The position numbers were made by a program, and so were the translations under genes. Source: an uncultured Acidimicrobiales bacterium (GTDB taxonomy: Bacteria > Actinomycetota > Acidimicrobiia > Acidimicrobiales > SZUA-35). From it: a stretch of DNA of 64,000 nucleotides. Under the pieces are notes generated by a model. It worked only from the letters and a program-made list of their open reading frames with translations, was not told the DNA's origin and did not search any database. Positions within the stretch are counted from its first letter, which is position 1; every line of letters starts with the position of its first letter. Below are positions 1 to 64,000 of this stretch, one piece after another. The stretch lies in contig CAKZXA010000004.1 in NCBI GenBank assembly GCA_937922045.1, forward strand, positions 106,878-170,877. Direction: 5' to 3'.

Positions 1-509
1 AAATTTTGTCCAAGGAAGCCGACGTCGTAAGGGCCGCCCTCCTGAATGGTCTCAATCTCCTCTGGAAGCAGGTAGTTCTTGGCAAACGGATCGGACAAGC
101 GGTTGTAGGTCCAGGTGGCGCCATCGAAGACATACAAGGTATCGGAGTCAGGGACGCCGCTTCCTTCCGGCTCAGGTCGCACCCCAGGCCCAGCCGAGAC
201 CACGTAGAACCGACCCTGAAATGTGCCGATTCTGGCCATTAGCTCACTGGTCGGACTCGCTCCTGAGGTGACATTGGTGAGCTGGAGGCGAGCGGGGCCG
301 TCATTCTCCGACGAGTCGACCAGGGCCTCGCCACGTTCAGCAGTTGCTTCCTGCCCGGCGATAACAGCCTCGCGCTGTGCTCGGGGCGAACCTTCCCATC
401 CGACGACGGCGTCAGCCAGCCAGACCACCAAGGCCAAGGTCAGCACGGTCACTAGGGGCGTCGGAAGTTGACGAATCACGGCCCATCGGGGTTCCCGGCT
501 CCTGATCAT
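1..509 (-). CDS. Membrane-anchored/secreted protein of unknown function, partial (C-terminus beyond window)
   Basis: Reverse strand reads MIRSREPRWAVIRQLPTPLVTVLTLALVVWLADAVVGWEGSPRAQ... with no stop to the window edge; N-terminal TM segment. Absent from the ORF track because it has no stop in the window. Confidence 0.65.
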   Translation of the reverse strand, partial: MIRSREPRWAVIRQLPTPLVTVLTLALVVWLADAVVGWEGSPRAQREAVIAGQEATAERGEALVDSSENDGPARLQLTNVTSGASPTSELMARIGTFQGRFYVVSAGPGVRPEPEGSGVPDSDTLYVFDGATWTYNRLSDPFAKNYLLPEEIETIQEGGPYDVGFLGQN

Positions 510-664
510 GTCAGCAATTTGTCCGCATCATCTCGTCGCTTACCATTGTGGGCCCCGTATGAGGCCCATTGTGGGCCCCGTATGAGGCCTCTCGAGTTGG
601 CCTTACCGTAGCACCACGACCTGCCGAGTGTTTCAGCGTCACGCCAACGTGCTAACAAGATGTC

Positions 665-1471
665 ATGACCAACAATGCTCCATCGACCGCTAACGAGCAG
701 CCTCCAGTCCTCTACGAAAAAGATGGCCATGTGGTCACCATCACCTACAACCGACCGGAACGGCTCAATGCGCTCAACGGCGCCATGCGAGAAGCGCTCA
801 ACGAGGCCTGGCTTCGCTTTCGCGACGACGAGGACGCCTGGGTGGCGATCATGACGGGCGCAGGGCGAGCCTTCTGCGCCGGCGCCGATCTTCGCGATGG
901 TAAGGGCTCGATAGGAACCTTCCCCGGCACCTTTTGGGAGAAGCCCACCGTCAATTCGTTTGAGAGCGGTCTTGAACTCTTCAAGCCAGTCATAGCCGCG
1001 GTCAATGGGCCTTGCGTTGGCTACGGACTCACCGGCGTGAGCTTCGCCGATTTCGTGCTGGCCTCCGAGCGCGCCACATTCTCCTACCCCGAGGTTCGTC
1101 TCGGGGTACCGACCATCGTCGGCGCCATTCGCATGCCGCGCCGCCTCAACTGGGCCGATGCCATGGAGTTGCTCCTGATCGGCGAGCCGATCGACGCTGA
1201 ACGGGCCCGCGAGATGGGTCTGGTGTGGAAGGTTGTTGAGCACGAGCTGTTGATGGACGAGGCTCGTTCACTGGCCGCCCGCCTCTGCCGCTCCGCTCCC
1301 CTGGCCACACGTTCGGTGAAGGAGGTGGCCACCCGCACCGCGGCAATGGACTGGACCAACGCCGTGCGCTTTGGCGAGACACTACGCCTCGTCACCAACG
1401 ACTCACAAGATACCGCTGAGGGCAGGCGAGCAAAGGCGGAGAAACGCGACCCTCGCTGGTCTGGTCGGTAG
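665..1471 (+). CDS. Enoyl-CoA hydratase/isomerase family protein
   Basis: Crotonase-fold motifs: ITYNRPERLNALNGAM, GAGRAFCAGADL, PVIAAVNGPCVGYG. Confidence 0.9.
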   Translation: MTNNAPSTANEQPPVLYEKDGHVVTITYNRPERLNALNGAMREALNEAWLRFRDDEDAWVAIMTGAGRAFCAGADLRDGKGSIGTFPGTFWEKPTVNSFESGLELFKPVIAAVNGPCVGYGLTGVSFADFVLASERATFSYPEVRLGVPTIVGAIRMPRRLNWADAMELLLIGEPIDAERAREMGLVWKVVEHELLMDEARSLAARLCRSAPLATRSVKEVATRTAAMDWTNAVRFGETLRLVTNDSQDTAEGRRAKAEKRDPRWSGR

Positions 1472-1526
1472 TGTGGCAATCGTCCGGTCCGGCCCAAACC
1501 TCTTCGGACCCGTACACTCTGAGCCG

Positions 1527-2249
1527 ATGAGCGACCTCGAAACCACCGCACCCACCCTGCCGATCTCGTGGACGACCTACGACGCCGTCCTCTTCGACCT
1601 AGACGGCGTCATCACGCCGACTGCTGCAATTCATGAACACGCCTGGAGCGAACTCTTCAAGCCATGGGGATTCACCCAGCAGGACTACCTCACTTATGTC
1701 GACGGCAAGCCGCGCTACGACGGTGTTCGGTCGTTTCTCACGTCCCAAGGCATCACGCTGGCCGAAGGTCAGGCATCCGATCCTCCCGGCGACGAAACCA
1801 TTTGCGCCATGGGCAACCGCAAGAACGCCTTGTTCACTGAGATCCTTGAACGCGACGGCATCGCCCCCTACCCCGGTTCCATTGCGGTGATGAACATGCT
1901 CGACGATGCGGGCATCGTCCAGGCCATCGTCTCCTCGTCCCGGAACGCCAGACCTGTTCTAGCCGCGGCTGGCCTGGCTGACCGCTTTCCCTATGTTGTC
2001 GATGGCTTGACCGCAGCCGAACTCGGCTTGGCCGGAAAGCCTGCCCCCGCCATGTATCTCCATGCAGCACGACTACTCGGCAAAGAACCCCAACGGTGTG
2101 TCGTCGTCGAAGATGCATCCTCCGGCGTAGCCGCGGGTGCGGCTGGCGACTTTTCTCTCGTCGTCGGCGTCGACCGGGGCGGTAATCGAGAGGCCTTGCA
2201 GAGCGCCGGCGCCCATCTCGTCGTCGACGACCTGGCCGATAGCCTCTAA
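1527..2249 (+). CDS. HAD-superfamily beta-phosphoglucomutase-like hydrolase
   Basis: DAVLFDLDGVITPTA (HAD motif I), IVSSSRNA, GKPAPAMYL, VVVEDASSGVAAG; next to a GH65 phosphorylase. ATG 1527 preferred over the longer ORF. Confidence 0.88.
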   Translation: MSDLETTAPTLPISWTTYDAVLFDLDGVITPTAAIHEHAWSELFKPWGFTQQDYLTYVDGKPRYDGVRSFLTSQGITLAEGQASDPPGDETICAMGNRKNALFTEILERDGIAPYPGSIAVMNMLDDAGIVQAIVSSSRNARPVLAAAGLADRFPYVVDGLTAAELGLAGKPAPAMYLHAARLLGKEPQRCVVVEDASSGVAAGAAGDFSLVVGVDRGGNREALQSAGAHLVVDDLADSL

Positions 2250-2375
2250 TCCGGCAGGCTATACATCGATCAAGACGCTAACGCCCTGATCGGTCCGTGC
2301 CGATCACCAGATCGAAGGCCAAACCAGAGATCTGGCATCACGCATTCGAAAACGGCGAAATCACGGTGAAATCAA

Positions 2376-4775
2376 ATGAAGATACGAGCGACCGCTAGCG
2401 AGATTGCCCGGCACCGCTTGCCGGTCGACCCATGGAGACTGTTCGAAACCGAGCACGACGCCGACTCGATCGGCCTGACCGAGACATTGTTCGGTGTCGG
2501 CAACGGCTACATCGGGATGCGGGCCAATCCGCCCGAGGGGCGCGAAGCTCATACCCACGGCACCTACATCAACGGCTTCCACGAAACCTGGGAGATCCAG
2601 CACGCCGAGAGCGCTCACGCCTTCGCCAAGACCGGCCAGACCATCGTCAATGTGCCGGACGCGAAGCTCATGAAGCTCTATGTCGACGACGAACCACTCC
2701 TGCTGGCCGACGCCGACCTGGAATCCTACGAACGAGCTATCGATTTCCGCTCAGGCCAGCTGCATCGGGAGCTCGTGTGGCGAACCCCCGGTGGTAAGCG
2801 GATCAAGGTCCGTTCCGAGGTCATGGTCAGCCTCACCCAGCGCCACCTGGCCGTGCTCCGCCTCGAGATCACGCTGCTCGATGCGGCCGCCCCCATCGTC
2901 GTGTCTTCCCAAATGCTCAACCGCCAGGACGGCGAGGACGAGTACCACGTGTCGGCGGCAGCTCTGGGCGAAGGTTCGGATCCCCGCAAGGCTCGCAAGT
3001 TCGACCGCCGCGTTCTCGACCCCATGTTGCAGCGACACAATGATTCCTTCGGCGACGGAGGCGAGGTCACCCTCGGCTACCGCTGCGCTCAGAGCCGCAT
3101 GACGCTGTCGTGTGGCTACCGCCATGAGGTCGACACGAACTGTGTGTATCGAACGTCGACCGATGTCGGTGTTGACCACGCCAAGACCGCCTTTACCTTC
3201 GACGGACGACCGGGCGAGACCATCGCGATCACAAAGTACCTCACCTATCACACCTCGAATGGCATCCCCGCTGAGGAGCTCGCCGACCGATGCCACCGAA
3301 GCTTGGATCGCGCCGCCACCATCGGGGTGGGGTCGTTGCAGATCGAGCAGGAACGCTGGCTCCACGAATTCTGGTCGCATGCCGATGTGCAGATCGCTGG
3401 CGATGAGGCCGCTCAACAGGCGGTTCGCTGGAACCTGTTTCAGCTGGCCCAAGCCTCGGCCGGCACCCAGGAAAACGGCATTGCGGCCAAGGGCGTAACC
3501 GCCGGCGGCTACGACGGGCACTACTTTTGGGACACCGAGGTTTACGTACTCCCCTTCCTGGCTTACACAAACCCTGAGGCGGCCCGCAAGCTGCTGCGAT
3601 TCCGCTGGCATATGCTCGACGACGCGAGAGCGCGGGCGGCCGAGCTAAGCCAGAAAGGCGCCCTCTACCCGTGGCGCACCATCAACGGCGAGGAGGCGTC
3701 CGCCTACTATGCGGCCGGAACCGCTCAGTACCACATCAATGCGGCGGTGGCCTATGCGCTCGAACAGTATGTGAGAGCAACCGACGACCGTGAGTTCCTC
3801 GATCACGAAGGAGCCGAGATCCTGGTCGAGACGGCCCGTCTCTGGGAGGATCTTGGGTTCTACCAAGCATCGTCCGACGACGATGGGCCTGGTCGATTCC
3901 ACATCCACGCTGTGACCGGTCCCGACGAATACACCACGGTCGTCAACGACAACCTTTACACAAACGTGATGGCCCGTTTCAATATGCGTTTCGCCGTGCG
4001 GGTTCTGCGGCGCCTTCAGGACTCGAACCCAAACGCCTACGCGGCCCTGGTTCGAGCCACCGATCTCGGCGACGACGAAGTCGATGCCTGGGACAAGGCA
4101 GCCGAAGCCATGTTCTTGCCCTATGACAAAGAATCTGGCATCAACCCACAGGACGCCAACTTTTTGGATCGTGAACGCTGGGATTTCGCCACAACCCCTT
4201 CCGACAAGTATCCCCTCCTCCTCAACTTTCATCCCCTGGTGATCTACCGCCACCAGGTGCTGAAGCAGGCCGACGTTGTGCTGGCCATGTTCCTTCGCGG
4301 TCAGCATTTCTCCCAGGAGCAGAAGAGGCGCAACTTTGACTACTACGACGCCCTGACCACCGGCGACTCATCATTGTCGGCATGCGTTCAGGCCATCGCC
4401 GCTACGGAGGTCGGTCATCACGACCTGGCCATCGACTACTTCAACCAGGCTCTCTACCTCGACTTGGCCAATACCCACGCCAACACGAATGACGGCGTAC
4501 ACATTGCCAATGCCGGCGGTGTCTGGGCTGGGCTTGTCTACGGTTTCGCTGGCATGCGCCACTACCAGGGCCTGCTACGGTTCGCGCCCAATCTTCCAAA
4601 GGGTTGGGCATCGATTCGTTTCCGACTCATCCACCATGATCAGGACATCGAGGTAACCATCGATGCCGCTGGCGCCCATCTCGAACTGCGGACCGATGGC
4701 TCGGTGCCTGTTTTGGTAGGGGAAACGACCGTCGAACTGACCAAGGCGTCAACCCTGCACATTCCTGTCGACTAG
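2376..4775 (+). CDS. Glycoside hydrolase family 65 disaccharide phosphorylase (maltose/trehalose/kojibiose phosphorylase-like)
   Basis: GH65 motifs: FGVGNGYIGMRAN, GYDGHYFWDTEVYVLPF, AVTGPDEYTTVVNDNLYTNVMAR, DSSLSACVQAIAATEVG. Confidence 0.93.
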   Translation: MKIRATASEIARHRLPVDPWRLFETEHDADSIGLTETLFGVGNGYIGMRANPPEGREAHTHGTYINGFHETWEIQHAESAHAFAKTGQTIVNVPDAKLMKLYVDDEPLLLADADLESYERAIDFRSGQLHRELVWRTPGGKRIKVRSEVMVSLTQRHLAVLRLEITLLDAAAPIVVSSQMLNRQDGEDEYHVSAAALGEGSDPRKARKFDRRVLDPMLQRHNDSFGDGGEVTLGYRCAQSRMTLSCGYRHEVDTNCVYRTSTDVGVDHAKTAFTFDGRPGETIAITKYLTYHTSNGIPAEELADRCHRSLDRAATIGVGSLQIEQERWLHEFWSHADVQIAGDEAAQQAVRWNLFQLAQASAGTQENGIAAKGVTAGGYDGHYFWDTEVYVLPFLAYTNPEAARKLLRFRWHMLDDARARAAELSQKGALYPWRTINGEEASAYYAAGTAQYHINAAVAYALEQYVRATDDREFLDHEGAEILVETARLWEDLGFYQASSDDDGPGRFHIHAVTGPDEYTTVVNDNLYTNVMARFNMRFAVRVLRRLQDSNPNAYAALVRATDLGDDEVDAWDKAAEAMFLPYDKESGINPQDANFLDRERWDFATTPSDKYPLLLNFHPLVIYRHQVLKQADVVLAMFLRGQHFSQEQKRRNFDYYDALTTGDSSLSACVQAIAATEVGHHDLAIDYFNQALYLDLANTHANTNDGVHIANAGGVWAGLVYGFAGMRHYQGLLRFAPNLPKGWASIRFRLIHHDQDIEVTIDAAGAHLELRTDGSVPVLVGETTVELTKASTLHIPVD

Positions 4776-5041
4776 GGGCCATGCGTCCGATCGACACGCG
4801 ACCACAGAGGCGATGAGAAAGACGATGAAAGAGGCGATGAAAGACTGTGTCAAGGCCGCACCCTGAGCGACCGAAACTACAACCATCGCCCAAGAGCGAC
4901 CAACCTAGGTAGCAATACCTTGCCGTCCCCACGAGGGGCACGGCGACAACCTACGACCAGCTCATAGGCTGGTCTTGCCACCTCCACCGGTGGACCACCG
5001 TCGTCGATCGACCAATCGACCGCAAGTAAGAAGGCGAATAC

Positions 5042-7075
5042 ATGTCCACAATTGATGATCTGCTCGTCGTGGCCCGGAATTATGCGTGGGCCTGGAACCT
5101 CGAATGGCGTCAGGTGCTAGCCGACGCTGTCGGTCCTGACTGGGCTGGCGCCGGGCATCCCTATGCAGCACTGCTCGATCTGGTCCAGAACGAAGCTGAC
5201 ATCGCTAACACGATCTCGGCCTGGGATCAGGCCAGGCCCGACCTTGCGGCCCGGGCGGCGGCAGCGGCTACCGAGGTGAGAGCACTGCAAGCCGAGTCGG
5301 CCGACGAGCAGCAACCGGACATCGCCTATTTCTCTCCCGAGTTTGGTGTCTCTGAGACCCTTCCCCAGTATTCGGGTGGTCTAGGCATTCTGGCTGGCGA
5401 TCATCTCAAGGCTGCCAGCGACCTCAGCATTTCTCTGATCGGTGTCGGCCTCTTCTACACCAACGGCTACTTCACGCAGGGCGTCGACGACAACGGCCAG
5501 CTGGTCGCCTACGACACCTACGATCCGCAACGTCTCGGTCTCACCGATACCGGGGTGATGGTCGACCTTGAGGTGCCCAAGGGTTCGGTATCAGCTCGGG
5601 TCTGGCTGGCTAATGTCGGCCGGGTACGTCTCTACCTCCTCGACACCCAGGTCGATACCAACGAGGACTGGGCCGCAGCTATCACCGATCGGCTCTACGG
5701 CGGCGATCAGCAGCATCGCATCGACCAGGAATGGGTGCTCGGCTACGGCGGCGCCCAGGCGCTTCGTCAGCTAGGCATCACCCCAGGCGGCATCCACCTC
5801 AACGAGGGTCACGCCGGATTCAGCTTGCTCGAGATCTACCGGCGCCGCTTGGAACATGGCGACACCTGGGAACAGGCCCAAGATTGGGTGCGCCGACGCA
5901 CCCTGTTCACCACCCACACCCCAGTTCCTGCCGGCATCGACCGCTTTCCGCACGAGCTCATCGCTCCCTACCTCCAAATCTGGTCGGATGCGGTCGACGC
6001 CGCAGACGTCTCAGCCGAGGCACTCCTTCCGCTCGGCCATATGCCATCAGAAGGCAATCCGGGAGCAGCCTCCAACGAGTTCAACATGGCCGCCTTCTGC
6101 CTACGAAGCGCGGGCATGGCCAATGGAGTATCAGCCCTGCACGGATCCGTCAGCCGCTCCCTATTCTCTTCGCTTGAGCAGAGCGGGGCCATCACATCGG
6201 TTACCAACGGGGTTCATGCTCGCACCTGGACAACGCCTTCGGTTCAACGCTTCTTCGACACCCACCTGGGCCGCGACTGGTCGGAGGGATCGGAACAAGC
6301 CTGGTCGCAGGCTGCCTCCCTCGACTCTGACGCCATCGTTGCCCTCCGCGGCGAAGGCCGCCGCGACCTTGTCGAGATGTTGCACCAGCGAGGCTTCGAA
6401 GGCCTCGATCCGGAGGCACTCACGATCGGCTTCGCCCGACGGTTCGCCACCTATAAACGCGCTGCACTCCTGTTGAGCGAACGCGAACGGCTTGAGGCTC
6501 TCCTGGCCAACACCGACCGACCGGTTCAGTTCGTCTTCGCCGGCAAGGCCCATCCCGCCGACCTGCCAGGTCAAGCGGTTCTGGCCGATGTCGTCGCCTT
6601 TGGTGCGACCGAGGCAGCGAATGCTCGCTTCGTCTTCGTCCCCGGCTACGACATGCACATAGCTTCTGCTCTCTACGGCGGCTGTGATGTGTGGCTCAAC
6701 AATCCCGTTCGCCCTCAAGAGGCCTGCGGCACAAGCGGTGAGAAGTCTGCGCTCAACGGAGGCATCAACTGCTCGATCCTCGACGGCTGGTGGGCCGAGT
6801 GGTACGACGAAGCCAACGGCTGGGCCATTCCAATCAGCAATGACCCAGACCCAGAAAAGCGGGACAAGATCGAGGCCGACGGACTGCTCAGCCTGCTCGA
6901 GGGTGACGTCGTGCCTAGTTTCTACGCCGACGGCGAGCGGCGACCAAGCGAGCAGTGGGTCGAACGAATTCGGGCTGGATGGACCTACCTCGGCCCAAAG
7001 GTTACGGCGGCCCGGATGGTAGCCGACTACGACCAGCGCCTCTACCGTCGACTCGCAGTAGAGCTCGCATCGTAG
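5042..7075 (+). CDS. glgP: Alpha-glucan phosphorylase (GT35 family)
   Basis: YFSPEFGVSETLPQYSGGLGILAGDHLKAASDL, HLNEGHAGF, RFATYKRAALL, NNPVRPQEACGTSGEKSALNGGINCSILDGWW. Confidence 0.93.
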   Translation: MSTIDDLLVVARNYAWAWNLEWRQVLADAVGPDWAGAGHPYAALLDLVQNEADIANTISAWDQARPDLAARAAAAATEVRALQAESADEQQPDIAYFSPEFGVSETLPQYSGGLGILAGDHLKAASDLSISLIGVGLFYTNGYFTQGVDDNGQLVAYDTYDPQRLGLTDTGVMVDLEVPKGSVSARVWLANVGRVRLYLLDTQVDTNEDWAAAITDRLYGGDQQHRIDQEWVLGYGGAQALRQLGITPGGIHLNEGHAGFSLLEIYRRRLEHGDTWEQAQDWVRRRTLFTTHTPVPAGIDRFPHELIAPYLQIWSDAVDAADVSAEALLPLGHMPSEGNPGAASNEFNMAAFCLRSAGMANGVSALHGSVSRSLFSSLEQSGAITSVTNGVHARTWTTPSVQRFFDTHLGRDWSEGSEQAWSQAASLDSDAIVALRGEGRRDLVEMLHQRGFEGLDPEALTIGFARRFATYKRAALLLSERERLEALLANTDRPVQFVFAGKAHPADLPGQAVLADVVAFGATEAANARFVFVPGYDMHIASALYGGCDVWLNNPVRPQEACGTSGEKSALNGGINCSILDGWWAEWYDEANGWAIPISNDPDPEKRDKIEADGLLSLLEGDVVPSFYADGERRPSEQWVERIRAGWTYLGPKVTAARMVADYDQRLYRRLAVELAS

Positions 7076-7082
7076 CCTCTCG

Positions 7083-7103
7083 CATCTAGGGGCGTCCTAG
7101 ATG
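7083..7103. terminator. Convergent hairpin CATCTAGG-GGCGT-CCTAGATG
   Basis: Perfect 8-bp stem, 5-nt loop, between the glgP stop and the stop of the convergent DUF429 gene. Confidence 0.5.
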
Positions 7104-7837
7104 TAGAGGCACAGAGAGAATCCATCAGGGTCGACGCCCGACCCGAGCCGCTCAGCCCTACCGGTGGCGAGACGCGAAGCCGTCCACGCTGCCGCCAAAG
7201 CATCGAGTAGATCGTCGATCCCCACACCAGGGGGGAGGTCATCGATGATCGCCGGAGTACATCCTGCGAGAGATCGTTGCAGCGCTTGCAAGCGCTGATC
7301 GATGCCAGCCTCTGTCTTCTTGCTATCGAGCGGTCGCCCAGCCATGGCGGCGAAGGAGAGCTCGGGGTGGACCTCGCTGCACCAGGGCTGCTCCCCTGGA
7401 TCGAGCGCCAGGCGGATCTGACGGCTACGCGCTACGAGATTGAACGCCTGCTTGCTCAAGCCTTTACCCGTCACCGCTCGGCTTATGTGGAGCGCCTCAT
7501 CCCAGCTGGTGGTGTCTAGCACAGCGTGGCAGGGCGAAGGGAAAAGGGTCGAGCGGCGGTGGGCAAGGCGACGTCTTCCCTCGATTTCGGCCTCTCGCTT
7601 CCCGTCGGCCGCGTAGGCGATTGGTGAGTCGATGCCAACCGATGCGATACCGCGTTGGCGGCACTCGTCCAGCAGCTCGGCCGCCTCGCGCCGAATGCGC
7701 AATTGCGGTGGCCGCAGACCGTTCCGACCGTGCTCGTCGATCTCCAGCACGACCATCACCCAGCCAGCACGACAGCCATCGATACCGGCCACCAACAATG
7801 GTGCTGCATTTTCTTGGATGGCTGGGGAAGAAATCAC
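7097..7837 (-). CDS. DUF429 family protein (RNase H-like fold)
   Basis: LLVAGIDGCRAGWVMVVLE, GIDSPIAYA, SEVHPELSFAAMAGRPLDSKKT are typical DUF429 motifs. Confidence 0.8.
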   Translation of the reverse strand: MISSPAIQENAAPLLVAGIDGCRAGWVMVVLEIDEHGRNGLRPPQLRIRREAAELLDECRQRGIASVGIDSPIAYAADGKREAEIEGRRRLAHRRSTLFPSPCHAVLDTTSWDEALHISRAVTGKGLSKQAFNLVARSRQIRLALDPGEQPWCSEVHPELSFAAMAGRPLDSKKTEAGIDQRLQALQRSLAGCTPAIIDDLPPGVGIDDLLDALAAAWTASRLATGRAERLGSGVDPDGFSLCLYI

Positions 7838-7904
7838 CGTGTGGTCCGGTTACGTAGAGGTTCGTCCACCAACGAACATATCCATTCTTATCTGGAGGAG
7901 ACTC

Positions 7905-8339
7905 ATGGGTTCTTTGGCAAACATGTTTAATGGCTTGCGGCCGTTCGCCCTTTTGGTGACACGTGTGCTCGTAGGGGTCGTGTTCTTTTGGCATGGCCTG
8001 AGCAAGTTCCGAAACGGCCTCGATGGCGTCGAAGGAATGTTCACCGATTGGGGGGTTCCCGCTCCTGGTTTGGCTGTCTTGTTCGTCGCAATCGTAGAAC
8101 TGATCGGTGGGCTGGGCCTCATCCTCGGTATCGGTACTCGGATCTGGGCCCTGCTGCTCGGTCTGATCATGCTGGGCGCGCTTCTCTTCGTGAAGGCCGA
8201 CCTCGGCATCACGGGCGGTGCCAACACCGATCTCGGTCTGTTGGCAGCCCTGGTTTCGATCATCGGTTCTGGACCAGGTGCCGTGTCGGCTGACGCCGCT
8301 ATGTCGCTCGAACCCGAGCAGGCCGCCAGCTACGCCTAG
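7905..8339 (+). CDS. DoxX family membrane protein
   Basis: GGAGGA RBS then ATG 7905; four TM segments; RVLVGVVFFWHGLSKF, ELIGGLGLILGIGTRIWALLLGLIMLGA. Confidence 0.85.
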   Translation: MGSLANMFNGLRPFALLVTRVLVGVVFFWHGLSKFRNGLDGVEGMFTDWGVPAPGLAVLFVAIVELIGGLGLILGIGTRIWALLLGLIMLGALLFVKADLGITGGANTDLGLLAALVSIIGSGPGAVSADAAMSLEPEQAASYA

Positions 8340-8370
8340 ACGGTCGCCCAACACGCACAACCATCGAATC

Positions 8371-8403
8371 TAAGGGAGGACGCCACTCGGCCGTCCTCCC
8401 TTA
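8371..8403. terminator. Bidirectional terminator-like hairpin TAAGGGAGGACG-N9-CGTCCTCCCTTA
   Basis: Perfect 12-bp stem with 9-nt loop between convergent doxX-like and DUF2332 genes. Confidence 0.75.
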
Positions 8404-8480
8404 GTGCTTTCCAGTCTTAGTGCTTTCCGGTCTTAGTGCTTTCCAGTCTTAGTGCTTTCCGGTCTTAGTTGCCTTCCGGC
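8401..8480. repeat. 16-bp tandem repeat (TTAGTGCTTTCCRGTC), four clean copies plus one degenerate copy
   Basis: Copies at 8401, 8417, 8433 and 8449 alternate A/G at one position; the degenerate copy is at 8465. Confidence 0.9.
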
Positions 8481-9446
8481 TATGGGTGGCTCAAGCCAGT
8501 TGATCCAGCGACCGTGTGGTTCGCATTGGGCGTGGACGCGTATGCCGTTCTCCACCAGGAGGAAACCGGATGAACCGAGCTCGTTGGGTAGATCAAGGGT
8601 GGGCGATTCGGCCGCGTCGATCACCCACCGTGATTCGTTGGCGAGCCAGCGGGCCTCCGGATGCTGATGAAGAATATCGGCGAAGTCACGACGGCCCCGC
8701 TGGTCGACATAGGCCAGCACTGCCGTGTGGAACACGACCGGCACGGTCTCGGGGTCGATTGCGGCCAGCACCGCCTCCAGCTCATCGACCAGATCGCCCG
8801 TCACAAAGCGAGGTGGGTCTTGGGCCACCAAAGCTGCACTGCGGCCCAGCCGATCTCGTCGGTCCTGATGTTCGGGCCAGATGCAGGCGTCTAGCCAAGC
8901 GAGGTCGTCGGGGTCTTGTACATCGAGCGGGTTGAGGTCGATGCCGATCCGCGCTGCGATCCGGGGCAACCTCACCGGGTAAGGCAAAGCGCCCGTAGCT
9001 GCTACCTCGATCTGGCATGAGGATTCAACCAGCGAGGGGCGACCGTTGTAACTAATTGAATAGCGATCTGGATAGAGGCATAGGCCAGCCGCACAGCCCA
9101 CTTCGATCAGGCTGATCGGTTTCTGTTCCTGGGCGAGCAGGGGCAGGAAGGCAGCGCATCGAGCGGCCTCATTCGTCTGGGTCGAACGCAGCTTCATCTC
9201 AGCGCTGACCTGCTCCCAACGCCGTTCGATGAAATTGAGGAACGCCGACGTCTCCTCGGTAGGAGCCTCCAAGAGCTGGGCAACGGCGAAGAGTAGATTC
9301 GGCTGCCGTTTGGCTGACGGCAGGGAGTCGACCATCGCCATCAATCGATCGTCATCGGCCAGGGCCAGGGAAAGGCGCTCGTAGGTTGCCGAGCTGTCCG
9401 CCGCCTCATTTACGGCGAACCAGCGGAACCACTCAGATGATCGCAC
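8433..9446 (-). CDS. DUF2332 domain-containing protein
   Basis: IEVGCAAGLCLYPDRYSISYNG, GIDLNPLDVQDPDDLAWLDACIWPEHQDRRDRL, PVVFHTAVLAYVD. Confidence 0.85.
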   Translation of the reverse strand: MRSSEWFRWFAVNEAADSSATYERLSLALADDDRLMAMVDSLPSAKRQPNLLFAVAQLLEAPTEETSAFLNFIERRWEQVSAEMKLRSTQTNEAARCAAFLPLLAQEQKPISLIEVGCAAGLCLYPDRYSISYNGRPSLVESSCQIEVAATGALPYPVRLPRIAARIGIDLNPLDVQDPDDLAWLDACIWPEHQDRRDRLGRSAALVAQDPPRFVTGDLVDELEAVLAAIDPETVPVVFHTAVLAYVDQRGRRDFADILHQHPEARWLANESRWVIDAAESPTLDLPNELGSSGFLLVENGIRVHAQCEPHGRWINWLEPPIAGRQLRPESTKTGKH

Positions 9447-9493
9447 GATCCAAAGCTACGCCATTCGTCGACGGGCTGCAGGTTTGGTCCTGA

Positions 9494-10141
9494 TCACGAA
9501 CCGTCGGAGCGCTTGATCGTTAGCCACGGCAGGAAGATCTGAACCAGTGGCCCGATGCCAACCGCGTACAGCAAGGTCCCGATGCCAAGGGTGCCGCCGA
9601 GCAGCCAGCCGGCAACCAGAACGAAGGCTTCGATACCTGTGCGCACCAGACGAATCGACCAACCCCTTGCCGCCAAGCCGGTCATCAGCCCATCTCGCGG
9701 TCCTGGGCCGAGCCCAGCACCGATATAGAGACCGCTGGCGAGACCGTTCAGAACAATGCCACCCAGCAGCATGGCCACCTGTGGCCATAGCGTTGTGGCC
9801 TCGGGCAAGAAGCGCAGCGAGGCTTCGAGCGACAATCCAACCAGGACGGCGTTGGCCACAGTTCCGATGCCGGGACGTTCCCGCAACGGAATCCAGAGGG
9901 CGAGTACGACGAAGCTCGTCACAATCAGCACCAACCCGAGGGCCACCCCGATCGTCCGTGCTATGCCCTGATGAAACACATCCCATGGCGACAGACCAAG
10001 GCCTGCGTTCACCAGCATTCCCATACTCGTCCCAAACAGGAAGAGACCCAAGAAAAGGGTGATCAAACGACGCCCGAATGGAGAGGGCATCAGCGACATC
10101 GCCAGTGACGACGAGGACGACTTTTGGCCAGCTAAGGTCAC
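9494..10141 (-). CDS. YczE/YyaS/YitT-like integral membrane protein
   Basis: LGLFLFGTSMGMLVNAGLGLSPWDVFHQGIA and GLYIGAGLGPGPRDGLMTGLA are characteristic; multi-TM. Confidence 0.8.
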   Translation of the reverse strand: MTLAGQKSSSSSLAMSLMPSPFGRRLITLFLGLFLFGTSMGMLVNAGLGLSPWDVFHQGIARTIGVALGLVLIVTSFVVLALWIPLRERPGIGTVANAVLVGLSLEASLRFLPEATTLWPQVAMLLGGIVLNGLASGLYIGAGLGPGPRDGLMTGLAARGWSIRLVRTGIEAFVLVAGWLLGGTLGIGTLLYAVGIGPLVQIFLPWLTIKRSDGS

Positions 10142-10222
10142 CGGCCAACCCTATCGACAGCCATGGCGGCCCAGGTGCCCGCTCCTGGCTGCCTTGGTAA
10201 GGTTTGCGCTGTGGCCGACGAC

Positions 10223-10870
10223 ATGACCGACTCCATGCGTGAAGCTATGAGTCTCGATGGAGATCCGACCAAGCTGACGACGTTCTATGACCGTTGGGCC
10301 GGATCCTATGATGACGACGTCGCCAGCCACGGCTATGGCCTTCCAGCCGAGATAGTCGGTGCTCTCAAGGCGGCTATCGATGCCGAGCCCAGCTTCGGCC
10401 ATCTTGCACCACCCGAACCGGAGGTCTTCGACGCCGGTTGCGGAACGGGCCAGGTCGGCAGGGCGCTAAACGACGCTGGCTATCGAAATCTGACCGGTGC
10501 CGATCTCTCAACCGCGATGGCCGAACAAGCCCAGGGGCTCGGCATCTACCGGCAGGTCGTTGGCGGCCTCGATCTCACCGAAGCGCCACCGGCTGATCTC
10601 GCCGGCCGGTTCGACATTGTCACCGTCGGTGGCGTTTTCACTGTGGGCCATGTCCCGCCTGAAACGCTTGCCGCAATCGCCACGTTTGCTCGCCCTGGAG
10701 GGCTCGTTGTGCTCAGTACTCGAGCCGCCTATCAGGCCGCCACGGGCTTTGTGGCAACCGTCGACAGGTTGCTGGCCGAAGGGTCACTCACCCTCGTGCT
10801 GCACCGCGCCGACCGTCCCTACACGATGGACAGCACCGGAGATTACTGGGTGTTCCAGCGACCAGCGTGA
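10223..10870 (+). CDS. Class I SAM-dependent methyltransferase
   Basis: VFDAGCGTGQVGRALNDAGY (motif I), LTGADLS, FDIVTVGGVF. Start chosen at ATG 10223; the ORF extends to 10163. Confidence 0.82.
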   Translation: MTDSMREAMSLDGDPTKLTTFYDRWAGSYDDDVASHGYGLPAEIVGALKAAIDAEPSFGHLAPPEPEVFDAGCGTGQVGRALNDAGYRNLTGADLSTAMAEQAQGLGIYRQVVGGLDLTEAPPADLAGRFDIVTVGGVFTVGHVPPETLAAIATFARPGGLVVLSTRAAYQAATGFVATVDRLLAEGSLTLVLHRADRPYTMDSTGDYWVFQRPA

Positions 10871-10913
10871 GCTGGATGCCACAACACCCGAACCTTCATG
10901 CGCCTCCCTCGGT

Positions 10914-11843
10914 CTAGCCCTTGATCGATCCGGCCAGCAGGCCTCGGACGAAGTATCGCTGGAGAGCGAAGAAGACGACCAGCGGAACAAAGGCCTGAAC
11001 GAAGGCGCCGGCCGGAAGCAGGTGCTCGTTTCGGCCGAAGTCGCCAGCCAGGTTAGCGATCGCGACCGTGGTGGGGAGAGCGTCTGGGTTGGCTGAGCCG
11101 ATCATCGTCAAGGCGATCAGGAAATCATTCCATGTCCAGAGGAACTGGAAGATGGCGAAGGCCGCGAGGACGGGGATCGAGAGGGGCAAGACGAGGCGCC
11201 AGAAGATGGTGAAGTGGTCGGCGCCATCGATCCGAGCCGATTCGAAGATGTCCTTCGGCAGGCTCGAAATGTAGTTGTGCAACAAGAAGATGGCGAAGGG
11301 CATCGCGAACCCGGTGTGGGTGAGCCATACTGCGGTCGAGGTTCCGTTGATCCCCCATGCCGGTATGAACGTCAGCGTCTTGCCAATGAATGGCAAGGTG
11401 AGATGGGCTCCACCCACATACATCTTCAGCAAAGGGATGAGGGCGACCTGAAGCGGGATGGCCAGGATCGACACGGTGATGATGAAGAGCCATTTCCGCC
11501 CCTTGAAATCGATCCAGGCGAAGCCGTAGGCGGCAAAGGCTGCGATCGAGATAGGGATGATGGTGGCTGGTATCGAGATCGCCAGCGAGTTCAGCAGGGA
11601 AACGCCAAGCGAGTTGACCGTGTTGGCTTCGAAGACGGTCTGATAGTTCTCGATTGTGAACTGGTCCGGCACCGTGCGCCAGAACCCGGAACCTCGCTGC
11701 CCATCTCTGGTACGAAAGGAGTTGACAAACAAGCCCAAGCTGGGGAGAAGCCACACGAGAGCGAAGGCCCACATGGGGACGCTGCTTAGGCCTCGATACA
11801 GCCGTGCGCCGAGACCTCGAGAACCGGTTGATGGGGTACTCAT
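10914..11843 (-). CDS. Carbohydrate ABC transporter permease (MalG type)
   Basis: EAA-loop-like ESARIDGADHFTIFWRLVLPLSIPVLAAF; six TM segments. Confidence 0.9.
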   Translation of the reverse strand: MSTPSTGSRGLGARLYRGLSSVPMWAFALVWLLPSLGLFVNSFRTRDGQRGSGFWRTVPDQFTIENYQTVFEANTVNSLGVSLLNSLAISIPATIIPISIAAFAAYGFAWIDFKGRKWLFIITVSILAIPLQVALIPLLKMYVGGAHLTLPFIGKTLTFIPAWGINGTSTAVWLTHTGFAMPFAIFLLHNYISSLPKDIFESARIDGADHFTIFWRLVLPLSIPVLAAFAIFQFLWTWNDFLIALTMIGSANPDALPTTVAIANLAGDFGRNEHLLPAGAFVQAFVPLVVFFALQRYFVRGLLAGSIKG

Positions 11844-11844
11844 C

Positions 11845-13773
11845 TCACGCCTCCTTCGTCAGGTTGTAAACGTTCCAAACCATTACGGGCAGCACCCCGA
11901 GGAACAGGACGATCGCCAGTGCTGCGCCAAGTCCGCGGTCGAAATTGAGGAAGGCTTCCTGGTACATAGCGTTGGCCAACACCTGGCTTCCGAACTGACC
12001 GTTCGTTGTGACTTTGACGATGTCGAAGACCTTCATCACGTTGACCATGATCGTGGTGGCCACCACCAGGATGGTCGGCGTTATCTGAGGCACGGTGATC
12101 CGCCAGAAGACCTGGCTATCGGTGGCACCGTCGATCTTCGCCGCCTCGATGAAGTCGTCGGGCACGGCCTTGATGGCGGCCGACAGAATGACCATCGCAA
12201 AGCCGGTTTGGATCCAGATCAGGATCAGCATCAGCCAGAAGTTGTTGTACGGCCCGTCTTGTACGAAGTTGTTCGGAAGCGGTATGCGATCGCCGCTCTC
12301 GGCAAACTCGTACCCGCCGATACCACCGTTGAACGTGCGGTAGGCAACCCAGAGCGGGAAGACCGACAGGACCAGGTAGAGGCCAGCGGCAGCCGGCGAA
12401 TTCGAAAGCGAACGGATAGCGGCGAAACCGAGAGCAGCAGCAGCCAGCAGGAAAATCAGGCCAATGATGAGCTGGCCGGGTTGCACGGTCGTCACCTCTC
12501 CAAGCCAAACCCAGGCCGCGTTGAGCACACCCGTCTGATCCTTGGTCACGTTTCGAGCCTGGTACATGATGAGGCGCCAGATGATCGAGGCGCCAACGAA
12601 GCTGATGGCCATGGGCATGAAGACGAACGATTTGGCCACCGCTTCACCGGGGGCACCGTCGGAGAACTTGGCCATGGCCAGACCCAGGCTGGTAGCGAGG
12701 AGCGTTACCCCAACCACCCACCACAGGTTGTTGATGATCGTGCCTCGAAGGTGGGTGAAGACGGCGAAGCTGAGAAGAGCGCCCGCCATGAGAAGTGGTA
12801 CGAGGGGGGCACCGACAAAGTTCAACGGTTGCCCGGTCTCACGCCCAAGGAGGAAGGCGAGAACAAGACCGGCCACGAGGAGAAAAATGAACCAGGGCAG
12901 GATCGACGATCCCCAGAAACCAGCGAAATCAGAGGTGTCAATGTTCTTTGGATCGGTGAACACGGTGCGATAGTTCTCGGCTCCAACCCACGCATCGGAG
13001 TCCCGGTTCTTGAGCGAAAGGACGAAGGTCTGGATCGCGGGCAGGATCAGCATGGAGGTATAGAAGAGGAAGGCAGGGCCGACGAAGATCCAGGCTCGCG
13101 ATTTCTCGTCGATACGAGCTCGCTCGACAACGCCGGGATTGGAGGTAAGCCCGATCCGGGCTCCAGCGAGCGCTCCGGCTACGCCGCCAGCGACGAGGGT
13201 CTCGGTGAGATTGGCTTGGGCGACACCCTGGAGTCCGCCGCCGAACGATCCGTACAGCCAGCCGAGAAAGGCTCCGGTCACGGCTCCTTTGAGCGGGTCT
13301 CTACGGCGCAGGGCATTGGAGGCCACGGCGAGCACGATGCCGACCGTTGGCCAGAGCAAGAGAGGGTTTGTTCGCATAGCCAGCTGGTAGCGGCTTTTGA
13401 GCACAGCGGCGATGAGAAGACCGATGCCAAGACCGGCCGCAATGCCGAACCCTAGGCGAGCGGATCGACCGTCAAGGCGAGACAGCACCAACCCGACGAT
13501 TGCGCCGATACCAGCACCGACCAGTGGCCAGAAGACATAGATCGGTAGGGCATCCCATTCCCACGTGTCGGGTCGAATACCAACCCCGGTGATCAATTGG
13601 TTGCCGTCGATGATAATCATGACGACCATGCCAACAATCGCACCGGCTAGGGCACTGAAACGTTTGAAGTTCTGTGTGGCCTGGTTGAAGACGAGGTTCG
13701 CACCGACCCATAAGGCGGTAAACGCTCCGACCGCCACCAGCACACCGATGATTGTTGTTACTAATTTCTGCAC
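11845..13773 (-). CDS. Carbohydrate ABC transporter permease (MalF type), enlarged by extra TM segments
   Basis: EAA loop EAAKIDGATDSQVFWRITVPQITPTI; long TM-rich N-terminal extension. Maximal ORF reaches 13860, but its first codons overlap an intercistronic hairpin, so a downstream start (for example GTG 13773) is preferred. Confidence 0.82.
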   Translation of the reverse strand: MQKLVTTIIGVLVAVGAFTALWVGANLVFNQATQNFKRFSALAGAIVGMVVMIIIDGNQLITGVGIRPDTWEWDALPIYVFWPLVGAGIGAIVGLVLSRLDGRSARLGFGIAAGLGIGLLIAAVLKSRYQLAMRTNPLLLWPTVGIVLAVASNALRRRDPLKGAVTGAFLGWLYGSFGGGLQGVAQANLTETLVAGGVAGALAGARIGLTSNPGVVERARIDEKSRAWIFVGPAFLFYTSMLILPAIQTFVLSLKNRDSDAWVGAENYRTVFTDPKNIDTSDFAGFWGSSILPWFIFLLVAGLVLAFLLGRETGQPLNFVGAPLVPLLMAGALLSFAVFTHLRGTIINNLWWVVGVTLLATSLGLAMAKFSDGAPGEAVAKSFVFMPMAISFVGASIIWRLIMYQARNVTKDQTGVLNAAWVWLGEVTTVQPGQLIIGLIFLLAAAALGFAAIRSLSNSPAAAGLYLVLSVFPLWVAYRTFNGGIGGYEFAESGDRIPLPNNFVQDGPYNNFWLMLILIWIQTGFAMVILSAAIKAVPDDFIEAAKIDGATDSQVFWRITVPQITPTILVVATTIMVNVMKVFDIVKVTTNGQFGSQVLANAMYQEAFLNFDRGLGAALAIVLFLGVLPVMVWNVYNLTKEA

Positions 13774-13827
13774 CGCTCCCCCAACATCTTTGCCTTGAGC
13801 CTGGCGACTGGCATCTCCAGCGAACGT

Positions 13828-13860
13828 ATGAGGGCGCCGGTCCACGACCGACGCCCTCAT
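13828..13860 (-). promoter_or_regulatory. Intercistronic stem-loop between SBP and permease genes
   Basis: ATGAGGGCG-C-CGGTC-CAC-GACCG-A-CGCCCTCAT: 9 + 5 bp stem with one mismatch and a triloop. Confidence 0.65.
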
Positions 13861-13904
13861 CGTTTCGAGTTTTACGTTATTGCCAAATGACTACCACGTA
13901 CTAG

Positions 13905-15362
13905 CTACGGCCAGCTGGCGTCGATGGCCTCAGCGGCTTCGAGAGCCGTGACGTCACCATTGACAAACGAGGTGCCTTCGCTCCAGAACGTACCGGCACC
14001 CACGTCAGCGGGCATGAGGTCGGAACCGTCGAAACGGGCGACCTCAGCGTTGGCCATGATTTCCATCATGGACTGGGCCAGCGGCTCGTACAGGCTAAGG
14101 TCAGCGCCCTTGACAGCGGTGAGGAAGCCGGAGAGCGAACCGTCGCCACCCTTGGCTTCCTTCTGAGCTGCCTGACGAGCGTTCGCGAACTCGGGTCCAC
14201 CGAGGTACTCCATGACGGCCCAAACCTCGGGACGATCGTGGAAAGCACCGACGAGGGTTCCGGCCACCAGAATCGGGCGGCTGTCGCCATTGGCTGGGAA
14301 GTAGAACACGTCAACTGCGCCCTCGCTACCGTCGGCCACTGGAGTGCCCTCGGGCATGAAGGCCGAGAAGAACGAGGCTTGACGGTGCATCAGGCAATCG
14401 CCATCGACGAGAGGCTGACCGTTGGCCTGGAAGGCGGTGGCTGAAATGCTGCCACTGTCGGCGTACACGGCGCCTGGTCGGTCCCACAGTTCCTTGACGG
14501 CTTCGAAGACTCCAACAACCTGAGGATCGGCAAAGTCAAGATCGCCAGCGACCCACTGATCGTAGGCCTCGGGGCCAGCGGTGCGCAGCATGACGTCTTC
14601 AACCCAGTCGGTGAAGGGCCAACCGGTGGCCTGTCCCGACTCGATGCCAACGCACCACGGGGTGTTGCCATCGGCGATGGCCTGATCGGTGAGGGCGAGA
14701 AGCTCGTCCCAGCTCTCAGGAATTTCGTAGCCGAGAGCTTCGAAGCGAGCAGGCTGGTACCAGACAAGCGACTTGAGGTCAGTCTTGTTTGGAATACCGA
14801 ACTGGGTGCCGTCGACGGTGCCGAAGCCCCACGAGCCAGCATCCCAGTTGGCGGAGACAGATGCAGCTGTGTCGGCAGGTACCTCAAGGAGGCGACCGTC
14901 ACGAGCGAAGTCAGCGAGCTTTCCGGGCTGCGGGAAGATCGAAATGTCTGGCTCAGTACCACCCTCGAGGGCCACGTTGATCTCGGCCTCCCAGTCGGCT
15001 GAACCGGTGTAGGTGATGTCGATGCCATTGGCTTCACCGAATGCGCTGAGCGCAGTCTGGAGAGCGCCAGCTTCGGACTCGTCACGCTCTGGACCGGTGA
15101 TGGTCACAACGCCGGTGTCTTCCATCGCGCCATCTTCCATGGCATCGTCGTCTTCCATGGCGTCGTCGTCTTCCATGGCGTCGTCGTCTTCTTCCATGGC
15201 GTCGTCGTCGGTGACGTCGTCGACGACATCTTCGGCGGCATCGCCAGCGGCGTCAGCAGCGTCTCCGGCAGCATCAACTACCTCGTCGCCACTGCATGCT
15301 GCAGTGAAGAGCGCTAGTGCAAACAGGAGAGCAAGCATGCTCTTCCATCGGGAAAGGTTCAT
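13905..15362 (-). CDS. Carbohydrate ABC transporter substrate-binding lipoprotein
   Basis: Lipobox LFTAAC; acidic linker; extracellular solute-binding protein family 1-like body. ATG 15362 has an upstream AAGGGG. Confidence 0.87.
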   Translation of the reverse strand: MNLSRWKSMLALLFALALFTAACSGDEVVDAAGDAADAAGDAAEDVVDDVTDDDAMEEDDDAMEDDDAMEDDDAMEDGAMEDTGVVTITGPERDESEAGALQTALSAFGEANGIDITYTGSADWEAEINVALEGGTEPDISIFPQPGKLADFARDGRLLEVPADTAASVSANWDAGSWGFGTVDGTQFGIPNKTDLKSLVWYQPARFEALGYEIPESWDELLALTDQAIADGNTPWCVGIESGQATGWPFTDWVEDVMLRTAGPEAYDQWVAGDLDFADPQVVGVFEAVKELWDRPGAVYADSGSISATAFQANGQPLVDGDCLMHRQASFFSAFMPEGTPVADGSEGAVDVFYFPANGDSRPILVAGTLVGAFHDRPEVWAVMEYLGGPEFANARQAAQKEAKGGDGSLSGFLTAVKGADLSLYEPLAQSMMEIMANAEVARFDGSDLMPADVGAGTFWSEGTSFVNGDVTALEAAEAIDASWP

Positions 15363-15601
15363 TGTAAACCCCTTCATTCTTTCGTGATTGGCTCGGCACG
15401 GTGACCGAGATTTCTCCCCGTCTCTGTAGGAAAGCGTGATTGCTGCTACCGAGACATCAGATTACGTACCTACGGGATGGCGCAGGACCATTTCACCTTA
15501 CGCCCCTTGAGGGGGCATACCACCGCATGGTCGAGTCTGGCAACAAGTTGACGTCAGGGCGCAATGTTGTATCCCCGTGCAACGCCAAGCTTTTCCGGGA
15601 C

Positions 15602-16876
15602 TCAGCCGCTAAAAGCAGCACGCAGAGCAGCGAGTAGCTGGTCGATCTCGCTCTCGGTCGTGTAGTGAACAAACGAAAGCCGGACCACCCCTGGATCGAG
15701 GTTGACGCCCATCGCATCGAGTGGTCTCACCGCGTAGAAATCACCATGACCGGCCATTATCTTGTGGTCGACCAGGGTGGCCACCATCGCCTCCACCGGG
15801 CGATCGAGCGGTACAAAGGCGACGGTCGGAGCACGAACAGCCGGGTCGGCTGGCCCGACCAATCGAACATCGCTGCGATCCCGCAGCCAGGCCAGGAGTG
15901 GGGCGAGCAGGCGGCGCTCGTGATGAGCAAAGAGATCGTGAACCCGTCGGCCTCGCTCAGCCGCCGACACGGGAGATCCAGAATCACCGGCGGTTCCGTA
16001 GTGGTGATGGTGGACCGCATCGATGTAGTGAGCAACGCCGGCCGCGGCCGCAATCTGGGCGTGATCGGGTCCGGCCGGTGTCAACATCGAACGCTGGTTA
16101 CCGGCGTTGAAGAAGTGGCTTTGATTAGCCATACGATCAGCCACCTCTCGGCGAACCGTCATCAGGCCGAGGTGAGGGCCCCACGTCTTGTACATCGAGA
16201 AGAGATAGATGTCGGCACCAAGCGCCGACACATCAGGCAGGCCGTGAGGAGCGTAGGAAACGCCATCGACCACGCACAAGGCGTCGTACCGATGGGCCCG
16301 CTCAGCTACCTCTGCCACCGGGTTGATGTGTCCAACCACGTTGGAGGCATGGGGGAACGCAACCATGCGCACCCGATCATTGAGCAGCACATCCAGCTCG
16401 TCGAGATCGAGCACACCGGTTTCGGGATCGACGGTCCACTCCCTGACCGTGATGCCCCGCTCAACCAACCGTCGCCATGCACCCGCATTGGCCTCATGGT
16501 CCTGGTTGGACACGATGATCTCATCGCCATCGTCCCATGTCGGCCTCAGGGCGTTGGCGAGGACGTAGGTGTTCTGGCTGGTCGAAGGCCCGAAGTAAAT
16601 CTCGTCTTCCTCGACGTTGAGCACACCGGCCAAGGCACGATACGACTCATCCATCCAGACACCGGCCTCGGTCGAGGCTGGGTACGGCGCATAGGGCTGC
16701 ACCTTCAACCTCGTGTAGAACTCGGTCAGGCGGTCGATGACCTGCCTGCAGGCATACGACCCGCCAGCATTCTCGAAGAAGGCCCAGCCCTCCAGGCTGG
16801 GCTCGGCGAAGGCCGGGAAGTTGCTTCGAACAAAGTCAGTGTCGAAATCGGGCAGCACCGGGGAGTCATCGCTCAT
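15602..16876 (-). CDS. Class V aminotransferase / cysteine desulfurase-like PLP enzyme
   Basis: FFENAGGSYACRQVID, GPSTSQNTY, VVDGVSYAPHGLPDV, FSMYKTWGPHLG (PLP lysine). Confidence 0.85.
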   Translation of the reverse strand: MSDDSPVLPDFDTDFVRSNFPAFAEPSLEGWAFFENAGGSYACRQVIDRLTEFYTRLKVQPYAPYPASTEAGVWMDESYRALAGVLNVEEDEIYFGPSTSQNTYVLANALRPTWDDGDEIIVSNQDHEANAGAWRRLVERGITVREWTVDPETGVLDLDELDVLLNDRVRMVAFPHASNVVGHINPVAEVAERAHRYDALCVVDGVSYAPHGLPDVSALGADIYLFSMYKTWGPHLGLMTVRREVADRMANQSHFFNAGNQRSMLTPAGPDHAQIAAAAGVAHYIDAVHHHHYGTAGDSGSPVSAAERGRRVHDLFAHHERRLLAPLLAWLRDRSDVRLVGPADPAVRAPTVAFVPLDRPVEAMVATLVDHKIMAGHGDFYAVRPLDAMGVNLDPGVVRLSFVHYTTESEIDQLLAALRAAFSG

Positions 16877-16903
16877 CGGGCCACGCTAGCCAAAAGAGCC
16901 GGG

Positions 16904-18298
16904 TTACGCCCCTCGCAGCAGGCGAGCGACACGATAGGCCACCTTGGCCTGCCGATCTGTTCGATCCTCGGCATCGTCGGCCGAACCGAGCAATCGGCGG
17001 CTGGCTCGCACCCCGAGCCAGCGAAAGGGCTCTGGCTCCCAGCGCCGGGCTGTAGCGCCAACCCACGGCAGGCTGGTTCGGTCGGTGTCGAGGCCGACGA
17101 TGAGATCGGCCATCGTTCGTCCCGCAAGGTTGGCGGCAGCGACACCTTCACCGACATAGCCCCCGAGCACTCCAAGGCCCGTCATGCGGTCGAAGGTTAG
17201 GCCCGGAATCCAGTTGCGAGGAATTCCGAGCACCCCACCCCAACGATGGGTGATGCCGACCCCTTTCAGTGCTGGTAGCAGGTCGGCCAAGGTTTCAACG
17301 ATGAGTTGGTGCGAAGGCTCGTCGAGTTCGGCCTCGTTCGTGATCCTCGACCCGAACAGGTAGGGCACACCGCGTCCGCCAAAGGCGATGCGATTATCGG
17401 CGGTGCGCTGGCCGTAGATCACCATGAATCTGTCGTCGCTAAAGGTTGGACGTCGGTCCAGTCCGATCTCGGCGAGCACCTCGCTCGACAAGGGCTCGGT
17501 GGCGACCATCAAGGAATACACCGGCAGTAGATCGCGACGGTGGCCGGCGATATCGCGGGTGTATGCCTCGGTGGCCTGCACCACCACCTCGGCTCGAATG
17601 TTGCCCTGATCGGTTGAGACCAGACCGGGCTCGATGCTCGATACCGATGTACCCTCGACGATCTGGACTCCAGCCTCTTCAACAATTTCAGCGAGGCCAC
17701 GAACCAGCCGTGCCGGGTCGATGGCCGCGGTCGGAGCAAAGAAGATACCCGAATGCACCCGACTAGCTCCGATGTGCTCCCGAGTCTCATCCGGACTCAG
17801 GAGCCGGATCTCATCCTCGGTGAACCCGAGGGAACGATCGTGGTTGATCTCGTCCTGCTGGCGACGGGCTTGGGGACGGTTACGGGCGACCCGTATCGTT
17901 CCGCCCTTGGCGTAGTGGCAATCGATGCCTTCAGCGGTGCTCACCCTGCCGATCTCGTCGACCGCGTCGAAGACAGCTCTAGCCTGCCGTAGCGCTTCGG
18001 CGTGGGTCGAGCGCTTGGCGTACCACTCGAACGGTCCGGCGAGTTCCCCGACCGCCCAGCCCCCATTGCGCCCTGAGGCCCCGTAGCCGCAATAGTGTTT
18101 TTCCACCACGGTGATGCGTAGCGTCGGATCAGCGCGGATCAGATAGTAGGCGGTCCAGAGGCCGCTATAGCCTCCACCAACGATGACGATGTCGGCGTCG
18201 GCGGCGTGAGGACGATCGGCTAGCGCCCGCCGCGGCACGATCGGTGGGTTGAGGCGGTCGAGCCAGAGCGAGTTCGTCGTGACCGATTCGAAGTCCAT
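16904..18298 (-). CDS. FAD-dependent amine oxidoreductase (DAO family; gamma-glutamylputrescine oxidase-like)
   Basis: DIVIVGGGYSGLWTAYYL (Rossmann GxGxxG), GYGASGRNGGWAVGEL, HRWGGVLGIPRNWIPGL, GYVGEGVAAANLAG. Start ATG 18298. Confidence 0.85.
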   Translation of the reverse strand: MDFESVTTNSLWLDRLNPPIVPRRALADRPHAADADIVIVGGGYSGLWTAYYLIRADPTLRITVVEKHYCGYGASGRNGGWAVGELAGPFEWYAKRSTHAEALRQARAVFDAVDEIGRVSTAEGIDCHYAKGGTIRVARNRPQARRQQDEINHDRSLGFTEDEIRLLSPDETREHIGASRVHSGIFFAPTAAIDPARLVRGLAEIVEEAGVQIVEGTSVSSIEPGLVSTDQGNIRAEVVVQATEAYTRDIAGHRRDLLPVYSLMVATEPLSSEVLAEIGLDRRPTFSDDRFMVIYGQRTADNRIAFGGRGVPYLFGSRITNEAELDEPSHQLIVETLADLLPALKGVGITHRWGGVLGIPRNWIPGLTFDRMTGLGVLGGYVGEGVAAANLAGRTMADLIVGLDTDRTSLPWVGATARRWEPEPFRWLGVRASRRLLGSADDAEDRTDRQAKVAYRVARLLRGA

Positions 18299-18400
18299 CG
18301 CCTGATCGTAGTAGCTGTCCACAACCATGACGATGAAACGAAACTCTTGACCGGAGCTTGACTTCGGATTCCGATGCCGATAAACGTTTGGGCAACGAAA

Positions 18401-18451
18401 TTCGCTGTGATATTCAGCGAAATTTGCTGTGACATTCAGCAAAATTCGCTG
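18401..18451. promoter_or_regulatory. Phased operator-like palindrome array (two full sites and one half-site, 22-bp period)
   Basis: TTCGCTG-N7-CAGCGAA (18401-18421), TTTGCTG-N7-CAGCAAA (18423-18443), TTCGCTG half-site (18445-18451). Confidence 0.75.
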
Positions 18452-18502
18452 TGACTCTACGTTGCGGACTCTATGTTGCCTGGCGTATCGCCCCCTGAGG
18501 AG

Positions 18503-19651
18503 ATGACCGTGAAACGACCACCGATTCGACTGCTCGACTTGGCCGGAACGCCGTCCGAGATTGGCAACGCCCATGGGGCCGCTTACCGCGACGAGATCCA
18601 GCACTACACCGCCGAGCGAGTCGATCTCGTGGCCAGCGGCCAATGGAGTGGTGGGCCATTGGCCAAGGGCGACGTGTTGGACCTGGCCGAATCCATGCTT
18701 GGGGCCCACGAAGCCTTCCATGCCGGGCTCTATGAGGAGCTTGTTTCGATGGCCGGAGCAGCTGGTATCAGCCCAGCTGAGGCTGTCGTTGTCGGCGGGT
18801 TCACCGACTTCGTCGACACGGTTCGGGCCGAGCTCGGCGGGCCGCCGCCAGCCACGGTCGTCGAGGATGACTGCACCGCGGTCATCGTGCCAAACGGGCG
18901 AACCGCTGATGGCAACGGCTACTTCGGTCAAACCTGGGACATGCACGATACCGCCACCGACCATGTCACCTTGCTACGTCTCCGACCAACCGAGGCCCCA
19001 GCCGCCATCGTCTTTACCACCACCGGGTGCTTGGGCCAGATCGGCATGAACGAGTTGGGTGTCTGTGTCGGCATCAACAATCTGACAGGCAACGACGGTC
19101 AGCGTGGGGTCGCCTGGACGTCGGTCGTGCGAGCCATGCTGACGACCGAATCGGCGGCCGACGCCCTCGATGTGCTCCTCGCCGCCAACCTGGCCGGCGC
19201 CCACAACTACTTGATCTTCGACCGCTCCGGAGACGGCTACAACGTCGAGGCCATGCCCTCAGCCCGCCCGGTGACAAAGCTGGCCGACGAACCCATTGCT
19301 CATACCAACCACACGGTCGATCCTGCCGCCTGCGCTGTCGAGGCCGCCAAAGACCCACTGATGATGGCCAGCTCAGTCGAGCGTCTGGCCAAGGCCAAAG
19401 AGCTCCTAAGCGACGGCACGATCGACGAAGAACGGCTCTTCGAACTGACCCGTGAGCCTGACGCGATCTGCCAGATAGCGGTCGAACCATTCCATGTCGA
19501 ATCTTCAGGAGCCGCCATCATGCGCCCGGCCACCGGCGACTTCTGGGCCTGCTGGGGTCGCCCGGCCGAGAACGAGTATCAACACATCCCGTTCTCCCCT
19601 TCTCCCGCGTCGACAACATCTTCCTCGACCCAAACGTCGAGCGTCAGCTAA
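18503..19651 (+). CDS. C45-family Ntn hydrolase (autoproteolytic acyltransferase/amidohydrolase)
   Basis: Body resembles acyl-CoA:6-APA acyltransferase family; putative nucleophile in VVEDD-CTAVIV; GQTWDMH, NELGVCVGINNL, AHNYLIFD. Start ambiguous (18473/18503/18509). Confidence 0.8.
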   Translation: MTVKRPPIRLLDLAGTPSEIGNAHGAAYRDEIQHYTAERVDLVASGQWSGGPLAKGDVLDLAESMLGAHEAFHAGLYEELVSMAGAAGISPAEAVVVGGFTDFVDTVRAELGGPPPATVVEDDCTAVIVPNGRTADGNGYFGQTWDMHDTATDHVTLLRLRPTEAPAAIVFTTTGCLGQIGMNELGVCVGINNLTGNDGQRGVAWTSVVRAMLTTESAADALDVLLAANLAGAHNYLIFDRSGDGYNVEAMPSARPVTKLADEPIAHTNHTVDPAACAVEAAKDPLMMASSVERLAKAKELLSDGTIDEERLFELTREPDAICQIAVEPFHVESSGAAIMRPATGDFWACWGRPAENEYQHIPFSPSPASTTSSSTQTSSVS

Positions 19652-19657
19652 GCCGAA

Positions 19658-20431
19658 ATGTCGAACGAGAGCCAGCCTCCAGCCAACGTCGAGATCGACT
19701 ACGCCCCCGATCCTGACGCCCTCATCGATGGGGAACCCGTGGTCGCCATCGGTCCCCGCTCCGGACTGCGCTACACCCACATCGTTGCCCGGTGGGCGAT
19801 TCGGCTGGAGGAGATCGAGCTGGCCTCGTACCCCACCGCCGATCCTGCAGACCTCTACGATCGCAACAGCCTTCGCCTTCTTGCCGCCGACTTCCCCAAC
19901 GGCTGCTTCGCCGGATTCGACGGCGACGAAATGGTGGCGATGGGCTTGGGGCTACGCACCCCCTTCGACGTTGCCAACCCTCAACACACGATCGACGACA
20001 TCGTGCCGCCCGATGGTGCTGCCAGCGGCCACGACCCAAACGGCCCTTGGTACTACGGCACCGGAATCTCTGTCACCCCCGAGTATCGGCGCCGCGGTAT
20101 CGGGGCCGAGCTCTACGGCCTGCGTAAGCAGGTGTGTCGACGCCTCGGCTTGAAAGGAATCGTGGCCGGAGGGGTTATGCCCGGCTTCGTCGACCACAAG
20201 CACGCTATGTCGGCCGACGACTACATCAACAAAGTCGCCAGCCGCGAGCTCTACGACCGCACGCTCACCTTCCAGCTCGACAACGGCTTCGTACTCGGAC
20301 CAGCCCTGTCGGGCTACATCACCGACCCCGCGGTCGACGATTTTGCCTCCTTCATCGTGTGGCACAACGACACCACTATCGAAACCAATGACGACAGTGA
20401 CACCAGCAACAGTGCGGTGGACGCAACGTGA
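19658..20431 (+). CDS. GNAT-family N-acetyltransferase
   Basis: SVTPEYRRRGIGAELYGLRKQVCRRLGLKGIVAGG acetyl-CoA-binding motif A. Confidence 0.75.
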   Translation: MSNESQPPANVEIDYAPDPDALIDGEPVVAIGPRSGLRYTHIVARWAIRLEEIELASYPTADPADLYDRNSLRLLAADFPNGCFAGFDGDEMVAMGLGLRTPFDVANPQHTIDDIVPPDGAASGHDPNGPWYYGTGISVTPEYRRRGIGAELYGLRKQVCRRLGLKGIVAGGVMPGFVDHKHAMSADDYINKVASRELYDRTLTFQLDNGFVLGPALSGYITDPAVDDFASFIVWHNDTTIETNDDSDTSNSAVDAT

Positions 20432-20868
20432 TCGACGACGTCGACCGAGAGCTGATCCGCCATCTCCAAAGCGACGGCCGACTGGCATTCTCCACACTCG
20501 GCCAGCTCGTCGGGTTATCGGATGCTGCGGCCCGCCAAAGGGTGCGGCGATTGTGCTCGATGGGTGTGATCGACATCGTCGCCGTCACCGATCCGCGCAA
20601 GTTGGGGCTTGGCTATCAAGCCATGATCGGCCTCAAGGTGACGGGTGATAGCCAGAAGATCGCCAACGAGATCGGCTCCTTCAAGGAGTCGCACTATGTG
20701 GTGATAACCGCCGGCCGCCACGACATCCTGGCCGAGGTCGTTTGCACCAACGCCGACGCCCTCCTGACGTTGGCTGACAACGTCCGTTCGATCGATGGCG
20801 TTGAATCGATCGAGGTCACGCCCTATCTTGCCATCACGAAAGAAACCTACGACTGGGGTGCAGGATGA
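20428..20868 (+). CDS. Lrp/AsnC family transcriptional regulator
   Basis: IDDVDRELIRHLQSDGRLAFSTLGQLVGLSDAAARQRVRRL (HTH), then RAM-like domain; overlaps GNAT and agmatinase ORFs (ATGA type). Confidence 0.9.
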   Translation: MIDDVDRELIRHLQSDGRLAFSTLGQLVGLSDAAARQRVRRLCSMGVIDIVAVTDPRKLGLGYQAMIGLKVTGDSQKIANEIGSFKESHYVVITAGRHDILAEVVCTNADALLTLADNVRSIDGVESIEVTPYLAITKETYDWGAG

Positions 20869-21839
20869 CCGAGCCTTTAGAGGGCGATCAAGCCTTCCGC
20901 AGCCCAAGGCTGGAGGGCCGCGACCTTGAGATGACGTTCGCCGGGGCCGTCTCCATGCTTCGTCGCAAGTACACCCGCAACCTCGATGAGGCCGAAATCG
21001 TCATAAGCGGCATTCCCTTCGACATGGCCACCTCCAATCGCCCCGGCGCTCGCTTTGGGCCTCGCGCCATTCGAGCGGCCTCCGTCGGTCTCGCCGAGCT
21101 GAACGCCTACCCCTGGGGTTTCGATCCTTTCGAGTACGTGAGGGTCGCCGACTACGGCGACTGTTTTATCGACTTCGGGCATCCGGAGGAAGCGGTTCGC
21201 CGGATCGAAGCCCATGCCGACACCATCATCGGATCCGACACCATGATGGTGAGTCTCGGAGGGGATCATTTCGTCTCCTATCCCCTCCTGCGAGCCCACG
21301 CCAAGCGCTTCGGTCCCTTGTCACTCATCCATTTCGATGCCCACAGCGATACGTGGGATGACGACGGAGACCGGCTCGACCATGGGTCCATGTTTTTGCG
21401 AGCGGCCCGCGAGGGCATCATCGACCCGGCTACCTCGATCCAGATCGGCATCCGCACCTACAACTCAAAGACCCACGGCTTCACGATCGTTGGCGCACCC
21501 TGGGTGCACCGGGAGGGCATCGGAGCGGTGCTGGACAAGATCGACGAGGTCGTCGGCACCAACAAGGCCTACCTCACCTTCGACATCGACTGCCTCGACC
21601 CCGCCTTTGCCCCCGGTACTGGCACACCTGTAGTAGGCGGATTGAGTTCGGCCCAGGCGTTGGAAGCCATCCGGGGTCTAGGCCATCTCGACATCGTCGG
21701 GATGGATGTGGTTGAGGTTGCTCCCGCTTACGATGTATCCGAGATCACGGCCACTGCGGCGGCCACACTCGTACACGATTTCATTTGTCTGCAAGCTCTC
21801 AAGCTCGGCGCTACCTCTGAGCCTTACGGACTGCAATAG
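20865..21839 (+). CDS. speB: Agmatinase/arginase-family ureohydrolase
   Basis: SLGGDHFVSYPLL, IHFDAHSDTWDDDG, LTFDIDCLDPAFAPGTGTPVVGG, DVVEVAPAYD. Confidence 0.87.
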   Translation: MTEPLEGDQAFRSPRLEGRDLEMTFAGAVSMLRRKYTRNLDEAEIVISGIPFDMATSNRPGARFGPRAIRAASVGLAELNAYPWGFDPFEYVRVADYGDCFIDFGHPEEAVRRIEAHADTIIGSDTMMVSLGGDHFVSYPLLRAHAKRFGPLSLIHFDAHSDTWDDDGDRLDHGSMFLRAAREGIIDPATSIQIGIRTYNSKTHGFTIVGAPWVHREGIGAVLDKIDEVVGTNKAYLTFDIDCLDPAFAPGTGTPVVGGLSSAQALEAIRGLGHLDIVGMDVVEVAPAYDVSEITATAAATLVHDFICLQALKLGATSEPYGLQ

Positions 21840-21841
21840 GT

Positions 21842-21858
21842 TCTTCGCAGAGCGAAGA
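21842..21858 (+). promoter_or_regulatory. Small hairpin TCTTCGC-AGA-GCGAAGA between ureohydrolase and potA-like gene
   Basis: Perfect 7-bp stem, triloop. Confidence 0.45.
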
Positions 21859-21890
21859 GTCTTTCCAACTATCCCAGAGGGGGAATCTGG

Positions 21891-22994
21891 ATGGGAGAAA
21901 CCCGAGACGCCCACGAGACGACGACGGCCGCCGACGCAGTCGCCATCAGTGGCGTCACGAAACGTTTTGGCGATGTTGTTGCCGTAGACAACATCGATCT
22001 AAACATCGCGGACGGTGAATTCTTCGCCATGCTCGGCCCCTCGGGCTGCGGCAAGACGACCACCTTGCGCATGATTGCCGGTCTTGAGTTCCCGACCCAG
22101 GGCAGCCTGAAGATTTTCGGCGACGAGGTCGGCACCTTGCCGCCGAACAAGCGACCGGTCAACACGGTGTTTCAGAACTACGCCCTGTTCCCCCATATGA
22201 ACGTGCTCGACAATGTGAGCTTCGGCCTGCGCATGCAGAACGTTGGCCGGTCTGAGGCCGCCGACCGGGCCCGGGCCCTTATCAAGCTGGTGCAGTTGGA
22301 AGGCATGGAGCGGCGCAAACCGTCGCAGCTCTCCGGTGGCCAGCAACAGCGAGTCGCCCTGGCTCGCGCCCTGGTCAACAAGCCAAAGGTTCTCCTCCTC
22401 GACGAGCCGCTTGGTGCCCTCGACCTCAAACTCCGCCAGGAGATGCAAAACGAGCTCAAGAGCCTCCAACGCGAACTCGGTGTCAGCTTCGTGTTCGTCA
22501 CCCACGACCAGGAGGAAGCGCTAACGATGAGCGACCGCATTGCGGTCATGGAAGACGGGCGTCTCCTCCAGGTTGGCTCGGCCGAAGACCTCTACGAGCG
22601 GCCGGCCAACCGGTTCGTCGCCGACTTCATCGGCCAGACAAACCTCGTCGACGCCACCGTCGCCGACAGCGACACGATCGTTCTGGGCAACGGATCGAAG
22701 GTTCGGGCCACCACCTCGCTCGGCTCAGGTTCCAAGGTGGCGATGAGTTTGCGACCAGAGGCGATCAGTATCGGACCACGAGGGTCGGCTCCCGCCGACC
22801 ACAGCGAAGAATCGCTCGACGGCATCGTCTCGTCGTCCACCTATCTCGGACACGCCGTCGACTATCGGGTCTCGGTCGACTGGATCGACCTTGAGGTTCG
22901 GGCCGGGGCGATTGGCGCACAGCAGCGATTCAGCCCCGGCGATGAGGTATCACTGTGGTGGGATCGGGCCGCCAACTGGGTGGTAGCCGACTAG
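21891..22994 (+). CDS. potA: Spermidine/putrescine ABC transporter ATP-binding protein
   Basis: Walker A GPSGCGKTT, signature LSGGQQQRVALARAL, Walker B VLLLDEPLGALD; TOBE-like C-terminus; in a pot operon. Confidence 0.92.
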   Translation: MGETRDAHETTTAADAVAISGVTKRFGDVVAVDNIDLNIADGEFFAMLGPSGCGKTTTLRMIAGLEFPTQGSLKIFGDEVGTLPPNKRPVNTVFQNYALFPHMNVLDNVSFGLRMQNVGRSEAADRARALIKLVQLEGMERRKPSQLSGGQQQRVALARALVNKPKVLLLDEPLGALDLKLRQEMQNELKSLQRELGVSFVFVTHDQEEALTMSDRIAVMEDGRLLQVGSAEDLYERPANRFVADFIGQTNLVDATVADSDTIVLGNGSKVRATTSLGSGSKVAMSLRPEAISIGPRGSAPADHSEESLDGIVSSSTYLGHAVDYRVSVDWIDLEVRAGAIGAQQRFSPGDEVSLWWDRAANWVVAD

Positions 22995-23908
22995 TGACCG
23001 CCGCGACCGAAGCTCTCACCGATCCAGCGCTCGAGGCAGCCGTCGCTACACCCGAGTTCGAGTTGGCCAATATCCGTCAACGAAAACGACGGGGGCTGCT
23101 GATAGCTCTGCCCGCCTACATCTACCTGCTCATCTTCTTCGCGGTCCCGCTGATCACCGTGATCATCTATTCGTTCGCCACCCGCAACCGTTTCGGCGGA
23201 GCCGATCTCAACAACTGGAACATCGACTCCTACCGGGAGCTCGGCGATGATCTGATCAGAACAATCCTGCTGCGTTCGGCGGGGCTGGCCATACTCACAA
23301 CCATCATCTGTCTGCTCATCTCCTACCCCTTCGCCTACTACATGGCGACCCGGTCCGAGAAGGTGCGCAACCTGATGTTGGTGTTCGTGATGATCCCGTT
23401 CTGGACCAACTTTCTGGTTCGCAACTACGCCTGGTACGTGATCCTCGGCACCGACGGACCCTTCAGCCAGTTCACCGAATTCATCGGTTTTGGCCCGACC
23501 CGAGTGCTCTTCACCCAGGTCGCCGTAGTGCTCGGCCTCGTCTACGGCTTCCTGCCCTTCATGATTCTCCCCCTCTACGCCTCGATCGAACGAATCGATG
23601 GACGGCTTATCGAAGCCTCCAGAGACCTCTACGCCAACGGCTGGCAGGCGTTCAGAAACGTGCTCTGGCCTCTCTCCTTGCCGGGCGTTGTGGCCGGTTC
23701 CATTCTGGTCTTCATTCCCTCCTTAGGCGCCTACGTCACACCCCACATCCTGGGTGGAACGAAAGGCACGCTTCTGGGTAGCTACATCGTGACCCAGTTC
23801 CTGACGGCAAGAAACCTTCCCTTCGGTGCCGCCATGTCGACGGTCCTGATGATCATCATGTTGGCCGCGACCATCCTCTATTTCCGAAAGGGAGGTCGAA
23901 CCCTATGA
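22994..23908 (+). CDS. potB: Spermidine/putrescine ABC transporter permease
   Basis: EASRDLYANGWQAFRNVLWPLSLPGVVAGS EAA loop; GTG start overlaps the potA stop (TAGTG). Confidence 0.9.
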   Translation: MTAATEALTDPALEAAVATPEFELANIRQRKRRGLLIALPAYIYLLIFFAVPLITVIIYSFATRNRFGGADLNNWNIDSYRELGDDLIRTILLRSAGLAILTTIICLLISYPFAYYMATRSEKVRNLMLVFVMIPFWTNFLVRNYAWYVILGTDGPFSQFTEFIGFGPTRVLFTQVAVVLGLVYGFLPFMILPLYASIERIDGRLIEASRDLYANGWQAFRNVLWPLSLPGVVAGSILVFIPSLGAYVTPHILGGTKGTLLGSYIVTQFLTARNLPFGAAMSTVLMIIMLAATILYFRKGGRTL

Positions 23909-23970
23909 TCCTCGACGCTCTGCCGGAGGCAACGCTGCATACCTACGCTCTGCCGGAGGCAACGCTGTGA
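23905..23970 (+). CDS. 21-codon mini-ORF MILDALPEATLHTYALPEATL, coupled between potB and potC
   Basis: ATGA overlap with the potB stop and GTGA overlap with the potC start; contains a 30-bp-period duplication. Confidence 0.4.
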   Translation: MILDALPEATLHTYALPEATL

Positions 23971-24785
23971 CCGGCATAACCGAACCACGCGGCATGACGA
24001 AGGCTTCGCTACGAGGTATCAGCTGGCTGGTCTACGTCTTCTTCTACGCACCGATTCTGGTGCTGATCATTTTCTCCTTCAGCGACAACCGAAATGTCGG
24101 TGTTTGGGGTGGCTTTACCACCTCCTGGTACGCCGACTTCGCCCAGGACTCCAAGCTCACAGGCGCCTTGTCGAATTCGCTCCAGATCGCCGTCGTCGCC
24201 ACCTTGATCTCAGTCGTGCTCGGCACGATGGCCGCACTGGCACTCGAACGATTCTCGTTTAGGGGCAAGCAGGTCTTTGACGCCCTGCTCTACCTGCCGG
24301 TCATCATTCCCGACGTGACCATGGCCGTCATGCTCCTCCTCTTCTTCACCCAGGCGGCCAAATGGTTTGGTTTCTCCAAGGGTTTCAGCACGATCGCCCT
24401 CAGCCACATCGCCTTCTGCATTAGCTTCGTCTCCATCGTCGTACGGGCTCGCCTGGCGGGGATGGACGACAAGCTGGAGGAAGCGGCCATGGACCTGTAC
24501 GCTTCCCGATGGCAGGCATTTCGCTATGTCACGCTTCCGCTCATCATGCCCGGTATTCTCGGCGGTGCGCTCCTGGCTATGACCTTGTCGCTCGACGACG
24601 TGGTAATAACCCAGTTCGTGACAGGGGCCGGCTGGAGCACCTTGCCGGTCTATGTCTTCAGTCTCATTCGCAAAGGGGTGACACCTCTCATAAACGCCGT
24701 TTCGGTCGTGATGCTCGTAGCCTCAATGGTCCTCGTCGCACTCTCACTACTGACTCAACGGCTACGAGGTGACGACCCGGCGTAA
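23967..24785 (+). CDS. potC: Spermidine/putrescine ABC transporter permease
   Basis: EEAAMDLYASRWQAFRYVTLPLIMPGILGGALLAMTLSLDDVVITQF, characteristic of PotC/PotI. Confidence 0.9.
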   Translation: MTGITEPRGMTKASLRGISWLVYVFFYAPILVLIIFSFSDNRNVGVWGGFTTSWYADFAQDSKLTGALSNSLQIAVVATLISVVLGTMAALALERFSFRGKQVFDALLYLPVIIPDVTMAVMLLLFFTQAAKWFGFSKGFSTIALSHIAFCISFVSIVVRARLAGMDDKLEEAAMDLYASRWQAFRYVTLPLIMPGILGGALLAMTLSLDDVVITQFVTGAGWSTLPVYVFSLIRKGVTPLINAVSVVMLVASMVLVALSLLTQRLRGDDPA

Positions 24786-24862
24786 CGGTTCGGCGACACC
24801 GCCCTGCTTCGTAGGGCCGCCGCCGACCACATCCAAGAAAGAACCCAAAGGGGAGAGAACAA

Positions 24863-25981
24863 ATGGCAACGAAACAAACCAGGTGGGCGGCACTACTTGC
24901 TGCGCTCGCCCTCCTATTCTCAGCGTGTGGCGACGGTGAGGGCGGCGGAGGCGAATCCAGCGCTGCTAGCGCCGCCTGTGAAGTCGGGCAGGTCGACGGC
25001 GACCTGGCGCTTTATAACTGGGCCGAATACATCGACCCTGAACAACTCGACGCCTTCGGCCAGGAGTTTGGTATAGGCGCAACGATGACCGAGTATGACT
25101 CGAACGAGGCCATGCTGCCGGTGGTAAGCGCCGGCAACTCGGGCTACGACGTCATCATTCCCTCCGACTACATGGTTGGCATCATGATCGACGGCGAGTT
25201 CATCCAGCCGCTCAACTTCGATGCAATTCCCAACGCCTCGAACATCTCCGATGACTTCGCCAACCCTTCCTACGATCCGAACCAGAGCCACTCGGTTCCC
25301 TACCAGTGGGGCTACACAGGCCTGGCGGTTGATACCGCCGTCGTCGGCACCGATTTCCCTCGTACCTGGGACCTGGTCTTCGGCGATTCCGTTCCGGCCG
25401 ATGCAGCGGGCAAGGTGACCCTGCTCAACGACCCCCGCGAAACGATGGGGGCCGCTTTGAAAGCACTTGGCTACTCGCTGAACACCACCGATGACGCCCA
25501 ACTCGACGAGGCCCGGAACCTGGTGAGCGGCTCGAAGGAAAACGTTCTTCGCTTCGATACCGACTCAGCCGACGAGCTCCTAACCTCTGGAGAATCAGCC
25601 ATCGCCCACGGCTACTCAGGCGACATGTTCACCCAGTTCTTGGAGACCGACGACCCCAGCCGCTACGTGTTCTTCGTACCTGAAGAGGGCGGCACTCGCT
25701 GGATCGACAACATGGCGATCCCCTTCGATGCTCCGCACCCCTGCACCGCCCACACCTTCATCAACTGGTTGCTCGACGCCGAGCAGGGCGCGGCGCTTTC
25801 GAACTGGAACTACTACGGAACCCCGAACAAGGCCGCCATCGATCTGCTAGACGATGAGCTCAACGAATTCCTCACCGACCCGAGCGTGCTGCCCGGTGGC
25901 TTGAGTTCCGTCGAGTCGATCGCCGATACCGGCGACTTCGAAACCAACTACACCGACGCCTTCACCGAGGCTGTCGGCTAG
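24863..25981 (+). CDS. potD: Polyamine ABC transporter substrate-binding lipoprotein
   Basis: Lipobox LLFSAC; LALYNWAEYIDPEQLDAFGQEFG, YDVIIPSDYMVGIMI, VPYQWGYTGLAVD. Confidence 0.9.
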   Translation: MATKQTRWAALLAALALLFSACGDGEGGGGESSAASAACEVGQVDGDLALYNWAEYIDPEQLDAFGQEFGIGATMTEYDSNEAMLPVVSAGNSGYDVIIPSDYMVGIMIDGEFIQPLNFDAIPNASNISDDFANPSYDPNQSHSVPYQWGYTGLAVDTAVVGTDFPRTWDLVFGDSVPADAAGKVTLLNDPRETMGAALKALGYSLNTTDDAQLDEARNLVSGSKENVLRFDTDSADELLTSGESAIAHGYSGDMFTQFLETDDPSRYVFFVPEEGGTRWIDNMAIPFDAPHPCTAHTFINWLLDAEQGAALSNWNYYGTPNKAAIDLLDDELNEFLTDPSVLPGGLSSVESIADTGDFETNYTDAFTEAVG

Positions 25982-26032
25982 CCCATACCGGCCGAACGCA
26001 GAGTGACCTCAGCGATCGGCCACAGAAGTGAT

Positions 26033-26074
26033 CTGCGAGCGGTTTGCGTGGGCGAAGACGCAAACCGCTCGCAG
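26033..26074. terminator. Perfect 17-bp stem hairpin CTGCGAGCGGTTTGCGT-N8-ACGCAAACCGCTCGCAG
   Basis: 17/17 paired, 8-nt loop GGGCGAAG, between convergent potD and M50 peptidase genes; no U-tract. Confidence 0.75.
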
Positions 26075-26083
26075 GGATCGACG

Positions 26084-26974
26084 TCAGCGGGTGTGGGTGT
26101 CGGAGTTAAGGGGACGACCGCTGACATCGACGACCTGGCGGACGGGCGCCGGCTTCGGTGCCCTTCCTGTTACGAGGTCTACGAGGGAGAACAAAAGAGG
26201 CGAGGGTGCGGCGCCGTTGCGACGCATGTCCTGCATGTGTTGCTGCATCTTGCGCTGGCGGAGCTGGAGGCGGGCCTGACGGCCCTCTCCCTTGGCCGAG
26301 GCCACAACGAACCAGCCGATGAAGGCGGTCATGAGCCCACCGCCGGTGGTGGCGAACTGCCACACGCCGAAGGCCACGATGCCCCAGCCGAGCCAGCGGC
26401 CGACACGGGCTGCGCTTACGGTCGATTCGAGCCGTTCGCCAGTCCGGTGCCACATGGCTGCTTGCAGAACCCGGCCGCCGTCGAGCGGAAGGGCTGGAAT
26501 CATGTTGAACACGGCCAAGCTCAGATTGATAAGGCCGATCCACAACACCGACGCCGCCAGCAGACCATCGGCCACCAACACGCCGCTCATGGAAACCCCG
26601 AGAGCGGCAATACCAAGCCCAAGGCTTACGGCCGGACCAGCGAGGGCGATCCTCGCCGCGGCGCCAGCCGAATCTGGCTCACGTTCAAGCGAGGCGACCC
26701 CGCCGAGTGCAAACAGGGTAATGCTGCGGACACCAACGCCATTGCGTTGCGCCACAATCGAGTGCCCGAGTTCGTGGGCCACGATCGAGGCGAGGAAGGC
26801 GACGACGATTCCGGCGCTGGCGACGAGGTAGGCGGTGGTGCCAAACCCAGGAGCGAACGATGGCAAGACGCTTCTGGAGACCGTACTCATGACGAGGAAG
26901 GCAATGATGCCGACCGTCCAATGTACGCCGACCTTTATGCCGGAGATTCTGCCCAACGTAAGCGAAGATTTCAT
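26084..26974 (-). CDS. Site-2 protease family (M50) intramembrane metalloprotease
   Basis: IVAHELGHSIVA (HExxH) and NMIPALPLDGGRVLQA (NxxPxxPLDGG). Confidence 0.92.
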   Translation of the reverse strand: MKSSLTLGRISGIKVGVHWTVGIIAFLVMSTVSRSVLPSFAPGFGTTAYLVASAGIVVAFLASIVAHELGHSIVAQRNGVGVRSITLFALGGVASLEREPDSAGAAARIALAGPAVSLGLGIAALGVSMSGVLVADGLLAASVLWIGLINLSLAVFNMIPALPLDGGRVLQAAMWHRTGERLESTVSAARVGRWLGWGIVAFGVWQFATTGGGLMTAFIGWFVVASAKGEGRQARLQLRQRKMQQHMQDMRRNGAAPSPLLFSLVDLVTGRAPKPAPVRQVVDVSGRPLNSDTHTR

Positions 26975-27069
26975 GTTAAGGCCAAGTATGCGCCAACCCG
27001 CCTAAAGCGAGCCGAAAAGGTGGTCTAATGCTTGGCTAGCGACAGCCTAGAAACGCTTGTTCTCACAGG

Positions 27070-28167
27070 TTAGAGCTCTATTTCGCGGTAGTAGGTTGAG
27101 GCACCGCGTTGACGAATCTCGCTCAACCAATCGGATTCGTAGGGCCATTCACGGCCTTCGACCGGGCCCTGCCAGAAACGGGCGAGCGGGCCCTCTACCC
27201 CACCCTCGATACTCCACGCTTGACGCTTGTAGGTCCAGTTGTCGGGAGCGAGCCGGTGGGCTTCGGCGAAGTGATGAATCGCCTCACTATGCTTTCCTCC
27301 GGTCTCCAGACGTTCTGCGATAGCGAAATGCGCCGCCGCTCTCGATGTCTTAAGCGTTCGTTCGCCCGATCGGGCCAGAACCTGCTCAGACGACAAGACG
27401 AAGCGACTAGAGGCACCGTTGCGGGCCCAGTCGCGAATCGCATCGGCGTACCCGTCGGCGGTCCAGGCCACAATCTTTGAGGCCTCTTCCATGATGTCGG
27501 CCACCCTGGGGGGCAGCTCGTCGTCGCCACCGAGGCTTCGGCTCGCGTCGCGAGGGGCGGGCCAGCCTGGTTCGGCGGGTCGCACGATTTGGCCAGACTC
27601 ATCAATCCAGACACAGTTCGGAATGTTCACCACACCGAATCGTTCAGCCATCAGATGGCCGGTATCGAGCAAGCAAGGATGTTCCGCTTTGGACGCTTCG
27701 ATATAGGGACGGCCTTCGTCGGGCCCCAGAGATTCAAGACATACCGTCACGATTTCGACGCCAAGACCATGGACTTCGTTGCGCAATGCCTGCCACCCGG
27801 GCAGGTCCCTCGCGCAACCTCAATAGGGAGCCCAGGCCACCAAAACAACGCGCTGGCCACGTAGCGATCGCAGGTCGAAGTCGTCACCGTCGAACGTTGG
27901 TAGCACCAGATCGGGGCATGCCGTGCTGGAAAGGGCCGACCCAGCAAAGGTAGCGGGGCCAACAGCCACGAGGCCTGCATCAGCGTCCTCGACGACCGCC
28001 ATGCCTAGGCGGTCGGCGGCAAGCGTGAGGTCTACTCGCCCATCGTTCAAGGTACCCGGTGCTAGGGGGACGCAAAGCTCACCCTGGCATGCGCCACGCT
28101 GCTCGATCGTCCATGACGTCGCCGCCGCAAAGTCTTGGACGGTGGGATTCTTGTCAGCCAACAACAC
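27070..28167 (-). CDS. Candidate selenoprotein: TlpA/redoxin-like protein with in-frame TGA (27820-27822) at the active site and TPR-like C-terminus
   Basis: ORFs 27820..28167 and 27070..27786 share one frame, with no stop between them except TGA: ...RGQRVVLVAWAPY(U)GCARDLPGWQALRNEV...NIPNCVWIDESGQI... SECIS-like hairpin directly downstream. GTG 28167 lies 2 nt after the upstream ATPase stop. Confidence 0.72.
27778..27818 (-). promoter_or_regulatory. Putative bacterial SECIS element
   Basis: GUUGCGC-GAGGGA-CCUGCC-CGGGU-GGCAGG-CAUU-GCGCAAC: 7-bp lower and 6-bp upper perfect stems, GG in the apical loop 22-23 nt after UGA. Confidence 0.65.
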
Positions 28168-28169
28168 GG

Positions 28170-29177
28170 TCAGACTCCGATCTCAACCGGGGTTTCCGGA
28201 TAGTGGCACGCTACCTGATGACCGGGCGTGATCTCCTCAAGGGGCGGCTCGTCGGTGCGGCAGATGTCGGCAACCTTCCAGCACCTCGTGTGGAAACGAC
28301 ACCCGCCCGGAGGGTTCGAAGGGCTGGGAACGTCACCTTTGAGCATGATGCGCTCACCCCTGACGTGCTTGCGCGACGCCGGTACGGGAACGGCCGACAA
28401 CAGAGCCTTGGTGTAAGGGTGGGCCGGGCTTTCATACACGTCGGCACCGGCGCCGAACTCAACGATCTTGCCGAGGTACATGACTGCGACCCGATCCGAG
28501 ATATGCCGTACGACCGACAGATCGTGGGCGATAAAGAGGTAGGACAGCCCGAGCTCGTTCTGAAGATCCTCAAGAAGATTCACGACCTGGGCCTGAACCG
28601 ACACATCAAGAGCCGAGACAGGCTCATCGGCGATAATCAACGTTGGTTCCAAAGCGAGGGCACGGGCAATACCTATCCGTTGACGTTGACCACCCGAAAA
28701 CTGATGGGGATAGCGATTCACGTAGTTGGGGTTGAGGCCAACGACCTCGAGCAGCTCCTGAACCTTGGTCCGGTGCTTCGACTCGTCGACCACCCCTGGA
28801 TGGATATGCCAGGCTTCGGCGATGATGTTGTTCACCGTCATACGCGGGTTGAGCGAGGCATAGGGATCCTGGAAGACGACCTGCATGTCGCGCCGGGCCG
28901 CCCGAACATCAGACATGTCGGCCCCAACCAACTCCCTACCGAGAAACCGAACCGAGCCGGACGTCGCCTTCTCCAACCCAAGAACCGTGCGGGCCGTCGT
29001 CGATTTGCCACACCCTGATTCGCCGACCAGGCCAACGGTTTCGCCCCGGGCAACATCGAAACTCACACCGTCGACCGCCTGCACCTGGCCGACGGTTCGA
29101 CGCAGAACCCCCTTGGTGACGGGGAAATGCTTGACCAGGTTCGCTACCTCAAGAATGGGTTCACTCACCGAACGCAT
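28170..29177 (-). CDS. Peptide ABC transporter ATP-binding protein (DppF/OppF type)
   Basis: [51 protein letters not shown], oligopeptide C-terminal CRFHTRC. Start ATG 29177 or GTG 29168. Confidence 0.9.
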
Positions 29178-30144
29178 CCCTCCAGTGGTGACATGCAGTA
29201 GACCGGCCCGAGTCGCCAACAAATTCAAGCGTCGGTTCGACCTCGGCACAATCCGGCTGCTGATACGGGCAGCGGGGCCGGAAGGCACAGCCCGAGGGGA
29301 TTCTGAGCAGATCCGGTGGGTTCCCTCTGATGGGATTCAGGCGCTCATTGAGATCATCGAGACGCGGTATCGAGTTCATCAACCCCTCGGTATAAGGATG
29401 GTGAGGCTGATCGAAGATCTCGTCGATCGTGCCTTTCTCCATTGCCCGCCCCGCATACATCACCACAACTCGATCGGCCTGCTCAGCTACCACCCCGAGA
29501 TCGTGGGTGATCAGGACGAGACCCATGCCAAACTCGGCCTGCACGTTTTCGAGCAACTGCATGACCTGGGCCTGCACGGTGACATCGAGGGCGGTTGTCG
29601 GCTCATCGGCGATGAGCACGTCTGGATCCAAGGCCAGGGCCATCGCAATCATGACCCTCTGTCGCATGCCACCGGAGAACTCGTGCGGAAACGATCGATA
29701 CCGATTCGTCGCGTCGGGGATCTCGACCAACTCCATGAGTTCAACGGCGCTCTTCTTCGCCTCCTTCTTGGAGGCACCCCGGTGTTTGCGGAACATCTCG
29801 GAAATCTGCCAGCCAACCGAAAAGACCGGGTTCAGCGCTGAGAGAGCGTCCTGGAAGACCATGGCGATATCGGCGCCCCGAACCTTGCGGCGCTCGTCCT
29901 CAGCCATCGTCAGCAACTCACGACCCTCGAATCGCACCGAGCCTTTCGTGATGAAACCGGGCGGCGACGCAATCAGGCCCATGATGGCCTGGGCGCTCAC
30001 GCTCTTACCGCTACCGCTCTCACCGAGAATGGCCACGGTTTCTCGCCGATCGACCATGTACGACAAGCCGTTGACGGCACGCACCACACCGTCGTCGGTT
30101 CGGAACTCGACGTGTAGATCGTCGACGACGAGTAGGGGATCCAT
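29161..30144 (-). CDS. Peptide ABC transporter ATP-binding protein (DppD/OppD type)
   Basis: [61 protein letters not shown]. Start ATG 30144. Confidence 0.9.
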
Positions 30145-31058
30145 CACCGCTGCCTCGGGTCGAAGGCGTCGCGAAGCAGGTCGCCCAGGAGGATGAAAGC
30201 GAAGACTGCCATAGACAAAATGGCGCCGGGGAACAGCAACAGATACGGGTGGGTCTGGATCCGAGCCCTCGAGTCGGAGATGATCAGACCCCACGAGATC
30301 GATGGTTTCTGCAACCCAACGCCGATGAAGGTAAGCGTCGCCTCGGCCGCAATGACGACACCGAAGAAGATGGCCATGTACACCAGCAGAGGCGTCAAGG
30401 CATTGGGCAGAATGTGACGCCAGATGATTCGAAAGTCCGTGGCCCCCAACGCACGGGCGGAGTCGATGTAGTCGGCGTGTTTCACCGCGAGAACCGCCGA
30501 CCGTGTGAGGCGCAACATCGTCGTCCAGCTGAACACGATCAGGGCCAGGCTCAGCGTGGCGATGTTGCGGGTCTCGAACATTTGCAGCATCACAATGCTG
30601 CCGAGAACACCGGGGATGGCGAACCAAACATCGGTGATGCGAGAGATGATCGAGTCGATCCAGCCGCCGTAGTAGCCAGCGAGGGAACCGAAGATCAGGG
30701 CGATGATCGCACAGAACGTCGTGACGACGAAGGCGATCACGATCGAGACACGGGCACCATAGATCACGTTGGCATAGACGTCACGGCCGAACAGATCGGT
30801 ACCGAACCAGTGTTCCCGGCTGGGGAACATCAAGCCGTTGCGCTGATCTTGGGCTTCAGGGTCGAGGCTCGTGAACAGTTGGGGGAACGCCGCCATCGCA
30901 AGCAATACCGCAATGATGGTGATACAGATCCAGAAGAGCGGACGTCGACGGAGTTCGCGCCAGGCGTCGCTGCCCAGCGACCCTTCGCGAATCGCCGCGA
31001 GGTCCTCGTCTTCGATCGCGCCCTGATCCGCACTATCGAGCGTTTCCAGATCAGTCAT
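30144..31058 (-). CDS. Peptide ABC transporter permease (DppC/OppC type)
   Basis: FGTDLFGRDVYANVIYGARVSIVIAF, DSARALGATDFRIIWRHILPNALTPLLV. Start ATG 31058. Confidence 0.9.
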   Translation of the reverse strand: MTDLETLDSADQGAIEDEDLAAIREGSLGSDAWRELRRRPLFWICITIIAVLLAMAAFPQLFTSLDPEAQDQRNGLMFPSREHWFGTDLFGRDVYANVIYGARVSIVIAFVVTTFCAIIALIFGSLAGYYGGWIDSIISRITDVWFAIPGVLGSIVMLQMFETRNIATLSLALIVFSWTTMLRLTRSAVLAVKHADYIDSARALGATDFRIIWRHILPNALTPLLVYMAIFFGVVIAAEATLTFIGVGLQKPSISWGLIISDSRARIQTHPYLLLFPGAILSMAVFAFILLGDLLRDAFDPRQR

Positions 31059-31974
31059 AACGAATTCTCGGATCAAGAACGGCGTAGAGGATATCGACCA
31101 GCAGCGTGGTGAACATGTAGACCAGGATGATGAAGGTAGTGATTCCGACGACCGTTGTGCCTTCCTGGCGGACAACACCATCAAAGACAGCACCCCCAAG
31201 GCCCGGGATGTTGAAGACGGTCTCGGTCACGATCGCTCCACCCAACAGAGCGCCCAGATCGATACCGAGGTAGGTAACGACGGGGATCAGCGAGTTTCGC
31301 ATGGCGTGCACGCCAACCACGCGACCTCGGGTCAAGCCCTTGGCGGTGGCGGTGCGTACATAGTCGGCCCCCAGATTGTCGATGAGGCTGGAACGGGTTA
31401 GCCGAGCCACGTAGGCGAGCGACACCGAACCCAAGACCATGCCGGGCAGGAGATAGGAGATCCACCCCTGCTTGATGCCAGCCACGGGGAACCAGCCGAG
31501 CTTCAGGCCAAACGTGACCTGGGCCAGAAAGCCGAGGACGAAGATAGGAATCGAGATGACGGTCAGCGTTGAGACCAAAACCAAGGAGTCAAAGAATCCT
31601 CGCTGCCGGACGCCGGCCAAAATCCCGGCCAAGACCCCCAGGAAGACTTCGAAGACGAAGGCCACCGCAGCGAGCCGAGCCGTAATCGGCAAACGCTGCT
31701 TGATGATGTCGCTCACCGGCCGTCCCCGGAAGTTGGCACCGAAATCGCCTCTGAGGAGACCAGCCGCGTACTTGCCGTACTGCACCGGCAGCGGATCATC
31801 GAGGTTGTACTCCTCGATAAGCGCCTGGCGCACGCTTTCAGATTGGGCACGCTCGCCAGCAAGTGCTCGAATCGGATCGCCAGGCAAGGAGAACACCATG
31901 GCGAAGATGAGCATGGTGGCGAAGATGAAGACCGGGATCATCTGCAAAAGCCGACGGATGATATAGGTTGCCAA
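31051..31974 (-). CDS. Peptide ABC transporter permease (DppB/OppB type)
   Basis: MATYIIRRLLQMIPVF, DYVRTATAKGLTRGRVVGVHAMRNSLIPVVTYLGIDLGALLGGAIVTETVFNIPGLG. Confidence 0.92.
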   Translation of the reverse strand: MATYIIRRLLQMIPVFIFATMLIFAMVFSLPGDPIRALAGERAQSESVRQALIEEYNLDDPLPVQYGKYAAGLLRGDFGANFRGRPVSDIIKQRLPITARLAAVAFVFEVFLGVLAGILAGVRQRGFFDSLVLVSTLTVISIPIFVLGFLAQVTFGLKLGWFPVAGIKQGWISYLLPGMVLGSVSLAYVARLTRSSLIDNLGADYVRTATAKGLTRGRVVGVHAMRNSLIPVVTYLGIDLGALLGGAIVTETVFNIPGLGGAVFDGVVRQEGTTVVGITTFIILVYMFTTLLVDILYAVLDPRIRYD

Positions 31975-32039
31975 CCTCTCGTCCCCCTTGTGGTGGTTTC
32001 AGCGAACCGTTCGATGGGCGTTTACAACGACGAAAGACA

Positions 32040-32071
32040 AGCGGGCCGGCCCGACGTTGGACCGGCCCGCT
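32040..32071 (-). promoter_or_regulatory. Intercistronic GC-rich hairpin between SBP and permease genes
   Basis: AGCGGGCCGG-N12-CCGGCCCGCT, perfect 10-bp stem. Confidence 0.6.
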
Positions 32072-32096
32072 CGTACTACCAACGGACTACAAAGCG

Positions 32097-33806
32097 TTAC
32101 TCGCCTTCTTCTGCCTCATTGATGTCTCCGTAACCAACGACGTTGGCAAAGAAGTGGTTGTTGGCCTGACCGTTTTCGCCGATCGCGGCGTAGTTCCAGG
32201 CGTTGATGAACGAAGCGGCCGTAACCGGCTCGCCATTGTGGAACGTCCAACCGTTCTTCAGTACGATCGTCCACGTCTTACCACCATCATCGCTGGTGAT
32301 CGACTCGGCGACCTCGTTGTAGGGCTCGGTGGACTGGGGATCGAAATCGACCAGACCACGGAAGAGTGTGTCGAGAACCTTCGAACCCTCAGACTCATTG
32401 GAGTTTGTGGGGAAGAGATGCTCGGGCTCGGCAATACCGGTTGCAACATCGCCACCGGTGATCTCCGTGAAGTTCGCTCGACCGAAGGCTGTCACATACA
32501 CATTGTCGACCGTGTCGTTCCATGCGTACTGGTTCTTCGAGAAGTAGATCGGCATCACGGCGACGTCTTCGCAGACCATGTCTTCAGCAGCCTGGTAGAA
32601 CGGAATGGCGTCTTCCAGCGAACCGCCAGCGGCGGCTTCCTTGCCTTCGCCCAACATGGCGTCGAAATCAGCGTTGTCGTAGAAGGAGCTGTTGGAACCA
32701 ACGGGGGGCTGGTTGTACGAGGCGTAGAGCGGCTCGAGGAAGTTCAACGGCGATGGGTAATCCATGCCCCAACCAAGACGGAAAGGCCCGGTCATCTCGC
32801 CAGCGTCGAGCTTGGGAAGATACTCGGAGAACTCGAGGTTCTCGAAGGCGAAGTTCTCGATGCCGAGAACATCACGCCACTGGCCGGTCACAGCGGTGGC
32901 GATCTGCTCATGGCTGGTGCTGGTGTTGAACCACACGGTCAACGCTTCGTTGCCTAAGGCTTCGAGTCCGCCGAAGGCCTCAAAGGCTGCCTTTGCACCC
33001 TCGGGGTCGTAGTTCCAGTTGTCACAGACGGTGTCGCGAGAGCCAGCCAACGATGGTGGGATCACCGAGTGGGCCGGGGTACGGCTGCCGTCGAGGATCG
33101 CATCGATTAGCAGTTCACGATCGAGCGCCATCGAGAGCGCCTGGCGCAGTTCGAGCGGGTACTGGTCGTTGAGATAGCTGGGAAAGCCGTAGTAGTAAAA
33201 ACCGGTGTTTGGCGACTCGGCGAAACGGTCACCAAACTCGGTCTTGGCCGCGGCAATCTGTTCGGCTGGAACCGCCATCACAAAGTCGTTCACCCCAGCC
33301 TGGAGATCGAGGTAGGCGGTCGTGCTGGCGTCCTCGTAGATATTGAAGGTGACGCTATCGACATCGGCCGGATCGCTGCCTGCGTAGTCGGGATTGGGCA
33401 CGACCCTGATGGCGATGTCGTGGTCCCAGGCACCGTCCATCATGAACGGACCATTCCCGATCGGCATTTCTTCAAAAGCGGCAGGATCGTCGAATGCCGC
33501 TTCGGGCAGTGGATAGAAGGCGTTGTAGCTCAGCTGCAGCGGGAACTCGGCATCAGCGTTTTCGAGCTCGACCGTGAAGGTGTTGGCGTCGACCAGAGCG
33601 AGACCGGACAGACCCCCGTCCATGACCTCCGCGACCATCGCTGCGCCCTCATCGTCGGCAATCGATGCGTCGGTGTCGGCGTCTTCATCGTCGCCGGTTA
33701 CCTCATCGACAACGTCGTCGACAGCATCTTCAGCGGTGCAACCAGCGGCTACAAACGCGAGCGCCAAAAACGCGGCGATCAGCCTACGTGATCTAGTGAT
33801 TCTCAT
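32097..33806 (-). CDS. Peptide ABC transporter substrate-binding lipoprotein (family 5), apparently circularly permuted
   Basis: Lipobox FVAAGC; family-5 motifs present but in permuted order (VDANTFTVEL...NPDYAG...LRQALSMALDRE... precede AEPEHLFPTNSNE...LFRGLVDFDP...DGGKTWTIVLKNGWTFHNGEPVTAASF, which ends the ORF). Confidence 0.85.
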   Translation of the reverse strand: MRITRSRRLIAAFLALAFVAAGCTAEDAVDDVVDEVTGDDEDADTDASIADDEGAAMVAEVMDGGLSGLALVDANTFTVELENADAEFPLQLSYNAFYPLPEAAFDDPAAFEEMPIGNGPFMMDGAWDHDIAIRVVPNPDYAGSDPADVDSVTFNIYEDASTTAYLDLQAGVNDFVMAVPAEQIAAAKTEFGDRFAESPNTGFYYYGFPSYLNDQYPLELRQALSMALDRELLIDAILDGSRTPAHSVIPPSLAGSRDTVCDNWNYDPEGAKAAFEAFGGLEALGNEALTVWFNTSTSHEQIATAVTGQWRDVLGIENFAFENLEFSEYLPKLDAGEMTGPFRLGWGMDYPSPLNFLEPLYASYNQPPVGSNSSFYDNADFDAMLGEGKEAAAGGSLEDAIPFYQAAEDMVCEDVAVMPIYFSKNQYAWNDTVDNVYVTAFGRANFTEITGGDVATGIAEPEHLFPTNSNESEGSKVLDTLFRGLVDFDPQSTEPYNEVAESITSDDGGKTWTIVLKNGWTFHNGEPVTAASFINAWNYAAIGENGQANNHFFANVVGYGDINEAEEGE

Positions 33807-34042
33807 TGCTAATCTCCTCCGTTGGCCGACAGTACTGAATCCCCAAGCCAGCTCAAATATCTCGTGGAGTGGTTGTCAACCGAGCAGCCTGTGGCACGAC
33901 AGACATGGGATCATAGAGGGTTACCTGGTGGTAATGGTCAACCTAGTGACAAAAGCACCAAGAGTCTAGGCTCCGCAACACGATTGACGCTTGAGCTTGC
34001 CGGACCAAACAGCACCCCGATCGGGAGGCTCGCCAACGACAT

Positions 34043-35023
34043 TCAGAGAACGAACTGGTAGTCGGTTTCATGCCTCATCTCATGCCCTGGTCGAACGATC
34101 CCAGCCGGGAAGCCAGGATGATTGGTGAAGTCGGGGTAGTACTGCGTCTCAAGGCAAACACCGTCGAAGGCTCCGTGGCCAGCGTCTCGGGGCCCGCCGC
34201 TCAAGTGCTGACCTGTATAGACCTGCACGCCGGGGAGCGTGGTAGCGATTAGCAAGCGACGACCGCTACCTGGATCGCTGAGCTCCATGGCCGTTGGCTT
34301 CTCGTCGCCTGCCGCTGGCTGCCCATCAAGGCAGAAGGTCGAGTCGATACCTGGTGGGTCAAAGGCTGCCATCGCTTGGCCGAGCACCGTCGGCTTACGA
34401 AGATCAAAACCGGTGTCGGCGACATCGAGGAGACGGCCGGTCGGCAGGCTGGCTGCGTCAACCTCAACGACCCGTTCGGCTGCGACCCTGAGTGTGTGTT
34501 CCTCGATCGTTCCCCCACCGGCGAGATTCCAGTAGGCATGGTTGGTAAGTGAAACCGGGGTCGCCGCATCGGTCGTGGCGGTCCATCGATAGCGGAGGGT
34601 GGCATCGTGCAAGGAGTAGGTTACGAGCACCTCGAGGTTACCTGGGTAGCCACCTTCGCCCGCGGGGCGAAGTAGACGGAAGCTCGCCGTCGCCCCATCA
34701 GGGTCTCGTTCGACCTGCCAGTGCCGGTGGCCGAACCCGAGAGGACCACCGTGGAGCTGGTTCCGACCCTCGTTGGCCTCAAGCTCGAAGCGACGGCCGT
34801 CCAGCGCAAAGCTAGCGTTGCGAATTCGATTGGCGACCGGCCCTGCGGTCACACCCATGTAGGAAGGGTTGTCCTCATAGGAACCGGGGTCGTTTAAGGC
34901 AAGGCAGAGACTCCTATCGGATCCCGCCGGAACAACCTGCCATAGGGAGGCGCCGATGGTGAGCAGGCGAACCGTTAGTTGTTCGTTCGCTAGTTCAATC
35001 ACGTCGACCGGGCCGTTGTTCAT
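34043..35023 (-). CDS. galM: Aldose 1-epimerase
   Basis: YMGVTAGPVANRIRNASF, NQLHGGPLGFGHRHWQVE, SLTNHAYWNLAG, CLETQYYPDFTNHPGFP. Confidence 0.9.
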   Translation of the reverse strand: MNNGPVDVIELANEQLTVRLLTIGASLWQVVPAGSDRSLCLALNDPGSYEDNPSYMGVTAGPVANRIRNASFALDGRRFELEANEGRNQLHGGPLGFGHRHWQVERDPDGATASFRLLRPAGEGGYPGNLEVLVTYSLHDATLRYRWTATTDAATPVSLTNHAYWNLAGGGTIEEHTLRVAAERVVEVDAASLPTGRLLDVADTGFDLRKPTVLGQAMAAFDPPGIDSTFCLDGQPAAGDEKPTAMELSDPGSGRRLLIATTLPGVQVYTGQHLSGGPRDAGHGAFDGVCLETQYYPDFTNHPGFPAGIVRPGHEMRHETDYQFVL

Positions 35024-35080
35024 GGCCCCATCTTCACCGGATCTTGAACGGGCACCAACCCGACGAGGTGGTGGAGCCTG

Positions 35081-35812
35081 TCAGGCTACGACGGAGGCGA
35101 CGACAACCAGGTTGTCCTCGTAGCTGCGGGCTTGGGCGTCGAAGTCACCACCGCAGGTGATCAACGCCAATTGGCTCGTACCAGACCGAGCGAACAGCTC
35201 ATCGAAGGGCAGCGCCGACTTGGCGTAGTCGACGACCTCATCCACCACAAAGTTCGTGACCGACCCGTCGTTAAACGCCACGGAGAGTTGATCGCCTGGC
35301 TTGAGCCGTTCGAGGTAGCGGAACGCACCGTCCACGCCCTCTGAAGCGATATGGCCAGCGAGCACGGCCGAACCGGGCTCGCCTGGTGTTGGACCGTAGC
35401 GATACCAACCAACTTCGAGTGGAGAGGGAACCTCCATCTCACCCGTGGCGGTCACGCCCGATGCGATCACAGGCACCTGGTTGAGGTCGAGGCCGGGGAT
35501 GGTAATCGACAAGGGCTCGGGCTCGGTTCGGTTTGCGGCCTCAGCCACCTCGTCGAGGCTGGCCGCTGGCGGGAGAGCAGGGGCGGCGGCGAGAGCGCCA
35601 CCGACGTCGACCTGGAGGGCGTTTCCGGTCGACGCCGGTGGCTGTTTCTCCGCCGAGGACACTCCTTCGCTCGGCGGAGAGAAATCGACCATGTCGTCGA
35701 CCTGCTCCGAGCTTTGGCCGCATGCAGCGAGCAGGGCCATCATGGCGAGAAGGAGGGTTCTCACCAGGCGTTGCGCTGGGATAGCGCCAAAGCTTCGAAG
35801 AGTCGACGACAT
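35081..35812 (-). CDS. Class F-like sortase with lipoprotein-type signal
   Basis: AVLAGHIAS (His), LALITCGGDF (TLxTC Cys), ARSYEDN (Arg); N-terminal lipobox MALLAACGQ. Confidence 0.85.
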   Translation of the reverse strand: MSSTLRSFGAIPAQRLVRTLLLAMMALLAACGQSSEQVDDMVDFSPPSEGVSSAEKQPPASTGNALQVDVGGALAAAPALPPAASLDEVAEAANRTEPEPLSITIPGLDLNQVPVIASGVTATGEMEVPSPLEVGWYRYGPTPGEPGSAVLAGHIASEGVDGAFRYLERLKPGDQLSVAFNDGSVTNFVVDEVVDYAKSALPFDELFARSGTSQLALITCGGDFDAQARSYEDNLVVVASVVA

Positions 35813-35849
35813 GGTTCAGGTGCTTTCTTTACTCGTCTAGGTCGATCGC

Positions 35850-36650
35850 TTACGCGTCGACCGTGATGCCCTGTGAACGACGGATCATGCCAGCGCCGAT
35901 GAGGGCGGTAGCGACCAGAGCGAGGCCGGCACCAACAGGTACGCCGGCGTCGATGGGCGAGTCGCCGGTGTTAACGACCGTGGGGTTCGGGCCAAGATCG
36001 GCGATCGACTCGGTGATGACCTCAAGGCCATCGTCAAGTGAGCCAGTGGCGTACACGATGAGCGAGTTGCCCTCGGTGATCGGAAGATCGGCCGGGCCGA
36101 TTACGACGGGATCGTCGGCACCGGTGGGAACGACCTCAGCGCTGATGGTCCCAACCGCGAGATCAGCAGCAGCTTCTTGGCCGTTGGCCAAGTTGGTAAA
36201 TGCAACGGCGCCGTTAGCTTTCACGTCTACTGCTGGGGCAGCGGCAGCGTGGCGAACGACCAGACGACCATTGCCAGCAGCAACGGTTGAGGTGTCGTTC
36301 TCGAAGACGGCCAGAGCTGGCGCACCGTCAGCGTCGAGATGAGCGAAGACGGTGTAGTTACCCGAAGCCGGAAGTGCGACGTCACCAGCGTCGATCGCCG
36401 TGGTGTCTGTGCCAGCAGCGTTTACTTTCAGACCAGCCAAAGTCTGGCCAGCGAAGCTGGAAAGATCCTGCGTGTCCTTGAAAGCAAAGTTCTCAAAGAC
36501 TACGTTGCCATCGACGATGACATCGACGTTGACACCGGGGATGCCGTGTATAAGGTGAATGCGTGCATCATCGGATTGGGCCGACGATGGAACGACGAAG
36601 AAGGCGACGCTGAGAAGCGCTCCTAGGAAGACGGACACAAATTTCTTCAT
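35850..36650 (-). CDS. DUF4397 domain-containing secreted protein with C-terminal TM/positive tail
   Basis: Signal peptide MKKFVSVFLGALLSVAFFVVPSSAQ; ARIHLIHGIPGVNVDVIVDGNVVFENFAF; C-terminal VVNTGDSPIDAGVPVGAGLALVATALIGAGMIRRSQG. Confidence 0.87.
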   Translation of the reverse strand: MKKFVSVFLGALLSVAFFVVPSSAQSDDARIHLIHGIPGVNVDVIVDGNVVFENFAFKDTQDLSSFAGQTLAGLKVNAAGTDTTAIDAGDVALPASGNYTVFAHLDADGAPALAVFENDTSTVAAGNGRLVVRHAAAAPAVDVKANGAVAFTNLANGQEAAADLAVGTISAEVVPTGADDPVVIGPADLPITEGNSLIVYATGSLDDGLEVITESIADLGPNPTVVNTGDSPIDAGVPVGAGLALVATALIGAGMIRRSQGITVDA

Positions 36651-36916
36651 GATCAATTTCTCCAGGGTTGTAGGGGGCAGGCACGTGGAACATGCTTTCT
36701 GTCCGGCTCTTACGCCTCTGGTCGCTCCCTGGATGCAAGGCGATCGGCCTTTTTCTGTTTCTTCCGAATTTGGACCGACCCTGCATCCAGGTGGGCGCTT
36801 CCTTCGTAGACATAAGCGTGACCGCATCGCTCACCATGCCCCGGCTGGCTCCGGCGCCTCGCACTCTCGGCCGTTCTCTCGACCGTTCTTTGTGCCGCCG
36901 ACGAAGGGTTGCGTGG

Positions 36917-37456
36917 ATGACTAGTTTGGAGCAGCGGTTTGTGGCTGGCTCGGAGGATGCGCTCGCCGACGCCTACGCCGAGCACGGTTCATTGGTCTTC
37001 AGCTTCTGTCGCCGACAGCTCGGAACCGAAGAGGCGCGCGACGTAACCCAAGAGGTGTTCGTAGCGGCATGGAAAGCTCGCCAGCGATTCGATGAGAGCC
37101 GCGGTTCCCTACGCGGTTGGCTGATGTCCATTGCCAAGAACAAGGTGATCGACGTTTTCCGGCGCCAGGCTCGACGTCCCCAGACCGTCGGGGGTATCGA
37201 ATTCGACCAGCTTGGGGCCGGGCAGCCTTCAACCGTAGAGCCCGGTATAGGTCGTACCGCCGATCGCATGGTTCTGGTGCAGGCCCTACAGCAGCTACCG
37301 GAGCGAGCTCGTGCGGTCGTCGAACTCTCATTCTTTCAACAGCTCACGCACGTCGAAATTGCCGAGCAAACGGGTCTTCCACTCGGAACGGTAAAGAGCG
37401 ATCTGCGGCGAAGCTTGATTCGGCTTCGACACGAACTGGAGGATGCTGATGTCTGA
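36917..37456 (+). CDS. RNA polymerase sigma factor, ECF/sigma-70 family
   Basis: VTQEVFVAAWKARQRFDESRGSLRGWLMSIAKNKVIDVFRR, region 4 LTHVEIAEQTGLPLGTVKSDLRRSLIRLR. Start ATG 36917. Confidence 0.92.
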   Translation: MTSLEQRFVAGSEDALADAYAEHGSLVFSFCRRQLGTEEARDVTQEVFVAAWKARQRFDESRGSLRGWLMSIAKNKVIDVFRRQARRPQTVGGIEFDQLGAGQPSTVEPGIGRTADRMVLVQALQQLPERARAVVELSFFQQLTHVEIAEQTGLPLGTVKSDLRRSLIRLRHELEDADV

Positions 37457-38225
37457 TGACCAGTCGATGACACCTTCCTTCGGTGACGATTTCGACGTGC
37501 TCGAGGCAGAACTGGGGCGGCTCGCCCGTGAGGCGACTGCAGCCGACGCTGTGCTCGAAGCCCCGCCGGCCGATCTTTGGTCTGCCATCGAAGCCGAAGC
37601 GTTCGGCGAGGCGGCGCCAGCCAGATCAAACCAGGCCCCACTCGAAACGTCGGCAAGGCGGGACTCTCCGTTTGGCGGGCCTGAAGCCCCGTTCGACGTT
37701 CCGATCATGGCTGAGGCTTCTCGCCCTTCAGCCCCCGTGACCGATCTTTCCGAACGGCGAAATCGTCGATCGCTAAGCCCCGGGCTTCTCGCCGCTGCGG
37801 CCGCCCTCGCCGTGCTCATGGCGGTCGGAGGCTACCTGGTAGCTCAGGTGCAGTCTGGTGCGGGCACCGGTGAACTCTTGGCCACCGCCAAGATCTCGAA
37901 CGATGAACTTCCGGTGGAATTCGCCGAGTCCGGCAGTGCCTCGGTTCGACGCACCGGTTCAGATCTCTATCTCGAACTCGAATTGCCAGCGTTACCCCCC
38001 ACGGGAGACGAAGCCGCATACTACGAGGTGTGGATGATCGACACCGATGTCGACCGCATGATTTCGTTAGGCGTTGCCGACTCAAACGGGCGGATCGACA
38101 TACCTGATGGGGTCGACCACACGAAGTTCCCCGTGGTCGATATCTCCGTTGAGCCACTCGATGGAGATCCAACGCATTCGGGTCAATCGATACTTCGAGG
38201 CGTGCTCGAAAACAGCGGCACCTAG
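37443..38225 (+). CDS. RskA-like anti-sigma factor
   Basis: Overlaps the sigma gene; one central TM; C-terminal YYEVWMIDTDVDRMISLGVADSNGRIDIPDGVD, typical of RskA domains. Confidence 0.82.
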   Translation: MLMSDDQSMTPSFGDDFDVLEAELGRLAREATAADAVLEAPPADLWSAIEAEAFGEAAPARSNQAPLETSARRDSPFGGPEAPFDVPIMAEASRPSAPVTDLSERRNRRSLSPGLLAAAAALAVLMAVGGYLVAQVQSGAGTGELLATAKISNDELPVEFAESGSASVRRTGSDLYLELELPALPPTGDEAAYYEVWMIDTDVDRMISLGVADSNGRIDIPDGVDHTKFPVVDISVEPLDGDPTHSGQSILRGVLENSGT

Positions 38226-38320
38226 ACCATCAGGCGCCGACACAACGATCCTACGCCTCGTTCGCCTCCCAGGCATCGGACCGATTTCCTCTGCCTGGTC
38301 GACGGGACAATACTGGTCCG

Positions 38321-39580
38321 GTGCTGAGAACAACAGATGCGGCCTATGGTCGGCTTGCAGCGATCTGTGTCTCAACCGCATTGGTAATGGCAGGTCAGGG
38401 GGTCATCAGCCCCGTCCTGCCTCTTTTTGCCGACGCGTTCGGTGTCTCGACCACCATGATCGGCGCGACCATTACCGCCTTTGGTTTGGCTCGGCTCTTT
38501 ACCAACATTCCGGCTGGAGCGCTCGCCGACCGCAACGGGCGGCGTCAGCTGCTTATCGGCGGCCCCTTGATCACCGCCGTCGGTATGTTTGCGTCGGGCC
38601 TCGCTCCATCGATCTGGCCTCTCCTCGGAGCCCGGTTTATCGCTGGGTTCGGTTCAGCCCTCTACATGACCGGCGCCCAGATCTACCTGCTCGACATTGC
38701 CGGTCCGGCCCAACGAGGCCGCTTTATCGCCACCAACCAGGCCGCTCTGCTGGTCGGGCTTGGTTTCGGGCCAGCGCTAGGCGGACTGCTCGCCGGGCGT
38801 TTTGGGCTTGAAGCGCCCTTCTTCGCGGTCGCTACGTCTGCGGTCGTCACCGCGATCTACGGCTACCTCCGCTTGCCGGAGACGCTCCCCCGGCGACGAG
38901 ACCCGAAGGTTGTGACCGATACTGACCAAGCCTCGTCACCGGCTACAACCTGTTCGCAGGCGCCAAGCTTCAATCGCTGGTCGGCCCTCGCCTCGCGGGA
39001 GTTTCTGGCCATCGGATTCGTCACGGTGGGAGTCTTTTCCATACGGGCCGGGGTGCGGCAAACCCTCGTGCCTCTCAAGCTGAACCAAACCTTCGGTCTC
39101 GAAGTGGATGAACTCGGCATACTCTTCACCGCCCTGGGTGTCCTCGGCCTCGTTCTGATCTGGCCAGCTGGGTGGGCAGCCGACCGATTCAGCCGACGGC
39201 TGGTCATCGTCCCGACCGCACTGGCGATCGCCGCTGGCATGGCGCTCGTGTCGGTGGCTACAACGCTAACCATCTTCATCGTCGGTCTCGCCATTTCCGC
39301 CGTGGGCTCGAGTATCACCGGGCCAGCACCAGCCGCCTTCGTTGCCGATCTCGTCGAGCCCGAACAACGAGGAGCGGCCATGGGCCTCTACCGAACCTTT
39401 GGCGACCTCGGCGTCGTTCTCTCCCCCATCGTCAGCGGCTGGTTGGCCGACGCCACCTCGCTGTCGGTCGCGATCGGCGCCAACGCAGCATTTATGGGCG
39501 TTGCCGCCTTCGTCTTTTGGGGTGTTTCGTCGGGATCTTCAACACCGCCTGTATCAACCACGGTTCGCTTCAACTCATAG
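38321..39580 (+). CDS. MFS transporter
   Basis: About 12 TM segments; ARLFTNIPAGALADRNGRRQLLIGG (loop 2-3 motif). Confidence 0.9.
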   Translation: MLRTTDAAYGRLAAICVSTALVMAGQGVISPVLPLFADAFGVSTTMIGATITAFGLARLFTNIPAGALADRNGRRQLLIGGPLITAVGMFASGLAPSIWPLLGARFIAGFGSALYMTGAQIYLLDIAGPAQRGRFIATNQAALLVGLGFGPALGGLLAGRFGLEAPFFAVATSAVVTAIYGYLRLPETLPRRRDPKVVTDTDQASSPATTCSQAPSFNRWSALASREFLAIGFVTVGVFSIRAGVRQTLVPLKLNQTFGLEVDELGILFTALGVLGLVLIWPAGWAADRFSRRLVIVPTALAIAAGMALVSVATTLTIFIVGLAISAVGSSITGPAPAAFVADLVEPEQRGAAMGLYRTFGDLGVVLSPIVSGWLADATSLSVAIGANAAFMGVAAFVFWGVSSGSSTPPVSTTVRFNS

Positions 39581-39644
39581 CTTCCCAAGAAGCCATGAGA
39601 TTCGTGCGGCCGCGGGGCCGCCGCCGACCACGAAGGGCGAGCCC

Positions 39645-39779
39645 ATGGGTAAGAAGGCAGAGACTACGGCCGAAATTCGCAAACTTGAGGCCGAGATCCG
39701 CGTCCACAAGGCACAGATTGATCAACTCAAGCTGGAAATTCGCAAGCTGAAGGTCGAGGCCGGCACCCACCACTTCTAG
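39645..39779 (+). CDS. 44-aa coiled-coil microprotein (hypothetical)
   Basis: MGKKAETTAEIRKLEAEIRVHKAQIDQLKLEIRKLKVEAGTHHF; heptad-like pattern; weak RBS. Confidence 0.5.
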   Translation: MGKKAETTAEIRKLEAEIRVHKAQIDQLKLEIRKLKVEAGTHHF

Positions 39780-39840
39780 CCGCCACTCGGCCTGGTCCCT
39801 GTACCTGGATTCGCCTCACCCAACCAACTACCGTGGCCGG

Positions 39841-41733
39841 GTGAGCGATCTCTTCGCGTCTAAGGACGCCTCAATCCACACGGCCAAACGAAATCAGGCC
39901 GAGGCAGCCAAACTGTCGTTTCGGACCGACGACTACGAGCTGGCACGGCGGGGTTTCATCGCTGCCCATCCAACGGGCATCATCGACGGCCCGTTCGGTA
40001 TACCGGCGTGGGACGTGACCCAGTACGACTTCCTGAACGCCTCCGAGGAGGCCCCTGCAACCGTCGACCCAAGTCTGTGGCGACAGGCTCGGCTCAACAA
40101 CATCCACGGCCTGTTCAAGGTCGACGATGGCCTGTGGCAGGTTCGGGGCTACGACATCTCCGTTATCAGCTTCATCGAGGGCGAAACCGGCTGGATCATC
40201 ATCGATCCGCTGACCTCCGAGCAAACCGCCCGGGTTGCGCTCGACCTGGCCAACGAGCATCTCGGCGAACGGCCGGTGAAGGCGGTGATCTACACCCACA
40301 GCCACACCGATCACTATGGCGGCGTGCGGGGCGTCACCTCGCAGGCCGCCGTAGACGCTGGCGAGGTAGAGATTATTGCCCCCGAGGGCTTCCTCCACGA
40401 GGTGGTGTCGGAGAACCTGATCGCTGGCAACGCCATGTTTCGCAGGGCCTTGTATCAGTTCGGCGTTTTCGTGCCCCCAGGGCCTCAGGGACATGTCGAC
40501 GCTGGCCTCGGCAAGGCTGTGGTCAAGGCGGCCGCCGGCCTGCTGGCCCCTACTCGCGAGATCACCCACACCGGCGAGGAACTGACGGTCGATGGGATTC
40601 GGATCGTCTTTCAGAACACGCCCGACGCCGAAGCTCCAGCGGAGATGAACTTCTTCTTCCCCGACAAGGGGTGGCTTTGCACTGCGGAGAACTGCACCCA
40701 CACGATGCACAACCTGATCCCGTTCCGCGGTGCCAAAGCGCGCGACACGCTGGCCTGGTCGAAGTACATCGACGAAGCGATGCACCTGTTCGCGGCGGAA
40801 GCCAAGCTCGTGTTTGCGTCCCACCATTGGCCTCGTTGGGGCAATGATGAGGTGCTCGAGTTTCTCGCCCGGCAACGGGACATGTATCGGTGGATCCATG
40901 ACCAAACCATGCGCTACGCGGCCCAAGGTCTCGTGGCTAACGAGATCGCCGAGCAGCTCGAACTACCCAGTGACTTCTTGGATGAGTCGCACACGAGGGG
41001 CTACTACGGGTCACTCGTTCACAACGTCAAGGCCGTCTACCAGCTGTACCTCAGCTGGTACGACGGCAACCCGGCCCATCTCTGGCAACATCCGCCGGTC
41101 GAGGCCGCAACGAGGTACGTGGCCTTCATGGGCGGTGCCGATTCGGTTCTGATGCAGGCTCGCCAATCGTTCGAACAAGGCGATTACCGCTGGGTGGTCG
41201 AAGTGGTAAACCATCTCGTGTTCGCCGAGCCCCACAACGAAGCAGCCCGCGCCCTTCAAGCCGACGCTCTGGAACAGTTGGGGTATCAGAGCGAGTCGGC
41301 CACCTGGCGCAACGCCTACCTAACCGGCGCAATGGAGCTTCGTGGCGGCACTCCCCCGATTCGCGAGGTTCATCGCAAGGAAGTGGTCGAGGTGATAACG
41401 CTTGAGCAGCTCGTCGACACGATGGCGATTCGGCTCCAATCCGAAAATGTGGGTGGTATCGATCTCACGGTCGCGGTCGAGCTGACCGATACCGGAGAAC
41501 GAGGCGTGATTGGCCTTCAACGACGCACCCTTCACTTTGTGGACGGATCTAGCGATGCCCAAACGATCCTTCGCTCCACCAGGAACACCCTGGTCGACCT
41601 CGCCATCGTGGCTCGTACCTTCGACGACGCTCTGGCCGCCGGCGATATTGAGGTGGATGATGCCGACGCGGTTCGCCATCTCTTCAACAATCTCGACGTC
41701 CACTCGACAGGGTTCAACGTCGTCACCCCATGA
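39841..41733 (+). CDS. Alkyl sulfatase (SdsA1-type metallo-beta-lactamase fold)
   Basis: YTHSHTDHYGGVRG, LCTAENCTHTMHNLIPFRGAKARD, SHHWPRWGN, C-terminal SCP2-like domain. Confidence 0.92.
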   Translation: MSDLFASKDASIHTAKRNQAEAAKLSFRTDDYELARRGFIAAHPTGIIDGPFGIPAWDVTQYDFLNASEEAPATVDPSLWRQARLNNIHGLFKVDDGLWQVRGYDISVISFIEGETGWIIIDPLTSEQTARVALDLANEHLGERPVKAVIYTHSHTDHYGGVRGVTSQAAVDAGEVEIIAPEGFLHEVVSENLIAGNAMFRRALYQFGVFVPPGPQGHVDAGLGKAVVKAAAGLLAPTREITHTGEELTVDGIRIVFQNTPDAEAPAEMNFFFPDKGWLCTAENCTHTMHNLIPFRGAKARDTLAWSKYIDEAMHLFAAEAKLVFASHHWPRWGNDEVLEFLARQRDMYRWIHDQTMRYAAQGLVANEIAEQLELPSDFLDESHTRGYYGSLVHNVKAVYQLYLSWYDGNPAHLWQHPPVEAATRYVAFMGGADSVLMQARQSFEQGDYRWVVEVVNHLVFAEPHNEAARALQADALEQLGYQSESATWRNAYLTGAMELRGGTPPIREVHRKEVVEVITLEQLVDTMAIRLQSENVGGIDLTVAVELTDTGERGVIGLQRRTLHFVDGSSDAQTILRSTRNTLVDLAIVARTFDDALAAGDIEVDDADAVRHLFNNLDVHSTGFNVVTP

Positions 41734-41879
41734 TTCTCATACCCGGTCGGTATCGACCAGGGCCAAAGACGTCTTGACACAACCCTTGACATCGTCCATC
41801 GCAGCGCTCCACACTTGGCCCGGATGACATCAGGTCGCCTCTCCAAGGCGCGGTCTGCAGCCAAACGAGAGGTACTGAT

Positions 41880-43097
41880 ATGACGAGTGGTGACATGGCC
41901 CGGTTGGTCGAGTGGCACAACGGGGAGAAGGTCTCCGGACCCTTCTCGAACGCCGAGATGGACCGGCGTCAGAGCACGCTTCGCCAGCACATGGCTGCAA
42001 ACGATATCGACGCCTGCCTGTTCACCTCAATCCACAACATCGGCTACTTCTCCGGCTTTATCTACTGCTCCTTCGGGCGGCGCTACGGCTTTGTCGTCGA
42101 CCAGGCGAAGGCAACCTCGATCAGTGCTGGTATCGACGGCGGTCAGCCTCACCGGATGACGCACGGCACAAATATCACCTACACCGATTGGCGCAAGGAC
42201 AACTTCTGGCATGCCGTCGACAGCCTGACCAAGGGGGCCAAACGGCTCGGCGTCGAGTTCGACCACCTCAGCGTCGACAACAAAACCCAACTTGAGGCAG
42301 CCCTGCCCGGCGTTGAGCTGGTCGACGTGAGTACCGACACCATGTGGATGCGTACGATCAAGTCGGCCGAGGAAATCGACCACATCCGCATCGGGGCCAA
42401 CGTGGCCGACATCGGCGGCGCCGCAGTGGTGGAAGCCATCGCGGCCGGTGTTCCTGAGCACGAGGTCGCGCTCGCCTCAACCCAAGCCATGGTGCGCGAG
42501 ATTGCCGACCGGTTCGAGTTCGCCGAGCTCATGGACACATGGACGTGGTTTCAGTCGGGTATCAACACCGACGGAGCCCACAACCCGGTCACCACTAAGA
42601 AGATCGAGGCCGGCGATATTCTCAGCCTGAACTGCTTCCCCATGATCTTCGGCTACTACACCGCCCTGGAACGAACCCTGTTCTGCCAATCGGCGTCTGA
42701 TGAACATCTACGCCTGTGGAACGTCAACTGCGATGTTCACCGACGCGGCTTGGAGCTGATCAAGCCCGGGGCTCGCTGTATGGACATCGCCACCGAACTC
42801 AACGAGATGTACCGCCAGGCCGATCTGTTGCAGTACCGAAGCTTCGGCTATGGACACAGCTTCGGCGTGCTGAGCCACTACTACGGACGGGAAGCGGGGG
42901 TAGAGCTGCGCGAAGACATCGACACCGTGCTCCAGCCCGGCATGGTGGTCTCGATGGAGCCCATGATCATGGTTCCTGAGGGCCAGCCTGGTGCAGGTGG
43001 CTACCGCGAACACGACATCCTCGTCATCCACGAAGACAACTCGGTCGAGAACATCACCGGCTTTCCCTTCGGCCCTGAGCACCTGATCGTCGAGTAG
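41880..43097 (+). CDS. Creatinase (creatine amidinohydrolase, M24-fold family)
   Basis: Extensive resemblance to creatinases: MARLVEWHNGEKV, DIDACLFTSIHNIGYFSGFIYCSFGRRYGFVV, ELMDTWTWFQSGINTDGAHNPVT, FGYGHSFGVLSHYYGREAGVELREDIDTVLQPGMVVSMEPM. Confidence 0.87.
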   Translation: MTSGDMARLVEWHNGEKVSGPFSNAEMDRRQSTLRQHMAANDIDACLFTSIHNIGYFSGFIYCSFGRRYGFVVDQAKATSISAGIDGGQPHRMTHGTNITYTDWRKDNFWHAVDSLTKGAKRLGVEFDHLSVDNKTQLEAALPGVELVDVSTDTMWMRTIKSAEEIDHIRIGANVADIGGAAVVEAIAAGVPEHEVALASTQAMVREIADRFEFAELMDTWTWFQSGINTDGAHNPVTTKKIEAGDILSLNCFPMIFGYYTALERTLFCQSASDEHLRLWNVNCDVHRRGLELIKPGARCMDIATELNEMYRQADLLQYRSFGYGHSFGVLSHYYGREAGVELREDIDTVLQPGMVVSMEPMIMVPEGQPGAGGYREHDILVIHEDNSVENITGFPFGPEHLIVE

Positions 43098-43156
43098 CGA
43101 CCCGCCCCGATACAGGCCCGGTTTCACGCCAGCTACACCAGGCGTTACCGTTGAGC

Positions 43157-45217
43157 ATGGCCGTTACCTTTGGGGGCTGCCCCCTCGATTGTCCTGATGC
43201 CTGCTCGTGGCTCGTCACCGTCAACGATGGCAAGGCCGAGAAGATCAGAGGCAACCCTGACCACCCGTTCACCCAGGGGGAACTGTGCAAGAAGGTGAAC
43301 CCTTGGCTCACCTACGCGGCCGACGAGTCTCGCTTGCTTCAACCCCAGCGTCGGGTTGGCGCAAAAGGCGCCGGACGCTTCGAAACGATCTCGTGGGACG
43401 AGGCCATCGGCGAGATGGCCGACCGCCTCAGTTCTATCGTCGATCGTTCGGGCGGTGGCGCCGTGTGGCCGTTCGTCGGCACCGGCCACCAGGGCTGGAT
43501 CCAGGGCAGCAGGGCTCCTTCGCGGATTTGGACTCGAATGGGGGCAGCCAACAACCACGGCAGCATCTGCGCCATCGGTGGGGCAATCGGTATGGGCTAC
43601 ACCACGGGCTCAGGCGGATGGATGGAACCCGAAGAGTTCGCCGACGCTGGACTCGTGCTCATCTGGGGCTCGAATACAAAGATCACCAACCGCCACCTGT
43701 GGCCGTTTATCGAACAAGCCAGGTCCAACGGTGCGCCGGTGGTGGTCGTGGATCCGCTTCGCACCCGCACCGCTGAGGCCGCCGATCACTACTTCTCTCT
43801 GCGGCCTGGCACCGATGGTGCGCTCATTCTCGGTCTGTGCCGCGAGATCGTCAGAAACGGGGGTGCCGACGAGCGCTTCTTGGCCGAACGCTGCTTCGGT
43901 TGGGATGAATTCAGCGAAGCGCTCGACGAATGGACGCTCGGTCGCACCGCTGAGGTCACCGGACTATCGGCCCGCGATATTGGTTCGCTGGCTCAGATGA
44001 TCACCGACGCCCCTCCCCTGGCGGTCCGGGCCGGTCAGGGTATTCAGCGACATGCCAACGGCGGCCAGGCGATGCGAACCGTCTCATGCCTGCCGGCAAT
44101 AACGGGGGCCTACGATCACCTCGGCGGCGGCATGCTCTACAGCCTGGGTGGCGAACGCAGCGGCTTCAACCTGGAGCGCGGCCAGCGGCCCGAGCTCGGT
44201 CAACGAGCGCGAACTCTGGCCACCACCAACCTGGGTGAGAACCTGCTTTCTCTTACGCCACCGGTAGAGGCCTTGGTGCTCTGGGGCGCCAATCCGATGG
44301 TCTCGAACCCCGAAACTCAGAAGGTCCGAGCCGGCCTAAGCCGAGAGGATCTCTTTACCGTTGTCATCGAGATCTTCCCGACCGAAACGACGCTCTACGC
44401 CGACCTTGTTCTACCCTCCACGATGCAGCACGAGCACCTCGACATGGTCGGTTCCTACCATCACGGCTACATCCAGTGGAATGAGCCCGCCGTGGCACCG
44501 GCAGGCGAGAGCCTTGCCCATACGGAGATCTTTCGGCGACTGGCAGCGGCCATGGGCTACACCGAACCCGAGCTTTTCGCCTCGGACGAGGAGCTGGCCG
44601 CCGATCTACTCGACAGTGCCGAACTCCGAGCAGACGGATTCACCCTGGAACATCTGCGAGACAAGGGCTACCTTGCGGTACGAGCCCAGGAACCACCGGC
44701 GCGACGTCGATTCGCCACCGGTTCGGGCCGGTTCGAGTTTGTGTCGGCGGCGGCGGAGTCACAGGGCCAGGGGCGACTGCCCCTGTACCGGCCACCGACC
44801 GAGGCGGCCGCACTTGCGCCCGGTTCCCTGGCCCTCATCGCGGCCGCAGGCGATCATCACATCAACTCAACTTTTGCTGGTACCGACAAGACACGGGCTG
44901 GTCGATCCGAGCCGCCTATCCAGCTCCACCCCGACGACGCCGAGGCGAGAGGCATCGCCGATGGCGACATGGTTTCGGTGGCGAATGAACGGGGCTCATT
45001 CACCGCGAGAGCTCTGATCTCTGCCCACACAAGACCTGGTGTGGCCGCCACAACCAAGGGCTGGTGGGGCCACCCCATCAACAACACCGTCGTCGAACGC
45101 GACGCCGACATGGGTTCCGGCGCCCGCTTTCACGACAACGCCGTTCACATCACCCTTCACCCAACTGCCGGCAACCCACAAGGTTCACCGCTCGAGGAGA
45201 CAGGACCACCCGCATGA
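43157..45217 (+). CDS. Molybdopterin-dependent oxidoreductase with N-terminal Fe-S motif
   Basis: GGCPLDCPDACSW...GELCKKV, NHGSICAIGGAIG, LVLIWGSNTKITNRH, NPMVSNPETQKV, C-terminal molydop-binding domain. Confidence 0.88.
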   Translation: MAVTFGGCPLDCPDACSWLVTVNDGKAEKIRGNPDHPFTQGELCKKVNPWLTYAADESRLLQPQRRVGAKGAGRFETISWDEAIGEMADRLSSIVDRSGGGAVWPFVGTGHQGWIQGSRAPSRIWTRMGAANNHGSICAIGGAIGMGYTTGSGGWMEPEEFADAGLVLIWGSNTKITNRHLWPFIEQARSNGAPVVVVDPLRTRTAEAADHYFSLRPGTDGALILGLCREIVRNGGADERFLAERCFGWDEFSEALDEWTLGRTAEVTGLSARDIGSLAQMITDAPPLAVRAGQGIQRHANGGQAMRTVSCLPAITGAYDHLGGGMLYSLGGERSGFNLERGQRPELGQRARTLATTNLGENLLSLTPPVEALVLWGANPMVSNPETQKVRAGLSREDLFTVVIEIFPTETTLYADLVLPSTMQHEHLDMVGSYHHGYIQWNEPAVAPAGESLAHTEIFRRLAAAMGYTEPELFASDEELAADLLDSAELRADGFTLEHLRDKGYLAVRAQEPPARRRFATGSGRFEFVSAAAESQGQGRLPLYRPPTEAAALAPGSLALIAAAGDHHINSTFAGTDKTRAGRSEPPIQLHPDDAEARGIADGDMVSVANERGSFTARALISAHTRPGVAATTKGWWGHPINNTVVERDADMGSGARFHDNAVHITLHPTAGNPQGSPLEETGPPA

Positions 45218-46203
45218 CGGATCAGACCCGGTCGGATCAAGAACGGCTGATGGACGGCATCTACTGGTACGGCATTCCCACCCTTTTCCGTTGTCCTCAC
45301 GACGCCGACCCGGCGCAGGCCGACATCGGTCTTGTCGGTGTTCCTCACTCGACTGGCAACGGCACGACCCAACGCGATCAGCATCTCGGCCCCCGGGCTG
45401 TTCGTAACGTCTCGGCTATCGGACGGAGGGTCCACGACCAGTTTCAGCTCGATCCTTGGGAACGGTGTCGCATTCATGATCTCGGTGACGTTCCGTTGTC
45501 TGAAGGTAACAACAATGAGCGTGCGATCGAGATGATCACCGACTTCTATCGAACGATCGACGCCGCTGGCTGTCGACCGGTTTCGATCGGCGGCGACCAT
45601 TCGATCACCGGCGGTATCCTCCAGGCCATCGCCGGGCCAGACGCCACCCTCACCGGAGGTGAGAAGGCGTGTCTGCTCCACTTCGACGCCCACACCGATG
45701 CCTTCCACAACGTCGACCACTTCATGGGCGCCATCAAGTCCGCTGCCCATTGGGCCAGCTATCTCGCCACCGACGGCTTCGTCGACGCAGAGCATTCGGT
45801 TCAGGTCGGCATTAGAGGCAACGTCCGCTCGCTCGAATGGCTCGACCCGAGCTACGCCCTTGGCTACGAGGTCATCAAGAAGGTCGACTACGACCGTCTC
45901 GGCCCCGACGCCGTGATCGATGTTATCCACGAGCGCATCGGGGACCGGCCCGTCTACATCACCTTCGACCTCGACTGCCTCGATCCAACGGTCGCCCCGG
46001 GCGTAGCCAACATCGAGGCCGGGATCGAGGGTTTTGGGATGGACCAGGTGGTTCAATTGCTCCACTCGATGCGGGGGCGCAACGTGATCGGCGGCGATGT
46101 TGTCTGCCTGATGCCGACGGTTGATTCACCCAATCAAATCACGAGCTATCGGGCGATGGCCGTGATGTTCGAAATCATCAACCTGATCGCCGATCAGCTC
46201 TGA
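45214..46203 (+). CDS. Arginase/agmatinase-family ureohydrolase (substrate uncertain)
   Basis: SIGGDHSITGG, LHFDAHTDAF, ITFDLDCLDPTVAPG; ATGA overlap with the Mo-oxidoreductase stop. Confidence 0.87.
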   Translation: MTDQTRSDQERLMDGIYWYGIPTLFRCPHDADPAQADIGLVGVPHSTGNGTTQRDQHLGPRAVRNVSAIGRRVHDQFQLDPWERCRIHDLGDVPLSEGNNNERAIEMITDFYRTIDAAGCRPVSIGGDHSITGGILQAIAGPDATLTGGEKACLLHFDAHTDAFHNVDHFMGAIKSAAHWASYLATDGFVDAEHSVQVGIRGNVRSLEWLDPSYALGYEVIKKVDYDRLGPDAVIDVIHERIGDRPVYITFDLDCLDPTVAPGVANIEAGIEGFGMDQVVQLLHSMRGRNVIGGDVVCLMPTVDSPNQITSYRAMAVMFEIINLIADQL

Positions 46204-46244
46204 TCCGGGAGCCCGTAGCGAGGAGCTCGTTAGCGAGGAGCTCG

Positions 46245-47204
46245 TTAGATGGTCGACAGCTGGCGGTCGATATCGGGATCAGGCACCGAGCGTTCGCGGA
46301 GAAACATCCACACACCGGCGGCCACGATGACGCCGCTGCCGACGAAGGTCAGAACATCGGGTATGTCACCGAACACGACGATCTGCAACCCGATAGCAAA
46401 AAGAAGAACCGAGTATCGGAAGGGCGCACTGAAACTCAGATCGCCAACTCGAACGGTGATCACGCTGGCCAGATAGCCGATGGTGAGGAAAACGGCAGCG
46501 CCAAACAGCAGCCCGATCGACGATTGGGTCGGCGAACGCCAACCCTGCACAATCGTGACGACAAGTCCCATTGCTGTGATCGAGACAGCGGTACTAAAGG
46601 CGATTGCGAGCGAGGGGATGGTGGGGGCGATTCGTTTTGTTGTAAGCTCTCGGATCGTTATCAGACCGACGGCGACCAGGCCGAGGATGAACCATGGGCT
46701 GAAGTTGTCTGACCAGGGCTTGACCACGAGCAACACGCCAAAGAAGCCGACTATCACGGCGCCAACCCGATGCACGCTGACCGGCTCTCCCAGCAAACGG
46801 GCCGCGGCGAAGGTGACCGCCAGCGGCGTGATCTGGATTACCGCGCTGAGGCCGGCCAACGGCAGCTGGAGCAGGGCTGTCAGATAGACAGCGGTGGCGA
46901 GCATTTCGGTAACCACACGGCCAGCGACCGCCCGATCGACGATGGCGACCAACGATGCAAGCTCGCCCCGCTTCAGCATCCAGATTCCGAGCACCGTAGT
47001 GATGCAGATACCGCGCATCAAGATCGCCTGAAACAGCGGTACCTCGTCGGCGGCAAGCTTTATCAAGGCGTCATTTATGACGTAGCCCGCCATGCCTAGC
47101 GTCATCCATGCTGCACCCTTGACGTTGTCAGACCTCTTGGTCATCGGCCCATCCAACCCTTGCGCCTGAGCCCTGGTGACCCATCGCTGAAACATTACCG
47201 ACAC
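46245..47204 (-). CDS. DMT superfamily transporter (EamA-like)
   Basis: About 10 TM segments; two EamA-like repeats. Confidence 0.83.
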   Translation of the reverse strand: MSVMFQRWVTRAQAQGLDGPMTKRSDNVKGAAWMTLGMAGYVINDALIKLAADEVPLFQAILMRGICITTVLGIWMLKRGELASLVAIVDRAVAGRVVTEMLATAVYLTALLQLPLAGLSAVIQITPLAVTFAAARLLGEPVSVHRVGAVIVGFFGVLLVVKPWSDNFSPWFILGLVAVGLITIRELTTKRIAPTIPSLAIAFSTAVSITAMGLVVTIVQGWRSPTQSSIGLLFGAAVFLTIGYLASVITVRVGDLSFSAPFRYSVLLFAIGLQIVVFGDIPDVLTFVGSGVIVAAGVWMFLRERSVPDPDIDRQLSTI

Positions 47205-47221
47205 CTTGAACTGCTGGAGAA

Positions 47222-48577
47222 CTAGTGGCCTTGTAGCCGCCGCGTCTTCTCGGGATCGATTTCAGCCGAGGGAAGCTGTGTTACGTGGACCTGGGTGATC
47301 TTGTGCCCATCCACTTTCATGACCTCGAGTTCATGGCCCTGCACCTCAACCTGTTCCCCAATCGGAGGAACCGTTCCCGTCGCCGCCAGTACCAGGCCGG
47401 CCAAGGTCGTGACATCGCGATGTTCGAAGTGGAACCCGTAGTCTTCTTCGAGTTCAGTGATGGTGGTTTCGCCATCGAGAGTGATCGAACCGTCGGCGTG
47501 CACAACAGCCGGAATATCGTGGTCACCCGCCGGGTCATCGATCACTTCGGAAATGATGTCATCGAGGGTGACAATCCCGATCGTGCTACCGAGCTCGTCG
47601 ACGACGAGGCTGGCGTGAACCCGTTCGCTCTTGAACCGTTCGAGCAAAATATCAGCAGCGGTATTTCCTGAAACCGTTGGCAGACGACGAACGAGCTTGT
47701 TGAGGTCGAAGGGACCCGTCGACTGACTCACCCGCACGAAGTCTTTCACGTGTAGCAGACCGATGATGTGATCGAGGTCGCCCCGGTAGACGGGGTAGCG
47801 GCTAATTGTGGACGACCGGATCTGCTCGGCTATCTCATCCCTGCTGGCCGACTCCTCGATGGCACGAATGTGGCTTCGAGATGTCATCAGCTCTTCAGCC
47901 GAAAGATCTTCGAGCTCGAAAATGTTGTGAATGATCTCCGACTGCAGCTTGCCCAGTTCACCTTCCTCAGCGGCCTCCTCGGTGACGATCACCAACTCCT
48001 GGCTGCTGTAGAGAGACAGCGTTTTGTCGGGCTCGGGGATGCGAAGCATGCGCATCAGGGCCAGCGCAATCCAGTTGAGGAAGAAGACGGCCGGCCGGAA
48101 TAGCAGGCTGAACGTACGCATGATCGGGTTCGCCCGGAGGCTTGTGCGTTCCGGCGACTGAAGCGCTAACGCCTTGGGAATCATCTCGCCCAAGACAACG
48201 TGCAGGAAGGTGATGATGCTGAGAGCGATGATGAAACCGACGGTATGGGCTGCTCCCTCGGACAATCCCATGCTCTCAAATGGGCCGTACATCCAGTGAG
48301 CGATCGCGGGCTCACCATACATACCAAGCCCGATGCTGGCCAGCGTTATACCGAGCTGAGCAACCGCTATGTAGCCATCCTTGCCGGTGGGGCGATCGAA
48401 GACCTTGAGCAGCCATCGAGCTCCGCGATTGCCGCCTTCGGCGAGAGCTTGGAACCGACTTCGGCGCGAGCCAACAAGGGCGAACTCAGCAGCGACGAAA
48501 ACACCGTTGACGAGCACCAGGAGGATCACGGCGATGACGGGCAGAACAACGCCGGTGAGAATGCTTGCCGCGATCAT
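47222..48577 (-). CDS. Hemolysin/CNNM family protein (DUF21-CBS-CorC_HlyC)
   Basis: VNGVFVAAEFALVGSRRSRF, LGEMIPKALAL, SRYPVYRGDLDHIIGLLHVKDF, SLVVDELGSTIGIVTLDDIISEVI. Confidence 0.92.
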   Translation of the reverse strand: MIAASILTGVVLPVIAVILLVLVNGVFVAAEFALVGSRRSRFQALAEGGNRGARWLLKVFDRPTGKDGYIAVAQLGITLASIGLGMYGEPAIAHWMYGPFESMGLSEGAAHTVGFIIALSIITFLHVVLGEMIPKALALQSPERTSLRANPIMRTFSLLFRPAVFFLNWIALALMRMLRIPEPDKTLSLYSSQELVIVTEEAAEEGELGKLQSEIIHNIFELEDLSAEELMTSRSHIRAIEESASRDEIAEQIRSSTISRYPVYRGDLDHIIGLLHVKDFVRVSQSTGPFDLNKLVRRLPTVSGNTAADILLERFKSERVHASLVVDELGSTIGIVTLDDIISEVIDDPAGDHDIPAVVHADGSITLDGETTITELEEDYGFHFEHRDVTTLAGLVLAATGTVPPIGEQVEVQGHELEVMKVDGHKITQVHVTQLPSAEIDPEKTRRLQGH

Positions 48578-49911
48578 ACGTCACCCTCCGGAAGCATGAA
48601 GCTGGCCCGATCGACGAGCGTCCCGTCGACAGAATCCACTCGAAGCCGAAGTTCTGTCACGAGCTCAGTGTCCTCGTCGTCCTCTGGATCGCCCCCCGAT
48701 GATCGCATCGGCAATGGCACGTCGTCTCCGACGATCGGCAGGCGACCAAGATAGCGCCACACATAGCCGCTGACCGTATCGATCTCGTCGGATGGCAGGT
48801 CGAGATCGAAGCGATCATTCACCACCGCGAGCAACACGTCTCCACGGATCGACACCTCGGTGCCTTCGAGCGTTATCGGGTCGGGCTCAACGTCGAACTC
48901 ATCGTTGAACTCGCCAAGAATTTCCTCGATGCAATCTTCTCGAGTCACGAACCCTGACACGGATCCAAACTCGTTGACGACTATGGCGGCGTGAATGCCA
49001 TCCTCAGCAAACTGATTGAGGAGAGGTGGCACCTCGAGGACTTCGCTCACCACCAGTCCTGGTTCGGCCACATCGGCCACCGTCCCCCTTCGGTTCTCAC
49101 TAACCGCTATAAACAGATTCCGCAGCGTCACCACGCCCACGATCTCTTCGCCACCGTCAGTGACGGGAAAGCGGGAGTAGGGGCTTATCGACAGCTCGGT
49201 CAACGCCTCGGGCAGCGGAGTGGACTGGTCGATGGTGATGAGCCGCCGGCGAGGTGTCATGATCTCCCGAACGAGCCTCTTGGTCACTGCCAGAGCACCG
49301 GCGAGCATCTCCCGCTCAGCCGAATCGATCAAGCCCCCGTCGGCGCTCGCCCGATAGAGGCCAGCCAACTCTTGGGGCGAGTGAACGTGTGAGTGGGAAT
49401 GATCCACGGACAAACCGAGCCAGCGCATGATGGCGAAGGCCGACCCGTTGAAGACGATGACCAGCGGCCGAAGAAGGATCCGGCTGATTCGCATGGGCGC
49501 AAGCGTGGCCATAGCCAGCGGCTCCGGATACCGAAGCGCAACCGTCTTTGGCAGCAACTCACCCAAGACCACCTGAAGCGACGTGATCAGCAACAACACG
49601 ACGACGATGGCAACCGTCGAGCTAGCCGACCCAAACCACCTCTGAAAGAGAGGTACGAGTTGAGCTTTACCGTAGGCACCAGCGACCAGACTGCTCAACG
49701 TGATGCCAATTTGGCAAGCGGCCACATAGTTGTCGAGCTGCTTGGGGTCTTGGAGGATCGCCAACAGCTTGGAGGCTGACCCGCTTCCCGATTCGGCATT
49801 CTCTTGGACTCTGGACCGCCGGGCACCAACCGTCGCGAACTCGGCGGCCACGTAGAGGGCGTTAAAGCCCACCATGACCAAGATCAGTAGCAGCACTATG
49901 AGCGGATTCAT
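48574..49911 (-). CDS. Hemolysin/CNNM family protein (DUF21-CBS-CorC_HlyC)
   Basis: FNALYVAAEFATVGARRSRV, LGELLPKTVALRYPE, SRFPVTDGGEEIVGVVTLRNLF, AIVVNEFGSVSGFVTREDCIEEI. ATGA overlap with downstream paralog. Confidence 0.92.
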   Translation of the reverse strand: MNPLIVLLLILVMVGFNALYVAAEFATVGARRSRVQENAESGSGSASKLLAILQDPKQLDNYVAACQIGITLSSLVAGAYGKAQLVPLFQRWFGSASSTVAIVVVLLLITSLQVVLGELLPKTVALRYPEPLAMATLAPMRISRILLRPLVIVFNGSAFAIMRWLGLSVDHSHSHVHSPQELAGLYRASADGGLIDSAEREMLAGALAVTKRLVREIMTPRRRLITIDQSTPLPEALTELSISPYSRFPVTDGGEEIVGVVTLRNLFIAVSENRRGTVADVAEPGLVVSEVLEVPPLLNQFAEDGIHAAIVVNEFGSVSGFVTREDCIEEILGEFNDEFDVEPDPITLEGTEVSIRGDVLLAVVNDRFDLDLPSDEIDTVSGYVWRYLGRLPIVGDDVPLPMRSSGGDPEDDEDTELVTELRLRVDSVDGTLVDRASFMLPEGDV

Positions 49912-50090
49912 CTGAAACCTTGGGCTGGACAACAACGAGAACTGGGACGGCACGTTTGCTGCCGCACCTTTCCTTGCGGGACAGACTACCGCTCACCGGC
50001 GTGCTCCAAGTGAAAAAGGGGGATCACCCTTCCAACAAAAGTTCGGACAATCTCCTAGGCCAGCCGAAGTCGCCGTTGTATCCTCGTACT

Positions 50091-51773
50091 ATGGCTGCCC
50101 AAGAGTCGATTGCGCTCATTGAAACGATCCGACAAAGTGTCATCGGCGGTCACGACATGGTCGACGGTCCGTTCGGGCCGCGTCCTGTGGTCTATGCCGA
50201 CTACACCGCGTCAGGGCGGGCGTTGACCTTCATCGAGGACTACATCCGAAACGCTGTCCTCCCCCTCTACGCCAACACCCACACGGAGTCGTCCGGCACG
50301 GGGCTGCAGACCACCCGCTTTCGAGAAGAGGCCAGGCAGATAATTCGCGACTGCGTTGGGGCTGACGAGGACCACGCCGTTCTTTTCTGCGGCAGCGGCT
50401 CGACCTACGCCATCGCCAAGATCATCGGCGCCATGGGCCTTTCGATCCCATCAAGCCTCGATGACCGCTACCACTTCTCCGACCAGATCGACGAGAGCGA
50501 CCGGCCCGTCGTTTTCATCGGACCGTTCGAGCATCACTCGAACGAGTTGCCGTGGCGGGAATCGATCGCCGACGTGGTGACGATCAAGGAAGACAGCGAC
50601 GGCCATATCGATCTCAACCAGCTTCGAGAAGAGCTCGAGCGCTATCGCCAGCGGCCACTGCTGATCGGCTCATTCTCTGCTGCCTCAAACGTGACCGGCA
50701 TCATTACCGACTGCGATGCTGTCTCGTCTCTCCTCCATGAGTTCGGCGCTCTCGCGTTCTGGGATTTCGCCGCCGCCGCGCCCTATGTCGGTATCGAGAT
50801 GGGCTCACCCGGCGACGGACAGTCCTACATGGACGCCGTGTTCATCTCTCCTCACAAGCTGATCGGCGGCCCCGGCACACCAGGTCTCTTGATCGCCCGT
50901 AAGGAGCTCTTTGACAACCGCGTTCCTGTCGTTCCGGGAGGTGGCACCGTAACCTACGTCAACCCCGAGGAGCACGACTACGTCCCCGACGTCGAGCATC
51001 GCGAAGAGGGCGGCACGCCCGCCATTATCGAGTCGATCCGGGCAGGCCTCGTCTTCCAGCTGAAAGAAGCGGTGGGGGTCGACGCCATTCGCGAGAAAGA
51101 AGAAGACTTCGTTCGTCGAGCGATCGACCGCTGGTCGGCCCATCCTCGCATCCAGATTCTGGGCAGCAGAGACGCCGAACGTCTGAGCATCGTGTCCTTC
51201 GTCGTCGCCGCCGAGGACACAACAGGTTTCGCCTATCTCCATCACAACCTCGTTGTCGGCATCCTCAACGACTTGTTCGGCATCCAGTCGAGGGGCGGGT
51301 GCTCCTGTGCCGGACCCTACGGCCACCGACTGCTCGGCATCGACCTTGAACAGTCGCATGCCTTCGAGCGCGAGGTCAGCCGGGGCTGTGAGGGCATTAA
51401 GCCCGGCTGGGTCCGGGTGAACTTCAACTACTTCATCGACGAAGACACCTTTGAGTACATTCTGGCCGCTGTCGAGGCGGTGGCGAACCATGGGCATCGT
51501 CTCGTCAACTGCTACAGCTTCGAAGCTTCGTCAGGGCTTTGGCATCACCATGCGGGGCCAACCGCACCTCCGATGAGTCTGAATCACATCAGCTACGACA
51601 CCGGCACGATGACCCACGACGACAACAGAATTCGTGGCGCATCGAGGGGACTGCTCGACTATCTGAGCGAGGCCGAGCAGCAGATGATGGACGCCTCATG
51701 CCTCTCGACGAGCTCGGCTTCCGTCGAAGCCCTCAACGAAGACTTCGAGTCGTTGCGCTGGTTTCCGGTCTAG
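50091..51773 (+). CDS. Class V aminotransferase-fold PLP enzyme (cysteine desulfurase-like)
   Basis: VVYADYTASGRALTFIEDYI, NTHTESSGTG, DAVFISPHKLIGGPGTPGLLIARKELF, IQSRGGCSCAGPYGH. Confidence 0.88.
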   Translation: MAAQESIALIETIRQSVIGGHDMVDGPFGPRPVVYADYTASGRALTFIEDYIRNAVLPLYANTHTESSGTGLQTTRFREEARQIIRDCVGADEDHAVLFCGSGSTYAIAKIIGAMGLSIPSSLDDRYHFSDQIDESDRPVVFIGPFEHHSNELPWRESIADVVTIKEDSDGHIDLNQLREELERYRQRPLLIGSFSAASNVTGIITDCDAVSSLLHEFGALAFWDFAAAAPYVGIEMGSPGDGQSYMDAVFISPHKLIGGPGTPGLLIARKELFDNRVPVVPGGGTVTYVNPEEHDYVPDVEHREEGGTPAIIESIRAGLVFQLKEAVGVDAIREKEEDFVRRAIDRWSAHPRIQILGSRDAERLSIVSFVVAAEDTTGFAYLHHNLVVGILNDLFGIQSRGGCSCAGPYGHRLLGIDLEQSHAFEREVSRGCEGIKPGWVRVNFNYFIDEDTFEYILAAVEAVANHGHRLVNCYSFEASSGLWHHHAGPTAPPMSLNHISYDTGTMTHDDNRIRGASRGLLDYLSEAEQQMMDASCLSTSSASVEALNEDFESLRWFPV

Positions 51774-51847
51774 CGACTGCCCCGCGGCTGGTCTCGCTTC
51801 CGATCACCATCCTTTAGGCCCAACGTTTCAGGGCCGATACTCGCAAG

Positions 51848-52919
51848 GTGAGGGTCCGCCTTCTTCTTCTCTTTGCTCCAATCGTTGCGATGATCGGCTT
51901 CGGGCTGTTGATCGTGGCGCAAAGCGCGGGCGAGATTCAGGACACGACGAAGGCTGAGCGCCAGATAGAGATCGTCGACGTCGTCGCTGATCTCGATCAA
52001 GCCCTCGGCCAGGAAGCGCTCGCCGCAACACACTCTCACCGAGGGGTCGATGACCGACTTCCTGGTCAGCCGTGAGTTCACCGAAACCGACGCCCAACTC
52101 AATCGCCTCTACCTTGCTATCCCCGCCACGGTGCGGTCGCCGTTGATGAGCACAGCCGTCGACGAAGTCACGACCTGAGCCAAACCGGCGCCGAGCTGAA
52201 TCAGAACCAGCTCCTGGCGGTCTTGCTCCTCGTCGAGTCACGAAGTGCACACCTCGACGAACGCACGATCACCGATCTCGCCCTCACCTACCGTGTTTGG
52301 GCACCAGGACAACACGCCGCCGCGATCGAGGCGATCGCCATCCAAGAGCAGAACATCTCGTTGGCCGACACCCTTCAAACAGATGAGGCGGCGCTCGCCG
52401 CTCTAGGCAGACTCGACCAGGTTCGCTAATCGACCGTGACCACGCTTGACATCTCCTCGTTACCTTGACCTCGCTGCGCACCGCTCGCCGAACCCGCCTG
52501 ATCGCTCAGGCGGCCAGGGGTCTGGCCGACCGCAGGCCACGCGACTCCGCTACCAAGATGGTCGGCGGAAACGACGAGCTAACCACCGTTGGACGTACCT
52601 GAGGACCCTTCCTATCGACATTCTCAAACTCGATCGAGAGTTCGTCAGCGGCGCGGATCAGAGCACGACCAACCAGTCGATCGTGAACGCGGTTGCCGAC
52701 ATCGCCCGCTCGCTCAACCTGACGGTGGTGGCCGAAGGCATCGAACGCCAGCAAGAACTCGACTGGCTGACCTCACTCGGGTGTCTGGTCCAGGGCTTTC
52801 TTCTGGGCCGGCCGGTGGACAACGAACGCGCCACGGTCTTTCTGGCCAAGCGCCAAGGTCGCCCCGATCTCATCGGAGCTCAGCCAGGTTCCAACCCCCG
52901 GCCAGAGATCAGGGTGTAG
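51848..52919 (+). pseudogene. Decayed sensor-EAL (c-di-GMP phosphodiesterase-like) gene
   Basis: Signal anchor and sensor-like fragments in shifted frames (51848-52075, 52050-52179, 52223-52429), then an EAL C-terminal fragment LPIDILKLDREFV...IVNAVADIARSLNLTVVAEGIERQQELDWLTSLGCLVQGFLLGRPV; no intact GGDEF or N-terminal EAL. Confidence 0.75.
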
Positions 52920-52923
52920 GCAG

Positions 52924-53439
52924 ATGCGATCAGAACCTTCGCCTTCAAGCAGCCGATCGATCGGGGCCGCCCCGTCGCTACTCGTTCAGCTGATGGGCCT
53001 TGCCCTCGCTACGATCTTCATCGTCTCGTCGTCCGCTTGTTCGGCGGGTTCGACCGAGAGCAGGGCGCCATCTGCCCTGGCCTTCGACCACACGGCCTAC
53101 CGAGAACTGGATCCGCCGAGCGTGGCGATCATCCGGCCAGGCCACCAGGAGTCGGTGAGGCGAACCTTTGAGGTATCGATCAGCACCGAGAACTATGATC
53201 TGACGCCAGCGGGCGTCGTCCGCTACGACGAAGGCCATTGGGTGATCCTGGTCGACCAGCCTTGCGCGGCGCCAGGCGATCTCTTAGGGGATGACCACAG
53301 CCTCATTCATGTAGACGGTGGGTCGGATTCGACGGAGATAACACTGGCACCCGGACCCCATCAGCTTTGTGTGCAGCTCGCAGACGGTTTCAGTGTTGCG
53401 GTAAACGTGGTCGACCGTATCGAGGTCTTCGTTTCCTAG
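52924..53439 (+). CDS. DUF4399-like lipoprotein
   Basis: Lipobox-like SSSAC; AIIRPGHQESVRRTFEVSIS...EGHWVILVDQPC...EITLAPGPHQLCVQLADG resembles DUF4399. Confidence 0.6.
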   Translation: MRSEPSPSSSRSIGAAPSLLVQLMGLALATIFIVSSSACSAGSTESRAPSALAFDHTAYRELDPPSVAIIRPGHQESVRRTFEVSISTENYDLTPAGVVRYDEGHWVILVDQPCAAPGDLLGDDHSLIHVDGGSDSTEITLAPGPHQLCVQLADGFSVAVNVVDRIEVFVS

Positions 53440-53612
53440 TCCCGGGGTTTCGCCGACCTGGACGGGGCACCGCGCTCAAACGCAAACTGCGCAACGTTTC
53501 GACTCGGCTCGGCCGCTTCTGGTTCGCTATCCTCGGGCCAAGAATCAGACGTAGCAAGCACACGACGATGCAGACGACGCCATGCGTGGCGTCAAACGAG
53601 TGAGGTCCCACG

Positions 53613-54314
53613 ATGTCAGTAGTTAGTTCCGAACGGGTCGCAGAAGGAACCGTTGCTCTCATTACGATCGATGATGGCAAGGCGAACGCTCTCTCGGCCG
53701 ACATCATCGCCGACATCTCCGCCGCCCTCGATGAGGCATGCGCGGACGAGGCTGTGGGCGCAGCCGTTCTCGCCGGTCGAGATGGCAGGTTCTCCGGCGG
53801 CTTCGATCTGCAGGTGATGCAGGCCGGTGACTTCACCGCCATCGTGAACCTCGTCGCCGACGGAGGCGACCTCGTGGCCAAATGTTTTGGATGCAGCATC
53901 CCCGTCGTGGCGGCCTGCACCGGCCATGCGGTGGCCGCAGGCGCCTTGTTGCTGATGGGCTGCGATGTCCGCGTCGGTGCAGACGGACCGTTCAAGATTG
54001 GCCTCAACGAGGTCGCTATCGGCATGGTGTTGCCAGCCTGGGCCATGGATCTGGCCGAAGCTCGACTCTCAAAACGCCATGTCCAACGATGCGTGGTCAA
54101 TGCTCGTCTCGTCGGACCCGGCGAAGCCGTTGACGCTGGATTTCTCGATCATGTGGTCGAACCTGCGATGGTCCTTGAGCGAGCCATCGCGGAAGCCGCC
54201 GAGCTGGCCACGCTGAACGGCCCGGCCTACGGCAAGACCGTCGAGCAGTTTCGCAGCCCCGTCCTCGATGCGATGGCCGATCACTTGGCGGCCGATCGCT
54301 CCTCGGTCGGTTAA
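53613..54314 (+). CDS. Enoyl-CoA hydratase/isomerase (crotonase) family protein
   Basis: ITIDDGKANALSADIIADI, GRDGRFSGGFDL, IPVVAACTGHAVAAGALLLMGCDVR. Confidence 0.85.
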   Translation: MSVVSSERVAEGTVALITIDDGKANALSADIIADISAALDEACADEAVGAAVLAGRDGRFSGGFDLQVMQAGDFTAIVNLVADGGDLVAKCFGCSIPVVAACTGHAVAAGALLLMGCDVRVGADGPFKIGLNEVAIGMVLPAWAMDLAEARLSKRHVQRCVVNARLVGPGEAVDAGFLDHVVEPAMVLERAIAEAAELATLNGPAYGKTVEQFRSPVLDAMADHLAADRSSVG

Positions 54315-54327
54315 TCAGTTTTTGGGG

Positions 54328-54747
54328 CTAATCAGTTCTTTGGTTCGTGTCGTCGTGCTCTTCCCTGAGGTCGAGCTCGGCGATCTGGAGCATGCCTCGA
54401 TGGAGGTTCGCTCGGTGCATCGTGGCCTCCGCTGGGCGGGCGGAGCCCCAGAGGTAGACCGAAGCCTTGCTTTCAGCTTCAAGGTTTCGCACCCATTGGG
54501 AGTTCGATCGAACGGTGGATGCATAGACCCTGTCGCCCACCCTGAGGGCGAGGAGTGGCACCTGGCGAGGCTTGCCACTCTTACGTCCGGTCGTTTCGAG
54601 CACAACGGCGCCGACACCCAACCCCGGCAACGGTGAACCGACTCCGGCCCGCACGAGCGGGGCGACGATCGAGTTGAGGGCAGAAAACGCCTGGGCTCGG
54701 AAACGTGGGTTTAGGTCGGTAGGACCATTCGGGGTGGTGGTAGCCAT
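54328..54747 (-). CDS. Deazaflavin-dependent (F420) oxidoreductase, DDN/nitroreductase-like family
   Basis: VVLETTGRKSGKPRQVPLLAL, WVRNLEAESKASVYL. Confidence 0.82.
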   Translation of the reverse strand: MATTTPNGPTDLNPRFRAQAFSALNSIVAPLVRAGVGSPLPGLGVGAVVLETTGRKSGKPRQVPLLALRVGDRVYASTVRSNSQWVRNLEAESKASVYLWGSARPAEATMHRANLHRGMLQIAELDLREEHDDTNQRTD

Positions 54748-54858
54748 ACCTACGAACCTAACATCGTAAGGCTCTGGGTCAAGGCCGATGTGCCTAGAGT
54801 CTCAATCCCATCGGTTGAGCAGGCGGAAATGGGTGCCAGATCCGGCAACCTTGATGCC

Positions 54859-56427
54859 ATGACTGGCGCTTCTCACATCTTTCGCAGCCCCCTCCCCGAC
54901 CAGGAACTGCCCGAAGTTCCGCTGACCGCTTACGTTCTACAGCATGCTGAGGCCCTGGCCGATCAGCCAGCCATGATCGACGGACCGAGCGGCCGAACCT
55001 ACACCTTCGCCCAGCTCTCCGATGCCATACATCGACTGGCAGGTGGCCTGACCACTGCCGGATTCGGTGCCGGCAAGACCATCGGTTTGATGGCGCCAAA
55101 CGTGCCTGAGTACGCCGTCGTGTTTCACGCCGCCGCGGTCGCAGGGGGCACGGTCACCACCATCAACCCCACCTACGGTGCCGACGAAGTTCGCTTCCAA
55201 CTCAACGACGCTGGCGCCGATCTGCTCATAACCGTTCCCGCTTTCGTCGAGACCGCCACCGCCGCAGCAGAGGGCACCGGAGTGGCCAAGATCGCCGTCA
55301 TCGGCGACTACGAGGGTATGACGACCTTGGCAGACCTGATGGGCGAACCCATGTCTCAGGTCCCGATCGACGTGCACGACCAGATCGTCGTCCTCCCCTA
55401 CTCTTCGGGCACGACTGGCCTACCGAAGGGTGTGATGCTCAGCCACCACAACCTCGTGTCCAACCTGGCCCAGTCCCGACCCGTTCTCTCCTACGAATCC
55501 AACGAGGTCGCACTCGCTGTTCTGCCCTTCTTTCATATCTACGGCATGCAGGTGCTCATGAACGGCCTCCTGGCCGAGGGCGTCACCGTCGTTACAATGC
55601 CCCGGTTCGACATGGACCAGGCACTCGGCCTCATTCAGGAGCACAAGGTGACGCAGTTCTTTGCGGTGCCACCGATCGTGCTCGGCCTGGCAAAGCATCC
55701 GGCGGTAGACCAGTACGACCTGTCGTCGATGCGCAAAATCTTCTGCGGCGCAGCGCCCCTCGGCGGGGAACTGGGCGACGAGGCAGCGGAACGGATCGGC
55801 TGCCCGATCGTTCAGGGCTATGGCATGACGGAGCTAAGCCCCATTAGCCACGCCACCGCTGGCGCCGATTTCAAGGCGGGTTCGAGCGGCATCACCGTTC
55901 CCAACACCGAATGCCGCATCGTCGACCCCGAGGGCAACGATCAGGGGCCCGACGACGAGGGCGAGCTGTGGGTCCGCGGACCGCAGGTCATGAAGGGCTA
56001 CCTCAACAACGCTGAGGCGACGGAGGCCACGATCGATTCTGATGGCTGGCTCCACACCGGCGATGTCGCTCGTATCGACGCCGACGGACATATGTATGTC
56101 GTCGATCGGGTGAAAGAACTCATCAAGTACAAGGGCTTTCAGGTTCCACCAGCCGAACTCGAAGCCTTACTCGTCACCCACCCGGCAGTAGCCGATGTGG
56201 CCGTTATCGGTATCCCCGAAGTCGAAGCCGGTGAGCTTCCCAAAGCCTACGTGGTTCTCAAGCCGGGGGCGGAAGCATCCGCTGAGGAACTTCAGGCCTT
56301 CGTGGCCGAACACGTGGCCTCCTACAAGAAGATTCGCCTGGTCGAATTCACCGACGAAATCCCGAAGTCGGCTTCAGGCAAGATCCTTCGCCGCTTCCTG
56401 CGCGACCAGGCCAAAGAACAGTCCTAG
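54859..56427 (+). CDS. AMP-dependent acyl-CoA synthetase/ligase (4-coumarate-CoA ligase-like)
   Basis: LPYSSGTTGLPKGVMLSH, QGYGMTELSPISH, GWLHTGDVARIDADGHMYVVDRVKELIKYKGFQVPPAELE, PKSASGKILRR. Confidence 0.93.
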   Translation: MTGASHIFRSPLPDQELPEVPLTAYVLQHAEALADQPAMIDGPSGRTYTFAQLSDAIHRLAGGLTTAGFGAGKTIGLMAPNVPEYAVVFHAAAVAGGTVTTINPTYGADEVRFQLNDAGADLLITVPAFVETATAAAEGTGVAKIAVIGDYEGMTTLADLMGEPMSQVPIDVHDQIVVLPYSSGTTGLPKGVMLSHHNLVSNLAQSRPVLSYESNEVALAVLPFFHIYGMQVLMNGLLAEGVTVVTMPRFDMDQALGLIQEHKVTQFFAVPPIVLGLAKHPAVDQYDLSSMRKIFCGAAPLGGELGDEAAERIGCPIVQGYGMTELSPISHATAGADFKAGSSGITVPNTECRIVDPEGNDQGPDDEGELWVRGPQVMKGYLNNAEATEATIDSDGWLHTGDVARIDADGHMYVVDRVKELIKYKGFQVPPAELEALLVTHPAVADVAVIGIPEVEAGELPKAYVVLKPGAEASAEELQAFVAEHVASYKKIRLVEFTDEIPKSASGKILRRFLRDQAKEQS

Positions 56428-56439
56428 ACGGGTCGACTA

Positions 56440-57657
56440 TCAACTCGTGGGATCGACGCTGGCCAAGTAGTCGGCGATCTCACGCATTTCACCAACCAAC
56501 CGCATTGGCACGGCATCAGCTGGGCGCTGGTCGATCACGTCCCGAGCTCGGCTCGTGCGTTCCTCGTCCCCAACATCGCGAAGGAAGGCAGCCTCGATCC
56601 GCCCCGGGTGCGATTCGATCAACTCGGCGAAGGCATGGGCGTCCTGGAGGCTGCTGTCGCCGATGAGCACGGCGGATACATGCTCGAGGCGCATCAAAAT
56701 GTCGGTGATGGTATCCAGCTTGTGTCGGCGATGGGACGAGTCCGAGAAGCTGCGACGATTGAGACCGATCTCCCGGAGCAGCAAGGGTCCGTCGGGGAAA
56801 CCCTGGACGGAGAAGAAGGCGACGAGGAAGTCGTAGAGGTTCCACGGACTACTCGATACGTAGAAGATGGGTGGTCCTAGCTGTCGGTAGAGCTCGGCGG
56901 CACCGGAAACGGCCTCGCGGGTCAGTTCTGAGCCGCTGACCGTGGCCAGGACGGTCCGAGCTGCATCACCTGTTCCGTTGAGCAAGACCGTGTCGTCAAT
57001 GTCGCTTATGACGATCCGATCTACCGCCGGGCCGATCGTGACCACCTCGATCGGCCACCACCGGCTGGCGCCCGTCTCGTCATCGAGGACACGGCTCAGC
57101 GCTCTCGACCACGACACCCCGCCCACCGACTGTTCTGTCGCTGGCAGGGCTGCGGCTGACATGTCGACGCTGAAGTATCCCTCATCGTTTGTTTCGGTCC
57201 GAACGGAGGCACCTTCCCAGTGCAGTTCGACCTCTACTTGAGCGACCTCAGCTGTCATAAATCGGGTAGCCATACGACCGGCTGAGCGAAGCTGATGCTC
57301 ACCCGGTTGGGCCTCCCCCGGGGGTGGGCTGGCCAACACCCGGCCGGTGAGACGGGCCGAGGCGGTGTCGCCATAGGAGCGATAACCATCGATTCGATAC
57401 GGGCCGGAAGGACGCACCCAGTCGGCGATGTTGCGGACTGCTCCGGCCACACCCGTCACATCGGGCACGGCCAACCAGTCGGGGGTTCGCCAATCAGCAG
57501 CGCGACCGACAGCGCGGTCGATCACCTCGCGAGGCTGGACTCGCCACGAAGCTCGACCATCGGGTTCCTGTGCATCGTCTTGGACGAACGCAGCCCCGCC
57601 TTCGACAAGATCGGCGCCGTCGTCTTCGGTCCGTGGACCCTGGCCAGGATGGCTCAT
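56440..57657 (-). CDS. App1-family phosphatidate phosphatase-like protein (DUF2183)
   Basis: VDRIVISDIDDTVLLNG, IFYVSSSPWNLYDFLVAFF, HKLDTITDIL, AVLIGDSSLQDAHAFAELI. Confidence 0.87.
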   Translation of the reverse strand: MSHPGQGPRTEDDGADLVEGGAAFVQDDAQEPDGRASWRVQPREVIDRAVGRAADWRTPDWLAVPDVTGVAGAVRNIADWVRPSGPYRIDGYRSYGDTASARLTGRVLASPPPGEAQPGEHQLRSAGRMATRFMTAEVAQVEVELHWEGASVRTETNDEGYFSVDMSAAALPATEQSVGGVSWSRALSRVLDDETGASRWWPIEVVTIGPAVDRIVISDIDDTVLLNGTGDAARTVLATVSGSELTREAVSGAAELYRQLGPPIFYVSSSPWNLYDFLVAFFSVQGFPDGPLLLREIGLNRRSFSDSSHRRHKLDTITDILMRLEHVSAVLIGDSSLQDAHAFAELIESHPGRIEAAFLRDVGDEERTSRARDVIDQRPADAVPMRLVGEMREIADYLASVDPTS

Positions 57658-57703
57658 AGCATCCTCCACGCTAACGGCATCCGGTGGGATCTAGGCTGAG
57701 GGC

Positions 57704-58465
57704 ATGAACCAACGCCGGTCGTCGGAGCTGCGGCTCGCGGTCGCCCAGCCGGAGACCAGAGCTCACAATGTGGCCGCCAATGTGGCCGCCCACGCTGCAC
57801 TGGTGCGAGCATCGGGCGCTCGAGTTGTGGTCTTTCCAGAACTGTCGCTGACCGGCTACGAGTTCGATGCCGCTCCGCTAGCACCGAATTCGGCCCTCCT
57901 GTCACCCCTGGTTGAGGCGTGTCGCGAGGTCGGGGCCGTGGCCCTGGCCGGAGCTCCCGTTGATGCCCCAACAGGTGAACACGCTCCTTCCCGTGGCGGC
58001 CGTTCGCTCGCCGTGGTCATGATCGACGGAGCCGGGGCTCGGGTCGTCTACCGAAAGATGTGGCTAGGTCAAGCCGAGCAACGTCACTTCGTTGTTGGCA
58101 ACCATCCAGCCGTTGTCGAGGTGGACGGATGGAGAATCGGACTGGCTATCTGCCGCGACACCGGGATGGCCGAACACGCTGCCGCAACATGCGAACACCA
58201 GGTGGATGTGTATGCCGCTGGGGTCTTGGAGCACGAGTCCGACGCCCACATCCAGCCGGCGCGGGCACGTCGGATAGCGGCCGCTCACCAGGTGTGGGTG
58301 GCCGTTGCCAGCTTCGCCGGTTCCACCGGCGAAGGGTTCGACAAGGCGGCCGGAGGCTCGGGCATCTGGCGACCCGACGGCTCGCGTGCGGCCACGGCCA
58401 CCAGCAAGACCGGCGAGTTCACCGGTAGCGTTCTCAGGCCTGGGTCTCGTCGGCAACCGCTATAA
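57704..58465 (+). CDS. Carbon-nitrogen hydrolase (nitrilase superfamily)
   Basis: VVVFPELSLTGYEF (Glu), RKMWLGQAEQ (Lys), GLAICRDTGMAEHA (Cys). Confidence 0.88.
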   Translation: MNQRRSSELRLAVAQPETRAHNVAANVAAHAALVRASGARVVVFPELSLTGYEFDAAPLAPNSALLSPLVEACREVGAVALAGAPVDAPTGEHAPSRGGRSLAVVMIDGAGARVVYRKMWLGQAEQRHFVVGNHPAVVEVDGWRIGLAICRDTGMAEHAAATCEHQVDVYAAGVLEHESDAHIQPARARRIAAAHQVWVAVASFAGSTGEGFDKAAGGSGIWRPDGSRAATATSKTGEFTGSVLRPGSRRQPL

Positions 58466-59495
58466 GCCGGTGACCGGGCATCATCTCAAGACGGCCGCGA
58501 TCCCCAACCTCGTGGGGATCCAGGTGTGAGCCCACGGCGTAGACCTGATTGCCGTCCGACAATTTTACGGTGTAATACCACGTGGCACCGCGGAACTCGG
58601 AGGCTACGATCTCGTCGTCGCTGAAGTCGCCGTGGTGGCCACTATCGACCGCCGCCGGCGTGAACAACACGTCATCGGGACGAACCATGGCGATTGTGGC
58701 GCTGCGTCGGTGAGACATGTCGACCGCGCCCAGGGTTGTGGTCCCCGCCTCGATAGGCAGGAAGGCGGCCTCACCCATGAAGGCGGCTACGAAGCGGTTG
58801 GTCGGGCGATGGAAGATCTCTTCAGGGCTGGCCAGCTGTTCAATCTTGCCTGCCCGCATGACCGCGACCCTGTCGCCAACTGCCAGTGCCTCGGTCTGTT
58901 CGTGGGTGACGAAAACAGCTGGAGTTTTCGTGGCCCGAAGAGCGGCGACGACGTCGCCTCGCAGCTGGACGCGAAGATTCGGGTCGAGACTGGCGAACGG
59001 TTCGTCGAGCAGGAGAAGAGCGGGGCGGGGGGCAAGGGCCCGAGCCAGCGAGACCCGCTGCCGCTCGCCGCCAGAGAGTTCGTGGGGGAAACGGTCGCCG
59101 TAGCCGCTGAGTTCCACGAGTTCCAGGGCTTCGTCGACGCGGCGTTTGGCCTCCCCTCGCGATTCGTCGCGAATACCAAAAACAATGTTCTTTGACACGG
59201 TGAGGTGGGGAAACAATGAATGCTCTTGGAAGACTAGGCCAACCCGCCGGTGCTCGGGAGGAAGTCGACGCTGTCCATCGTCGACGACGGTGCCGTTGAG
59301 CGTCAGTCGTCCACCGTCGAGCGAAACAAGACCAGCAATGGCACGCAGCAGTGTCGACTTGCCGCACCCGCTCGGCCCGACCAGGGCCAGCAACTCGTCG
59401 CTTCCAAGATCGAGGCTGACACCGTCGAGCGCGGTCACTGAACCAAACCGCTTGACCGCATCCTCGGCCTGTAAGGCCTCTGCCATTTCGCTCAT
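58434..59495 (-). CDS. fbpC: Fe3+/ferric ABC transporter ATP-binding protein
   Basis: GPSGCGKSTLLRAIAGL, LSGGERQRVSLARALAPRP, LLLLDEPFASLDP; downstream of fbpA/fbpB-like genes. Confidence 0.88.
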   Translation of the reverse strand: MSEMAEALQAEDAVKRFGSVTALDGVSLDLGSDELLALVGPSGCGKSTLLRAIAGLVSLDGGRLTLNGTVVDDGQRRLPPEHRRVGLVFQEHSLFPHLTVSKNIVFGIRDESRGEAKRRVDEALELVELSGYGDRFPHELSGGERQRVSLARALAPRPALLLLDEPFASLDPNLRVQLRGDVVAALRATKTPAVFVTHEQTEALAVGDRVAVMRAGKIEQLASPEEIFHRPTNRFVAAFMGEAAFLPIEAGTTTLGAVDMSHRRSATIAMVRPDDVLFTPAAVDSGHHGDFSDDEIVASEFRGATWYYTVKLSDGNQVYAVGSHLDPHEVGDRGRLEMMPGHRLIAVADETQA

Positions 59496-59503
59496 CTGAG
59501 GTG

Positions 59504-61216
59504 CTACCCGCTCCTAGCAGCCGATTGCCGGGGCGAAGCCACGCCCGACGGCTGGGAGATCTGGCGCGACAACAGGGCGACGGGGATGAGAGCGACCACC
59601 ACGATAGTTAAGGCTGGTAGGGCAGCCTGTTTGAACAGTGATTCCGAGGCCAGGTTGTAGGTCCACACCGACAGTGTGTCGAATCCGAACGGCCGAAGCA
59701 ACAAGACGATCGGTAGCTCTTTGAGCGCATCGATGGCGACCAGCACGGTGGCCGTGATCACACTGGTGCGCGAGAGCGGCAAATGAATCCGACCAGCGAT
59801 GTCGAGAGGACGACGACCCAGGCTCCTGGCCGTTGCCGTCATGTCGGGGTGAACCTGGTCGAGCCCAGCTTCAACCGCATTGATGCCAGGGGCCAAAAGG
59901 CGAACGACGTAGGCGTAGGCCAAGGCGAGAAAGGAACCGGTAGCCACCGTGCCCGGCAGGCCAAGACCAAGAGATTCGAGTACCCGATCCAGGGCGACGA
60001 GGGCGAGGATGACACCGATCGCCACCACCGGGCCTGGCACCGCATAGCCGACTGCGGTGAGCCGGGTAGCGACACCTGTGGACCGCCGTGAGCCAAAGCG
60101 CCGAGCGTTTACCACCACCAAGGCAGTCGAGACGCACACAGCCGCAGTGACCGAGGCAAGGATGAGCGAGTTCTGCAGGAAGCCAAAATATCGTTCGGTC
60201 AGACTCGCTCTTTTCGGATCAGCGGCCTCCTGCAGCGCCCAGACCAGAAGCTGAATAGCCGGACCAGCAAAAGCGAGGACGAGGACCGAGACGCAGGTCA
60301 GGGTGGCAGCGACAGCTTTCGCCCCGGTCAGTTGCCGCGGTTCGATGCCTGCCGCCTCACCCGCCGCCTGCCCAAAGCGGGCTCTACCTCGGAGGATTCT
60401 CTCCAAGCCGATGACGAGCAAGGCGAAGGCCAGGACCAGAGTGGCGAACTCGCTGGCCGCATCACGATCAAAAGTGCCGCGCCAGATCCGGAACACACCG
60501 ACCGAAACCGTGTCGACGCTGAAATACTGCACGGTGCCAAAATCGGTGAGTGTCTCCATCATCACTACCGCGGTACCGGCGGCGATAGCCGGACGCAGTA
60601 GAGGCAGCACTACCCGCACCGCCGCCTCGACTGGGCCAGCGCCGAGGCTCCGTGCTACCTCATAGGAGCTACCCGCCTGGTCGCGTAGAGCGGCGCGGGC
60701 CAGCAGGTAGACATAGGGATACAGCACCACCGTGAAAACGACGATGGCAGCGCCGAGCGAGCGAACATCGGGAAACCATGCGTCCTGGCCGAACATCGCA
60801 CGCCAACGGGTTTGGATCGGGCCGGGAAAGCCAAAGACCGACAGGGTCAGAAATCCTAAGACGTAGCTCGGCATGGCCAGCGGTGCTACCAGCATCCAGC
60901 CCAACAGCCGAGAGCCGGGAAAGCGGTAAGCGCCGGTTAGCCAGGCCAGACTGCACCCGATAATCAATGTGCCGATGCTTACACCGGCCAGGAGGACAGC
61001 GGTCTGGTAGAGCTGTCCGGGAAGCCTCGTGTTCCATTGGTGGGCCCAAACCTCGGTGTTTGGATCGAGGAGGCTGGTGGAGAGGAAGGCGACAGGGGCG
61101 ACCACCGCAAGAGCGGCGAGCCAGGCAGCCACCGGCCAGCCGATCAGGCTGAGGCGGTCGCCCAGCCCAAGCCGGGCCTTTCCCTCTCCTCGATCAGCGA
61201 CCGCCGCCGAATTCAC
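59504..61216 (-). CDS. fbpB: Iron ABC transporter permease (fused two-module FbpB type)
   Basis: Two permease modules: EVARSLGAGPVEAAVRVVLPLLRPAIAAG and ATARSLGRRPLDIAGRIHLPLSRTSV. Confidence 0.88.
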   Translation of the reverse strand: MNSAAVADRGEGKARLGLGDRLSLIGWPVAAWLAALAVVAPVAFLSTSLLDPNTEVWAHQWNTRLPGQLYQTAVLLAGVSIGTLIIGCSLAWLTGAYRFPGSRLLGWMLVAPLAMPSYVLGFLTLSVFGFPGPIQTRWRAMFGQDAWFPDVRSLGAAIVVFTVVLYPYVYLLARAALRDQAGSSYEVARSLGAGPVEAAVRVVLPLLRPAIAAGTAVVMMETLTDFGTVQYFSVDTVSVGVFRIWRGTFDRDAASEFATLVLAFALLVIGLERILRGRARFGQAAGEAAGIEPRQLTGAKAVAATLTCVSVLVLAFAGPAIQLLVWALQEAADPKRASLTERYFGFLQNSLILASVTAAVCVSTALVVVNARRFGSRRSTGVATRLTAVGYAVPGPVVAIGVILALVALDRVLESLGLGLPGTVATGSFLALAYAYVVRLLAPGINAVEAGLDQVHPDMTATARSLGRRPLDIAGRIHLPLSRTSVITATVLVAIDALKELPIVLLLRPFGFDTLSVWTYNLASESLFKQAALPALTIVVVALIPVALLSRQISQPSGVASPRQSAARSG

Positions 61217-62250
61217 CGATAGCCAACCTCGTCCATGAGGCGCACGGCATCAGCGTTCAGGCCACCGAAAATCGATGCGTCAAGTTCGTCCATGACAAAG
61301 CTTTCGCCGAAGTTCTCAGCGATCAAGGCCACGGGCTTCGCCTCAGGGTTGACCGGATACTCATGGTTGCCGTCGACAAAGAGGCTCTGGCCATCGGTCG
61401 CCAGCCATTCGAGTAGTTGTTGGGCCTCTTCAGGGTGAGCCGCGTACTTCGTTACGCCACCGCCGGACACGTTGACATGCACGCCGCGTCCGTCTTGATG
61501 AGCCCAGGTGAGCTCGACAGGAAAGTCGGCATCTTCTTCCAACTCGCGCGCTAGGTAGTAGTGGTTGGTAATACCAGCGTCGCATTCGCCAGCGGCTATC
61601 GATGCCAGGATCAGGCTGTCTTTCTCCATGATTTCGGCGTTGGCGGTCCAGCCGGCAACGATGCGGGTTGCTTCTTCTTCGCCATGATGAGCAAGAAGGC
61701 TGGCCACGAGAGATTGCGTATAGATGTTTGATGAGTTGCGCAGGCAGAGTCGACCCTCCCATGCGGGATCGGCCAGCTCCTCGTAGGTGGTTGGCACCTC
61801 ATCGGTCGCCACCCGTTCCGGGTTGTAGACAATGGTGCGAGCTCGGATGGTGAGCCCATACCAGCTGCCTTCGGGGCCGCGCAGACTGGCGGGAACCGCG
61901 GCATCGAGAACATCTGAGTCGAGCGGGGTAAAGAGACCTTGCGCATCGGCGGTTGCGAGGTTGCCGGCATCGACGGTCATATAGACGTCGGCGGCCGTTT
62001 CGTCGCCTTCGGCCTCGATCCGTTCCCTGAGTTCAGCATCGGTGCCGGTGAGGAACTCGACCTCGATACCCGTCTCTTCGGTGAACTGGTCAAAAGCCTG
62101 CTCAAGGTCGTAATGACGGCCAGAGTAGACCCTTACCACCGGTCCATCTTCGCCTGAACAACCGGCGATGGCCAGCGTCAGGCCGATGGCGAGCCCAAAC
62201 CAGGTGGCGACGCGCCCGCGGACCTTGCGACTGCTTAGATGCTGATTCAC
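61213..62250 (-). CDS. fbpA: Fe3+ ABC transporter substrate-binding lipoprotein
   Basis: Lipobox LAIAGC; VVRVYSGRHYDLEQAFDQFTEETGIEVEFLTG, NHYYLAREL. GTG 62250 preceded by GAGGAG; ORF reaches 62268. Confidence 0.88.
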   Translation of the reverse strand: MNQHLSSRKVRGRVATWFGLAIGLTLAIAGCSGEDGPVVRVYSGRHYDLEQAFDQFTEETGIEVEFLTGTDAELRERIEAEGDETAADVYMTVDAGNLATADAQGLFTPLDSDVLDAAVPASLRGPEGSWYGLTIRARTIVYNPERVATDEVPTTYEELADPAWEGRLCLRNSSNIYTQSLVASLLAHHGEEEATRIVAGWTANAEIMEKDSLILASIAAGECDAGITNHYYLARELEEDADFPVELTWAHQDGRGVHVNVSGGGVTKYAAHPEEAQQLLEWLATDGQSLFVDGNHEYPVNPEAKPVALIAENFGESFVMDELDASIFGGLNADAVRLMDEVGYR

Positions 62251-62270
62251 GACCACTCCTCGTAGCACTA

Positions 62271-62295
62271 GTTCTATCGGACGTACCGGTAGAAC
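62271..62295. promoter_or_regulatory. Palindromic operator candidate GTTCTATCGG-N5-CCGGTAGAAC
   Basis: 9/10 matching inverted repeat about 21 bp upstream of the predicted fbpA start. Confidence 0.6.
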
Positions 62296-62425
62296 AATCG
62301 AGAACTCTAGCGTCTTTTGATCAGCATGCCTGCGACGAAGTGTTAACTGTGCTTAACATCACACGATCGTCGCTCCTCCATCCCTCGAATCCCTGTACTG
62401 GAGGCCCTATGAGCTACGGTTTTAC

Positions 62426-62974
62426 ATGACGCTCGTTCCCGACGATGGACCCCTCTCAGCCCATCAAGCGCTCGCAGCCCAGCGACAACTTCTGATCTTC
62501 TCCCCGCTCGACGATGGCGCAACCTCCGATCTCTGCGCCCAGCTTCTCGCTCTCGATGGCGAGTCTGGCGAATCGGTGGAGCTCTTGGTCAAGAGCGATG
62601 GCGGACCGCTCCATGCGATCTTCCCCCTCCTCGATGTGATCTCGCTCATGCGGGCGCCGGTCAACATCACCTGCCTTGGAACGATCAGCGGCACCGCAAT
62701 CGCGCTTGTGTTGGCGGGTACCGGTCGACGAGAGGCCAGACCTCGTGCCCGGTTCCGCTTCGGACTCGAACGAGTCGCGGCCATCGACGTACGAATCCGA
62801 GAAGTTACGACTCTGGCCGAAGAGGAAGCCACCCTCCGCCAGCGGTATGTCGACTTCCTCGTTGAGCGAACCGGTGAGGACGCCGACTGGCTCCACGCCC
62901 AGCTGGACGATCGAACAATCTTTGCCGCCGATCGCGCCCATGAACTCGGCATCTTGACGACAAAGCCCTCCTAG
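62426..62974 (+). CDS. ClpP-like protein lacking canonical catalytic residues
   Basis: ClpP fold landmarks ELLVKSDGGPLHAIFPLLDVISLM, ITCLGTISGTAIALVLAGTGRREARPRARFRFG; Ser and His positions replaced. Confidence 0.7.
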   Translation: MTLVPDDGPLSAHQALAAQRQLLIFSPLDDGATSDLCAQLLALDGESGESVELLVKSDGGPLHAIFPLLDVISLMRAPVNITCLGTISGTAIALVLAGTGRREARPRARFRFGLERVAAIDVRIREVTTLAEEEATLRQRYVDFLVERTGEDADWLHAQLDDRTIFAADRAHELGILTTKPS

Positions 62975-63087
62975 GCGACGAGCATTCGACATCCAGCAGG
63001 TTGCCAACGTCAAGGTCCTAACCGATGCTCGCAAGCAGCTCTATCAGCTGCTGGCGGAGTAACGCCCCTTCGCTCCGACACCACCGG

Positions 63088-63309
63088 TCATGACTCGTTC
63101 CGAACTTGCTCTTCGGCCCGAGCTTTGAGCCCACGGTTCATGGCCTCGAAGCCCTCTCTGGTGTCGGTGTCTAGCGACTTGCGGAGAAGCCGCACAAGAA
63201 TGCCGTTGAAGTATTCGCTGTGCACGAGCCGGGTGCCGACGGCGGTCGATGCACCATCGATGACACGATGGAAGCCAGGGCCGGTCTGTGGGGTTAATGG
63301 ATTGGACGT
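63088..63309 (-). pseudogene. C-terminal remnant of an SRBCC/polyketide-cyclase-like gene
   Basis: Reading frame ...QTGPGFHRVIDGASTAVGTRLVHSEYFNGILVRLLRKSLDTDTREGFEAMNRGLKARAEEQVRNES*; no start codon before an upstream in-frame TGA. Confidence 0.55.
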
Positions 63310-63338
63310 TCAAAACACCAGACGATTGGCAGAACCAC

Positions 63339-63767
63339 ATGACAACGATTACCGCTGAACTAATCGACGGCTATCAGGTCGAGATCACGAACGGCGATCA
63401 TACATGGCGGGCCGACGAGCCCCTCGATCTCGGCGGAGACAACACCGGGCCGAACCCCTACGACCTGCTCCTCGGCTCCCTGGCTGCATGCACCACGATC
63501 ACCCTGTCGATGTATGCGAAACGCAAGCAGATCCCGATCACCTCACTATCGGTGTCCTACTCACATGAGAAGGTACACGCCGACGATTGTGAGCAATGCG
63601 ACGACGCCCACACCGGCATGGTCGACAGGATCGGCTCCCAAATTTTCATCGATGGCGACTTCGATGAGGCCACGCGCAAACGTCTCGAACAGATCGCCCA
63701 GCGATGCCCAGTTCACAAGACACTCGAAGCCGGTGTGGTCTTCGACGAGACGGTCTACGTTGGCTAG
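63339..63767 (+). CDS. OsmC family protein
   Basis: NPYDLLLGSLAACTTITLSMYAKRK and QIAQRCPVHKTLEAG. ATG 63339 preferred (ORF reaches 63288). Confidence 0.9.
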   Translation: MTTITAELIDGYQVEITNGDHTWRADEPLDLGGDNTGPNPYDLLLGSLAACTTITLSMYAKRKQIPITSLSVSYSHEKVHADDCEQCDDAHTGMVDRIGSQIFIDGDFDEATRKRLEQIAQRCPVHKTLEAGVVFDETVYVG

Positions 63768-64000
63768 CCCAGCACGCCAGCCAATTCGAGAATGCGATGC
63801 GGTGGCAAATACAACTCGGTGACCTGAACTCCCAATGCGTCCGACACGGCATTGCCGAGCGCCGGGGGCGCCCCGATCATGCCGCCCTCACCGGTGCCAC
63901 GCGAATCCCCGTCGCCACCCGTGATGGTTTCCATATGATCAACCTCGATCGCAGGGATCTCCATCGCGGTCGGAATCAGGTAATCCATGTAGGTCGTCGA
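63764..64000 (-). CDS. Xanthine dehydrogenase-family molybdopterin-binding subunit, C-terminal part (partial)
   Basis: STTYMDYLIPTAMEIPAIEVDHMET...GTGEGGMIGAPPALGNAVSDALG; open to window edge. Confidence 0.85.
   Translation of the reverse strand, partial: STTYMDYLIPTAMEIPAIEVDHMETITGGDGDSRGTGEGGMIGAPPALGNAVSDALGVQVTELYLPPHRILELAGVLG

Follow-up and report, generated by a model that had tools for sequence, protein, structure and literature searches.

Selenoproteins that carry a U-G-C motif (U, selenocysteine) in a peroxiredoxin-like or TlpA-like protein were reported in 2008 from ocean metagenomes (GOS survey, 46 sequences; PMC2398784), and a 'UGC-containing TlpA disulfide reductase family protein' is included in a 2026 review (PMC13188914). 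The NCBIfam model NF041054.1 (WAxxUGC_long), with a curated cut-off of 300 bits for the whole-protein score, describes exactly such proteins. Its name, 'ResA-like WAxxUGC motif-containing protein', shows that the curators took the TGA codon as selenocysteine (Sec). The UGC-containing Prx-like proteins of the GOS survey and the TlpA entry of the review are likely the same family as NF041054, matched by motif and Pfam family.

The window analysed here is the whole stretch of 64,000 nucleotides from an uncultured Acidimicrobiales bacterium, and the gene under study in it is a real selenoprotein gene. It had been predicted as a candidate new selenoprotein; the selenoprotein part of this claim stands, while the protein is a fresh member of NF041054 and not a new family, since NF041054 describes exactly such proteins and the UGC-containing Prx/TlpA selenoproteins were already known in 2008 (PMC2398784, PMC13188914). 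We put the probability that the TGA gene encodes a selenoprotein of the NF041054 (WAxxUGC) family at about 95%, judging from the Sec machinery in the genome, the UGA and Cys homologs, and a hairpin with RNA-level constraint and compensatory changes. With the GOS proteins (PMC2398784) and the TlpA entry (PMC13188914) the gene has in common the motif, the Pfam family (pfam00578) and the known Sec/Cys pair.

Two minus-strand open reading frames (ORFs) lie in one frame, and the TGA at 27822-27820 is their sole separator. When the frame was re-read, the coordinates, the shared frame and the single TGA of the original prediction all proved right. The gene (27070..28167, minus strand) runs from a GTG start at 28167 to a TAA terminator at 27072-27070, and its readthrough product has 365 amino acids and no other stop. 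A GGAG read directly from the sequence 7 nt before the GTG (28175..28178, minus strand) is a probable ribosome-binding site. The readthrough motif at the TGA is W-A-P-Y-U-G-C, where the TGA (27820..27822, minus strand) is read as Sec116, position 1 of the U-G-C centre, and is followed by Cys118 (27814..27816, minus strand), its partner, which is invariant in 38/38 aligned homologs. By a naive estimate, the chance that an ORF of 238 codons follows a same-frame stop is about 0.003 per stop. In a profile search the readthrough protein scored 443 bits against NF041054.1 over residues 2-364, straight through the TGA; it thus lies above 300 bits and carries the WAxxUGC motif with a TGA-encoded U. 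The match is full-length, motif and architecture are shared, and nothing sets the gene apart from the family, although it has WAPY before the U where WASW is commoner. Because the family model is unbroken over residues 2-364 and the one in-frame TGA of more than 60 homologs falls on this very codon, conservation settles, at the level of sequence, that the two ORFs form one gene. A standard gene caller would mis-annotate this selenoprotein gene as two fragments.

Relatives were collected from 198 genomes of the class; a scan of genome contigs with the single window protein had given one relative only. Nearly all strong matches in the 198 genomes hold exactly one internal TGA, and in every match examined this TGA corresponds to U in the motif W[A/S]xxUGC or FxxWUGC. 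Where Sec116 stands, each homolog examined that covers the motif shows UGA or a codon for Cys, the alignment that the original prediction had named as a check: more than 60 have UGA, and seven (L068, L073, L076, L078, L082, L084 and L085) have TGC or TGT. L068, whose genome lacks selA, nests in the tree within the UGA forms of the genus to which it belongs, and it is a clear case of a Sec/Cys switch. The occurrence of Cys homologs, together with the two truncated ORFs that a standard caller gives, could also suit a pseudogene, in which mutation of a Cys codon (TGC/TGT) produced a genuine stop and left two dead fragments. Against this, more than 60 homologs of many genera share the TGA, nearly all without any other stop; the hairpin behind it is conserved and shows compensatory changes, and the surrounding codons show selection at the RNA level. 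A pseudogene is extremely improbable and was rejected, being refuted by the conservation of the TGA and the hairpin. A second WAxxUGC_long gene is present in the same genome on another contig (L050:6517-7671; G000:C76:40555-41667). It belongs to a clade distinct from that of the window copy, and adjoins an ORF which, from reading its sequence, resembles an IS110-type transposase.

The bacterial SECIS model comprises a stem of 4-16 bp, a loop of 3-9 nt with G in one of the first two places, a distance of 16-37 nt from the UGA and a minimum free energy of at most -7.5 (PMC13188914). At 27789..27805 (minus strand), 17-33 nt past the T of the TGA, lies the SECIS-like hairpin CCUGCC-CGGGU-GGCAGG, with a stem of 6 bp, a 5-nt loop (CGGGU) 20 nt after the UGA and a free energy of -25.7 kcal/mol (45 nt after the UGA), all within that model. 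Rfam gave no match at the hairpin, which is expected for a bacterial SECIS. The 6-bp stem with an N-G-N-N-U loop recurs after the UGA in a set of 66 distinct UGA genes; all five inner pairs are present in 65 of the 66, and 392/396 pair cells are formed, against 277 at best with one side of the stem shifted by 1-3 nt. The stem overlaps a conserved peptide, L-P-x-W-Q, so the constraint on the protein and that on the RNA need separating. At Leu122 the third codon base is G in 41/41 cases, whereas among the other Leu codons of these genes it is G in 45%, and Gly124 is GGG or GGT in 18/18 and GGC in none of the 18, though GGC is the commonest Gly codon elsewhere (53%); genes are treated as independent in the hairpin and codon p-values, which they are not, so that these p-values are indicative. 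In L117, where the peptide is V-P-V-W-D, the stem reads GGUCCC-GGUCU-GGGACC, with three compensatory double changes that alter the Leu and the Gln of the protein. Constraint at the RNA level is indicated by these codon biases at Leu122 and Gly124 and by the compensatory changes in L117. The Cys forms are relaxed: three stem pairs are lost in 2/7 of them, and residue 124 is Ala or Leu, which no UGA form in that set has. With compensatory changes that alter the protein, the 66-gene set makes an exceptionally clear case for a SECIS element within coding sequence.

The genome of the window (4.88 Mb, 97% complete) was found to contain all four genes that the original prediction had named as a check, selA, selB, selC and selD. 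The selB gene exceeded its cut-off, and selA, oriented the same way, immediately precedes it; tRNA-Sec with anticodon TCA gave 67 bits and selD 360 bits. The selD gene (G000:C14:85125-86042, L017) itself holds one in-frame TGA, so SelD of this genome is probably a selenoprotein as well. Among the genomes compared, selA is present in 25/26 of those with a UGA form versus 1/8 of those with only stop-free forms, seven of these eight being read as Cys forms and G068 being counted from its stop-free frame (Fisher p 1.2e-5, which ignores shared ancestry, treats genes as independent and is therefore indicative). The exceptions are G188, a UGA form without selA in a genome 79% complete, and G162, a Cys form with selA in a genome with 5% contamination. 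The evidence consists of sequence data, which leaves room for the view that the TGA is translated as another amino acid, through an altered code or plain suppression. This is most improbable: TGA serves as an ordinary stop elsewhere in the genome, for example in the upstream ATPase gene, the whole Sec pathway is present, and the residue alternates with Cys and not with Trp or Gly. The Sec reading is thus retained, and the in-frame TGA gene confirms the use of Sec in the genome of the window. For insertion, the hairpin after UGA-116 would recruit SelB with Sec-tRNA, and Sec would be inserted without termination.

The product divides into three parts: at the N-terminus a small beta region with CxxxxC, in the middle a ResA/TlpA-like fold with U-G-C, and at the C-terminus a helical region. 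AlphaFold2, run with an alignment of 38 homologs, gave a model with pLDDT 92.9 and pTM 0.91. The N-terminal pair C27-xxxx-C32 (28072..28089, minus strand) lies on two neighbouring predicted strands (25-28 and 31-33) and is invariant in 38/38. The thioredoxin-fold domain of ResA/TlpA type covers residues 83-196 (27580..27921, minus strand), with Pro183 at the usual place of the cis-Pro; Pfam AhpC-TSA (42.7 bits) and Redoxin match over residues 83-195. A Foldseek search aligned this middle domain best with ResA (1su9_B, E 9.3e-11, TM by target 0.75), followed by StoA, TlpA and DsbE-like structures. The C-terminal region, residues about 220-354 (27106..27510, minus strand), had been called TPR-like; it is indeed helical with good confidence in the predicted model, while a TPR family match falls short (TPR_2, 19.9 bits against the Pfam cut-off of 27). 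Residues invariant in the 38 aligned homologs include C27, C32, U/C116, G117, C118, W125, D168, P183, W247 and R315.

The gene product thus shares the domain fold and the position of the active site with ResA, TlpA and StoA. However, their CxxC is absent and U-G-C (UxC) stands in its place, one residue shorter in the sequence alignment to the solved relatives. The short spacing pointed out in the original prediction is a conserved feature of the family, and the ResA fold together with the UGA/Cys alignment supports the placement of Sec at the first active-site thiol of a ResA/TlpA-type fold. ResA, TlpA and StoA work outside the cytoplasm. In contrast to them, the gene product has extra N- and C-terminal regions and no predicted export signal: its N-terminus has no hydrophobic segment, and neither a signal peptide nor a membrane anchor was found (over the first 60 windows of 19 residues, hydropathy peaks at 1.16).

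Since Sec116 stands where CxxC has its nucleophilic first Cys, it would most likely attack a disulfide of the substrate (or else a peroxide), after which Cys118 would resolve the intermediate as a selenenylsulfide. The most likely role is that of a cytoplasmic selenol/thiol-disulfide reductase with Sec116 as nucleophile and Cys118 as resolver. The main rival on mechanism is a peroxiredoxin-like selenol peroxidase, and it is somewhat unlikely. The Pfam AhpC-TSA and Redoxin matches point to it, and such proteins were named Prx-like in the GOS paper (PMC2398784). On the other hand, the nearest folds are the disulfide reductases ResA, StoA and TlpA, and Sec stands at the place of the first Cys of thioredoxin, whereas Sec-containing peroxiredoxins show TxxU; the residue three before U116 is A113, not the Thr of TxxU/TxxC. 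For the reductase, the invariant N-terminal CxxxxC may be a second redox centre, and C27/C32 may pass electrons to the U-G-C centre. A stand-alone N-terminal partner domain was not found in the same genome, where a search with the N-terminal region returned only the two WAxxUGC copies. That the protein is a two-centre selenoenzyme, in which CxxxxC acts as an internal dithiol and regenerates a strained U-G-C selenenylsulfide, is a tentative proposal to which we give rather low odds. If true, it would be a self-contained cytoplasmic reductase of a type without biochemical characterisation. The invariant second Cys pair makes the chemistry of the family testable.

The homolog set also points to a sister clade within Acidimicrobiia that is missed by the NF041054 cut-off. 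This clade (L073-L089, L117 and others) has both Sec and Cys forms and shares with the gene the N-terminal CxxxxC, the U/C-G-C centre and the hairpin, but it scores at about 160-266 bits and its C-terminal tail is unlike that of the gene. As it falls below the cut-off, each of its UGA genes may be broken into two by standard annotation. Upstream of the sister-clade gene in L074, L077, L080 and L081 (family f28) lie a large membrane protein and a further gene; downstream, in most of the four, there are an acetyltransferase-like gene and an ATP-binding-cassette protein (names given by reading the sequences).

The gene upstream of the selenoprotein gene encodes the ATPase of a peptide ABC transporter (28170..29288, minus strand). 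Its TGA stop (28172-28170), read in the sequence, lies 2 nt before the GTG start, just as predicted. A function tied to the transporter, for example the reduction of imported disulfide peptides, might be suggested by this spacing in the window's genome and by locus L059, where peptide ABC genes lie 3-8 kb away. It is improbable, for the closest orthologs, of the same genus and 63-64% identical, found in two other genomes, have no transporter genes nearby (12 kb for L120; for L121 a contig of 3.6 kb, which is less informative), and no neighbour is conserved across 42 homolog loci beyond small sets of close relatives, leaving none to point to a substrate, electron donor or reaction. All ORFs were compared in this neighbour analysis, as greedy ORF calling gave shadow ORFs in the GC-rich DNA. 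In the window the gene does stand last in a peptide ABC operon, as had been proposed; this position is not conserved among the same-genus orthologs, which lack the ATPase gene beside them within the stretches read, and the functional link is not supported. Co-transcription with the peptide transporter is plausible and gives no clue to function. Elsewhere in the window, at 20865-25981, the ORF list shows an agmatinase-like gene and, after it, genes for a polyamine-type ABC transporter: an ATPase, two permeases and a binding protein.

Follow-up and report, generated by a model that had tools for sequence, protein, structure and literature searches.

A circularly permuted DppA/OppA-type receptor gene heads a DppBCDF operon in an uncultured Acidimicrobiales bacterium

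The window analyzed here is a 64,000-nucleotide stretch of contig CAKZXA010000004.1 from an uncultured Acidimicrobiales bacterium. On its minus strand, positions 32097 to 33806 form one uninterrupted ORF of 569 aa, with an ATG start and GGAGGAG upstream. It encodes a permuted family-5 solute-binding lipoprotein (32100 to 33806, with the stop codon at 32097 to 32099). The signal peptide, assigned from the sequence, spans residues 1 to 22 (33741 to 33806, minus strand) and is covered by a helix at residues 3 to 22 in the structural model. The lipobox VAAGC at residues 19 to 23, judged by eye, marks the protein as a lipoprotein with Cys23 as the predicted lipidation site; A22 and C23 are nearly invariant across 51 permuted homologues. 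The acidic, low-complexity linker that follows has about 40 residues (about 23 to 62; 33621 to 33740, minus strand) and is predicted to be disordered, with a pLDDT below 50 at residues 20 to 61. The core block (residues about 63 to 450; 32457 to 33620, minus strand) corresponds to the canonical protein from about residue 130 to the C terminus. Its Pfam match places residues 67 to 366 on profile positions 66 to 366. Within the core, Asp349 (32760 to 32762, minus strand) is aligned with the ligand-site Asp445 of Mycobacterium tuberculosis DppA, based on the alignment and on the residue-number offset from the structural alignment, and it is invariant in the 51 permuted homologues. The chain ends with the displaced canonical N-terminal block (N-block; residues about 451 to 569; 32100 to 32456, minus strand), which was delimited by homology searches and junction comparison and has the new C terminus GDINEAEEGE.

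The receptor gene is the first gene of a DppBCDF operon, linked to BPD permeases and oligo_HPY ATPases. The four genes behind it, all on the minus strand, encode a DppB-type permease (31051 to 31974; BPD_transp_1, 6e-36), a DppC-type permease (30144 to 31052; BPD_transp_1 and OppC_N), a DppD-type ATPase (29161 to 30144; ABC_tran and oligo_HPY), and a DppF-type ATPase (28170 to 29168; ABC_tran and oligo_HPY). A very stable GC-rich hairpin (32035 to 32074, minus strand; -39.1 kcal/mol, z -6.0) lies between the receptor gene and dppB. Such hairpins are frequent where a binding protein outnumbers its permease, and this one could be an attenuator or an mRNA stabilizer. A sortase-domain protein (PF04203) is encoded two genes upstream of the receptor (window positions 35081 to 35812, minus strand). 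An aldose-1-epimerase gene intervenes, and we saw no link between the sortase-domain protein and the receptor.

The original prediction, made from sequence alone, was that this single ORF encodes a circularly permuted family-5 solute-binding protein that kept its secretion signal, and that the C-terminal block, placed at 32100 to 32453, is the canonical N-terminal block. The window protein passes the SBP_bac_5 profile (PF00496) with 200.9 bits against a gathering cutoff of 32.4, in two stretches. It does not have the canonical linear order of that family, N-block and then core. Because the block order is reversed, we class the protein as a permuted variant. In a phmmer comparison with M. tuberculosis DppA (7jls), residues 457 to 564 matched chain residues 35 to 140 (82 bits, i-E 3e-22), and residues 66 to 449 matched chain residues 150 to 534 (159 bits, i-E 2e-45). 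The two alignments are in exchanged positions, and therefore the order swap is well past chance. HMMs built separately for the core and the N-block found the order C-N in the window protein and N-C in canonical relatives. The N-block alone matches 50 PDB sequences, and it is at the N-terminal end of the chain in all 50. Each half has its homologue within a single canonical protein, where the two come in the opposite order, the old termini are fused, and the new termini lie in a loop, as circular permutation demands. The window gene is a genuine circular permutation of a DppA/OppA-type receptor. The prediction therefore held, including the homology of the C-terminal block, which rests on the phmmer comparison, and the N-block coordinates, which were correct to within a few residues.

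We modeled the permuted chain with AlphaFold2 (AF2), using 51 permuted sequences, and obtained a pLDDT of 88.4 and a pTM of 0.83. Disorder is confined to the signal peptide and linker, and the displaced block has a pLDDT of about 90 to 98. The strands and helices of the displaced block come in the same succession as those of the N-terminal block in the model of a canonical sister, and the whole follows a rotated order. In an order-dependent structural alignment, only residues 60 to 453 of the permuted model fit OppA/DppA chains (Z about 27, 370 to 380 residues, starting from about 130 in OppA numbering), whereas the canonical sister model was aligned over its entire length, in more than 500 columns. 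This difference is the signature expected of a permutation. The core alignment places the protein in the cluster C fold; it belongs to family 5, cluster C, and does not have the cluster B (Type I) sugar-receptor fold. Structure prediction had been proposed as a check. By that check the chain folds confidently with its canonical elements rotated, although the placement of the N-block rests on no superposition. The model thus predicts that the permuted chain keeps the canonical two-lobe fold, with closure judged from confidence and secondary structure only. AF2 may lean toward canonical structures in its training data. The break falls in what we take to be the interior of domain II, away from the domain I/III cleft, going by the OppA boundaries in the literature.

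Permuted orthologues were found in two genomes of the same genus, and they are 68 to 69% identical to the window protein over the full length. Profile searches of the order and class raised the number of other genomes with the same permuted form to 12, giving a group of 13 with the window (group A). The members are 46 to 69% identical and have intact ORFs. In pairwise comparisons, with pairs that included ones 94%, 92%, and 88% identical, dN/dS was 0.01 to 0.34 in the core and displaced block alike, and dS was mostly about 1 or less. Therefore, both parts are under purifying selection. Nearly all permuted members with downstream sequence covered have dppB immediately 3', followed by dppC-D-F where these are covered. 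In a scan of genome contigs, the only true permuted relative was the group-A locus L079.

The nearest nonpermuted relatives of the window protein are the canonical receptors of two genomes, G492 (L169) and G498 (L160), which are sister to group A in the tree. They are its closest canonical match for both blocks, with 53% identity in the core and 67% in the N-block. The sisters precede the same dppB-C-D-F operon and occupy the same slot as the permuted genes. The DppB proteins are orthologues whether the group-A operon is permuted or canonical, and the two kinds are intermixed in their tree. Because the nearest canonical relatives share the operon slot and match both halves best, we conclude that the window gene was permuted in place. 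A tree built from the N-block only, with about 82 columns, does not recover group A as strictly monophyletic, and two members fall outside the clade.

The junctions can be read directly against the sisters, which have the C-terminal end ...GDINYTEIRVVP and start after the linker with ...PEGVFSTFIIEPEHLTP. The window protein fuses the old C terminus to the old N terminus as ...RANFTEITGGDVATGIAEPEHLFP. The cut falls in the canonical loop ...SIIAGYDEVNPAEGDPTAETLSGLAVVDD..., whose two sides became the new C terminus ...VVGYGDINEAEEGE and the new start after the linker, ...DGGLSGLALVDA. The loop is uninterrupted in G492 and G498 (NPAEGDPTAETLSGL). The signal peptide and linker remained at the front of the permuted gene. 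Three further points of the original prediction can be judged here. The new termini, predicted in an acidic surface loop, lie in the loop that reads ...GYDEVNPAEGDPTAETLSGL... in the canonical sisters; the proposed search of close relatives found both permuted orthologues and canonical sisters; and a misassembly is excluded by the same order in 13 genomes. Duplication followed by deletion is the standard account of circular permutation, and tandem duplication with later loss of the outer parts would give exactly the observed arrangement. This origin, also part of the prediction, is compatible with the data. However, no N-C-N or C-N-C intermediate was present among the loci examined, and so the step is inferred only.

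Some weak full-length hits had the permuted order and exposed a second, distantly related permuted clade, group B, which is about 27% identical to group A (27 to 28% for the window protein). Of the 395 class genomes that we sampled, about 51 have it, as do two genomes (G771 and G1002) from another class in the phylum. The former figure is a tally of matches that are long and contiguous; we confirmed 38 sequences, drawn from that and other searches, to be single ORFs. A search of a plasmid collection with the window protein found a third permuted receptor, group C, in Subdoligranulum variabile (Bacillota; OY725879.1, positions 112338 to 114128; L186:4677-6467). It is 52% identical over aligned columns to a canonical receptor (L191) on a gut contig deposited as phage. 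Because group C is one unannotated record, an assembly fault is not excluded there. The trees require two order changes to account for A and B, and a third once group C is included. An AU test rejected an A+B clade (p 5.6e-4). In a second set of AU tests, with 41 rows and a simpler model, A+B (2e-11), A+C (7e-37), and B+C (2e-30) were all rejected as clades. The breaks of all three groups are in the same loop, between the N-block end and the strand VkavDdxTfxVxL, and the junction anatomy is alike. Separate origins are shown, and permutation likely arose independently at least three times at this homologous loop, with A and B in Actinomycetota and C in Subdoligranulum. An old and recurrent event, probably with three origins in one loop, and an unchanged transporter operon go beyond what had been predicted.

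Outside Actinomycetota we made only plasmid, phage, and pattern scans, which limits the estimate of spread. Used as a query, the Subdoligranulum protein had no relative in a scan of viral contigs. Against plasmids and phages it matched only itself and sequences hit in two pieces; those of the latter that we read (L190 to L194) were canonical. Three other candidates were rejected: a Halorussus match listed as one long match (L080) has the canonical order, a long permuted-order match in Phyllobacterium (H27) spans two adjoining canonical genes, and a Sinorhizobium match (H28) is canonical. Phyllobacterium pT1293a (L187, 1 to 5811) has four tandem canonical family-5 receptor genes before oppB. 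Such tandem arrays yield false "permuted" tblastn matches, and they are possible raw material for permutation.

Several loci deserve mention in their own right. Two genomes, G002 (L079 and L184) and G087 (L141 and L142), each have two permuted receptors, one from group A and one from group B; L079, L184, and L141 each have their own dppB-C-D-F set behind them, and L142 has matches to dppC-D-F only. A long-branch group-A permuted receptor (L177:6464-8359, G588:C4) has no dppB-F match in 7.6 kb downstream and is possibly an orphan receptor. The group-C receptor has a Ser/Ala/Thr/Glu-rich C-terminal tail that resembles a lipoprotein linker and is possibly the relic of a duplicated copy. A canonical family-5 receptor (L025, G005:C47) is split between two frames, with its N-block and core in separate ORFs, indicating a frameshift, a pseudogene, or a sequencing error.

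We considered whether the locus could be explained otherwise. The window and most of its relatives come from draft assemblies split into many contigs, which leaves room for an assembly artifact or a decaying pseudogene. However, the same order recurs in dozens of separate assemblies, with intact ORFs and low dN/dS in both blocks. This explanation is refuted for groups A and B and is all but excluded overall. The gene could instead be a chimera that lost its own N-block and gained that of another solute-binding protein gene at its 3' end. Natural tandem genes, such as the four in a row in Phyllobacterium, could recombine, and the two group-A members outside the clade in the N-block-only tree point the same way. 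Against this, the halves of the window protein, L079, L172, and L174 share their nearest canonical pair, G492/G498, and the N-block is even closer to that pair than the core is. We therefore regard a chimera as very improbable.

The break in one loop in all three groups might also reflect a single ancient permutation that A, B, and C inherited in common, with the canonical order restored repeatedly afterward. Yet every pairwise clade was rejected by the AU tests, and each group has canonical sisters, so that many exact reversions would be required; we give this scenario very little credence. Finally, the permuted protein might fold but have left peptide import, to serve as a sensor, a receptor for a nonpeptide ligand, or an adhesin. 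The ligand is not known, and the group-A receptor of G588:C4 lacks an adjoining dppB-F match. However, nearly all members with covered downstream sequence directly precede dppB, and the ligand-site Asp is invariant. Another role is thus unlikely.

The explanation we prefer is a working cluster C, family 5 peptide-type ABC-importer receptor that was permuted in place, in a family with at least three independent origins of this form. As a whole, we consider it likely. The permutation, its conservation, the purifying selection, the operon continuity, the separate origins, and the confident predicted fold are shown; peptide uptake and a shifted tether as the functional effect are inferred, as is duplication-deletion. 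In this model, the old C terminus would be tied to the old N terminus with few residues between, and the chain would be reopened in the loop that joins N-block and core, leaving the signal peptide, lipid-anchor Cys, and disordered linker in front. Peptide capture and the usual docking on DppBC are expected, because the fold, cleft, and ligand Asp are retained, and the lipid tether would exit from a different surface loop. The simplest reading is thus an ordinary venus-flytrap receptor for peptides with only its tether moved. In Escherichia coli DppA, the ends of the dipeptide are held by Arg383 and Asp436, residues that also touch the DppB scoop (PMC12136057). From the motif, we infer that Asp349 is the counterpart of Asp436.

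The window protein resembles M. tuberculosis DppA (Rv3666c; 7jls, 8wd9) and canonical cluster C receptors in its family, both blocks, core fold, ligand Asp, lipoprotein nature, and Dpp operon. Unlike M. tuberculosis DppA, it has the N-block at the C terminus, joined old termini, and new termini and tether at the canonical loop of residues about 125 to 150. It has the same operon as its sisters in G492 and G498, which are not permuted. We found no report of permuted OppA/DppA or cluster C receptors in the open-access literature searched, and the sole precedent found there for natural permutation of an ABC-importer receptor is Treponema pallidum Tp0684/MglB-2, termed "Type Ic/cluster Bc" (PMC4990184). 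MglB-2 is likewise naturally permuted and a lipid-tethered ABC-importer receptor. However, it binds sugar (glucose) and belongs to cluster B, a different fold class; its permuted segment is poorly conserved, and its chain makes an additional crossing of the hinge. The window type is a cluster C, peptide-type receptor with both halves clearly homologous and several origins. The authors of that study suggested that permutation might ease tethering strain or suit export (PMC4990184).

A bolder reading is that recurrent permutation at one loop is adaptive and puts the tether on another face of the receptor, changing transporter docking or cell-wall reach. Any advantage is conjectural, and on balance we lean somewhat against this reading. 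If it is true, cluster C receptors include a widespread, overlooked permuted topology. Alternatively, the loop may be merely permissive, if the old termini are close in the fold. Recurrence in lipid-tethered receptors makes the tether idea testable, not proven. A large family of peptide receptors, usually labeled "substrate-binding protein," has common permuted members, and annotation by linear profiles conceals such changes in topology. With at least three likely origins, one break, and canonical sisters in the same operon, these receptors form a natural replicated experiment on how permutation arises, which also bears on whether the position of the receptor tether matters for import.
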